IMG/VR virus record: IMGVR_UViG_3300046694_000162
Location: 1 to 38,386 of that record
Strand: one strand, 5' to 3'
Length of the DNA: 38,386 nucleotides
Origin: a virus
The translations under genes were made by a program, and so were the position numbers. The notes below the pieces were generated by a model. The model ran no database searches. It was not told the DNA's origin and was given only the letters and a program-made list of their open reading frames with translations. This document shows positions 1-38,386 of the stretch, piece by piece (the stretch's first letter is position 1; the number at the start of each line of letters is the position of its first letter).

Positions 1-127
1 ACGCCGGTAAGGTCGAACATGTACTGCGTTAGGGTCACTGGGCCAGTAATGATGCGCGCGCCATTCATTTCGACCGTGACGCCATAGCACCCGTTGAGGT
101 CGAAGATGCTGTCCAAATAGGTGCCAC
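1..127. repeat. terminal direct repeat, copy 1
   Basis: Bases 1-127 are identical to bases 38260-38386. The reading frame of the tailspike gene continues exactly through the repeat, with no stop and no phase change. A length of 127 equals a common largest k-mer of short-read assemblers, so this is most simply the overlap left when a circular molecule is assembled. A real short terminal redundancy cannot be excluded from sequence alone. Confidence 0.97.
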
Positions 128-680
128 CGTTGGGCAAACAGTTGTAGTCGGCGCCAGGTGTGAAGCGCAAACGGCCGCCCTTTTGCGCCCTGAGCGCAGC
201 AGCCGCCCTTTTAAAGGCAGCAGTACAATCACGCCCGTCTGGGGCTGCACCATAATCTTCGACGTCGATCACAGGCAGCAGCTTGTCCCGCACCGTGCGC
301 ACGACAGCCCCTGCACCAGTCTGCACGAAGCCAATCAGCAGCGAACCCAGCGATGCGGCCAAGTCTTCACGCGTCGCACCCTGATGGACCGACACCTTCC
401 CGGCCGCCAAATCGGCCGCAACCGTCGTCGCCACATGATTTTGAAGGGCGACATAGGCAATGCCCTGGCTCGTGTAGACATCTTTCATGGCGTATGCAGC
501 GCCCGCCACGAATTCCCCTTTAGGATTGAATGCCTTCAGCGAATAAATTGCGCCGAGCAAAGTTGATTTAACTCGACCAAGCCGATCGCTAGCCGTTAGC
601 TTTTCAGATGTCGCGACTTCTGCGATATGGTCAAGGTCCTTTTTGCCATTATTTAAATCATTGATGTTTAGAGCCGGCAT
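1..680 (-). CDS. tailspike protein, N-terminal part (continues at 38259)
   Basis: The gene starts at ATG 680 and runs off base 1; after removing the 127-base redundancy it continues at 38259 and stops at 36888, giving 683 residues. Residues 1-125 form a probable virion-attachment region. Residues 118-150 carry the common tailspike junction, a FVQTGAGAVVRTVRDKL segment followed by a DYGAAPDGR turn, which opens a pectate-lyase-like beta-helix. Such proteins bind and usually cleave host surface polysaccharide. The start has GGATTG upstream, and a strong terminator at 696-720 sits just before it. Family assignment is confident; the polysaccharide target cannot be read from sequence. Confidence 0.85.
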   Translation of the reverse strand, partial: MPALNINDLNNGKKDLDHIAEVATSEKLTASDRLGRVKSTLLGAIYSLKAFNPKGEFVAGAAYAMKDVYTSQGIAYVALQNHVATTVAADLAAGKVSVHQGATREDLAASLGSLLIGFVQTGAGAVVRTVRDKLLPVIDVEDYGAAPDGRDCTAAFKRAAAALRAQKGGRLRFTPGADYNCLPNGGTYLDSIFDLNGCYGVTVEMNGARIITGPVTLTQYMFDLTG

Positions 681-695
681 TTCAATCCTTTATTC

Positions 696-720
696 AAAAA
701 AAAAAGGCGCTGAAAGCGCC
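696..720 (-). terminator. intrinsic terminator between fibre and tailspike genes
   Basis: On the minus strand a perfect six-base-pair stem (GGCGCT / AGCGCC, loop TTC) is followed by ten T residues. It lies after the stop of the short fibre gene and about 15 bases before the tailspike start codon. It would uncouple tailspike expression from the upstream tail genes unless transcription is antiterminated. Confidence 0.85.
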
Positions 721-739
721 CTGTTTGTTACTTGATTTT

Positions 740-1177
740 TTATTTGCCTATCCCGGCACTGATCAGAATTTCTCGTATGCCATTTGCTAACGCAATCACT
801 GAAGCGAGATCTGCCGCTGGAGGTGGCAATACCGTGCTCACGCTCTTGGCAAGACCCGCCAGTCCACTGCCGTCGCCTGCAAACGATGTTGCCCGCAACT
901 GGCCGCTAGCTGGGTTGAACGAAAGCTTCGAACTCGATATGTACTGCTTAACACCGTTCCCAATTTCCTTCACCCAAGGCAAATAGACGACTGTGTTGGC
1001 TCCCTCATCGTTCTCTATCGAGACTACGCCAGTGAGACGAATAACGACACCATCGTACCCCTTGCTATACAGTGTGAAGTCCTTCAAATTGAGGGCAAGC
1101 CCGCCCACAATTACCTCTGCCGGAAGCGGCTTTTTGCCCGCGATAACACTGTGGGGAATTTGTACCTGATCGACCAT
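740..1177 (-). CDS. short tail fibre-like protein
   Basis: 145 residues starting at ATG 1177; an in-frame TTG five codons upstream is less likely because it would overlap the preceding stop. Residues about 15-45 resemble the N-terminal segment of many phage fibre proteins, in which a 'LALNLKDFTLYSK' type stretch follows an acidic start. The middle (SFNPASGQLRATSFAGDGSG) looks like the beta-structured repeat of phage fibres and tropism determinants. It lies directly after the central tail tip gene, the usual place for fibre components. Role is inferred from position and these motifs; no catalytic residues are seen. Confidence 0.6.
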   Translation of the reverse strand: MVDQVQIPHSVIAGKKPLPAEVIVGGLALNLKDFTLYSKGYDGVVIRLTGVVSIENDEGANTVVYLPWVKEIGNGVKQYISSSKLSFNPASGQLRATSFAGDGSGLAGLAKSVSTVLPPPAADLASVIALANGIREILISAGIGK

Positions 1178-1188
1178 AGACCCGTCTT

Positions 1189-3774
1189 TCAATTAATGAT
1201 TTCAGACTTGATGGGAACCGGCGCGTAGTCGGCCGAATAGTAGTCGTCCGAGTAATTGATGCCCCTTACCGTGACATACTGTGGATCTGACAGATCCAAC
1301 TCCTGAACAAGGTACGCCTGAGCACTGCGCGCGCTATCGGGCCCAAAACTGAAGATCGTCCGGATGCCCTCCGAGCCATAACTCGTCACGATTTCCTCGT
1401 TGGGCAACGCCTGCAGCACTACCTGGTTCAGCTCAGCACCTGCCTTACAGGCGATGCTCTGCAGAGAGCCATCCCTCCGCATTAGCACGATGCTGTGCGG
1501 CTGCCCCGGCACAAAAGCAACCTCCCGGCTCAGCGTCAGCGTAAGTCCATCCTGTCCCAGGACCTCGCCGTCATATGACTTGAACCGCGTGTTATCGACG
1601 ATATCGACCCTTGCATTAGGTAATATCGAACGCGCGTCTGTCGTAGTAGTCGTTTCAATCGTGATCCGCTGCCCGAGCAACTTCCGGTACTCCCGGTTGG
1701 CCCGGAACCAGGCCTGAGCGAACGATCGAATACCTGCGATCTCGAACTTCTTCGCCTTTGTGTGTGAACCATCTAGCGGCAGCGTGATCGTTTCAGACTG
1801 CCCGCTATCCGGGTCAGAGTAGACGAACTCGACCCCGTCATACTCGGCATCCGACGCGAACTTGCGGGTGATTGTCTCCGACTTCGGCTTCTTGTTCCGG
1901 TGCGTGAAAAGTGCCGTGCTGCTCTCCTGCAGGCGATCGAATGCCAGGCGGATCCTCCCGTTCTGCCGATAGGCGATACAGAAGCCGGCGTTGGCGATCA
2001 TCACAACCGTTTCCTCGAAGCTGGTGTTGTCCGAATCGAAGGTGTAATTGAACTGCCCGCATTCGGAGTTCCACGCGTCCAGGGCCTGCTGCACGCCCCA
2101 GATCTGCCGCATGTCGACCTCGCTCGCCAGGTCGCGCCTACCGATCTTCGGGTCGACCGCCACCGCGGCAATGATGTCGACCAGCCTAGAGGTCGCGGCG
2201 ATCGTGCCGGACACATGGCGGCCGTCGCCATCAAACGCGCCAGAGAACGACATTCCGTCATAGATCGGCAGCTTGCGCGAAGCCAGGCAGTTCAACTGAC
2301 GTGACTTCACGGCCGTCGCACGCGCGGTCGCCTGCGTAATCGTGTGTACGGTTGTCTTGTTCCCAAAATCGCTCTTGGTAACCGGGGAGACGCTGTACAG
2401 ATCCGCCCACTTGATCTCGTCGACCACAGTCCCCTTGAAGTCGAAGTCAAACGGTGTCGTGCGAAACATCCGCACCCGAGCAGGCCCGGTCCAGGCCGTC
2501 GAATGCTCGATCGTCTCGGCGCGCTCGTCCTGCACCGCCCCCGACAGCGAGCCGGTCACGGTCTCGACAAGACCTGTCGGCGACAGATCGGCACGCAGTT
2601 GCTCGATCTCGATGGTGAAGTTCACCGCCGTGATCAGCTTCCCGTTGTCGTCCTTGAACATGCCGTTCTGGGCAATCACGTTGCACCACACCTCAGTGCG
2701 GTCCGCCGCCGGCAGCGTTACCCAGTCGGTGATGTGCGTGGCGCCAGCAATAATGATCGTGCTCGCCACTTCCTTCTCGGCCGCCCAGCCCGAGGTCGTG
2801 AGCGTGATCTCGCCATCGTCGACCGCGGCCACCGTGTAGGTCCCCGAGTAGTTGTACGGCCCGCCGGTGACAGTCTCGCCGACCTTCGAGCCGTCATAGT
2901 CCAGGCCCAGGAAGGTGGTCGAGTTGAACCCGACCATGTCGACCGTGATCTTGTCCCCAGGCTCGAGCACAGAATTGAAGTTTGGCTTCTTGTCCACCTG
3001 GGTGATCTTGTCGCCGCCCTGGCCAGGCGTGAACTTGTAGGTCGCCCCGGCCGGCAGCTGCACTTGGTTGATCGCCTTCAGGGTGATACCGTCGACCTCG
3101 ATAGCACGTCTAACGGTCGCGATGCCGTCGACGATCGGCGCACCGATCTGCAGCGTTGGCTGGCCGTTGTTTGGCGACGTAAACGGGTCGTAGAATGCGG
3201 CACTGGCGCCGTCAATGTCTGCGATCAGTGTGTCGCCATCGCGCACCTCGGCAACATCATAGTAGCCCCGGCCAACACAGTAGTAGCCGTATTCGAATTT
3301 CTCGTGGGCGATGTACTTGTTATAGGTCGGCATCATCAGTGACGGGATCGACTTCACCGTGCCGTAGATATCCTCCACGCGCTCGAGCACCCGGGCCTTG
3401 TTCTCGCGGCTACCGAGGGCATTATTTGGGCTCTGCTGCGTCCGATTGACGTTGCCGGGCATCGCCGGCTTCGGCATCAGAACGATGGCGGCCACCGCTA
3501 CCACTGCCGACACGATGAACGCGGCGATTGCCCACGTCAGCGGATCGCCGCCGGGACTCTGCAGGACGACATACTCGGGGCAGTCATTGGCGAGGATGGC
3601 CGCCAGGTCGCGGCTGATCTCGTTCTCGACGCACGGCTCTCCTTTGAATATCTGGACCGTGACGGTCGGCCTGTCGCCGTAGTAGTCCAGCAGCCACTGC
3701 GCCAGGCTTTGCGCCTCGATTAGCCGCGGTGCCGCCGCCGCGAACGGTGAATCGTACAGGCGAATGCGCGTCAT
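1189..3774 (-). CDS. central tail tip / host specificity protein (gpJ-like)
   Basis: 861 residues from ATG 3774, which overlaps the stop of the preceding NlpC/P60-like gene by four bases (ATGA). Residues about 75-105 form one hydrophobic segment, as in siphophage tip-attachment proteins, followed by a long beta-rich region with a central motif AIEVDGITLKAINQVQLPAG region and a C-terminal part typical of the phage-tail_3 / gpJ group. It forms the tip of the tail and carries host-recognition domains. Size is shorter than lambda gpJ (about 1,130) but normal for betaproteobacterial siphophages. Position after K-like and before fibre genes agrees. Confidence 0.82.
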   Translation of the reverse strand: MTRIRLYDSPFAAAAPRLIEAQSLAQWLLDYYGDRPTVTVQIFKGEPCVENEISRDLAAILANDCPEYVVLQSPGGDPLTWAIAAFIVSAVVAVAAIVLMPKPAMPGNVNRTQQSPNNALGSRENKARVLERVEDIYGTVKSIPSLMMPTYNKYIAHEKFEYGYYCVGRGYYDVAEVRDGDTLIADIDGASAAFYDPFTSPNNGQPTLQIGAPIVDGIATVRRAIEVDGITLKAINQVQLPAGATYKFTPGQGGDKITQVDKKPNFNSVLEPGDKITVDMVGFNSTTFLGLDYDGSKVGETVTGGPYNYSGTYTVAAVDDGEITLTTSGWAAEKEVASTIIIAGATHITDWVTLPAADRTEVWCNVIAQNGMFKDDNGKLITAVNFTIEIEQLRADLSPTGLVETVTGSLSGAVQDERAETIEHSTAWTGPARVRMFRTTPFDFDFKGTVVDEIKWADLYSVSPVTKSDFGNKTTVHTITQATARATAVKSRQLNCLASRKLPIYDGMSFSGAFDGDGRHVSGTIAATSRLVDIIAAVAVDPKIGRRDLASEVDMRQIWGVQQALDAWNSECGQFNYTFDSDNTSFEETVVMIANAGFCIAYRQNGRIRLAFDRLQESSTALFTHRNKKPKSETITRKFASDAEYDGVEFVYSDPDSGQSETITLPLDGSHTKAKKFEIAGIRSFAQAWFRANREYRKLLGQRITIETTTTTDARSILPNARVDIVDNTRFKSYDGEVLGQDGLTLTLSREVAFVPGQPHSIVLMRRDGSLQSIACKAGAELNQVVLQALPNEEIVTSYGSEGIRTIFSFGPDSARSAQAYLVQELDLSDPQYVTVRGINYSDDYYSADYAPVPIKSEIIN

Positions 3775-4142
3775 GCCGCCCTCGCCCAAAACTCGATCAC
3801 GGCGTAGGTATCGCCGATGACCGACATCTCTTCGTAGCGGTTGCCGGCATCGAGCGCGTGCAGCACCCCGCCCAGGTAAAACACACCGCAGTGGTGCAGG
3901 CCCATCGCGGCCGTCTTCCCCATCAACACGATGCAGTAGTCGACCGGCTCCGCGATCTGCACGAAGCCATCGGGCGACTTGTGGAGCGCGATGCGGAAGG
4001 CGCTAGCGATCGCCCGGATCGAGGCGTTGATGGTCTTGTAGTCCGTCACCGGTTGCGCCAGCTCGGAAGTGTACACGTCTGCAACGAGCTGCCAGCAAGG
4101 CGGTGAATCGTACTGCTTGGCCAGGTAGGCATTTATATTCAT
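3771..4142 (-). CDS. tail tip NlpC/P60-type peptidase (gpK-like)
   Basis: 123 residues, compact. Near the N-terminus the segment SPPCWQLV places a cysteine (C16) where the nucleophile of C40 peptidases lies; HHCGVFY about 65 residues later supplies the histidine. These proteins cleave peptidoglycan cross-links during DNA entry and act in tail tip assembly. The start overlaps the stop of the DUF1833-like gene by one base, and the end overlaps the start of the tip gene by four, showing translational coupling. Assignment rests on the Cys/His spacing and the lambda L-K-J order. Confidence 0.75.
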   Translation of the reverse strand: MNINAYLAKQYDSPPCWQLVADVYTSELAQPVTDYKTINASIRAIASAFRIALHKSPDGFVQIAEPVDYCIVLMGKTAAMGLHHCGVFYLGGVLHALDAGNRYEEMSVIGDTYAVIEFWARAA

Positions 4143-4648
4143 TACAGGAATCCTCTCAGCATTGGCACGTCCCTTGGCACATATAGCTCTCCGGTCCGTG
4201 TCATATTCAGACGCGGCGAAACCGCGCTGATGGTTGCAGCACCAATGGCATACGAAATGCTTTCGGCCTCCAGCACGGCAGTGGCCTGTGCCGTCGTCAG
4301 GTCGTCGCTCAGGAACTCGCGATAGACGATCCGAATCTTCTCGGTCGTGCTGACCGGGATCCGGTCCAGCTGCTCGCGGAACTCATCCTCGATGTCGACC
4401 AAGCCGATCCTGATGTCGAACTTTTGGTCGAGGTGGCCCTCATTTCCGGCCAGCTTGATCTCGATGTTGCAGGCCTGCATATCGACCAACACACCATCTG
4501 CGACCGTCTGCCCGGCATAGGGCTCGCGCCACAGATGATAGGTCTTGCCCATCGCGGAGTGGCTGATCTGCAGGGTTTGAATGGGCCAGATCGTTTGCGG
4601 CGCGGACGCGAGGAACATTCGCAGCCGGCCTTCAAGGTCAATGCTCAT
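4142..4648 (-). CDS. minor tail protein, DUF1833 family (gpL-like position)
   Basis: 168 residues beginning MSIDLEGRLRMFLASAP. The body (TYHLWREPYAG, followed by a beta-rich core and FLSDDLTTAQ near residue 110-125) matches the DUF1833 family of siphophage minor tail proteins. It lies between the M-like and K-like genes, with a four-base ATGA overlap upstream and a one-base overlap downstream. A structural role in the distal tail is inferred from this conserved order. No enzymatic motif is visible. Confidence 0.7.
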   Translation of the reverse strand: MSIDLEGRLRMFLASAPQTIWPIQTLQISHSAMGKTYHLWREPYAGQTVADGVLVDMQACNIEIKLAGNEGHLDQKFDIRIGLVDIEDEFREQLDRIPVSTTEKIRIVYREFLSDDLTTAQATAVLEAESISYAIGAATISAVSPRLNMTRTGELYVPRDVPMLRGFL

Positions 4649-5139
4649 GCGAAGTCCAGGGCCTGAGTGTCGACCAGGGCGAACGTGGCCAGTCGCTGCA
4701 GCAGCCCGTTCGTGGCGCCGCCGTAAGTGTTGTATAGGTCGACCATGGCGGCAGCGTCGGCAGCCGACATGTCGTACACCTTGTTCTCGGCCTCGACGAC
4801 GAACGACACTACGATGGCGATGCCACCAGTACGTGCGGCCGAGTACGACCCGGGCATGATGTTCACGGGATGCAGCTCAGGCCCAAAGCCGGAGTCAAGC
4901 CGCATGTCGAAGGTGACAGCACCCTTCTTGATGATGTGGTGGTAGAAGGCCGTCCACACCGAAAACTTGAGCGCGTCCAGGATCAGCGTCACCTGGTAGC
5001 GCTGCGGACCGCGGTCCCAGTCCAGGCCATAGCGCGCTGCGCCGCCGGCGACCTCGGTGCGCAGCACGCCGCCCGGGTCATCCGTCGAATACGCGGAAAC
5101 GGTCGGCGTGAAGCCATTCGGCATTACAGGGTTCGGCAT
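4645..5139 (-). CDS. distal minor tail protein (gpM-like position)
   Basis: 164 residues. The start codon ATG 5139 shares one base with the tape measure stop (TGATG), and the end overlaps the next start by four bases. The middle holds a beta-strand pattern with FSVWTAFYHHIIKKGA, common in the tail protein that follows the tape measure in lambda-like betaproteobacterial phages. The function is inferred from this order: tail tip assembly between the tape measure and the tip complex. No catalytic or metal-binding motif is seen. Confidence 0.62.
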   Translation of the reverse strand: MPNPVMPNGFTPTVSAYSTDDPGGVLRTEVAGGAARYGLDWDRGPQRYQVTLILDALKFSVWTAFYHHIIKKGAVTFDMRLDSGFGPELHPVNIMPGSYSAARTGGIAIVVSFVVEAENKVYDMSAADAAAMVDLYNTYGGATNGLLQRLATFALVDTQALDFA

Positions 5140-7703
5140 CAGCGGCTCCTCGGTACAGAGTAGTTACGATTCATTGCACGCGATGTGCGGCTGTTTGGGT
5201 CGGCCAGCGAGGACGCCATCGTGTTGACTGCCTCCTCGATGATGAGCGCACGCTCGGTGGCCGAGATCCGCTGCTCGGTCACGCTCCCGATCGGCACCCT
5301 GGTGTTGTTCACGATGGTCAGCTTCATCTCGCCGCCACCGCCCCCGATCTTGTCGTTCGGGATAATCGTGCCGTGGGTCGGTGGCCGGAAAATCTCTGGG
5401 CCCTTCTCGCCAACCAGGAACGCACCGCCGTCCCACACAGGTCCACCCTTCTCTCGCGCTCCGGCGATGGCGGTACCGGCAACCAGGCCGGCCGCGGCGT
5501 AGCCCATGACGCGGGTAACCGTCGCGTAGGCCTCACCGGCCGCAATGCCTGCCGCCAGGATCGCCGGGCCGGCTGGGCCCGACACAGCGGCCGTCGCGCC
5601 GGCAGACGCGATCATGCCGGCCCGCGCCGCGGCTGCAGCCACTTCGGTGTTGACGATGATGGTCGCCACCTGGATGGCTTTCTGGGCGTAGAACATCGCC
5701 TTGCCCAGCGCGGTCTGTTCCAGCCCGGCCGCCTTGAGCGCGTCGTACAGCTGGCCGGACGACGATTCTGCGATGCCGAGGATGTTCTGCGCGGCCGAGA
5801 GCTGCATGTTTGCCATCGCCTCGTTGTGCCGCCGGTTTTCCTCTTCGATCAGGCGGTTGCCTTCGATGGTATTCGCCAAGGACAGCTCCTGGAACGACTT
5901 CAGGTCCTTCAGCCGGTTCTCGTGCAGCTGCCGCTCGGCCTCGGCTGGTGTCTGCAACTGCTGGGCGATCTGGTTCCCGATGCCTTGCGTCTGCAGCTTG
6001 TTGACGCGCTCGGCGTGGTCGGCCGCGTCCTTGCGGTACTGTGCAATCGACTCCTCGGTGATCGTTCCTTTTTCCTTGGCCTGCCGGATTTTCTCCTCGA
6101 TGTCCAGCTCGAGGCGCCGCGCCTCGGTCAGCTTCGCAACCTCGAGCGCCGACTTGCCGTACAGCTCGTTATTGAACTTGAGCTGGTCCTCCGCCTGGCC
6201 CTGCTCGCGGTTCCAGTCGCGCATGGTCTTGTTCAGGCCGGACTGAGCGGCGCCCATGCTCAGCGTCTGCATCTCCAGCGCCCGGGACGCGTCGGTCCGT
6301 GCCTTGTCGCGTAGCGCGACCTTTTCGTTGATCTGGTTCGCCAGCTCGGCCTTCTCGGACTCCTTGCTGGCCGCAGCCTTTGCCTTCTGCAGCGCGGCGA
6401 TCTCGGCGTCGTATGCACGCACGGCAGCGTCGCGCGCCTGCTCGATCGCCGCGATTTTGTACTGTGCATACGTCTGCACATCCACGATTTCCTGGTTGCG
6501 CAGCTCCTGCATGAACTGGTCCTGGAACGACGCCGTGTCGCGCTCCTTCGCGTAGGCCGCCTCGATCGCCTTGAGCCGGCCGTCCAGCAGCGTCTTTGTC
6601 GGATCGTCGCCGCTGCCGCGAATCTTCGGCGCGCGCGGCTTCGGCTTGTTGGCGTTCGGGTCCTCGGCCGGCTTCTCCGCCGGCTTGGGCGTCCGGTCCA
6701 GCACCTTCTTGATGAATTCGTCGTGCTCCTTGCGCGCCTTCTCGGCGTCGGCCTTCATGGCCTCGCTGATCGCGTTGAAGCCTTTGAAGTCGGCATGCGC
6801 GAGCGCAGCCAGTTGGGCGGCGATCCCGCCGATCTCGGTACCGACCGCCTTGAAGGTAAAGCCGACCTCGGAGCCGACGACGACGAACGTCTCGAGGACG
6901 GTACGGACGATCTCGCCCGCCACGGAGAACTTGTCCGAACTTTCCGCCGCACCCAGCATCTCGTCGGCCACGGTCTGCAGCACTGGCAGCACGGCGGAGG
7001 CGATCGAGTTGTAGAACCCCTTCTGCTGGATGGTCAGCTTACCCATCGTGTCGTTGAAGTTGTCAGCCGCGCTGGCCAGCTCCTCCGTCGCGCCGCTGTA
7101 TTTCTTCGCATATTCGATGTTCTCGCGCAGCGCCTTCCCGCCATCGTTCAGCAGCGGGATCATGTCGGCGCCGGCGTCCTCGAAAATCCGCAGGGCGATC
7201 GCGGTTTTCTCCGGCCCGTCCGCATATTGGCTGAACTTGTCTGCTAGCTCGGCGATCAGGACGTCGGCCGTCTTGAGCTGGCCGGTTGCGTCCTTGACGG
7301 AGATGCCGAGCTTGGCGAACGGTTCCATCAGGTCGCGGTTGCCTCGCGACGCTTCGGCGACCGTCTTGTTCAGTTTGGTCGCGCCGGCAGCAATTTTTTC
7401 CAAGTTGCCGCCCGCCTGGCCGGCTGCGAAGCCGAGCCCGTTCAACGTCTCGACGGCAACGCCAGTCTTCTGCGACATGTCGCGCAGCTCATCGGCCGCG
7501 TCGATCGTGCCTTTGATCAGCTCGGCAAAAGCGCCGACCGTCAGCCCGACGCCCAGCGCCTCGAGCGCGGTCTTGCCCAGCTCGACAGCGCCCTCGATGC
7601 GCTTCATCGCCTTCTCAGTGTCCTCGCTGGACTTTTTCATGTCGCCGACGAACTTCGAGACGTTCGCTTCAAGAGTAACGATGAGGGAGCCGAGATTTGC
7701 CAT
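5139..7703 (-). CDS. tail length tape measure protein
   Basis: 854 residues from ATG 7703, chosen over an in-frame upstream start at 7754 because it has GGAT at the right distance and because the upstream codons lie inside a terminator hairpin. The N-terminal part is alpha-helical with SKFVGDMKKSSEDTEKAM, typical of tape measures; residues 350-600 are long charged coiled coil; about 660-770 is an alanine/glycine-rich hydrophobic stretch that can enter the membrane. Tape measure length sets tail length: 854 residues predicts a tail of roughly 120-130 nm by the usual 1.5 angstrom per residue rule. It is the longest late gene in this part of the operon. Confidence 0.92.
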   Translation of the reverse strand: MANLGSLIVTLEANVSKFVGDMKKSSEDTEKAMKRIEGAVELGKTALEALGVGLTVGAFAELIKGTIDAADELRDMSQKTGVAVETLNGLGFAAGQAGGNLEKIAAGATKLNKTVAEASRGNRDLMEPFAKLGISVKDATGQLKTADVLIAELADKFSQYADGPEKTAIALRIFEDAGADMIPLLNDGGKALRENIEYAKKYSGATEELASAADNFNDTMGKLTIQQKGFYNSIASAVLPVLQTVADEMLGAAESSDKFSVAGEIVRTVLETFVVVGSEVGFTFKAVGTEIGGIAAQLAALAHADFKGFNAISEAMKADAEKARKEHDEFIKKVLDRTPKPAEKPAEDPNANKPKPRAPKIRGSGDDPTKTLLDGRLKAIEAAYAKERDTASFQDQFMQELRNQEIVDVQTYAQYKIAAIEQARDAAVRAYDAEIAALQKAKAAASKESEKAELANQINEKVALRDKARTDASRALEMQTLSMGAAQSGLNKTMRDWNREQGQAEDQLKFNNELYGKSALEVAKLTEARRLELDIEEKIRQAKEKGTITEESIAQYRKDAADHAERVNKLQTQGIGNQIAQQLQTPAEAERQLHENRLKDLKSFQELSLANTIEGNRLIEEENRRHNEAMANMQLSAAQNILGIAESSSGQLYDALKAAGLEQTALGKAMFYAQKAIQVATIIVNTEVAAAAARAGMIASAGATAAVSGPAGPAILAAGIAAGEAYATVTRVMGYAAAGLVAGTAIAGAREKGGPVWDGGAFLVGEKGPEIFRPPTHGTIIPNDKIGGGGGEMKLTIVNNTRVPIGSVTEQRISATERALIIEEAVNTMASSLADPNSRTSRAMNRNYSVPRSR

Positions 7704-7713
7704 TCTGTTATCC

Positions 7714-7743
7714 AAAAAAAAGAGCCCGCCAGTGGCGAGCTCT
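7714..7743 (-). terminator. intrinsic terminator after lipoprotein gene, before tape measure
   Basis: On the minus strand a ten-base-pair stem (AGAGCTCGCC / GGCGGGCTCT, one G-T pair, three-base loop) is followed by eight T residues. It ends 10 bases upstream of the tape measure start codon. With the lipoprotein gene just upstream this gives the gene-plus-terminator unit typical of a phage moron. Confidence 0.85.
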
Positions 7744-7784
7744 CTGTTGTTCACGGTGGCGCGCGTCCTGCGCGCAGCAATGCA

Positions 7785-8135
7785 CTACTGCCGTGGTTGA
7801 CCGGCTGCTGTGGTCCCACTGTTGATGTTCACGTCGGATGTGCTGTACGACACCAGCCTTCGGTTTTTGTCGAAGTTCAACACGACCGAATTAGCCTTCA
7901 TGCCCCCGCTTGCGGCAAAAGCCTTGTATTGCGCGAACGAATAAATCAGCACCCGTTCACCTTCCGATGTCGCGCTCGACATGGTCGGCGCCCCGAGCGC
8001 CTTGATGACATCCTCGTCGGTCGTGACGCCCTTCTGGAAGCTCGAAAGCTGTGCCTGCTGGACCTGCACACCACTTGTTGTCGTGCAGCCAACGGCGGCT
8101 ATGGCCAGAACGCACCCAAGAATCGCTGCCCTCAT
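7785..8135 (-). CDS. phage-borne lipoprotein, SmpA/OmlA (BamE)-like
   Basis: 116 residues from ATG 8135; an adjacent ATG at 8138 is also possible but sits closer to the strong AAGGGGGGA ribosome site. The N-terminus is a lipoprotein signal, charged then hydrophobic, ending in AAVGC where the cysteine would be lipidated. The mature part (SFQKGVTTDEDVIKALGAP, then a serine-rich turn and VLIYSF) has the pattern of the SmpA/OmlA fold. It is not a tail protein yet lies between the tail chaperone and tape measure genes and ends at its own terminator. Likely an outer-membrane protein made in the lysogen or late in infection, perhaps blocking superinfection; that role is inference. Confidence 0.72.
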   Translation of the reverse strand: MRAAILGCVLAIAAVGCTTTSGVQVQQAQLSSFQKGVTTDEDVIKALGAPTMSSATSEGERVLIYSFAQYKAFAASGGMKANSVVLNFDKNRRLVSYSTSDVNINSGTTAAGQPRQ

Positions 8136-8176
8136 CATTCCCCCCTTAAATGTTGACGGGAGGAATGATGCCATAA

Positions 8177-8880
8177 CTATTTCGGAGGCAGCCCAAACAG
8201 GGCGGCACGCAGCAGGTTCGACTGAGCGACAGGGTCGTCCAGCAAGACTGGTGCCGCGCCTTCCTCTGCCTGGTCTTCGCGGCGCCAGAAGATGAAGTCC
8301 TCGGCCGTGTACTGCTCCGGCCGGGACTTGCTGTCGCGGTTGATGTTCGCCAGGAGTGCCGCTGCAGTCCCGTGCCGCAGGTCGGCGATGATGTCGCCGA
8401 ACGGCTCGAGTTCGTAAAAGGCCATCCACTCGGTAAACTCCGTCGAGCTGATCTGCAGCTGCGCCTGGCGGACGCTCATGCCCAGCTCTTTCGCTAGGCG
8501 GAACCAGAATCTCCGCTCTGGCCGCTCGCGGAGTTTTTTGCGGCATCCTCGACCGCGGACGCGCCGAGGCCGTTCAGGCGCATGGCGACGGCTGCAGGCG
8601 CGTCCAGCGAGGCCGCGCTTTTGGCCTGCAGGGCCTCGACGTCCTCCATGGTGAACAGCCGGGCGCCGCTCTCGTCGATGCAGGTGGCTGCGAGCAGGGC
8701 CGCCGAGAACTTGCCGACCGGGACCGTGTCGCCTGCAGCGGCAAGCGCTGCCCGGAACTCGTCGCGCTCGACGCCGTTCATGACGCGCACGCGCACGGTG
8801 CCACCCCACTGGGGGACAGGAACGTCCTCGTGCTTCAGGTCTTCGGCGCCGAGGATTGCCGATTTGGAGAGCAGGCCCAT
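8177..8880 (-). CDS. tail assembly chaperone GT-like frameshift product
   Basis: The first 116 codons are shared with the short product (8494-8880). At the slippery heptamer 8539-8533 a -1 shift opens a second frame that runs to 8177, adding 118 residues for 234 in total. The extension (KKLRERPERRFWFRLAKELG, then SSTEFTEWMAFYELEPFG) has the typical sequence of the T part of lambda-like G/GT chaperones and has no credible start of its own. The long product recruits tail tube subunits to the tape measure during assembly. Its position between tube protein and tape measure agrees. Confidence 0.82.
8494..8880 (-). CDS. tail assembly chaperone G-like, unshifted product
   Basis: 128 residues from ATG 8880. 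This start has GGAG seven bases upstream and begins just after the tube protein stop; an in-frame start at 8892 would overlap that stop. The sequence MGLLSKSAILGAEDLKHEDV fits the G family. The frame continues past the slippery site for a dozen small polar residues and then stops. In lambda the G:GT ratio is set by frameshift frequency and both products coat the tape measure before tube polymerisation. Confidence 0.82.
   Translation of the reverse strand: MGLLSKSAILGAEDLKHEDVPVPQWGGTVRVRVMNGVERDEFRAALAAAGDTVPVGKFSAALLAATCIDESGARLFTMEDVEALQAKSAASLDAPAAVAMRLNGLGASAVEDAAKNSASGQSGDSGSA
8533..8539 (-). other. programmed -1 frameshift slippery site AAAAAAC
   Basis: Read on the minus strand in the zero frame the site is A AAA AAC, a classical X XXY YYZ heptamer, at codons 114-116 of the G-like gene. 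Slipping back by one base joins the short chaperone frame to the downstream T-like frame without gaps. Confidence 0.83.
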
Positions 8881-8882
8881 AG

Positions 8883-9515
8883 TCAGCTCCACACAACCGG
8901 GCCGCTGATCTTGGTGTCGACCTTACCCTTCAGCAGGGCGTTCACGCCGCCGGAGCTGGGGATCGACTTAACCAGGGTCTTGAAGCTGGCGACGGTACCG
9001 TCCGGCAGCGACAGCTTCATGTCGACCACGTCGCCGCTGGTACGCGCAGCACGCAGGGCGATCTGCCCGTTGTCGGCCGCCAGCACCTTGATCTCGAAGC
9101 CGAACTTGCCTTCGTCGCGCAGGCCGCTGATGTATTCCATCGCCTGGCTGTCCAGGTCTGTCGAGTCGATGTCGGACGCGGCACCATCGAAGCCATCGAA
9201 CGACAGCAGACCGTTGATCTTGGTGTAGGCCTTCGGCGTCGCCGTGCCGCCGGCACCGAACACCAGTCCGAGCGTGTTGACGCCCAGGAGCGCGAAGGTA
9301 TCGTCCGTCGCATTCGCGACGACGTGCTCACCGCCGTTCAGGGCCGCCATCGTGCCAGTGATCCCGGCGAGTTTGATGACGGTACCGTTCTTGAAGCCAT
9401 GGCCTTCACAGGTGAAGATGGCCGGGAAACCAACGGTGATCGCAGTGATGTTGCTCGCGTCGCCGTCGCCGGTGCCAATCTCCAGCGTGCTGCCTTGTGC
9501 GGAAATTCCGGACAT
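8883..9515 (-). CDS. major tail tube protein (gpV-like) with inserted beta domain
   Basis: 210 residues. The N-terminus (MSGISAQGSTLEIG) and C-terminal half (SLPDGTVASFKTLVKSIP) match the siphophage tail tube group, which forms hexameric rings around the tape measure. Between residues about 21 and 95 lies an extra module with the pattern 'CEGHGFKNGTVIKLAGITG ... LNGGEHVV ... FAL', which resembles the E1-FCCH-like beta domains found in many phage structural proteins. It probably sits on the outside of the tube. A good ribosome site, GGAGG, lies six bases before the start. Confidence 0.83.
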   Translation of the reverse strand: MSGISAQGSTLEIGTGDGDASNITAITVGFPAIFTCEGHGFKNGTVIKLAGITGTMAALNGGEHVVANATDDTFALLGVNTLGLVFGAGGTATPKAYTKINGLLSFDGFDGAASDIDSTDLDSQAMEYISGLRDEGKFGFEIKVLAADNGQIALRAARTSGDVVDMKLSLPDGTVASFKTLVKSIPSSGGVNALLKGKVDTKISGPVVWS

Positions 9516-9569
9516 GTAATTCCTCCAAAAATTGAAGCCGCTTGCGCGGTGTGGGTTGAAGCTGATGGC

Positions 9570-9986
9570 TCAGGCGCTGAGGCTGAGCCGGGATGTGGTG
9601 TAGTGAAGCCTGTAACGGGTGGTGACCATGCAGGCGTTGCCGTCTGCGCCCGCGAAAACGGGAGCATTCGTTCCGCCCTCCTCGACCAGGTAGAGGCCCG
9701 GTGCGCGGAAGCCCATGATTACTGGATGCGCAACCTCCATGACCTCGTCCGCCTCCCGATCCGGTTCGTCGCCTCGCGAGACGACGCTGAACAGGATCTC
9801 GCACTGCCGCTCGGTGTCATCGCCCAGGCTGTTCTCGAGGTCCTCGGCGCCACGGTGGACGATCACCATGGGGCTCTCATCCCGGCCGAACGCGACGGAC
9901 ATCGAACGGGTCACGCCGGCCGGGAACGCCGGCGTGGCCGCGAGCAAGGCCATCAGTCCTTGGATATAGCTCTCGCGCAGGGTCAT
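9570..9986 (-). CDS. tail terminator protein (gpU-like)
   Basis: 138 residues. MTLRESYIQGLMALLAATPAF is followed by an alpha/beta pattern and a C-terminal strand (TRYRLHYTTSRL) as in the gpU family, which caps the finished tail and joins it to the head. The start overlaps the stop of the upstream connector gene by four bases. Length is close to lambda gpU (131). Order connector, terminator, tube is the standard one. Confidence 0.78.
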   Translation of the reverse strand: MTLRESYIQGLMALLAATPAFPAGVTRSMSVAFGRDESPMVIVHRGAEDLENSLGDDTERQCEILFSVVSRGDEPDREADEVMEVAHPVIMGFRAPGLYLVEEGGTNAPVFAGADGNACMVTTRYRLHYTTSRLSLSA

Positions 9987-10291
9987 GGCTTCACCACCTC
10001 CAGCGAGGCGACGTAGAACGTACCGTCGCCCTTCGCCTCCGGTTTCAGCCGGACCTTGTAGTCGACGCCGTCGATCCGCACCACGTCGCCGCGCTGCAGG
10101 ATGACGTCGGCGGCCTGGTACTCGATGCTGTAGTCGGTGCTGTGCACCATCCCGTCGAGCACCACTTGGTCAGGACGTTTGAAACCAACATCGAACGCCA
10201 CGGCGACGCCGTTGGGCGGCTGGTGGACGGCTACGTCCACCATGCCGGCCGCTTTGAAGGCCGGCCAGAACACAGAAGCATCGAATCCCAT
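9983..10291 (-). CDS. head-tail joining protein (gpFII / Gifsy-2-like)
   Basis: 102 residues. A short helix (SVFWPAFKAAGMVDVAV) leads into a beta-barrel-like part with DVVRIDGVDYKVRLKPEAKG, the usual C-terminal strand pair of FII-type connectors. These proteins form the stopper between portal ring and tail. The gene lies between the capsid decoration gene and the tail terminator gene, as expected, and overlaps the latter by four bases. Confidence 0.75.
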   Translation of the reverse strand: MGFDASVFWPAFKAAGMVDVAVHQPPNGVAVAFDVGFKRPDQVVLDGMVHSTDYSIEYQAADVILQRGDVVRIDGVDYKVRLKPEAKGDGTFYVASLEVVKP

Positions 10292-10299
10292 ATGCGTGC

Positions 10300-10632
10300 T
10301 TAGGCGATGACCGAGTCGAGCTTGATGGTCGCGGTAGCGTCACCGCCGACCTTCGCCACGACCGCCACGCCGACGCGGGTATTGCCTGCGGCCGTAACCG
10401 TCAGGCGCTTATTCACCGCGTCCCAGTACAGGACGGCCCCCTGCGCAGCGACGTCGGCCGCCAGGGCGGGCAGCTGGAACACGCCCTCGGTCTGGAATTC
10501 GCCCGAGGCACCGGCGGCGACGTTGGCTACCGCGACGCCGAAGATCTTGCCGACCAGGAGGCCATCGCCGGCGTTGACGGCTGCCGCAGCCACCAGGCTG
10601 AGGACCATGCCATTTTGAACAAAGTTTTTCAT
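10300..10632 (-). CDS. capsid decoration/cement protein, DUF2190 family
   Basis: 110 residues, rich in alanine, valine and glycine. The pattern 'NGMVLSLVAAAAVNAGDGLLVGKIFGVA' near the start and a final 'TATIKLDS' strand are typical of DUF2190 proteins, which bind the outer capsid lattice. The gene directly follows the protease-capsid fusion gene, as usual. A GGAG-like ribosome site is not obvious; AAAGGA lies nine bases before the start. Confidence 0.8.
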   Translation of the reverse strand: MKNFVQNGMVLSLVAAAAVNAGDGLLVGKIFGVAVANVAAGASGEFQTEGVFQLPALAADVAAQGAVLYWDAVNKRLTVTAAGNTRVGVAVVAKVGGDATATIKLDSVIA

Positions 10633-10668
10633 GTGATTCCTTTGAAAGGGAGGACTTCAGAAAACGAA

Positions 10669-10690
10669 CTGGCCAGCGTGAGCTGGCCAG
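10669..10690. terminator. perfect hairpin downstream of capsid gene
   Basis: A perfect nine-base-pair inverted repeat (CTGGCCAGC / GCTGGCCAG, four-base loop) lies between the capsid stop and the decoration gene start. On the minus strand it is followed by TTCGTTTTC, an interrupted T tract. It may be a weak terminator or an mRNA-stabilising 3' end that raises capsid expression. Confidence 0.5.
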
Positions 10691-10708
10691 CATTCGGACG
10701 AACCAAAC

Positions 10709-12763
10709 TTATGCGCCCGCGTTCTTGTACAGGCCGCGCCAGTCGATCGCCTTGGCGCCGAACACATGGCGGGCCTTGATCTGCAGGCCGTCGACTTCGA
10801 AGCCCTGGCGGGTCTCGGTGAACAGGCCCTGCTCGCCTTCGAGGTAGGCGTATTCGATCGTATCGACCAGCGCCGGCGTCGCCGCTAGGTGCCAGGCGTT
10901 GCCTTGGATGCGCGGGTCAACCACGACTTCCAGGCTGGTGTTGTAGTTCGGGTTGATGTCGCCAGCCTTGGCTGCCACGAACGACGCCGAGGTGTACTTG
11001 TTCGCTTCGGACTCTTTGTCCGGGCCGACGATCAGGAAGGACGGCGTCAGGTTCAGCACACGCCCCTTGAGGCCGATCTGCTTGCGCATGGCGGCACGGC
11101 CGGCGCCGAGCGTCACGTCGTTGATGGCGGTCGCGGCGGCGGCCAGGTTTCCGTGGCCGGCATCGAACAGTGCCACGCCATCCGACATCAGACCGGCGCC
11201 GGTCAGGATGCCGTAGACGATGTCGCCTTCGATCGCTGCGGCTTCGGCTGCCAGTGCCAGCGGAATGCGGTCGAACGCGGCCAGGTCGTCGTTGATAATC
11301 GTCTCCCAGGTCAGCGCGACGATGCCGCCCCACTTGCCCAGCGAGTACTTCTCCGCCGAGTCGCCGAACGTGATCATTTTGTATTCGCCGCCTTCTTTCA
11401 CCTGCTTGAACGCGGACGATTCCGACAGCTGGGTACGCGCGACTTCGCGGAAGTCGGGCGCGGTCGACTCGCGGGCCCAGCCGGTGAAGGTGCGCGCCTG
11501 GATCTCGTAGGCCGCGCGCAGGGTGCGATTCACGGTGCCGGCGAGGATCGCCGGGAAGTCGCTGGTCGAGCTCATGCCGGCGCGGCCCTGCATGTCGCGG
11601 TCCAGGTTCAGGGCCATGACCGCGACCTCGCGGCGCGACAGGCCGCGCGCGCTGCCGCCGGCGGCTTCGATCGACTCGCGCGCCATGTCCATCAGCGTCA
11701 TGCCGCGGTACTGGCGGGCCGCTTCGACGCGGCGGGTGTCGCTGCGGAAGGCGGCGTTAGGGTTCGCGCGCAGCGCGATCGCGTCGCTGATCGCGGTACG
11801 GCGCATCTCGGTCTCGTCGCTGATGGTGCGGATGTCTGCCGCGCTGCGGGTCGAGGTTGCCGCATCGCGTTTCGCCTTCTCGCGCAGCACCGCCATGCCG
11901 GCGTCCGACACGGTCATGTCGGAACGGCCGATCAGCTGGTCGGCGAAGGCGGCGTCGAGGCCGCCCAGGGTGACGGCTTCGCGGATGCCGGCTTGACGCT
12001 CGGCTTCAGCGCGGGCGCCCTCAGCGCGGGCCTGGTCCAGCGCGCGCTGGTCGATCTGGTTGGCGGCCGGGTTCTGCGCCGCCGGGTTGTTATTTGCACC
12101 GGGCATGGTGTTTTCCTTTCGGGTGGTAGTGGTGCCGGCGGCTGCCGGCGGGTGGTTGGAATCGATACTGCGGGTGGTGAACTTGCACGGGCTAAGACGC
12201 CCTTCCGGCATCTTCGGCGGCGGCTGATCGATGCTGCGCACACCGGCGTCGGCATCAGCGCCGATCGGCACCAGCGAGGCCTCGGTTGGCTCCCAGTCGA
12301 CGGCCATGTAGGTCCACAGGTCGCCCGGGTTGGTCGGCGGGATGCGCTCGAAAGCATGCACCGTATAGCCGACCGAAACGTTGCCGATGATCTTGTCGAC
12401 CACGTCCTGGTAGTACGGCTCGACGTCGGCGCGCTTCGAGAACTCGGCCGAGGCTACGCCCTGCCCGTCCTCCAGGTCGGCCGAGCGGATCACGCCCAGG
12501 ACGCTGCTCAGATCCCAGCGGCTGTGCGTATTGAGCAGCGGCGCCCGGCCGGACTGCATACGGGCCATGCGGATATGAGCCGGGTCCATACTCAGCACTT
12601 CGTTGTAGTAGCGCTCGGCGTACCAGTCATAGCGCAGTACACCAGCGCCCGTGCTCCACACCAGGTCGACCGTGCGCGTATCGGTGTTCACCGCCGTCAC
12701 AGGCGCCTCGCGCGCCATCATCGGCAGCTGCTGAATCTGCTGCTGTTCTTCAGGTTGCGGCAT
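10709..12763 (-). CDS. prohead protease / major capsid protein fusion
   Basis: 684 residues. The first about 190 match an HK97-type prohead protease: a TRTVDLVWSTGAGVLRYDW start, then LLNTHSRWDLSSVLGVI with the catalytic histidine, then GNVSVGYTV with the serine. A low-complexity linker and charged scaffold-like helix follow (residues 220-330), then a capsid domain. Such single-gene fusions are known in proteobacterial siphophages; the protease cuts itself and the scaffold away during maturation. An internal ATG at 12106 with GAAAGGAAAA upstream could also give a 465-residue scaffold-capsid product without protease. A terminator hairpin lies immediately before the start codon. Confidence 0.87.
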   Translation of the reverse strand: MPQPEEQQQIQQLPMMAREAPVTAVNTDTRTVDLVWSTGAGVLRYDWYAERYYNEVLSMDPAHIRMARMQSGRAPLLNTHSRWDLSSVLGVIRSADLEDGQGVASAEFSKRADVEPYYQDVVDKIIGNVSVGYTVHAFERIPPTNPGDLWTYMAVDWEPTEASLVPIGADADAGVRSIDQPPPKMPEGRLSPCKFTTRSIDSNHPPAAAGTTTTRKENTMPGANNNPAAQNPAANQIDQRALDQARAEGARAEAERQAGIREAVTLGGLDAAFADQLIGRSDMTVSDAGMAVLREKAKRDAATSTRSAADIRTISDETEMRRTAISDAIALRANPNAAFRSDTRRVEAARQYRGMTLMDMARESIEAAGGSARGLSRREVAVMALNLDRDMQGRAGMSSTSDFPAILAGTVNRTLRAAYEIQARTFTGWARESTAPDFREVARTQLSESSAFKQVKEGGEYKMITFGDSAEKYSLGKWGGIVALTWETIINDDLAAFDRIPLALAAEAAAIEGDIVYGILTGAGLMSDGVALFDAGHGNLAAAATAINDVTLGAGRAAMRKQIGLKGRVLNLTPSFLIVGPDKESEANKYTSASFVAAKAGDINPNYNTSLEVVVDPRIQGNAWHLAATPALVDTIEYAYLEGEQGLFTETRQGFEVDGLQIKARHVFGAKAIDWRGLYKNAGA

Positions 12764-12773
12764 TGCTTACCTC

Positions 12774-12809
12774 AAAAAAAATGCCCCGCGAAGCGTGAGC
12801 CTGCGGGGC
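12774..12809 (-). terminator. intrinsic terminator between portal and protease-capsid genes
   Basis: On the minus strand GCCCCGC and GCGGGGC form a seven-base-pair stem with a 13-base loop, followed at once by A and eight T residues. It ends about 10 bases before the capsid gene start codon, so late transcription must read through or restart. Confidence 0.75.
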
Positions 12810-12827
12810 TGGTGGATGAAAGCGACT

Positions 12828-14279
12828 TCAGTCGGCGCCGATGATCTTCGCCGTCGTTGCTGCATCGAGCAGCTTGGAGGACACCGCGGCGTCCGAGTCG
12901 ACGACAATGCCCAGTTTCTGGAGCTCCGCGCGCTCGGCGGCGATCTCCGCACGCACCTGGTCGGGGTCGTCGCCCGCCTCCCGGATCGAGCTCGACAGCG
13001 ACTTCAAGCCGCCGCGAATCGCTTCCTTCTCTGCCATCACGTCCTTGAGCGGATCCACCCATTGCAGCTTCGGCATGTTCCAGATGAACGCCTGGACGGG
13101 CTTCTTCGTCTTCCCGGCCAGCAAAGCGACCTGTTGGAAGCGCCGTGCGATCGGCGCCAGCACCATCGGCTTTAGCGCGAGCCACTGCTCGGCCTTGACC
13201 ATCTGGCGGAACTCCACCAGGCCGGCCCGGTAGCTGCTGTAGTTGAAGCTCGAGAGATCGCCGGTCATCTGCGAATACATGACGCCGGCGCCGGCGGCGA
13301 TCGCCTGCAGCTGCGTTCGCGTGTACTCGCCGTACCCACCACTGGAAGACGGGCTGCCGAAGTCGACGCTGTCGGCGTTGGACAGGTACTTGATCATGCC
13401 CGGCGCCACCTTCTCGTTTACAGGGCCTTTCGCCGGCGTGCTGGTACCGCCCAGCCGGGCGCTCGGATCGTCGGTTCGGACGAAGGCAACGAAGCAGGCC
13501 TCGATCTTCTTGCGGACCAGTTCGGCCTGCTCATAATCGTCCAGGTCGCGCATCCGCAGCAGGGACACCGCCAGCTCCGGCATGCCGCGTACCTGCGTCG
13601 GACGCCGCTTGCGGTAATAGTGCAGGACTTCGGTTGCCGGCACCCGCTTGCTCTCCAGCGAGTTCAGACGGTAGGTCGCGACCTCGCCGGGGTGCACCGG
13701 GTACAGCCAGTAAGCGACGCGCTGCCCGAGCAGGTTGTACTCGACGCCGGTGATCGCATAGTTGCCGTTCGCGAGCGGACCGTTCTTGGTGTTGTCGATG
13801 TGGTCGGGTTCGAGCACCTGCAGCTGCAGGGGCACCGCGAGCCCGTCCTCGGGCAGCCGCTGGCGGAACCGGATGATGACCTCGCCGCTCTCGCGGCGTG
13901 TCCGGTGGGCGAGCTCGATCAGGCCTGCGAAGTCCAGCTGGCCGTCTGCGTCGCAGTACTCACACCAGTCGTTCCACAGCACCTGGTCGGGTGCCTTCGC
14001 CGTGATGCCATCGCCGACCGTGTTGGACACGAGGCTGTCGAGCGCGCGTGTGGCGTACTCGTTGTTGCGCACCACGTCGCGGCAGCGATTCCGCACGCGA
14101 GTCAGCGCCGGCCCGATCTCGACATTGGCACTGCCGCTGCCGGCCACCCAGCCGCTTGTCCGCCGCCCTACCTTGGCCGCGTCATAGCCGCGTACGTGCT
14201 CGAGCGCCATGCGCGCTTGCGCACGCCGGACGCCGGCCAGTGGGTTGAAGAAGCTGACCATTTCATCGATCAGGTTCAT
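12828..14279 (-). CDS. portal protein, lambda family
   Basis: 483 residues. Residues 1-60 (MALEHVRGYDAAKVGRRTSG) and 65-100 (RNRCRDVVRNNEYATRALDS) are characteristic of the lambda-type portal family, which forms the dodecameric DNA entry ring and docks the terminase. The middle contains VLEPDHIDN and the tunnel-region motif MYSQMTGDLSSFNYSS, also typical. The length is a little under lambda gpB (533). It lies between the gpW-like and capsid genes. Confidence 0.92.
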   Translation of the reverse strand: MNLIDEMVSFFNPLAGVRRAQARMALEHVRGYDAAKVGRRTSGWVAGSGSANVEIGPALTRVRNRCRDVVRNNEYATRALDSLVSNTVGDGITAKAPDQVLWNDWCEYCDADGQLDFAGLIELAHRTRRESGEVIIRFRQRLPEDGLAVPLQLQVLEPDHIDNTKNGPLANGNYAITGVEYNLLGQRVAYWLYPVHPGEVATYRLNSLESKRVPATEVLHYYRKRRPTQVRGMPELAVSLLRMRDLDDYEQAELVRKKIEACFVAFVRTDDPSARLGGTSTPAKGPVNEKVAPGMIKYLSNADSVDFGSPSSSGGYGEYTRTQLQAIAAGAGVMYSQMTGDLSSFNYSSYRAGLVEFRQMVKAEQWLALKPMVLAPIARRFQQVALLAGKTKKPVQAFIWNMPKLQWVDPLKDVMAEKEAIRGGLKSLSSSIREAGDDPDQVRAEIAAERAELQKLGIVVDSDAAVSSKLLDAATTAKIIGAD

Positions 14280-14280
14280 A

Positions 14281-14499
14281 TCAGTCCCTGCTGAAGGAGG
14301 CCAGCGAGGCCGGCCCGCGGTTGGAAAGCGGCGACGCGCTCAGCTGCCCGGTCGCGATCAATTCGGAGCGGACCAGATCGCGCGCCTTCATGAGCTCGCC
14401 GATGCTGCGATAGGTGATGCTCTTGCCGTCGTAGTTGACCGACAGCTGGCCGGATGCGATCGCGGCGTCCAGTGCGTTAAGTTGAGAGAGTGTGAACAT
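14281..14499 (-). CDS. gpW-like head-tail joining protein
   Basis: 72 residues from ATG 14499; an in-frame TTG two codons upstream would overlap the terminase stop. The sequence LSQLNALDAAIASGQLSV and SITYRSIGELMKARDLV has the helix-hairpin-helix pattern of gpW proteins, which plug the portal after packaging. Size matches lambda gpW (68). It lies between large terminase and portal, as in lambda. Confidence 0.82.
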   Translation of the reverse strand: MFTLSQLNALDAAIASGQLSVNYDGKSITYRSIGELMKARDLVRSELIATGQLSASPLSNRGPASLASFSRD

Positions 14500-14501
14500 G
14501 G

Positions 14502-16496
14502 TCAATCCAGCCAGTTGTCGGTACCCGAAAGCCAGTCGCCTTCGAGCTGTTGTTCGGTTGATGCCGGAGCTGCAGCGGGCTGCAGTTCCGGCGTGGGTAT
14601 GGGCGTCGGTTCGACAGCGGCTGCAAGCGCTGTATCGACCGTCGCAGGTGCGGCCGGTGCCGGCCCATCCGGACTCGGCAGCGGTTGCCTGAACAGGTCA
14701 CCGTTGACCGGCTCGACCGCGCTTTCCAGCTGGGCCCAGTCGGAGTCCCGCATCGTGTCCAGGCGCAGCAGCGGGTGATACGCTGCCGCGAAGCCGTACA
14801 CGAACAGGTCGATGACTTCGTTTCGACGGCCGGGCAGCTTCCGCCATTGCGACTTACCGGCGTCGTAGACCTCGGCCGTCAGCTGCTCGAAGTACTCGTC
14901 TGACAGGCCTGCCGGGAACCGGATAAAGCGGTCTTCCGGAACCGCCTCCTCGTCGGAGGCGATGTAGTTGAACAGCAGCGATTTCGCCGTGTCGGTGCCG
15001 ACGTGCCACAGCTGCACGCCGGCCTTGATCGTCCGGCCTTTGTGGTTCACGTCCATCGTGGCCGGTCTCCCGATGATGGGCTTGCCAGCCGTCGACGCGC
15101 CCTTCACCGCGAATACGCCGGCGTGGCGATACAGCCTGGCGTAGTGATAGACCTCGTGGGTATGGTGACCGCCAGAGTCGATTGCACACGTCTGCACACG
15201 CATCGGGACGCCGAAGCTGTTCACCAGGGGGCGCTCTCGCAACGTAGTCAGGCGGGTCCACACATCGTCCTTGGCAGGGTCGCCGTCGATGAGGCCGTAG
15301 TCGATGACCCAGTGTTTCTTGTTGCGGCCAAAGCCCAGAACTTGGTACTCCAGCCGGTTGCCCTGTACGTCCACCGACATGACCAAGGCAAGACAGCCCT
15401 GCGGAATTGTGCGCAGCTGGTAAGCCTCGCGACGCTTCGCGATCTCAGCGCCCTTCACCTGGCCGCTCAGATCCTCCCAGCACTCAGCCAGCTCGTTGTT
15501 GATGAAGGCCTTCAGTAATACCGGGTCCTTCTGTGCAGCGATCCAGTCGCCTGCCAGCTCGGCCCATGGGCGCCATCCGAGCGGCGCATACAGTGACGGC
15601 AAGTGGAAGCTGGCCACGCCAGGCTCGCCCTTGGCGGTCGGTTGCCAGTACGCGCCCTCGTAACCGCGCGTCTTCCACTCGGCTTCGGTGCTGAGCACGC
15701 CACAGTCGTTGCAGAGGTAGCGGACCTTTTCAGGCTCGCCCTCCGGCCACTTCATCTGCGACCAGGTGAAGAACTGGCGCGTGTCGCAGCACGGACAGGC
15801 GACCATGTACTTCTGCTGGTCGCCCCGCAGATAGTTGCGGTCGATCGGGGAGCCGCCGACGATCGTCGGCGTGCTGTTGCCGAAGATCCGCGCCTTGCGG
15901 CCGAAGTTACTGGTCCGCTTCTTGGCCAATGTCTCCGGGCTGCCCTGGTTGCCGATGTCGCCGGCGTACTCGTCCATCTCCTCGAGCAGCACGTAGCGCA
16001 TCGTCGAGGACTTCAAGCCGCCAGGCCGGTTCGCACCGATCAGCTGCATGAAACCTCCAGGGAACTTCTTGCGACGCTTCGTGTTGTCGGAGCCCTTGAT
16101 GTTCGCGTCGCGAATCCGCTTCTTCAGTTCTCCCGTCGAGAGCCGCATCGGCTCGAAGCGGGACAGCTCCCATTTCTCCGCGTCCTCCAGGGTCGCGAAC
16201 ACGGCCAGGATGTTGCCGGCAGCAGAGGTGATCGCGTGACCGATGAAGTTCTCGCCCAGGGCGGAGCCGCCGAGCTGGTGGCCCTTCTTGAGGTAGACCT
16301 CGCGATACGGGCTATCTGGCGACAGCGCGTCCATGATCCCGATGAGGTACGGGGTCCGACTGTTGCGCCAGGGCCCGGGCTCCGGCGTGTCTGGCGGCAG
16401 CACGCGGTAGGTCTCTGCCCACTCCGCGATCGGGATGCGGCTATCGGGCCGGATCGCTTCTGTGATCGAGCGGATGAATTCGTCGACGGCGCCCAT
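14502..16496 (-). CDS. terminase large subunit (GpA family)
   Basis: 664 residues. The ATPase half has a deviant Walker A-like segment at residues 70-78 (KKGHQLGGS), as in lambda gpA, and a Walker B YVLLEEMDEY at 168-177. A zinc-binding pattern CPCC (234-237) and CNDC (262-265) follows, then the nuclease half with D376 in MSVDVQGN. The enzyme cuts concatemers at cos and drives packaging. Length is close to lambda gpA (641). The start abuts the stop of the small subunit. The alanine/proline-rich C-terminus (about 610-655) probably carries the portal-binding tail. Confidence 0.95.
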   Translation of the reverse strand: MGAVDEFIRSITEAIRPDSRIPIAEWAETYRVLPPDTPEPGPWRNSRTPYLIGIMDALSPDSPYREVYLKKGHQLGGSALGENFIGHAITSAAGNILAVFATLEDAEKWELSRFEPMRLSTGELKKRIRDANIKGSDNTKRRKKFPGGFMQLIGANRPGGLKSSTMRYVLLEEMDEYAGDIGNQGSPETLAKKRTSNFGRKARIFGNSTPTIVGGSPIDRNYLRGDQQKYMVACPCCDTRQFFTWSQMKWPEGEPEKVRYLCNDCGVLSTEAEWKTRGYEGAYWQPTAKGEPGVASFHLPSLYAPLGWRPWAELAGDWIAAQKDPVLLKAFINNELAECWEDLSGQVKGAEIAKRREAYQLRTIPQGCLALVMSVDVQGNRLEYQVLGFGRNKKHWVIDYGLIDGDPAKDDVWTRLTTLRERPLVNSFGVPMRVQTCAIDSGGHHTHEVYHYARLYRHAGVFAVKGASTAGKPIIGRPATMDVNHKGRTIKAGVQLWHVGTDTAKSLLFNYIASDEEAVPEDRFIRFPAGLSDEYFEQLTAEVYDAGKSQWRKLPGRRNEVIDLFVYGFAAAYHPLLRLDTMRDSDWAQLESAVEPVNGDLFRQPLPSPDGPAPAAPATVDTALAAAVEPTPIPTPELQPAAAPASTEQQLEGDWLSGTDNWLD

Positions 16497-17078
16497 CTAG
16501 TCGTCCTGTTCCTGCAGTAGTTTGCCGATGTCGATGCTGGCCAGCGCCGCTGCGAGGGCGGATTCCACCAGGCGCTCGCAGGCGTGCGGGTCGTCGAGCG
16601 CGGCCAGCTGGTCCTTCAAGCGCGCCGGCACGTTGAGGACTGAATCGCGGATGCCGCGGAATGTGGTCGACGCGATGCGTTTCGCGTCCTCGACCGGAAT
16701 CAGTTCGCCGGCCAACTGCTCGTACTCGAGCTTCTGCTTCAGCGCGCTGTACTTCTCGCGGTCAGCGCGGTGTGCGCGGTATTCGCGAGTCGTAGCGTCT
16801 CCCTCTCCCTCGGCGGCTTCATCGTCGACCAGGTCCCCGTCGCCCCGGGCACCAACATTGCGAACAGCAGCCGGCGGCGCAGGGCGCCTTTCCGACTCCG
16901 TGATGCTGACGATGCTGCGCTGGATCTCGCCGCTGTTGCGCCAGTCGCGATCGGCCTGGTCGGAGTCGATCTTCTTGCCATCTTGGACTTTGATGTGACC
17001 GGCCTCGATTGCCTTTTGCACCGCGCGCAGCGTGACGCCCGCGTGCCGCGAGTACTCGCGATATCCCATCAAAGCCAT
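16497..17078 (-). CDS. terminase small subunit (Nu1-like)
   Basis: 193 residues. The N-terminus (residues 5-28, YREYSRHAGVTLRAVQKAI) is a winged helix-turn-helix like that of lambda gpNu1, followed by a linker and a charged helix that would bind the large subunit. It recognises the packaging site. Immediately upstream of its start codon lie five TGACTAC repeats, candidates for its binding sites. The gene ends directly before the large subunit start. Confidence 0.85.
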   Translation of the reverse strand: MALMGYREYSRHAGVTLRAVQKAIEAGHIKVQDGKKIDSDQADRDWRNSGEIQRSIVSITESERRPAPPAAVRNVGARGDGDLVDDEAAEGEGDATTREYRAHRADREKYSALKQKLEYEQLAGELIPVEDAKRIASTTFRGIRDSVLNVPARLKDQLAALDDPHACERLVESALAAALASIDIGKLLQEQDD

Positions 17079-17306
17079 GTGACTACCCTTATGCTGACTA
17101 CTGACTACTGACTACCGGGTGACTACCCCTTCAAAAGTTTGTGACGACACGAATGTCGTGGCTCGAATTACCCGTCAACCGACACCCCCGGGAAGGACCC
17201 TGGAAAAATGGGGCAAGACACCCAGGGCGCCGGCGCCCCGCAGGCCTCGACCGACCCAGGCCGGGCGGGGCGCCAGGCCGGGCGGGCACGGGAGCAGACC
17301 AGCGGC
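17079..17306. other. candidate cos / packaging region
   Basis: 228 bases without a convincing gene between the Z-like gene and the small terminase gene, the place of cos in lambda-type phages. It contains five TGACTAC repeats next to the terminase gene and, at 17225-17238, a perfect 14-base palindrome GGGCGCCGGCGCCC that could be the nicking site. The actual cut position cannot be read because the contig is circular. Confidence 0.45.
17080..17126 (+). repeat. five TGACTAC repeats upstream of small terminase gene
   Basis: TGACTAC occurs at 17080, 17095, 17102, 17109 and 17120 (first base). The middle three are head-to-tail with a seven-base period. By analogy with the R sites of lambda cosB they may bind the small terminase subunit encoded next to them; a simple slippage repeat is the alternative. 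Confidence 0.6.
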
Positions 17307-18062
17307 CTACTTCCGCGGGGCTGCTGCCCTCTGCAGCGCGTAGTCCATCGCGGACTTGAACTCGCCGACGAAGCGGGCACGCGCGACGTTCTCGACGATC
17401 TTGTCGAAGGGGACTCGGACGCGATAGTGCGGTGCGCCGCCAGTGAACACGAAGACGGGCCGAATGCCCTCGCCATGGCCGAACTGTTTGCGTTGCCAGA
17501 TGCCTTCGATACCATCCATCGTGGCGACGAAGTATTGCGCCGCCTTGCCCTTGCGCTGGCTGCGCTTGCTGTTCGTGCGATTGGCCATGTAGCCCTGCTC
17601 GCCGAACGCACGCAACGCCGACAGGATCTGGACAATCTGAGCCCGCCTGACGTTGCCGTACGCATCCAGCTGCGCGCCCGAGGCTGGTACCGCGAACTGG
17701 CCACTGCGCATCAGCCCTTTGCCGATGAGTGCCCGCTCGAAGCGCTTTGCGCCCCGTGCACCGCCATACACCTCTGGCGTGAGGAACTTGCTTGCCGGTG
17801 TCCCCTTGTACGCGTCGTCCTTGAAGTAGACCCTCGCGAACGGCTGGGCATCGGACTTCTTTGCAGGCACGACCCGCAAGCTGTTGAGCGTGTAAGGGGT
17901 AGGTCGGTCGAACCGTTGACGCATCACATCCAGCACACCTGCCTGAGCTTTTTGCGCTGTCTTCGTCAGAGCCATCGCGACTGCGAAGGGGACGTGCTTT
18001 CGCTGCACGTCGCTCATATTCCTGAGCAGCTCAGGCAAGCCCTGAACATGTACCTTCGCCAT
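17307..18062 (-). CDS. minor tail protein Z-like
   Basis: 251 residues, basic. The start (LPELLRNMSDVQRKHVPFAV, AMALTKTAQKAQAGVLDVM) resembles lambda gpZ and related tail-completion proteins, which prepare the tail for joining to the head. The C-terminal part (VPFDKIVENVARARFVGEF) also fits. Unusually it is the first late gene, ahead of the terminase genes, not among the tail genes. The start has AGGTAGGGG upstream and follows a 260-base leader with three terminators. Confidence 0.6.
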   Translation of the reverse strand: MAKVHVQGLPELLRNMSDVQRKHVPFAVAMALTKTAQKAQAGVLDVMRQRFDRPTPYTLNSLRVVPAKKSDAQPFARVYFKDDAYKGTPASKFLTPEVYGGARGAKRFERALIGKGLMRSGQFAVPASGAQLDAYGNVRRAQIVQILSALRAFGEQGYMANRTNSKRSQRKGKAAQYFVATMDGIEGIWQRKQFGHGEGIRPVFVFTGGAPHYRVRVPFDKIVENVARARFVGEFKSAMDYALQRAAAPRK

Positions 18063-18074
18063 TGCCCCTACCTT

Positions 18075-18090
18075 GTGCAGACGTCTGCAC
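18075..18090. repeat. 16-base palindrome GTGCAGACGTCTGCAC, copy 1
   Basis: A perfect palindrome in the leader before the first late gene. The same 16 bases occur at 33522-33537, and one- or two-mismatch versions at 25686-25701 and 15182-15197. Function unknown; a protein-binding dyad is possible. Confidence 0.7.
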
Positions 18091-18094
18091 GAAT

Positions 18095-18116
18095 AAAAAA
18101 GCCTGGCGGACCAGGC
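18095..18116 (-). terminator. late leader terminator 3
   Basis: On the minus strand GCCTGG and CCAGGC form a perfect stem with a four-base loop followed by six T residues and ATT. It lies 33 bases before the first late gene. Confidence 0.8.
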
Positions 18117-18186
18117 AAACGAACGATGCGTTGTATCCCCCGCTTTCCAGCGGATCGAGACAGGATCACCACCTTTCGTCGTTGAG

Positions 18187-18220
18187 AATAAAAAGCGCCG
18201 GCGCGGACCGGCAAAGGCGC
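18187..18220 (-). terminator. late leader terminator 2
   Basis: On the minus strand a GC-rich inverted repeat (GCCGG / CCGGC, extendable through GCGCC / GGCGC) is followed by GCTTTTTATT. Confidence 0.65.
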
Positions 18221-18250
18221 CGGGGATGGCACCGAGGAGACGCTGGAAAG

Positions 18251-18288
18251 CAAAAGCCCTGTCGGGCGTTCACCGGACAGGGCTTTTG
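18251..18288. terminator. late leader terminator 1 (bidirectional)
   Basis: CAAAAGCCCTGTC and GACAGGGCTTTTG form a perfect 13-base-pair stem with a 12-base loop. The A and T runs within the arms make it a terminator for both strands. Confidence 0.85.
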
Positions 18289-18331
18289 CTTGAATTCGGA
18301 CTCAAGGCGTAATTGCTTCGAGAATGGCGAA

Positions 18332-18361
18332 AATATACATGTGCTGTAACAATGCCGTCAA
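18332..18361 (-). promoter_or_regulatory. candidate late promoter (pR'-like)
   Basis: On the minus strand TTGACG (18361-18356) and TATATT (18337-18332) are separated by 18 bases, each one mismatch from the sigma-70 consensus. The -35 box overlaps the stop codon of the Q-like candidate. Transcription would begin near 18325 and meet three terminators before the first late gene. Confidence 0.7.
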
Positions 18362-19323
18362 TCAATTTCTGTCGGCAATGCAACACCATCATTGACGAGC
18401 CGCTCTTCCAGACGCTTGATCGCCATGTCCTCGAGCTCGCGCAGCTTGTTGCTCATCTTGAACGACGCACGCTGGTAGAGCATCGGGTTGCCGCCGAACG
18501 AATTGGCCAGGTCGCGGAACGTGACGCCAACCTTTGCGTGGTTGGCGAACAGCCGGCCCAGCATGCAGTCCAGGGCGAGAGGCTTGATGCGCGGGAACTG
18601 CGGCCGAAGCCAATCGGACAGGCCCTTGATGGCCTCGATGCGTTCAGCCGAGAACGCGAAGCGACGCGCCTGGCCGCCTGCGGGCCGACCGCTGTCGGTC
18701 ACGCCGCCCTTGGCGCGGTCGATCGCGATCTGCACGGTTCGCGCCGCAGCCTCGGCACGTGCCAGCTCGCCCCCAGCATCGCGCACGTCGTCGCGCGCGG
18801 CCTCGTACTGATTGCGGATCGTAGTCTCGACGTCTGCGCTGTTGATGCTGCCCCGGCTTGCCAGGTACTGTTCCCTCGACGCCTCGAGTGCGACACGCGC
18901 CTGGCGCATCTTTGCAGTCGCCGCCTCGACCTGCTTGGTCGCGCGATCGAAGGCGTCGGCCAGCTGATCGCCGGTGAGGTCGGCCGGCGCGATGTCCTCG
19001 AACTCGACGTGGCCGTACTTTGCCTGCAGAGTCCACATCTCCGGCTTCGGCAAGTGCTTGACGGCTTGCGTGATCATCGCGCACTGCGCCCGCACCTCGT
19101 CACCGCTCAGGCCTCCGAAGTTGACCGACTCGGACGGCTGGCCGCGCAGCTGGTCGAGCCAGGCGCGCTGCTTGTCCTCAAGCCTGATCGATTCCAGCAC
19201 GCGGATCAGCGCCTTGCGCATCGGCGCGTCCTGCATCGCCGGCTGACTCATCACCACGAAGGCCACGTGCACGGCCTGGCCCGTACTTCCAAAAATCGCT
19301 TCCATTTCCAACCCTGCTCCCAT
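18358..19323 (-). CDS. candidate late gene antiterminator (Q-like), unrecognised sequence
   Basis: 321 residues from ATG 19323, which has GAAAGGGG at the right distance; MEAIF six codons later is an alternative. The N-terminus MEAIFGSTGQAVHVAFVVMS recurs in uncharacterised Burkholderia-type phage proteins. Residues 105-190 are probably coiled coil. The C-terminal 70 residues (LDCMLGRLFANHAKVGVTFR, then DLANSFGGNPMLYQRASFKM) look like a helix-turn-helix. I do not recognise a named family. The Q-like role is inferred: the gene ends on a strong promoter followed by three terminators and then the late operon, the arrangement of lambda Q, pR' and tR'. Confidence 0.6.
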   Translation of the reverse strand: MGAGLEMEAIFGSTGQAVHVAFVVMSQPAMQDAPMRKALIRVLESIRLEDKQRAWLDQLRGQPSESVNFGGLSGDEVRAQCAMITQAVKHLPKPEMWTLQAKYGHVEFEDIAPADLTGDQLADAFDRATKQVEAATAKMRQARVALEASREQYLASRGSINSADVETTIRNQYEAARDDVRDAGGELARAEAAARTVQIAIDRAKGGVTDSGRPAGGQARRFAFSAERIEAIKGLSDWLRPQFPRIKPLALDCMLGRLFANHAKVGVTFRDLANSFGGNPMLYQRASFKMSNKLRELEDMAIKRLEERLVNDGVALPTEID

Positions 19324-19369
19324 CGTTAAACCCCTTTCACCCTTTCAGTTTCCCAGCGCTCTACGGCGC

Positions 19370-19594
19370 TCATCCCTTCGTGCTTTGCTGCTGGCCCGGC
19401 TCGATCACGTAAGGCAGGCCTCTCTCGTCCCACTGCACCCTGACTCGAGGCGGGCTCGGGGTGCCGACTGTGAACCCGTTCTCGCTTGCGAAAAACACCG
19501 GCTCGCCGCGAATGCCCTTCCTGATCTGCGCATCGATTTCTTCGGCACCGAAGGCGTCACGCAGCTTGTCGATCCACGCAGCGACCGTCGGCAT
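19370..19594 (-). CDS. small hypothetical phage protein
   Basis: 74 residues from ATG 19594, preferred over earlier in-frame ATGs at 19606 and 19621 because GAGGG lies five bases upstream. MPTVAAWIDKLRDAFGAEEI is a helical start seen in small proteins of Burkholderiales phages; the second half is beta-rich with VRVQWDERGLPYVIEPG. No domain or catalytic motif is recognised. It lies between the candidate replication origin and the Q-like gene and is probably transcribed with the replication genes. Confidence 0.65.
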   Translation of the reverse strand: MPTVAAWIDKLRDAFGAEEIDAQIRKGIRGEPVFFASENGFTVGTPSPPRVRVQWDERGLPYVIEPGQQQSTKG

Positions 19595-19898
19595 CTTTTC
19601 CCTCATCCCACCTTTCGCCATCTCCCGTCTCCCATCGAAAAATTGCCTGTTCACATACCGTTCACATCGTTCATCTACCCTTAACATCCCTATCTCTTTG
19701 TTTTTTTTACCTTTGTTAATGATGTGAAGGGTATGAATAGTTAATTGGCAAACAGTGGCCCAATCGTTTTTGTTCTTCCCTCTGTTTGCCCGGCCTTTCA
19801 CGCGCACACGCACATGAGGGAACACCGTTCACACCATTCACACCGTTCACAAACCCTTTATCTACGGGCTTTCTGTGTGTGAAGGCTTTGACGCTGTG
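19595..19898. other. candidate replication origin with GTTCACA iterons
   Basis: A 304-base stretch without a supported gene, much richer in A+T than its surroundings. GTTCACA-type repeats form two clusters: 19649, 19660 and 19669 (last one partial), and 19827, 19836 (one mismatch) and 19845, at 9-11 base spacing. Inverted copies (TGTGAAGG) lie near 19722 and 19875. Between the clusters are runs of T and ATTAA. Location next to the 3' end of the primase-helicase gene supports an origin; proof would need replication mapping. Confidence 0.5.
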
Positions 19899-22800
19899 TT
19901 AATGCTCACCATCCACATTGGCTCCATATCGGCTGCGATAAGCCCGCAGCTCTGACTCGAAAAGGGCACTCGACCCTTCGGCCCATTCGGCCAGGGACTT
20001 GCCCGGCGGCTGGTCGCCGACGAGGAACACCATGCGCTGTTTCACCTTGCTGCCCAGGTCGTACTTGATGAGGTGCTTGCGCATGGCGTCGCCGGCGTAG
20101 CGCGCGACCATCGGGCTGAAGGCCGTCATGGACGTGTACATCGGCTCGCCCGATCGGGCACACCACACCTTGAAGGCGTCGTACAGCTGGTTGACGCTGA
20201 CGGTGATGAACGGCAGCGGCAGGAAGCCGCGCGACCACTCGCGATAGAACCGTTCAGCCGGCGCCAGGCTCTTTTCGATCAGGCTGTCCTTGGCGTCGTT
20301 GTAGATCGGCTTCGTGTGGGCGTTGAAATCACCCATGTCCAGCTCGTACATCAGGAAGTGGTAGAACGCCTCGATACCACCCTGCGCGATCTCGGCGCCG
20401 ACGCTTTCATAGAACTCGCGGCCGAGCGCCGGCGGCGTCCACACGACCAGGTAGCGGCGGTCGGTCTTGTCCAGGGCCAACGGCTGCAGCTCGTTGGAGA
20501 GGAACACGAAATTCATCTGGTTCTTCTCGACGTGCTCGGGCATGCCCTTCGGATTGACGATGACGGTCTCGCCGCTGATCAGGCCCTTGAGCTTGCCCTT
20601 CATCTGCTTCAGTTCTGCCCTGGTCACCACCTCGTCCGCCACCATGAACAGCTTCATGCTGGCCCAGTCGTTGAACTTCGACTCCAGCTGGTCGTTGCCG
20701 ATCACGTAGCCGTAGTCGCCGTAGATCGGCTTAACCACGCGCTCGAAGAAGAAGTTTTTGCCCGATCCCTCGTCGCCGTGCATGATGATCGAGGTTGGCA
20801 TCTTGGCGCCCGGGTTCCGGAGCGGGTATGCCAGCCAGCGCAGGATCCACGTCTCCAGCTCCTCGTCGCCGTTGCACAGGTGCGCGAGCAGCGTCCGGAT
20901 CAGGAGGCAGTTGCCCTTCTTGGGCCTCATCGGCCAGCCATTGAACAGGTTGACCGTGGCGGTAGGGCCGCTCTCGGCGGGCGAAGGCGTCTCCTTCGGG
21001 TCGAACACGATGTTTTTCTTGAGCACCCACTTGCGGGCGTCGCCGCTCCAGAACTTCATCACGTCGCTGTTGGCCACGATCGTGCGCATGGCGGCAAGAC
21101 GCATCAGCATCCGATGCCGGCAGTCCCACACCATGTCCTCGCCGTACACCAGGATGAAGTTCTCCAGCACGTCGTCGACCTTGTCCCAGTGGTCACGGCC
21201 GTACACCTTCTTGGGCTTTTCCTTCTGTTTCTTCTCGCCCTGGTCGCCCTCATCGCCAACGTCCCCCTCCCCCGCGCGCGAAGCGCCGCCGGCTGGGCTC
21301 CGCCCATGCGGCGCATTCTCACCAAATCTCTCGTCAAGATTCGGCGGCATCTCCTCATTCGCGCTTGCGCGCGGCTGCTCCGCAGCGGGGGGAGCGGGGG
21401 ACGCAGGCGACTGCACGTCGGCCGCTTCCGCGTGGGGGGAAGGGGGAGAATCGATATTGCGCTGCTTCGCAGCGAAGGGGAGGACGTTCGCAGGCTGCGG
21501 CACCGCTTCGACCGCTTGCGCGGAATTGGAGGCGGTGGACTCGGTATTGCGCTGCTCCGCAGCGAGGGAAAGGGAGGCACCGGCTGGCGCCGGCGCCAGG
21601 AGCTCGCGGTCGCCGTTCGACAACATCGCGGACACCATTCCGGCCTGCTCCATCTGCTCGAGCAGGCGAGCAGCGCGGTTGTACCCGACGCGCAGGTGAC
21701 GCTGCACCAGGGAGATCGACGCACGGCGATGCTGCAACACCACCGCCACTGCCTGGTCGTACAGCGGATCGGCATCGCCGTCTTCCTCGGCCGCTTGCGC
21801 GGGGCTGGCGGGAGAATCGGTATTGCGCTGCTGCGCAGCGAGGAGGGAAACACCCAGTTGCGCTGCGACTTTGTCCAGCCCTTCCTCGATGTGAAGGTCG
21901 TTCCAATCCGTGATCTTGCGCCCTGCCCTGTCGATCGAGAACAGCGGCATGGCCACCGAGGCATTGCCAACGGCTGCAGCCGCTGCATGGCAGCTGGCGA
22001 CGCCGGCATTCGTGAACGTGGGCGTGCGAACGACGCGGCCCTTGCGGATGTCGGCCTCGATGTACCGGATGCCCCGGGCGTCCTCGCGCCACCTTGCCAT
22101 CACCTCGACCTCGTCGCCGTCATCGGCAGCAACACGGTGCGTTACGCCGTCGATCGGGACCGGAACGGACACCTTGAACTCCTCCTGCAGGCGCTCGACG
22201 TAGCGCTCGACCAGCAGGTAGTCGTCGTCCGCCAGCAGCAGCAGGTGCGCATGGGGGTAGCGCTGGCGCAGGGCCTTGGCCACGTGGATCAGGTTCCCGG
22301 CGTTGAGGGCGACGACGACAGGCAGATCGTAGCCAGGGGCGAGGGACAGGCGCGCACTGGCACAGGTTGCGTACCCCTCGCCGAGCGCAATGATCGGGGC
22401 GCTGGCCAGGTTGCCGAGGATGTGTGCGACGCCGATCGCGTCCATCCCCTTGTTAAGCATCTTTTCGCCAGCGGCGTCGATCTTCTGCAGGCCGAGGAGC
22501 TGCCCGTTGCGGTACAGGGGAATGAGCAGCCGGCCGTCGAGACCGACGCGCAGCCCTTCGCCAGGCACTTGCTTGCGCGCCAGGTATGGGTGCACGACCG
22601 GGATACCCTCGGCCTTTCGCCACTGGTCGCGGGCGCGGCCAGCTGCCAGGCGTGCAGCCTGCTCGCGCTTTTCCTCCTCGGCCTTCTCAGCAGCGCGCTG
22701 CTGCCGAGTGTACTCGGCGCGGTCTTCATCGGTCATGCTCGAGGTGTCGACCTTCACCGGTACCGTGTTGCGGTTCTCGCCCTGGAAGTGTCCAAACGCG

Positions 22801-22970
22801 CCGGTGACGACTTTACGTCCCGAGTCCAGGGTCAGCTCGCGTAGGATGTACCAGCACTTCTTCTGCGGCCCGAAGCGCTGGAACTTGCCGTTCATGATCG
22901 GGTGGTTTGCGGGCAGCGTCGGCAGCCCGTACTCGAGCATTTGCAAGACGACTTGTTCCTTACTGCTCAT
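19899..22970 (-). CDS. bifunctional primase-helicase with FtsK-gamma-like insert
   Basis: 1,023 residues from ATG 22970, which shares one base with the preceding stop. Residues 115-260 are a Toprim-type primase domain with GEGYAT (197-202) and ADDD (247-250). Residues 401-448 ([20 protein letters not shown] onwards) match the FtsK gamma winged helix, a DNA-sequence reading domain. Residues 730-840 are a phage helicase with Walker A GDEGSGKN (732-739) and Walker B LFMVADE (774-780). The linker at 375-575 carries three repeat-derived AAxQRN segments. It would prime and unwind DNA at the phage origin, which may lie just downstream. Length is at the upper end for this family because of the linker. 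Confidence 0.88.
21421..21483 (+). repeat. in-frame palindromic repeat, copy A
   Basis: About 60 bases, sharing with copies B and C the order CCGCTTnCGCG, a G-rich stretch, TCGnTATTGCGCTGCT and CGCAGCGA. The core CGCTGCttcGCAGCG folds as a hairpin. It lies inside the primase-helicase gene and codes for residues around 500-520 in the antisense direction. Confidence 0.8.
21510..21574 (+). repeat. in-frame palindromic repeat, copy B
   Basis: Second copy, with hairpin core CGCTGCtccGCAGCG, encoding residues about 466-487 of the primase-helicase linker. A truncated fourth relative, with the cgcttgcgcg start and gctgctccgcagcg hairpin only, lies at 21361-21390. Confidence 0.8.
21789..21851 (+). 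repeat. in-frame palindromic repeat, copy C
   Basis: Third copy, with hairpin core CGCTGCtgcGCAGCG, encoding residues about 373-394, between the Toprim and FtsK-gamma-like domains. The three copies keep the reading frame open and translate to AAxQRNxxS with acidic or proline-rich tails. Confidence 0.8.
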
Positions 22971-23383
22971 CAGTTCTCCGCTTTGATGCTGCTTTTGTAC
23001 GGCACGCTGACGTTCGCGCAACGGGACGGAATGTCCCGGTAGTCGAAGGCGCCAGGGCGCATGGGGCGCTGGGGACGATGACGCGCCGACAGCTGTTGGA
23101 TCGGGTGAACGTAGCGGCCGGTGATCGCTTCCTGCTCGACCGGCTCGGGCGTGCGCTCGTCGAGGAAGTCGCGGCCCGCCTGCGTGATGCAGAACACGCC
23201 GGCCGCGTTGACGTCGACCAGCTTCCAGCGAGTGAGCGGGCCAGTCACTTCGCGGTCGAACTTCACCGCCGACTTGCTTGAGGACGCATGGTTCATCCAG
23301 TCTTTGGTATCGAGCGGACCTACCTGGAGCAGGAACTGGAGAGCCAGGTAGGCGCGGCTGCCCGCGCGCGGACCGTTACGCAT
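22970..23383 (-). CDS. hypothetical early protein, possible winged helix
   Basis: 137 residues. The middle ([34 protein letters not shown]) reads like a winged-helix domain with a 'T.AGR.FL' wing, so DNA binding is plausible. The C-terminal 40 residues are basic and proline/arginine-rich. It overlaps the CII-like gene by eight bases and the primase by one, so it belongs to the replication operon. No named family is recognised. Confidence 0.65.
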
Positions 23384-23843
23384 CTTTGCCTCCGTCGCCG
23401 GGCTGGCCGTAGACCAGGAACATAAGGCCCAGCAGCTCGGTCAGCGTCTGGTGCATCTTGCGCGCGTCCTCCTCGAGGATCTTCCGCTCGCGCGCATCGA
23501 TCGAGTCATCGTTTGCGATGGCCGCGGTGAAGTCCCGCGAGAGGTCCCCGAGCTTGGTGTACAGCTCGTTGAACTTCTTCATGAGATCCTGGTTCTCATG
23601 CTCCTCACCATCCGGCAGCCGGACGAAGATGCCGCCGGACGCCGCGGCGATCGCTTCCGCGTAGTGCTTGGTGTCCGACAGCAGCTGCAGCGCCAAGGAA
23701 TCTTCGTCCGACAGCTTCTGCTCCTTCACGCCGTAGACTCGGTTGCGCAGCGCGTTCACTGACATGCCGAGGTAAGGGGCAGCAACTTCCCAGCCACCCC
23801 GGACGGCGGCGATCATCTTGAGTTTTGCTTCACGCAATTCCAT
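23376..23843 (-). CDS. CII-type regulatory protein (YmfL/CP76-like)
   Basis: 155 residues from ATG 23843, which has AGAGGGATGT directly upstream; a much longer open frame to 24173 is not supported by composition. Residues 12-45 (GGWEVAAPYLGMSVNALRNR) form a helix-turn-helix of the phage CII/CP76 group, followed by the conserved 'L.LQ.LSDT..YAEAIA..SGG.F..LP' stretch. Such proteins sway the lysis-lysogeny decision. It lies in the leftward early operon after cro, as cII does in lambda. An operator-like sequence lies 34 bases upstream. Confidence 0.75.
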   Translation of the reverse strand: MELREAKLKMIAAVRGGWEVAAPYLGMSVNALRNRVYGVKEQKLSDEDSLALQLLSDTKHYAEAIAAASGGIFVRLPDGEEHENQDLMKKFNELYTKLGDLSRDFTAAIANDDSIDARERKILEEDARKMHQTLTELLGLMFLVYGQPGDGGKDA

Positions 23844-23876
23844 ACATCCCTCTGTTTTATTTTGGTTTTGCCAACT

Positions 23877-23892
23877 ATTGCTAAGCAGTAAA
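23877..23892. promoter_or_regulatory. operator-like site, weak match
   Basis: ATTGCTAAGCAGTAAA fits the ATTAC-N6-GTAAT dyad with two mismatches and keeps the spacing. It lies between the divergent CII-like gene and the 23931 gene. Confidence 0.35.
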
Positions 23893-23930
23893 GTGCGAAG
23901 CTCTTTCCTATTTGAAATTGAGAGGTCTCG

Positions 23931-24257
23931 ATGACGCTTACGGAGGCGGTCGCAAACAAGCACCTGGTGCACTGGCTCGACAACGGCTTTGTGCGGACGC
24001 TGGAACCGCACTCTTTCGCGCAGCTGGCGGGCGGTCGGTCGGTCCTGATCGCGTTTCAGATTGCCGGTGGGCCTGCGCTCGAGGAGCCGTGTTGGAAGGT
24101 GGTCGACGCGACTGATCTGCTGACGATTGATGCTGTCGAGCGCTTTGGACAATGCCGGCCGATACCACGCCACCTGCAGGCGCTAGTGCATGTGACCTAC
24201 GCATCGGCGTCGCGCGCCGGCTCACCTGGTGCGAGCTTGGCCGTACCCCGGAGGTAG
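23931..24257 (+). CDS. small conserved protein of WYL-like type
   Basis: 108 residues starting at ATG 23931 with TTGAGAGG upstream. The pattern LTEAVANKHLVHWL, RTLEPHSFAQL, VLIAFQIAGG, WKVVDATDLL follows a widespread family of small proteins with 'EPH.YG ... L.AYQ.GG ... W..F.V' order, sometimes annotated as WYL-like. Function of the family is not established here. It points rightward between two leftward genes, and its last 61 bases lie antisense to the end of the cro-like gene. Confidence 0.6.
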   Translation: MTLTEAVANKHLVHWLDNGFVRTLEPHSFAQLAGGRSVLIAFQIAGGPALEEPCWKVVDATDLLTIDAVERFGQCRPIPRHLQALVHVTYASASRAGSPGASLAVPRR

Positions 24258-24460
24258 GCCCAGTCGACGTCGGGGCGCAAGTCCTCGCAGCGAACGGCAC
24301 CGCGCGACTCCCTGTCGATATTGATGCAGAGGTGGGCGCCGAGCTGCTGCTTGGCGCTGATGGCCTTGCGCAGGTAGCGCTCCGTCGTACCGCATGCGGT
24401 GCAGAACGCGGTGCGCGCTGCTTTATCGAGGCCGTTCAAATATGCGAGTAATTTGTCCAT
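24197..24460 (-). CDS. Cro-like repressor (YdaS family)
   Basis: 87 residues. MDKLLAYLNGLDKAARTAFC and CGTTERYLRKAISAKQQLG form the helix-turn-helix of YdaS/Cro-type proteins; INIDRESRGAVRCEDLRPD is the conserved C-terminal stretch. It is the first gene of the leftward early operon and starts 11 bases from operator 24471-24486. It would bind the same operators as the divergent repressor and favour lytic growth. Length is normal for the family. Confidence 0.85.
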   Translation of the reverse strand: MDKLLAYLNGLDKAARTAFCTACGTTERYLRKAISAKQQLGAHLCINIDRESRGAVRCEDLRPDVDWAYLRGTAKLAPGEPARDADA

Positions 24461-24468
24461 GGGAAAGC

Positions 24469-24512
24469 ATATTACTAAACGGTAATGAGGTTGGTCAATA
24501 CCATTTGGTGAT
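24469..24512 (-). promoter_or_regulatory. leftward early promoter-operator module (PL-like)
   Basis: On the minus strand an operator (ATCACCAAATGGTATT, 24512-24497) overlaps the -35 box TTGACC; after 17-18 bases comes TAATAT within a second operator (ATTACCGTTTAGTAAT, 24486-24471). Both operators follow ATTAC-N6-GTAAT. The module matches the rightward one at 25357-25400 at about 37 of 44 positions. Confidence 0.8.
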
Positions 24513-24527
24513 TTACTCTTTAGTAAT
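24512..24527. promoter_or_regulatory. third operator in the cro-repressor gap
   Basis: TTTACTCTTTAGTAAT fits the dyad with one mismatch and lies 19 bases before the repressor start codon. It may let the repressor or Cro control repressor synthesis. Confidence 0.65.
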
Positions 24528-24546
24528 CGCCTAGGACAATCCGCCT

Positions 24547-25011
24547 ATGGAAATTCAAGACATACGACGCGCACGGCTAGCGCAGTTGATCCGAGAGCGA
24601 TACGACGGCTCTCAAGCGCGGTTCGTTGATGAAACCGGCGAGAACCAGGGCGAGGTTTCTGGACTGTTGCGCACCAAGTCGTTCGGCGAACGTAAGGCAC
24701 GCAAGCTCGAGGCGAAATGCCAAGTGCCGGCCGGATGGCTCGACATCGAGGACGAGGAAGCAGCCCGCAACGCATTGCGGACTGATAAGGAACCAGCAGC
24801 GCACTCGACACTTCGACCGCTGCGCCCTGAGCTTACTGTTGTGGAAAACGTCGAGCCTCAGAGAATGGCTCTTGTGTATGTGACGCAGCGGGAGCTCGAT
24901 CTGCTTACGTTCTACCGCAGGGCTTCGGATATGGGTAAGAGCCTGGTCGAAACCGCAGCCGAATCGGCGGCAGGCGAGGAATCAGCGACGGGCTCCGCTC
25001 ACCAGTCGTAG
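24547..25011 (+). CDS. phage repressor (XRE/CI-like) without peptidase domain
   Basis: 154 residues. Residues 1-60 (ARLAQLIRERYDGSQARFVD, GEVSGLLRTKSFGERKARKL) form a helix-turn-helix of the type found in betaproteobacterial CI repressors, and CQVPAGWLDIED is the conserved end of that domain. The remaining 90 residues do not contain the S24 Ser/Lys protease pattern seen in CI or LexA. It is divergent from cro, with three operators between. Without self-cleavage, induction would have to come from another protein. Regulation through the operator at 24512-24527 is likely. Confidence 0.82.
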   Translation: MEIQDIRRARLAQLIRERYDGSQARFVDETGENQGEVSGLLRTKSFGERKARKLEAKCQVPAGWLDIEDEEAARNALRTDKEPAAHSTLRPLRPELTVVENVEPQRMALVYVTQRELDLLTFYRRASDMGKSLVETAAESAAGEESATGSAHQS

Positions 25012-25134
25012 CAACGGCTGCGCCTGCGCAGGATGCCTCTTCGCCATCGCCTGCGCCAGCTTTAACATCTCCGCACGTGCCTCAGGGTTCATCGCCCTGA
25101 GCGCCTCCTTCATCTCTCTGAAATACTGTTCCAC
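24982..25134 (-). CDS. 50-codon SOS-linked small protein, candidate antirepressor
   Basis: Starts at GTG 25134 with GCGGGGTGAGA upstream and encodes 50 residues: a charged helix (YFREMKEALRAMNPEARAEM) followed by LKLAQAMAKRHPAQAQPLLR. The amphipathic, codon-regular sequence looks coding. It lies 75 bases downstream of a perfect LexA box on the same strand, and its end overlaps the end of the repressor gene by 30 bases. In several phages a small LexA-controlled protein inactivates a non-cleavable repressor; that role here is inference. An alternative is that the LexA box serves a short RNA. Confidence 0.5.
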   Translation of the reverse strand: MEQYFREMKEALRAMNPEARAEMLKLAQAMAKRHPAQAQPLLRLVSGARR

Positions 25135-25209
25135 TTCTCACCCCGCAAGCGGTCGCATCGGCCTTTGCGCACCGCAACTTTTCTGTACGAAATATCCTAC
25201 ACAAAAATA

Positions 25210-25225
25210 CTGTATAAATATACAG
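25210..25225. promoter_or_regulatory. LexA box beside the repressor gene
   Basis: CTGTATAAATATACAG is a perfect CTG-N10-CAG SOS box with an all A/T core. It is the exact reverse complement of the box before imuA at 31369-31384. Both flanks extend the match by ATA. Confidence 0.85.
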
Positions 25226-25305
25226 TCTTTTTGAGTTTGTTAGATTTCTCGTGTGTCGGCGTCCGTGCGGAGCACGATGCATATACGCAACGTACGTACG
25301 ATCCA

Positions 25306-25329
25306 GCCGGCTAACCGCCGGTTTTTTTT
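25306..25329 (+). terminator. rightward intrinsic terminator before the early promoter
   Basis: CCGGC and GCCGG pair around a five-base loop and are followed by eight T residues. It would end repressor transcripts, or a short LexA-controlled rightward RNA of about 100 bases starting near 25226, and insulates the early promoter downstream. Confidence 0.8.
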
Positions 25330-25356
25330 CGTCTGTTTTATGTCCACACGGTAATT

Positions 25357-25400
25357 ATTACCAAATGGTGTTGACGCCTATCATTACCGTTTAGTAATAT
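25357..25400 (+). promoter_or_regulatory. rightward early promoter-operator module (PR-like)
   Basis: Operator ATTACCAAATGGTGTT (25357-25372) overlaps the -35 box TTGACG (25371-25376); TAATAT (25395-25400, 18-base spacer) lies in operator ATTACCGTTTAGTAAT (25383-25398). The second operator is the exact inverted copy of 24471-24486. It drives the plus-strand early operon that starts at 25437. Confidence 0.82.
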
Positions 25401-25436
25401 CGACCCAGTTCCTCTTATTCCTGAAAGGATGCGTCG

Positions 25437-25580
25437 ATGTACTACTACTTGGTAACCCTGCGGAAGGCAGGCAAAGTCCTCCACTTTTTCCGCCCAGCCT
25501 TCACCTCGGCCTCGGCATACGACCTGGTTGCCGCCGAACAGGGTGACGACGTTTTCGGCATCACGGTTGTGCCAGCATGA
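25437..25580 (+). CDS. small hypothetical early protein
   Basis: 47 residues, first gene after the rightward early promoter. ATG 25437 has GAAAGGATG upstream, and the stop overlaps the next start (ATGA). The sequence begins MYYYLVTLRKAGKVLHFFRP and ends in a hydrophobic VFGITVVPA strand. Too short for family assignment; coding is supported by ribosome site, overlap and position. Confidence 0.65.
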   Translation: MYYYLVTLRKAGKVLHFFRPAFTSASAYDLVAAEQGDDVFGITVVPA

Positions 25581-25948
25581 ACCGTACGCCGACCTCTCGT
25601 GCCCGCACTACTGTGCCAGGCACTGGCGAACTGAGCCGCGCGCTCGAGGAAGCCCGGGACCGCGACACGCTGCACAAGTTCTGCAGTGCACACGTCTGCA
25701 CAGCCGACCAAGTATCGGAAGACGGCAAGCGGCTTCACCTGCCGCGCGTACTGCAGCTCATGCGTTCGCGCGGCTATCAGGTGTCCGATCCTGTCCGCGC
25801 ACCCCATCAGCCGAAGCGTGGCTTCACCGCGTGGATGGTCCACATCCGCGTTACCCGAGCCGAGTTCGACCTCGGTTTTTACACCCCCGATGCCGGCAAG
25901 CCCGGGCCTGTCAAGAAACCTCAACCTTCCAATCTGGAGCACGCATGA
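25577..25948 (+). CDS. hypothetical early protein
   Basis: 123 residues, overlapping both neighbours by four bases. Residues 45-75 (TADQVSEDGKRLHLPRVLQL, MRSRGYQVSDP) look like a helix-turn-helix variant, and the C-terminal WMVHIRVTRAEFDLGFYTPD is beta-rich. No named family is recognised. Residues 35-43 are encoded by a near copy of the GTGCAGACGTCTGCAC palindrome. Translational coupling suggests it acts with the ParB-like protein. Confidence 0.65.
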   Translation: MNRTPTSRARTTVPGTGELSRALEEARDRDTLHKFCSAHVCTADQVSEDGKRLHLPRVLQLMRSRGYQVSDPVRAPHQPKRGFTAWMVHIRVTRAEFDLGFYTPDAGKPGPVKKPQPSNLEHA

Positions 25949-27879
25949 CCACGACTGCACTCGCCACCACTAACCATTCGATCGCCGTCGACGAGCTTGC
26001 CAGCGATCAGGGGACTTACGGCCTGTATGAGATCGCCAAGCTGCGCGCATCGCCAGACAATCGAAAGCGCTTTAACGAGCAGGCCCTGCAGGAGCTGGCC
26101 GAGAGCATCAAGGCGATGGGCGTTGCACAGGCGATCCTGATCCGCCCGGTGACCCCGACCGCGGAAGCGCCGGCGGAATACGAGATCGTCGCTGGCGAAC
26201 GCCGGTTTCGCGCATCCAAACTCGCCGGCAAGACTCATATTCCAGCCCTGTGCCGCAAGCTCAGCGACCTGGACGCGGCAAAGATCCGGATCCTCGAAAA
26301 CCTGCAGCGCGAAGACCCGCACCCCATGGAGGAGGCGGAGGGCTATCAGCTGCTCATGCTGCAGCATGGCTTCACGGCTGACCAGGTAGCGTACGAAGTG
26401 AACAGAAGCCGGTCGTACATCTATGGCCGCCTCAAGTTGTGCGCGCTGGGCCTGGAAGTCCGCGAGCTGTTCCTGAACGACAAACTGTCGGCGTCGACGG
26501 CGCTGCTGATCGCACGCATCCCGGCCTGGAAGCTCCAAGCCAAGGCCGCGCGGGAAATCCTCAATCCGCCCTATAGCAGTGAGGCAATGTCATACCGCCA
26601 AGCGGTGACCCACATCCAGCAACGCTACATGCTGGACTTAGGCACGGCTGTGTTTTCGCTGACCGATGCAAAGCTGCTGGCTGCAGCTGGCGCCTGCACG
26701 AAGTGCCCGAAGCGCGCGGGCAACCAGCCCGAGGTATTCGAAGGAGTCAGTCCAGACCTTTGCACTGATCCCGACTGCTTTGCCGAAAAGAAGGCCGCGC
26801 ACTATAACGCCACAATCACGGCGGCGAACAAAAAGGGCATCCCGGTGCATGAGGCAGCCGAAGCGCATGCGATGGCAAGCAAGGCATGGAATCGCGATTC
26901 GGAATTCGTCCACGCCGACGTGCACCTGAGCTATTTTGAGCGTAACGCCCCGTCAACGAAAAACGCCGGCTACGTCAGGGACCACCTGGACAGCGAGACG
27001 CTTCCGCCAGTCGCGGCCTACGTCAAGAAAGGCGACGGTCACCTTATGGCGTACTACCGCCGCACCGATGTACAGCGCGCCCTCGAGGCTGCCGGTGCTT
27101 GCGAAACCGTCGAAGGGCATGCCGAGCGCATGCGCGCAATCGAGGCAGACCCGAGCCTGGCACCCGCAAAGACGAAGCAGCAAATCGACGAGGAGGCGCG
27201 CCGAGAAAAGCACCAGGCTGCGCAGGCTGCCGCCGAAAAAGAAAGCGCATACAGGCTCGCACTGTACAAGCAGCTCCGCCAGCGCGTGGGCGCCGCGGGC
27301 CTTAGCCTGCCGTCCATGCGCGAGTATGCAAAGGCCGTTCTCGAACAAGGCCACCTTGCCGAGTCCCTGCACGACCTCTATGAATGCGACGTCAGGACCG
27401 ACCTCGAGACGTTTATTGACACGGCCGACGCCGGCGCCCTGCAGCTGCTCCTCATCGACCTCATTCTTGGCCATGCGCTCGAGCTCACTTGGTACAACGT
27501 TGGCGATGCCGATCAGGATGCCGAGTTTGCACCCGTTGTCGCCATGGCCCGCCATGAAGGCATCGATGTCGAATCCGTGCGCGCTGAAATCTTTGTGCCG
27601 GCGCCAGAAGCAGCAGATCAGGCTGCGGCAGAGCAAGACGCCGGCAAAGTCCGCTATCGCAATCCGAATTCCCCCTCGCAGGCCTGGACTGGCCGCGGCA
27701 AACAGCCAAAGTGGGTCAGCGAATGGGTCCAGAGCGGCAAGTCACTAGACGCCCTGCTTGTCGACACGACGCCCGCAGCAAGCCTTCAGATCCAACCCGC
27801 CGGCGCCTGGCCCTTCCCGAAATCGAGCAGTGGCAGTCGCAACCAGGTTCAGCCTACTGCAGCGGAGGTCGCCTCGTGA
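25945..27879 (+). CDS. ParB-like protein with C-terminal H-NS-type DNA-binding motif
   Basis: 644 residues from ATG 25945. Residues 27-125 are a ParB N-terminal nuclease/CTPase-like domain with GERRFRA (84-90) and ENLQRED (118-124). Residues 130-165 form the ParB helix-turn-helix. Four cysteines (C251, C254, C273, C278) could bind zinc. Residues about 410-445 are charged coiled coil. Near the C-terminus (about 567-605) the motif RYRNPNSPSQAWTGRGKQP with W and a GKSL tail matches the H-NS core of Burkholderiales, which binds AT-rich minor groove. Likely a phage DNA organiser, silencer or plasmid-like partition factor; that is inference. It is the largest early gene. Confidence 0.82.
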   Translation: MTTTALATTNHSIAVDELASDQGTYGLYEIAKLRASPDNRKRFNEQALQELAESIKAMGVAQAILIRPVTPTAEAPAEYEIVAGERRFRASKLAGKTHIPALCRKLSDLDAAKIRILENLQREDPHPMEEAEGYQLLMLQHGFTADQVAYEVNRSRSYIYGRLKLCALGLEVRELFLNDKLSASTALLIARIPAWKLQAKAAREILNPPYSSEAMSYRQAVTHIQQRYMLDLGTAVFSLTDAKLLAAAGACTKCPKRAGNQPEVFEGVSPDLCTDPDCFAEKKAAHYNATITAANKKGIPVHEAAEAHAMASKAWNRDSEFVHADVHLSYFERNAPSTKNAGYVRDHLDSETLPPVAAYVKKGDGHLMAYYRRTDVQRALEAAGACETVEGHAERMRAIEADPSLAPAKTKQQIDEEARREKHQAAQAAAEKESAYRLALYKQLRQRVGAAGLSLPSMREYAKAVLEQGHLAESLHDLYECDVRTDLETFIDTADAGALQLLLIDLILGHALELTWYNVGDADQDAEFAPVVAMARHEGIDVESVRAEIFVPAPEAADQAAAEQDAGKVRYRNPNSPSQAWTGRGKQPKWVSEWVQSGKSLDALLVDTTPAASLQIQPAGAWPFPKSSSGSRNQVQPTAAEVAS

Positions 27880-28124
27880 AAGACCTCAGCAAAGACACGG
27901 TGAGCGTCATCGTCGGCGCGCTGGTTACAGTGCGCTCAGAGATCCAGCGATCGCTCGACGAAGCCATGCGCGTGGGCCACGTCGTGTTTCAAGCGACGCT
28001 CCAGCAAGAGCTGGACACGAACGCTGCCGCGGTTCGCGAGCTCAACCAGGAAGTAGCGCCCTGGCTTGAGTATCACCCGCAGCTGCGCGATGTATTCGAC
28101 AAGACCGGCACGGAGGTCGCATGA
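27876..28124 (+). CDS. small helical early protein
   Basis: 82 residues from GTG 27876, which overlaps the ParB-like stop by four bases (GTGA). The sequence KDLSKDTVSVIVGALVTVRS, then EIQRSLDEAM is mostly alpha-helical, with a second helix QQELDTNAAAVRELNQEV. No known family. The overlap on both sides supports expression and perhaps a shared complex. Confidence 0.65.
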   Translation: MKDLSKDTVSVIVGALVTVRSEIQRSLDEAMRVGHVVFQATLQQELDTNAAAVRELNQEVAPWLEYHPQLRDVFDKTGTEVA

Positions 28125-28696
28125 AGGCCCACGACCAATGCTGCAGCCAGGATTGCGCCCAAGGCCGCACGTGCCCGCGCCGAGCCGAGCGCAGAATCTC
28201 GTCTTCTGTGCTTCGACGCTTCTTTGGATGGCTGATAGCCGAAAGGCGCAAAGCGTTCGATCGGCGGGCCCGTGTGGATATGGGTGGCCTGCGCAACATC
28301 CAATCTAGGTGCGTAACCTCGGCCGCGGCACGCGATGTGCTAGCCGAGCGCTGGCGCCAGATCGCTGAGGAAGGGCACCACCCGGAACATGACGACGCAC
28401 ATCCGAACGGTGAGATTGCGGCCTACGCTGCCTTCTACGCCATGCCGCCGGCTGCACGCGAATGGCCCGCAACGGAAACCGGTTACGGCGAAACATGGGG
28501 CGAGGCGATAGTGCCTGCCGACTGGAGCGTCCCGAAGGTGGGAGACCGCCGTGGCGAACTGGTGAAGGCCGGTGCACTAATCCTGGCCGAGATTGAGCGA
28601 TTGGACCGTGCCGCCCTGCCTGGATCGTCGCCCGCCCCGGAAAGCGCCGGAGGAAATAGCGTGATTTTTCACGAAAATTCCTTGAGCGAGAAATGA
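28121..28696 (+). CDS. phage early protein with Cys-rich start and EHDD domain
   Basis: 191 residues. The start HDQCCSQDCAQGRTCPRR resembles a small Cys-rich phage peptide often found alone. Residues 67-150 (AARDVLAERWRQIAEEGHHP, EHDDAHPNGEIAAYAAFYAM) match a common phage domain of unknown role, usually 'DVLAER.RQI..EGW.PEHDD'. So the gene looks like a fusion of two known small phage modules. It overlaps both neighbours by four bases. Function unknown. Confidence 0.7.
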   Translation: MKAHDQCCSQDCAQGRTCPRRAERRISSSVLRRFFGWLIAERRKAFDRRARVDMGGLRNIQSRCVTSAAARDVLAERWRQIAEEGHHPEHDDAHPNGEIAAYAAFYAMPPAAREWPATETGYGETWGEAIVPADWSVPKVGDRRGELVKAGALILAEIERLDRAALPGSSPAPESAGGNSVIFHENSLSEK

Positions 28697-29055
28697 CTAT
28701 GGAGACGGTTGACGTTGCGACCAGTAAGCCGAGTCCGAAGAAGAAACGGGGGCGCCCCTCGACCGGCAAGGCTTTGAGTGCATCCGAGCGACAGGCCCGG
28801 CGACGCGAAAAATTGAAGGCGGAAGGCAAGGCACTGCTTCCGCCGGCAGTGGTGTCGCAAGAAGTCGAGCAGGCACTCGCAAAATTTATTCAGTTTAAGG
28901 ACATGACGCTCGGCGATGCGCTGGATCGCATTTGCCGTGACCGGCTGCTGAGAAAGCGCTCAGGAAGACGAAAGAAGCAAACCCATGCGGGGGCGAGCGC
29001 CTCGGGCGACCTGCAGGGGAAGCAGACCGACACGAACAGGATTGAGTTGAGGTAA
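28693..29055 (+). CDS. AT-hook DNA-binding protein
   Basis: 120 residues. KKKRGRPSTGK at residues 16-26 is a clear AT-hook (core RGRP), followed by basic SASERQARRREKLKAEG and a helical part (FIQFKDMTLGDALDRICRD). It would bind AT-rich DNA. Lying between the H-NS-like early protein and the excisionase-like gene, it may act as an accessory factor in nucleoid organisation or excision. The C-terminal 25 residues are polar and disordered. Confidence 0.7.
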   Translation: MTMETVDVATSKPSPKKKRGRPSTGKALSASERQARRREKLKAEGKALLPPAVVSQEVEQALAKFIQFKDMTLGDALDRICRDRLLRKRSGRRKKQTHAGASASGDLQGKQTDTNRIELR

Positions 29056-29058
29056 GTT

Positions 29059-29289
29059 GTGGATATCCCCGATACCTTTCTAGATAAAGACGATATGCGC
29101 AAGCTTACGGGCTTCGCTCATCGTCTCCCCCAAATAGCAGCACTAAAACGTATGGGCGTCCCCTTCTTCGTTAATGGAAGAGGATGGGCTATAGTTGCCC
29201 GAGCCGCAGTCGAAGGCCGTCTCCCGGCCGCTGCCGCGACGCCTGAGCCTAAAACTCCATGGGTACCCCGAGTATTGAAAGTAGCTTGA
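29059..29289 (+). CDS. DUF4224 protein, excisionase-like
   Basis: 76 residues from GTG 29059. FLDKDDMRKLTGFAHRLPQI, AALKRMGVPFFVNGRG, and a final WAIVARAA strand match DUF4224, a winged-helix family found next to phage integrases. Such proteins probably bend attP and promote excision, like Xis. It ends one base before the integrase start. Confidence 0.8.
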   Translation: MDIPDTFLDKDDMRKLTGFAHRLPQIAALKRMGVPFFVNGRGWAIVARAAVEGRLPAAAATPEPKTPWVPRVLKVA

Positions 29290-29290
29290 G

Positions 29291-30400
29291 ATGGGCCGTA
29301 AACCAACCAGAAACCTAAATCTTCCGCAGGGTATGCGTGCCAGGCATCGCGGCAAGTCTGGCACCTATTACACGGTCGAGGTGATCGGCGCGGACGGCAA
29401 GCGCAGCGAGAAGTCGGTTGGTAAGGACTACACCCAAGCGGTGATCGAGTGGGCAAAGCTCAATGGTACGCCCACCGTCGGCAAGGTCGTCCACTTCCGC
29501 CAGGCCGCCGAGCGGTATATGCGAGAGGTCCTCCCTAGCAAGGCACCGCGTACCCAAGAGGACAACCTCGACGAGCTCGCAATGCTCTACAAGTTCTTCG
29601 ACGATCCCCCTGCAGTGCTTGACGACATCGAGCCGGTCCACATCCGGCAGTTCCTGGATTGGCGTGTCCAGTGGACAATCGAAAAGCGGAAGGCAGAAAA
29701 CAAAAAGCGGGTAGCAGCAGGCAAAGAGCCTCTTGATGTTCCCAAGAACCTCGGGCACGTGCGCGCGAATCGGGAAAAGGCCCTTTTCTCACACATCTGG
29801 AACTTCGCTCGAGAGAAGGGACTGACTAGGCTGACCAATCCCTGCGCTGGCATCAAAGGCTATGAAGAAGTGGCGCGCGGCGTGTACGTCGAGGATGAGA
29901 TTTACAACCTGGTGTGGACATGCGCCGGCCAGAAACTTCGGAATGCAATGGACCTGACGTACTTGATGGGGCAACGCAAGGCGGACGCGCTCAAGGTCAG
30001 CCTAACGGATCTCAAGGACGGAGCCGTGTGGGTCCAGCAGAACAAGACAGGCGCCAAGCTGCGCATCGCTATCGAGGGCGAGCTCGAGATCGTCATCGAC
30101 CGCATTCTTGCCGAGAACAAGGCCGAGAAGGTAACGAGCCTCAAACTAGTACCGATGAGCGAAGGCGAGTTCCGATATGCGTTCGACCAAGCTCGCGATA
30201 AGGCAGTCGCAATGCGGCCGGACCTTGAGAAGGAAATTCGTGAGTTCCAGTTCCGCGATCTGCGCGCGAAAGCTGGTACCGATAAGGAAGAAAAGGAAGG
30301 CATGGGAGCTGCAAAAGACCAGCTCGGCCACGCGTCCGAGACGATGACACGGACCTATGTCCGGCATCGGAAGGGCAAGCTGGTAACGCCCACAAGATGA
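29291..30400 (+). CDS. int: tyrosine integrase
   Basis: 369 residues. An arm-binding N-terminal domain (1-60) and core-binding domain precede the catalytic domain with R229 (GQRKADAL), K252, R325 in FRDLRAKAG, H347 (LGHASE) and Y356 (TMTRTYVR). The usual box II histidine (HxxR) is replaced by R322, as in a known subgroup of phage integrases. It stops at the first of several TTTTGCGGAAAA repeats, 70 bases from the tRNA-derived attP core, so it most likely integrates into a CAU-anticodon tRNA gene. Early-promoter transcription extends to here. Confidence 0.95.
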   Translation: MGRKPTRNLNLPQGMRARHRGKSGTYYTVEVIGADGKRSEKSVGKDYTQAVIEWAKLNGTPTVGKVVHFRQAAERYMREVLPSKAPRTQEDNLDELAMLYKFFDDPPAVLDDIEPVHIRQFLDWRVQWTIEKRKAENKKRVAAGKEPLDVPKNLGHVRANREKALFSHIWNFAREKGLTRLTNPCAGIKGYEEVARGVYVEDEIYNLVWTCAGQKLRNAMDLTYLMGQRKADALKVSLTDLKDGAVWVQQNKTGAKLRIAIEGELEIVIDRILAENKAEKVTSLKLVPMSEGEFRYAFDQARDKAVAMRPDLEKEIREFQFRDLRAKAGTDKEEKEGMGAAKDQLGHASETMTRTYVRHRKGKLVTPTR

Positions 30401-30412
30401 TTTTGCGGAAAA
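30401..30412 (+). repeat. integrase arm-type site 1, TTTTGCGGAAAA
   Basis: First of three identical 12-mers. It begins directly after the integrase stop codon. Confidence 0.7.
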
Positions 30413-30419
30413 CGCCATT

Positions 30420-30431
30420 TTTTGCGGAAAA
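30420..30431 (+). repeat. integrase arm-type site 2, TTTTGCGGAAAA
   Basis: Identical and direct, 19 bases after site 1, on the integrase side of the core. Confidence 0.7.
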
Positions 30432-30470
30432 GCTTGAAGCGCAAAAAATGGCGTAAGTCCTTGATTTAAT

Positions 30471-30520
30471 TGGTAGGCCTCCCCGGAGTCGAACCGGGCA
30501 CCAACGGATTATGAGTCTGC
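30471..30520 (-). other. attP core: 3' part of a CAU-anticodon tRNA
   Basis: Read on the minus strand the segment has an anticodon loop CTCATAA, a variable region, a complete T arm (CCCGG TTCGACT CCGGG), the 3' acceptor strand and encoded CCA. The D arm and 5' acceptor are missing, so it is not a tRNA gene. Integration at this point would restore the host gene. The tRNA is Met or lysidine-type Ile2; the sequence around the loop looks more like Ile2. Confidence 0.85.
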
Positions 30521-30560
30521 TGATAATTCCTTAAAAATCAATGACTTAATCAGTTTTTCG

Positions 30561-30569
30561 TTCCGCAAA
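30561..30569 (-). repeat. inverted arm-type half site, TTCCGCAAA
   Basis: Nine bases that read TTTGCGGAA on the minus strand, matching the arm-site core in inverted orientation, on the far side of attP. Confidence 0.5.
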
Positions 30570-30619
30570 TTCTCGATTTTTCGGTAGATTTCTCCGGGCT
30601 TACAATCTTTTCTGCCCCG

Positions 30620-30631
30620 TTTTGCGGAAAA
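30620..30631 (+). repeat. integrase arm-type site 3, TTTTGCGGAAAA
   Basis: Third identical 12-mer, 100 bases beyond the core and just before the end of imuA. Sites on both sides of the core give the P/P' arrangement of a directional integrase. Confidence 0.7.
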
Positions 30632-30638
30632 GATTTTA

Positions 30639-31352
30639 TCAGGTTTGCTCGGCCAGCGAACCCTCGCCAGACCATACACGCGCGACCTGCGGCGCCCTGT
30701 GCTCTTGGGGGCGAGGACGGACTGCCTCTCCGATGTGCATCGGCAAGAATAGCGGCTCATCACGCCGAGGCCCCTGGCGCTTCACGAACTCGATCTCCAA
30801 CCCGCCAGCCTTCGGACGCAGGCCCAGGCGCAGCGGCGCAGGCGAAGGGTCCTGCGCGGCCGCGATCGGACGCATCATAAAGAACAGCGTTTCGCCGGCC
30901 TGAGCCGCCAGGTGCAGCCGCCTGAGACTGTCGCTCCGGATCTGGGTCTGCCAGAACAGCAGCGCACCGCAACTCCCGCTGCGCAGCACCTGCTCCGCGG
31001 CCCACAGTGCATCGGCCGTGCGATCAGCTCGCAACCAAAGCGCCACTGCCGGCGGTACGCCCATCGCGGCAAATGCTATCGCCTGCGGCGCATGAGGCGG
31101 CTGCAACAGCACGACCTTGCGGCTCGACGCAGCTGCCAGCGCGGGCGCCAGCAAGCGCATCTCGCCAATCCCTGGCTGCTGGACGAGCAAGTCAACCAGC
31201 GCTCCAGTTGGCCAGCCACCGCCAGGCAATAGGTTCGACAAACTCGCGTGGCCAGTGTCGACGCATCGAGTACGGCTGCGTCCTAGCTGCGATGCTCTCC
31301 AGAGTGAAGGATGAAGGGCCTCTAGCTCGGCCGCGGCTGTCGCTGTATTCAT
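30639..31352 (-). CDS. imuA: ImuA, SOS translesion synthesis protein
   Basis: 237 residues, full length for the family. EALHPSLWRASQLGRSRTRC, the loop LLPGGGWPTGALVDLL (41-56) and VQQPGIGEMRLL are diagnostic of Burkholderiales ImuA, a RecA-like protein. In bacteria ImuA works with ImuB and DnaE2 in mutagenic bypass of DNA damage. Neither partner is in this genome. A LexA box starts 17 bases before the start codon and overlaps a good promoter, so expression should follow DNA damage, when the phage itself may be induced. It lies next to attP, the usual place for cargo genes. Confidence 0.88.
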   Translation of the reverse strand: MNTATAAAELEALHPSLWRASQLGRSRTRCVDTGHASLSNLLPGGGWPTGALVDLLVQQPGIGEMRLLAPALAAASSRKVVLLQPPHAPQAIAFAAMGVPPAVALWLRADRTADALWAAEQVLRSGSCGALLFWQTQIRSDSLRRLHLAAQAGETLFFMMRPIAAAQDPSPAPLRLGLRPKAGGLEIEFVKRQGPRRDEPLFLPMHIGEAVRPRPQEHRAPQVARVWSGEGSLAEQT

Positions 31353-31368
31353 GTTAAATTCTCAAATA

Positions 31369-31384
31369 CTGTATATTTATACAG
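31369..31384. promoter_or_regulatory. LexA box of imuA
   Basis: CTGTATATTTATACAG is a perfect SOS box. It lies just downstream of the imuA -10 element, so LexA would block that promoter. Confidence 0.9.
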
Positions 31385-31411
31385 TATAGCGCGGCAAGGT
31401 TATCTTGTCGA
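31383..31411 (-). promoter_or_regulatory. imuA promoter
   Basis: On the minus strand TCGACA (31411-31406) and TATACT (31388-31383) are 17 bases apart, each one mismatch from consensus, and the -10 box runs into the LexA box. Confidence 0.7.
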
Positions 31412-31445
31412 AAATCAACAGAATAAAGTATTGGAAAGGACTAGG

Positions 31446-31751
31446 ATGGCCCCGTATGACTGGGATGAGTTGACGCAAGCGAGCGACGCAGCAGGCCACG
31501 CAGTGCGCGAAGTTGTCATGCGCCATAGGTGCTCGGGTGTCTTGACTTGGGCACTATTGCACCGAATCGAAGGCGAGGTGTTGGCCGAGCTGGAAGCAGG
31601 CGGAGAACACTCAGCATGGACGCTTAACATGCTCCGGTCGGCGCCGGTGCTTGGCTATCCTAACGATGACCGACCGGTATCGTTTTCAGGCGCCGCTATC
31701 GTTCCTATCATCTTTGCGCAGATCGAAGATGCGTGGAACCTGGTGCATTAA
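31446..31751 (+). CDS. hypothetical accessory protein
   Basis: 101 residues from ATG 31446 with AAAGGACTAGG upstream; a TTG at 31431 is in frame but lies within the ribosome site. The first half (YDWDELTQASDAAGHAVREV) is helical and acidic; the second contains SFSGAAIVPIIFAQIEDAWN, a hydrophobic segment too short for a clear membrane span. Not recognised. It diverges from imuA and begins the plus-strand cargo block that ends with the T6SS effector. Confidence 0.55.
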   Translation: MAPYDWDELTQASDAAGHAVREVVMRHRCSGVLTWALLHRIEGEVLAELEAGGEHSAWTLNMLRSAPVLGYPNDDRPVSFSGAAIVPIIFAQIEDAWNLVH

Positions 31752-31830
31752 GACAGATACCGGGCGCGTACCTCGGCTTCGATTGAGGGGCGTCATCCAT
31801 TTTTCACCGGCTCAGCGGTACGGTAGCGGC

Positions 31831-32025
31831 ATGAAGCCTCGTACCGATCTCATTACCGCCAGCCGTGTCGACCTCGCCATCATCCTGCTACCTGCCATCA
31901 CATGGCTCGACGCGTCCTTGATGCTTGCGCACAGCGGCGTGCCGGCCGAGGTGGCAGCCCGGGTACTGGCCGAGCCAGAGTACCGGCGAGCGCGCGCCCT
32001 TGATCTGCCGCCCAATTGGCGTTGA
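31831..32025 (+). CDS. small hypothetical accessory protein
   Basis: 64 residues from ATG 31831: MKPRTDLITASRVDLAIILL, then a hydrophobic stretch and VPAEVAARVLAEPEYRRARA. The ribosome site is weak (CGGTAGCGGC). The sequence is compositionally coding-like and lies in line with the T6SS genes. No family recognised. Confidence 0.45.
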   Translation: MKPRTDLITASRVDLAIILLPAITWLDASLMLAHSGVPAEVAARVLAEPEYRRARALDLPPNWR

Positions 32026-32089
32026 CCACCGATAAGTTTCCGTAAACCCAACTCTGCGAGGATGCCCCAACACCAACAAAGGAGGCATC

Positions 32090-32581
32090 ATGGCGATTGA
32101 CGTTTATCTGCAAATCGACGGCATCAAGGGCGAATCGGCCGACAGTCAGCACGCGGGCTGGATCGAATGCTCGTCAGTGAACTGGAAGCTACACCAGCCC
32201 AGGAGCGCGACGTCATCGACGGCCGGCGGGCACACCGCCGAACGCGCCGAGCTATCGGACGTGGCATTTACAAAGCTGGCTGACATGGCCTCGCCGATCC
32301 TTGCCCAGCACTGTGCGATGGGCAAGACGATTCCGAAAGCGAAGTTCGAGTTCTTCCGGGCGGACGGCCAGGGCACCCGTGTCAAGTACTACGAGGTCGA
32401 GCTGGACAACGTCGTCGTAGGTGAGGTGGCGCAGTCGGTGTCGGCCGGGATCGGGATGGTAGACCACATCGGCCTGAAATTCTCCAAGGTAAAATGGAAG
32501 TACACCCAGCAGAAGATCGCTGGCGGCGCCGGCGGGAATACCGCTGGCGGCTGGGACCTTGCCAGTAACCGGGTCGCTTGA
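32090..32581 (+). CDS. hcp: Hcp, type VI secretion tube/carrier protein
   Basis: 163 residues. The start MAIDVYLQIDGIKGESAD, the middle GGHTAERAEL and the end KVKWKYTQQKIAGGAGGNTA are diagnostic of the Hcp1 family in Burkholderiales. Hcp forms hexameric rings that stack into the T6SS tube, and the ring lumen carries small effectors. The gene has an ideal AAAGGAGG ribosome site. It is followed at once by an immunity gene and a Tae4-type effector, so it probably carries that effector. No other T6SS structural gene is in the phage, so a host apparatus would be needed. Confidence 0.93.
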   Translation: MAIDVYLQIDGIKGESADSQHAGWIECSSVNWKLHQPRSATSSTAGGHTAERAELSDVAFTKLADMASPILAQHCAMGKTIPKAKFEFFRADGQGTRVKYYEVELDNVVVGEVAQSVSAGIGMVDHIGLKFSKVKWKYTQQKIAGGAGGNTAGGWDLASNRVA

Positions 32582-32582
32582 C

Positions 32583-33029
32583 ATGGCGCCCCCATTGAAC
32601 GTGAGGCGAGCCGCCGCTGTAGTGGCCCTGACGCTGGCCACGACCTCGGTGCCGGCATTGCAAGCCCAGGACGACGAGCACCCCTTCATCATGCCAGGCA
32701 CGCCGGCCAAGACCATTCCCGCCCCATCGCCGTGGTTCACCGGTGCGCAGCTCCTGCAGCAGCTCGAGCGGGGCGACGCCGGAACGGTCGAGTACCTCAA
32801 GGGGGTGTTCGATGCCACCGAGAGTGGGCTGTGGTGCTACACGGACTATAAGCCCCGGCCGACGCCGAAACAGCAGCCAGAGGCCATGCGAAAGCAAGCC
32901 GTCGAATTCCTGCGCCGGCTGCCGCGTGCACGCCTCAAGGAACGGGGCGCTGCGCTGGTAATCGAAATGTGGCAGACAAAGTGGCCCTGTCCACCGGACG
33001 GCTGCTGCCCCGGATTGAGGGGAATGTGA
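32583..33029 (+). CDS. T6SS immunity protein, Rap1a/Tai4-like, exported
   Basis: 148 residues from ATG 32583, two bases after the hcp stop; GTG 32601 is an alternative. Residues 7-30 form a signal peptide (VRRAAAVVALTLATTSVPAL then QAQ), so the protein acts in the periplasm. The mature part has FTGAQLLQQLERGD, VEYLKGVFDATE, LWCYTDY and a terminal ALVIEMWQTKWPCP with paired cysteines, the pattern of Rap1a/Tai-type immunity proteins. It would bind and block the amidase encoded next. The stop shares one base with the effector start (TGATG). Confidence 0.78.
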   Translation: MAPPLNVRRAAAVVALTLATTSVPALQAQDDEHPFIMPGTPAKTIPAPSPWFTGAQLLQQLERGDAGTVEYLKGVFDATESGLWCYTDYKPRPTPKQQPEAMRKQAVEFLRRLPRARLKERGAALVIEMWQTKWPCPPDGCCPGLRGM

Positions 33030-33505
33030 TGGACCGGCCGCCCTACATGGTGCTGCGCGCCCATTATCCCGACCCGTACAACGTCCCTGCCGAAGAGCTC
33101 TGGCAGTGGGTGGGCCATCCAGAAAACGCGAAGAATCCGCATTGGGCCAACACCTGCGCGATACGCATGAGTCTCGCGCTGGCCAGTGTCGGCGTGTTCG
33201 TCCCAAACGCTTACCTGGTAGTGGCAGCCGGGAAGTACAAAGGGCGGCGCGTCGAGATCAAGCAGGAGATTCTGGCGAACCACCTGTGCACGATTTGGGG
33301 CGAGCCGGAGAAGTTCGGCGCAGCGCTGCTCCGGGAGCGGATCGGCGACCGCCGAGGCGTGATTCGTTTCGTTGGTCTATGGGGACCGTACGACCCGCAG
33401 GGACATATCGACCTGGTGTGCCACGACGAGCATCATCGGCTCGCCTGCGAAGGTGGCCACGTCTACTGGCACGCGGTCGAGTGCTGGTTCTGGGAATGCC
33501 CCTGA
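33029..33505 (+). CDS. Tae4-family T6SS peptidoglycan amidase effector
   Basis: 158 residues from ATG 33029 with GAGGGG upstream; an in-frame ATG at 32969 is less likely because it lies deep in the immunity gene. The catalytic cysteine is C43 in WANTCAIRMSLAL and the histidine H126 in GHIDLV, both as in Tae4, which cleaves peptide cross-links of peptidoglycan in a target cell. There is no signal peptide, as expected for T6SS cargo. Cysteines near the C-terminus (C131, C140) may form a disulfide. Immunity before effector and Hcp before both agree with this reading. Confidence 0.85.
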   Translation: MDRPPYMVLRAHYPDPYNVPAEELWQWVGHPENAKNPHWANTCAIRMSLALASVGVFVPNAYLVVAAGKYKGRRVEIKQEILANHLCTIWGEPEKFGAALLRERIGDRRGVIRFVGLWGPYDPQGHIDLVCHDEHHRLACEGGHVYWHAVECWFWECP

Positions 33506-33514
33506 ATAGCCGAG

Positions 33515-33544
33515 GAGGGCCGTGCAGACGTCTGCACAGCCCTC
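33515..33544. terminator. hairpin between tae4 and dam, containing palindrome copy 2
   Basis: GAGGGC and GCCCTC flank a perfect palindrome GTGCAGACGTCTGCAC (33522-33537), giving a stem of up to 14 pairs with single mismatches. It lies between convergent genes and may end both transcripts; there is no T tract on either strand. Confidence 0.55.
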
Positions 33545-33551
33545 TCGCGCG

Positions 33552-34340
33552 TCAGAACAAGCTGGCGGGCTCCGCGGCGCGATCCCAGCTATAAATGATG
33601 ACCTCCGACCGATCAACCGATCGGCCGCCTCCGCCAACGTTATAGGCGATCGGTACGGTATCCATCTGGAAGCGGCCGAAGATGCGCCGGATCTCCGGGT
33701 GGTCATTCAGGCTGACGATCGCCTTGCCCTTCAACCGGCCGAGCAGCTCGGCCATCTTTTCGTATTCCTGCAGCGGGAAGTCCACCCCATAGCCTTCCGT
33801 CTCCCAATACGGCGGGTCCAGGTAAAACAGCGTATGTGGACGGTCATAGCGCTCCATCAGCTTGAACCAGTCCATGTTCTCGATGAAGGCGCCGGACAGC
33901 CGCAGGTGCGCGGCCGACAGGTTCTCCTCGATACGCAGCAGGTTGACCGGTGGCGCCGTGGTTGCGGTGCCCCAGGTCTGCCCGTCTACCTTGCCGCCGA
34001 ACGCGTGCTGCTGCAGGTAGAAGAAGCGCACCGCGCGCTGGATGTCGGTCAGAGTCTCCGGCGGCGTCTCCTGGTGCCACTTGAACACCTCGCGGCTCGA
34101 GAGCGCATACTTGAAATGCCGCACGAACTCCTCGAGGTGATTCTGCACCACCCTATACAGCCGCACCAGCTCGCCGTTGATGTCGTTGATTACCTCGACC
34201 TCCGCCGGCGGTCGCATGAAGTAGAGCGCGGCGCCACCGGCGAACACCTCTACGTAGCACTTATGCCGAGGGAACTGCGGAATGATGTGGTCGGCCAGGC
34301 GGCGCTTACCGCCGATCCAGGGAATGATTGGGCTTGCCAT
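33552..34340 (-). CDS. DNA adenine methyltransferase (Dam/D12 family)
   Basis: 262 residues. IPWIGGKRRLADHI (6-19) and VEVFAGGAALYF (30-41) bind S-adenosylmethionine, and DPPY (175-178) is the catalytic motif. These are the marks of D12-type N6-adenine methyltransferases; GATC is the common target but specificity is not proven here. Phage copies protect DNA from host restriction or affect regulation and packaging. No restriction gene is next to it. An operator-like dyad lies 10 bases before the start codon, so the phage repressor may control it. Confidence 0.9.
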   Translation of the reverse strand: MASPIIPWIGGKRRLADHIIPQFPRHKCYVEVFAGGAALYFMRPPAEVEVINDINGELVRLYRVVQNHLEEFVRHFKYALSSREVFKWHQETPPETLTDIQRAVRFFYLQQHAFGGKVDGQTWGTATTAPPVNLLRIEENLSAAHLRLSGAFIENMDWFKLMERYDRPHTLFYLDPPYWETEGYGVDFPLQEYEKMAELLGRLKGKAIVSLNDHPEIRRIFGRFQMDTVPIAYNVGGGGRSVDRSEVIIYSWDRAAEPASLF

Positions 34341-34349
34341 AAACCTATT

Positions 34350-34365
34350 TTTACCTTTTAGTAAT
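34350..34365. promoter_or_regulatory. repressor-type operator upstream of dam
   Basis: TTTACCTTTTAGTAAT fits the ATTAC-N6-GTAAT dyad with one mismatch and resembles the operators 9 kb away in the immunity region. Confidence 0.6.
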
Positions 34366-34441
34366 TTATGCTAGACTCCGTCCGCCTACCGGTAGGTGGC
34401 AGAGCCTTCGCTCGGTTCACTGGCTCGATCAGTGGATTGAG

Positions 34442-34475
34442 GCCGGTATCGGTTGTTCGCGCAACCGGTGCCGGC
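34442..34475. terminator. long hairpin at the end of the late operon
   Basis: GCCGGTATCGGTTG and CAACCGGTGCCGGC pair over 14 positions, two of them G-U, with a six-base loop. It lies just after the spanin stop, the end of the late transcript. There is no strong T tract, so it may act as an mRNA 3' end or factor-dependent terminator. The 12-base palindrome CCTACCGGTAGG lies nearby at 34384-34395. Nothing else is seen in 34366-34483. Confidence 0.55.
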
Positions 34476-34483
34476 GCTCTGTC

Positions 34484-35062
34484 TTATTCCTTCGGGCCTT
34501 CGAGCGCTTCCGCGCCTTCAGCCCATGCTCCTGCCTTCCCGTTGATCGCTACCTGCTGCCTGGCGTAGAACTCTCGCCAGCCGAAGGCCTGCGCGCGCCA
34601 GGCGCGGCAGCTGGTGGCGTTGTCGGCTTCGTTCGCGGCGACGACGCTGGGCGGAACGGCGGCGGGTTCTCCGTCAGAATCGCCGGCGGGTCCGACAGGC
34701 TCACCTGCCCAGGCGGCGTCGAGGACGCGCACGAAGCCAGCAGGCAGAGGCAGGCGCCGATCGACATCAGGCGCGATAAGCTCGGGAATATGTTCTTCAA
34801 TCTGCTTTCCTTCCTTGTAAATAATCTGGATGCGGTCGCGGTACTGGGTCTCGACCTTTGTGACCACCTGGACCTGCGCCTTCGCGATGCGCACCGTCTG
34901 CTCGGCCTGCTTGCCGACGTAGTCGAGCATGGCGTCGGCGCCGCGGCGGGCCTCATGCAGGCGCCCGATCCCATAGGCCGAAGCGAGCAGCGCAGCGATC
35001 GCGAGCAGCTTGCTCCAGCGGGGCAGCACGATCCCCTGCAGGCGTTGGACGAGCGTGCTCAT
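34484..35062 (-). CDS. Rz: i-spanin (Rz-like)
   Basis: 192 residues from ATG 35062, which overlaps the endolysin stop by four bases. Residues 14-35 (WSKLLAIAALLASAYGIG) form a membrane anchor, followed by a periplasmic coiled coil (VGKQAEQTVRIAKAQVQVVT). Rz links inner to outer membrane with Rz1 and disrupts the outer membrane in the last step of lysis. Rz1 is encoded within it in another frame, as in lambda. Confidence 0.85.
   Translation of the reverse strand: MSTLVQRLQGIVLPRWSKLLAIAALLASAYGIGRLHEARRGADAMLDYVGKQAEQTVRIAKAQVQVVTKVETQYRDRIQIIYKEGKQIEEHIPELIAPDVDRRLPLPAGFVRVLDAAWAGEPVGPAGDSDGEPAAVPPSVVAANEADNATSCRAWRAQAFGWREFYARQQVAINGKAGAWAEGAEALEGPKE
34549..34767 (-). CDS. Rz1: o-spanin (Rz1-like), nested in Rz
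   Basis: 72 residues from ATG 34767. MSIGACLCLLASCASS carries a lipoprotein signal with lipobox LLASC; the mature part is proline- and serine-rich (PPAILTENPPPFRPASSP), as in Rz1. It lies entirely inside the Rz gene in another frame. It would be anchored in the outer membrane and bind Rz. Confidence 0.82.
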   Translation of the reverse strand: MSIGACLCLLASCASSTPPGQVSLSDPPAILTENPPPFRPASSPRTKPTTPPAAAPGARRPSAGESSTPGSR

Positions 35063-35745
35063 GCCAGCACCTGGTCGGCCGCATCGGTGCGCGCAAGGCG
35101 ATCGGCAAACCCGATGGCGTCTCCCACTTCGGCCGTTCGGTGACCGATGTTCACCAGGTCGGAGATCGCATCGATATCGCCGGCGTCGGCCAGGGCGTTG
35201 CCGGTGATCTTGGTCCAGCACCAGCCGGCCGATCGGCACACGCCCTCAGGCGTGCGCAGCCAGTCGCCGATCCGCTCGAACGGGATCCGGAAGTAGGTCG
35301 CGCACGCGCGTTGGTTATCGGCGCCAGTCAACTGGAACCCGCCGGCGCCGCGATGCCGCCAGCCGTCACCGGATTCGGGCCCGCGGTTGCCCATCCGGTT
35401 CGCGTAGACCGTGTTCGCGATTTTCTCGGGCTGACGCTGCAGGGCCAGGGCCTGGTCGTTCGGCACCTTGCGACCGCCGACGAGGATGTACTTGCCGGCT
35501 CCGTCCTTCTTGGCGAAGCGGCTGGGCCAGGTGTTAGCCAAGCCATCGGCCGAGTAGTTCAGGTTCTCGACCACGCAGTTCAGGTCTCCCGTTTCGTGCG
35601 CCAACTGGGCGAGGAATGCGGCCTGACGCGCCTTGGTGTCGATGCCAAATTCGGCCATCGCGTTGTTTAACCAGGGGAGGTACGTGACGGCCAGGACGCC
35701 GGCCTTCGGCATGATGTACTTCAGCTGCTGCAGGGTGATTTTCAC
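35059..35745 (-). CDS. endolysin, GH19 chitinase-like
   Basis: 228 residues from GTG 35745, which overlaps the holin stop by four bases. Residues 40-140 hold the GH19 pattern: FLAQLAHETGDL with E51, NLNYSADGLANTWPSRF, and SGDGWRHRGAGGFQLTG. Such endolysins cleave the glycan strands of peptidoglycan. No signal peptide is seen, so release depends on the holin. It is followed by the spanin gene with an ATGA overlap. Confidence 0.9.
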   Translation of the reverse strand: MKITLQQLKYIMPKAGVLAVTYLPWLNNAMAEFGIDTKARQAAFLAQLAHETGDLNCVVENLNYSADGLANTWPSRFAKKDGAGKYILVGGRKVPNDQALALQRQPEKIANTVYANRMGNRGPESGDGWRHRGAGGFQLTGADNQRACATYFRIPFERIGDWLRTPEGVCRSAGWCWTKITGNALADAGDIDAISDLVNIGHRTAEVGDAIGFADRLARTDAADQVLA

Positions 35746-36161
35746 TTTTGCGGCTCCGGGGCGTATTTGCTGGAGAAGAACTGAAGCGCGCGCTCGATCG
35801 TCCAGGTGCCACCGAAGGCCGCGAGCATGATGGCGGCTGCCTTGTGCGACGTCGCGATGTCCCACGACTCGGCGCCGAAGAACATGAGCAGGCCGGCCGC
35901 GTTCGAGGACAGCATGCGGCTGGCCACGAACAGCCACAGGCGCTTGATCTCGCCGTTGGCCTCGTACTCCTGTTTCATGGCGTGCAGCAGCGCCGTGGCG
36001 CCCATCAGGGTCGACAGGATCACGGTCATAAGCACCGAGAGGATCGGGATCTGGGCCAACTGCTCCCCGAAGGCGATGGTGGCGGCATAGGCCGACACCG
36101 GCCACAGCACGAGCAAAGTAACCTTGGAGGCGATGAGCAGCTGCTTCTGTTCTTTTTTCAT
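35742..36161 (-). CDS. holin, LydA-like family
   Basis: 139 residues from ATG 36161. Four hydrophobic segments are visible at about 8-31, 38-61, 75-95 and 107-128. The order LLHAMKQEYEANGEIKRLWL and AESWDIATSHKAAAIMLAAF fits LydA-type phage holins, which open the inner membrane for the endolysin. It overlaps both neighbours by four bases, so the lysis genes form one translationally coupled unit. Confidence 0.75.
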   Translation of the reverse strand: MKKEQKQLLIASKVTLLVLWPVSAYAATIAFGEQLAQIPILSVLMTVILSTLMGATALLHAMKQEYEANGEIKRLWLFVASRMLSSNAAGLLMFFGAESWDIATSHKAAAIMLAAFGGTWTIERALQFFSSKYAPEPQK

Positions 36162-36574
36162 TGAGTAGTTGCCTTGTTCTTGAAACGTTTGTGCACATCG
36201 GCGAAGGCCGAGACCGGGACGAACACTACATAGACGGCATAGAAGGGCAGGATCGCCCGGGGCAGGCCATACCTGGCACAGGTCCACATCTGAACCGCAA
36301 AGCACCCGGCGATGGCCATGTTCACCAAGTGACGATCGCGCAGCGCGTGCGCGATCACGAACCGGTCCGGTAGCAGGTCATTTACGAACAGGTCGACAAA
36401 GCCCAGCACCGTGAAGATGGCCAGGCCGCCCATCGTCAGGTGCGTGAAGCGATCGGCATGCGCGACCAGGTAGATCAGCGACTCCGGCTGGGTCAGGCCG
36501 GTGTAGGCGTACAGGCCGGACACGGTAATGATGAAGAGACGCAGCAGGACCCCGCACTCAAAAAGGCGCCTCAC
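36158..36574 (-). CDS. small membrane protein of the lysis cassette
   Basis: 138 residues with about four hydrophobic segments (LLRLFIITVSGLYAYTG, TMGGLAIFTVLGFVDLFV, NMAIAGCFAVQMW, ILPFYAVYVVFVPVSAF). It overlaps the holin start by four bases and the previous gene by four. It may be a second holin or antiholin, as LydB acts beside LydA in phage P1, but sequence does not prove this. No named family is recognised. Confidence 0.6.
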   Translation of the reverse strand: MRRLFECGVLLRLFIITVSGLYAYTGLTQPESLIYLVAHADRFTHLTMGGLAIFTVLGFVDLFVNDLLPDRFVIAHALRDRHLVNMAIAGCFAVQMWTCARYGLPRAILPFYAVYVVFVPVSAFADVHKRFKNKATTQ

Positions 36575-36867
36575 GTCGCGCCTCGCTTGGCGGCCAGCTG
36601 CCGCCAGTTGTGGGCGACGACACAGGTGTACAGGACCGCGATCAGCAGCAGCGCGAGCGGCTGCTCGAGAATGAAGACACCGGCAATCACAGCAACAGCG
36701 GCCTTCGCCAACAGCAGTCCGGGCAGGACACCCAGCCGATCAATCAAAGCGCGGACGATGGGATTCAGCTCGCGACCGCCGGCTACAAGCACGCGCCATG
36801 TCAGGTAGGCGTCAGTGGCCTGCAGGGCCACCACCAGCACGAACAGATAAGAGGACAAAGATTGCAT
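36571..36867 (-). CDS. DUF5658 membrane protein
   Basis: 98 residues with three hydrophobic segments. The motif ALQATDAYLTWRVLVAGGRE followed by LNPIVRALIDRLGVLPG is characteristic of DUF5658. Function of the family is unknown; here it is the first gene of the lysis block, with TAGGAGCC as ribosome site. It may act with the two downstream membrane proteins in setting lysis time. Confidence 0.72.
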   Translation of the reverse strand: MQSLSSYLFVLVVALQATDAYLTWRVLVAGGRELNPIVRALIDRLGVLPGLLLAKAAVAVIAGVFILEQPLALLLIAVLYTCVVAHNWRQLAAKRGAT

Positions 36868-36887
36868 TACAAGGCTCCTATTAGCGA

Positions 36888-38386
36888 TTACTCAATCGGG
36901 TAGGTAATGGTGGCGTTGAGGTAATCCTGGTTTGCCCATACGATCGGGCTAGCCGCATTGGCGAAGTTTCCAGGGGCGCCCCCTAATAGCAGTTCCATCT
37001 TGGTCGCGCCAGCGTTGATCTTGCAGACGCCGGTGAGGTAGTTGGAACCAGAGTCCAGTGCATACGCGCTCCCCACACTCGGCTGCTGGCCGATAGCATG
37101 CTGCAGCGGCAAGCTGAAGTGCCAGATGCCGGCTGCGAAGTTGGTATCCGCCGCTGCCTTCATGTACAGGTTCACCGTGCAAAGCTTCCCCTGCACCGTA
37201 TAGCTGCCACCCAAAAGTCCGGCGCCGATGTTTGGTACGCCGCCGTCGGCGGTCCACGCGACCGTGTAGGATTGCGGAATTCGGCTATAGGCCGAATAGT
37301 TCTTGAATGCCGACCCTTCGATGCTCAGTTCCTTGCCGCCGAGATTGCTCAGATTCAGCCCCCCGGGGCTCCTGACCCGTTCGATCTTGCAGGCGCCCAC
37401 GATTGGGGCGCAGTTGAACACTAGTGCATCCTGTTCGGCGACGTTACTCAGAACGAAATCATGAATATGGACCCCGTATACAGATTCACCGGTCCAGTTC
37501 TCACCGGCGCGCCCGAACAGGTTGAGCGACACGGCGAGAAGGTTTTGCAGCGATAGGCCGACGCCGTGCAACTTCAGCCCGACCAAACTATGACCACGGC
37601 CCGCCACGTTGTCAGGGTTGCCGCCGCCGTCGTACTTCCGGATGTAGAACAGGTTTTGGTTCCGATCACCTGGCCCCGGCGACACATCAAACTGGACGTC
37701 GATGTTCGCGAAAGTACACGGCCCCGGGTTCGTGGTGTGCTGCTGAAAATCCATAGCAACCATCGCTTCGTCAAAACTCTGGTTGCCCGCCCCCGGATAC
37801 CGACCTTCGGACCTGTAGATAATGCGGATGTTCTCGGTCTTCGACGAGAAATCGGTGCTGCCGTAGCACTTGATCAGGATGTCCGAGAAGGGGCCACCCT
37901 GCTGGCTATCGATTTCCACTTTGTGGTCGTGGACGTTGTACAGAAAGTAGGAGCGCCCGCTGTTACGAGCCCGAATATTGCCTCGTACGTTATCCCCCGC
38001 ACCCTGGAAGTTAGCCGGGTAGTAGGTGCCAAACGTGCTGAAATTCTTGAAAACGATTCCACGCACGCGGTTGTTGTCCTCGCCTTCACCGACAATCTTT
38101 CCCTGAGCGACGAATCCAACACAACCGTACTCACACTCGACGTTCTCGAACACGATGCTGCGCGCGCCTTGGCGGGCACGGAACCAGAAAATGCCTGCAT
38201 CCGACTTCAGCACCTCGTACCCGGATTTGAGCCGCACGTTTTCGAACTTCACACCCCAAACGCCGGTAAGGTCGAACATGTACTGCGTTAGGGTCACTGG
38301 GCCAGTAATGATGCGCGCGCCATTCATTTCGACCGTGACGCCATAGCACCCGTTGAGGTCGAAGATGCTGTCCAAATAGGTGCCAC
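36888..38386 (-). CDS. tailspike protein, C-terminal part (continues from base 1)
   Basis: This is the rest of the gene that starts at 680. The first codons here (38386 to 38260) repeat bases 127 to 1. The segment shows repeated right-handed beta-helix coils rich in FENVxCEYG, IVFKNFS, IRIIYRSEG patterns, then from about residue 545 a separate beta-rich C-terminal domain (YTVAWTADGGVPNIGAG, YTVQGKLCTVNLYMKAA) of the kind that trimerises or caps phage spikes. It ends 20 bases before the lysis genes, with no terminator, so tail and lysis transcription are continuous. Confidence 0.85.
   Translation of the reverse strand, partial: GTYLDSIFDLNGCYGVTVEMNGARIITGPVTLTQYMFDLTGVWGVKFENVRLKSGYEVLKSDAGIFWFRARQGARSIVFENVECEYGCVGFVAQGKIVGEGEDNNRVRGIVFKNFSTFGTYYPANFQGAGDNVRGNIRARNSGRSYFLYNVHDHKVEIDSQQGGPFSDILIKCYGSTDFSSKTENIRIIYRSEGRYPGAGNQSFDEAMVAMDFQQHTTNPGPCTFANIDVQFDVSPGPGDRNQNLFYIRKYDGGGNPDNVAGRGHSLVGLKLHGVGLSLQNLLAVSLNLFGRAGENWTGESVYGVHIHDFVLSNVAEQDALVFNCAPIVGACKIERVRSPGGLNLSNLGGKELSIEGSAFKNYSAYSRIPQSYTVAWTADGGVPNIGAGLLGGSYTVQGKLCTVNLYMKAAADTNFAAGIWHFSLPLQHAIGQQPSVGSAYALDSGSNYLTGVCKINAGATKMELLLGGAPGNFANAASPIVWANQDYLNATITYPIE
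38260..38386. repeat. terminal direct repeat, copy 2
   Basis: Identical to bases 1-127; marks the closure of the circle. Confidence 0.97.

Follow-up and report, generated by a model that had tools for sequence, protein, structure and literature searches.

A small gene under a LexA box, convergent with a peptidase-less prophage repressor, is a candidate SOS-induced antirepressor gene

The stretch of DNA analysed here (the window; 38,386 nt, one entire virus record, IMGVR_UViG_3300046694_000162) carries a small conserved gene which is convergent with, and overlaps, the gene of a prophage repressor. We propose, with a probability of roughly 70%, that its 50-aa product is an SOS-induced antirepressor which mimics and poisons the oligomerisation hairpin of this repressor. 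Taken separately, it is very likely that the protein is an antirepressor of the adjoining repressor; that it acts by domain mimicry of the repressor hairpin is a reading to which we lean cautiously. A sequence-only reading of this DNA had suggested that the small protein may be a LexA-repressed antirepressor switch, and this is now the best-supported reading, based on the conservation of the ORF together with the box, the exchange against S24 peptidase and the co-variation with the repressor C-terminal domain (CTD). The LexA-controlled antirepressor mode itself is already known and the new sequence family most likely works like the known systems. The sequence family, its convergent overlapping arrangement and mimicry by a LexA-controlled phage antirepressor appear to be undescribed; the literature covered contains no description of this small-protein family.

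The features are listed by their position in the window:
24197–24460, minus strand: YdaS/Cro-like gene, first of the left operon (PF15943, E 6e-10)
24469–24512, minus strand: left operator/promoter, an 84% inverted copy of the right one
24547–25011, plus strand: repressor, 154 aa, with HTH domain (1–66), loop and C-terminal helical hairpin (114–125/128–142)
24982–25011: overlap of the two convergent reading frames, 30 nt
24982–25134, minus strand: small ORF, 50 aa (VEQYFREMKEALRAMNPEARAEMLKLAQAMAKRHPAQAQPLLRLVSGARR), GTG start, proposed antirepressor (conservation, dN/dS, AF2)
25135–25146, minus strand: ribosome-binding site GGGGTGAGAA before the GTG start, read directly
25194–25199, minus strand: -10-like hexamer TAGGAT
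25208–25227: LexA (SOS) box TACTGTATAAATATACAGTC over the -35 region of the leftward promoter
25305–25329, plus strand: intrinsic terminator, presumably of the repressor transcript
25357–25400, plus strand: right operator/promoter ATTACCAAATGGTGTTGACG...TTAGTAATAT
30639–31352, minus strand: imuA, a host gene (NF033429, E 2e-67)
31367–31386: second perfect LexA box, upstream of the host imuA
32090–32581, plus strand: hcp/tssD gene in the chromosomal flank, near imuA

The anatomy agrees with the sequence-only reading, which had described a 50-codon leftward ORF with a ribosome site, the last 30 bases of this ORF as antisense to the repressor 3′ end, and a perfect LexA box beyond that end facing the ORF. 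ORF and ribosome site were found as listed, the two frames overlap by 30 nt with both stops included, and the box lies at 25208–25227; the span given in that reading (24982–25225) stops at the box core, while the full box reaches 25227. Thirteen relatives with repressor and LexA box were found (L001–L010, L013, L027 and L028; L013 is a locus in a Massilia genome), which together with the window make up a set of 14 loci. Box and small ORF are both retained in all 14, far beyond chance, so that the loss of the ORF from relatives keeping the box, named earlier as one of the observations that would speak against the proposal, was not seen. The ORF starts with GTG, once with TTG, and has a G-rich purine stretch at its ribosome-binding site in 14/14 loci. 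Its variable columns fall on codon positions 1, 2 and 3 in the numbers 21, 16 and 34, and dN/dS values against the window of 0.02–0.25 indicate strong purifying selection, which also acts outside the repressor overlap (pN/pS 0.17 for codons 2–40). Every other frame on both strands is interrupted by stops across the alignment; apart from the small ORF, a low ratio was obtained for a single frame, which lies on the complementary strand and reads the same wobble positions. The impression of a coding-like sequence was thus borne out by dN/dS, third-position bias and frame controls, and a chance ORF was rejected. The small ORF is a real, constrained gene, for which AF2 modelled a protein of three helices (2–14, 17–33 and 35–46; mean pLDDT 80).

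The LexA box reaches a score of 25.9 with the E. coli-box PWM, a value unreached by shuffles. CTGT-N8-ACAG occurs twice in the window (0.5 expected), and a 20-mer box with three mismatches or fewer likewise twice (0.00 expected). The -10-like hexamer conforms to TANNAT in all 14 loci and corresponds to the invariant columns A195, T196, T199 and A200 of our alignment A5; across the box, this alignment shows no conserved elements. It is therefore the leftward promoter that LexA most likely controls. A rightward promoter starting from the box was rejected, as conserved elements are missing on that side and a terminator lies between the box and the right operon. This terminator, whose T run is invariant in A5, presumably ends the repressor transcript, the 3′ UTR of which would then run antisense across the small gene in its entirety, promoter included. 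After the small ORF there is no good leftward terminator, just a weak candidate at 24575–24561. The two transcripts would thus be mutually antisense, and this may act as a second layer that sharpens the switch.

The second LexA box of the window was rejected as a phage element, since it sits at the host imuA. Judged by the nature of the genes, the prophage extends to about 30,400 and is followed by host genes. The sequence in the imuA promoter region (CTGTATATTTATACAG) is the reverse complement of the phage box, with an identical 16-bp box, so that a neighbouring chromosomal SOS gene carries the same 16-mer. The ORF at 29291–30400 presumably encodes an integrase, for which no NCBIfam match was obtained; beside it, positions 30470–30520 resemble a piece of a tRNA gene and are a possible attachment site, ARAGORN finding no complete tRNA there.

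The repressor had been described as devoid of an S24 peptidase domain, and this holds: it has no Pfam match at all and hence no S24 peptidase. Among 77 distinct repressors of its HTH-domain family, 38 carry Peptidase_S24, including L033, L034 and L011, whose HTHs (79%, 71% and 71% identical to that of the window repressor) are as close to it as those of several members of the small-ORF group. Neither LexA box nor small ORF was found at the loci of five S24 repressors with HTHs 66–79% identical (these three, L036 and L037). When searched with the small-protein profile, 18 loci yielded the ORF (E ≤ 5e-23), whereas no S24 locus did; four of the loci with small ORF (L029–L032) keep a diverged version (36–48% identical) without LexA box. 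The repressors of this family are thus either predicted to be self-cleaving or adjoined by the small gene, an exchange between the peptidase and the microprotein.

Searches with the small proteins and then with the repressor CTDs against 294 genomes of the host's family revealed a wider set of pairs. Repressors with several different HTHs share the C-terminal motif LVYVTxxELxLLTxYRxATxxGKxxI, and most of them have a convergent ORF of the small family over their stop region, overlapping by 24–111 nt. At four repressors the small-protein profile had missed the convergent ORF, but a similar one with LxLV at its end is present; beside four weak CTD hits no convergent small ORF was found. Convergent arrangement and overlap are retained in 33/33 pairs. 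Partial Mantel tests on 19 divergent pairs, with the DNA overlap excluded, gave a correlation of 0.43 between small protein and CTD given the DNA-binding domain (0/3000 permutations) and of 0.10 between small protein and DNA-binding domain given the CTD (p 0.12). At the level of sequence, the small protein therefore co-varies with the C-terminal and not with the DNA-binding domain of the repressor. Since the LexA box is missing in about 19 members of the family, SOS control is no family trait; judged by the box, it is limited to the clade of the window and one other lineage, the divergent pair L117 (same place as L105), which has a box of its own, unlike the other divergent pairs. An order-wide search with the small-protein profile returned the known locus and two weak matches; in L141, an HTH regulator, the hairpin forms the protein's own CTD. 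Nothing useful came from annotated phage records (small-protein query) or plasmids (locus query).

Several loci showed further arrangements. In L118, L119, L120, L121 and L123, two repressor-like genes, each with a hairpin CTD, lie in tandem, and a convergent small ORF comes behind the second one. In box-less pairs (L029–L032, L097 and L101) an Arc-like ribbon-helix-helix gene lies to the right of the small ORF, and the small-ORF promoter regions of L029, L030 and L032 have other conserved elements (TTCTTTTTGAGATATATT) in common, which makes another trigger likely. L045 (3001–4000) encodes a repressor relative with a different hairpin-like CTD; the product of its convergent ORF has PSLRLIVGG as its end, and 592 nt further on, behind an Arc-like gene, there is a LexA box. 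L099, L104 and L106 contain tandem small ORFs of the hairpin/LxLV type with no obvious repressor adjoining.

When restricted to close relatives, the initial profile comparison of small protein and repressor showed no signal, and more divergent pairs were therefore collected. With these, hhalign aligned residues 4–34 of the small proteins with about residues 114–144 of the repressor CTDs at a score of 21.0, albeit with a probability of just 47%, which fell to 8.5% and 33% when the sets were thinned or the settings changed. The controls scored up to 13.0 (120 column shuffles), 7.7 (reversed) and below 10 (other domains), whereas one of 60 seven-column block shuffles reached 23.0 and thus outscored the alignment. 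The helices modelled by AF2 (2–14/17–33 in the small protein, 114–125/128–142 in the repressor) lie in the same register. In addition, the small-protein profile directly matched the CTD of L141. Helical hairpins easily resemble each other; the likely target of the small protein is the repressor C-terminal hairpin, which it resembles. Domain mimicry is the simplest reading. A precedent is SinI of Bacillus subtilis, a small antirepressor in the form of a helical hairpin that imitates the one at the C-terminus of the HTH repressor SinR; this pair is chromosomal and controlled by Spo0A, unlike the pair of the window with its LexA box. The likeness to SinI/SinR (PDB code 1b0n) consists in the small helical hairpin proposed to mimic that of the repressor, and 1b0n_A is among the weak fold matches of the window repressor. 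SinI was absent from the PDB sequence matches of the small protein up to E 10, and Foldseek with its model gave no meaningful match and no solved relative.

From the observed anatomy, conservation, purifying selection, box, S24 exchange, CTD co-variation and profile similarity we infer LexA binding, SOS induction, and physical binding to the repressor with its effect. In the lysogen, host LexA on the box at 25208–25227 would silence the leftward promoter and the repressor would hold both operators; as these are inverted 44-nt copies of each other with 84% likeness, it is plausible that a repressor oligomer acts at both. Removal of LexA upon DNA damage would lead to synthesis of the small protein, the hairpin of which would be a stand-alone relative of the repressor C-terminal hairpin, presumably an oligomerisation domain. 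Mixed complexes with the CTD would break up the repressor oligomer, bind the operators more weakly than it does and so release both early promoters. This microprotein route would replace the RecA-driven self-cleavage used by the S24-bearing relatives.

Other explanations have to be weighed against this one. An antirepressor acting without mimicry could attach externally to the hairpin or to the HTH, in the way that SPC32H Ant binds the Rep CTD, or hand the repressor to a protease. The co-variation points to a partnership with the CTD and indicates no mode, and SPC32H Ant binds the tetramerisation domain of a Rep whose HTH is homologous (PMC9986798); the in-register profile similarity to the hairpin and the match to the C-terminal hairpin of L141, however, argue for mimicry, and we consider this alternative unlikely. 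Antisense or transcriptional interference, in which the leftward transcript, induced by SOS, acts as antisense RNA on the repressor mRNA, or its polymerase collides with the repressor gene or reads through it into the left operon, with the protein being secondary, would fit the convergent overlap kept in all 33 pairs, the lack of a good leftward terminator after the ORF (the weak one at 24575–24561 apart) and the location of the repressor terminator beyond the LexA box. It is improbable, as the amino-acid constraint on codons 2–40 would be pointless and the protein persists across unrelated DNA-binding domains, tracking the CTD.

The small protein might also strengthen or redirect repression as a co-repressor or modulator, as MOR (TP901-1) or Lxc (P1) do, which would agree with the obligate co-occurrence and with the absence of a LexA box from most of the divergent family members. 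In that case, however, LexA control would make lysogeny tighter once DNA is damaged; moreover, no other LexA box is seen in the prophage part of the window and the S24-bearing relatives do without the small gene, which renders this role quite improbable. Phages often place genes for host-directed proteins under LexA, and the small protein could be such a cell-division or recombination effector merely located beside the repressor, but its gene is exchanged together with the repressor CTD and the idea has very little probability.

Tum of phage 186 and AntC of N15 are LexA-controlled small antirepressors of repressors that are not self-cleaved, and Kim and Ryu (2013) reportedly described the same for SPC32H Ant of a Salmonella phage, with Rep not being self-cleaved. 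The Gifsy, Tum and AntC genes are not known to be convergent with and overlapping the repressor gene. The small gene shares with this class the box over its promoter and a proposed target repressor without self-cleaving S24. LexA-controlled antirepressors are established for GfoA/GftA (PMC3121763) and SPC32H Ant (PMC7380047). The SPC32H pair (PDB codes 5d4z and 5d50) resembles the proposed one in combining a small LexA-controlled antirepressor with a repressor that is not self-cleaved, and the HTH of Rep is homologous to that of the window repressor (E 7e-8), but this homology ends with the HTH domain and ant lies 14 kb from rep, whereas the small ORF overlaps the repressor. Ant acts on the C-terminal oligomerisation domain of Rep (PMC9986798); Ant (86 aa) and the small protein are unrelated by hhalign (probability 0.1, E 0.48). 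The Gifsy antirepressors GfoA, GfhA and GftA are likewise small, LexA-controlled and directed at repressors without self-cleavage, which are freed from DNA upon binding, but their genes lie outside the immunity region (PMC3121763). As had been supposed, the small protein is unlike known antirepressors in sequence: besides the missing relationship with Ant, its best PHROGs match is an Ant family at a non-significant E of 0.37 and its best Pfam match (0.011) an unrelated eukaryotic hinge domain. Inactivation of cI by small proteins is also on record for other triggers (PMC10432266, PMC11323111). In linear plasmid-like phages, Qtip and the TF-smORF modules provide small proteins which have no known relatives and disable the cI of the phage that encodes them; they share the target and the exchangeable trigger with the present family, but use a dedicated transcription factor instead of LexA, and the repressors studied are self-cleaving (PMC10432266).

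Our confidence is evenly divided on a wider proposition: repressor/microprotein pairs of a large and so far undescribed family would occur in Oxalobacteraceae prophages, the microprotein being a free-standing version of the repressor C-terminal hairpin, encoded convergently over the last repressor codons. It would have remained tied to this domain through swaps of DNA-binding domains and triggers and would have come under LexA on two or more occasions, and protein mimicry and mutual antisense would form a single switch. Related pairs are spread through viruses of this one soil-bacterial family. Peptidase-less repressors are common in prophages and are usually annotated without any idea of how they are switched off; the rule that a convergent small ORF ending in LxLV lies over the repressor stop would identify the partner of such repressors in some thirty phages. 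That S24 peptidase and microprotein replace each other indicates that phages swap induction modules, and family members without LexA box should answer other triggers, by which SOS-independent induction becomes testable.
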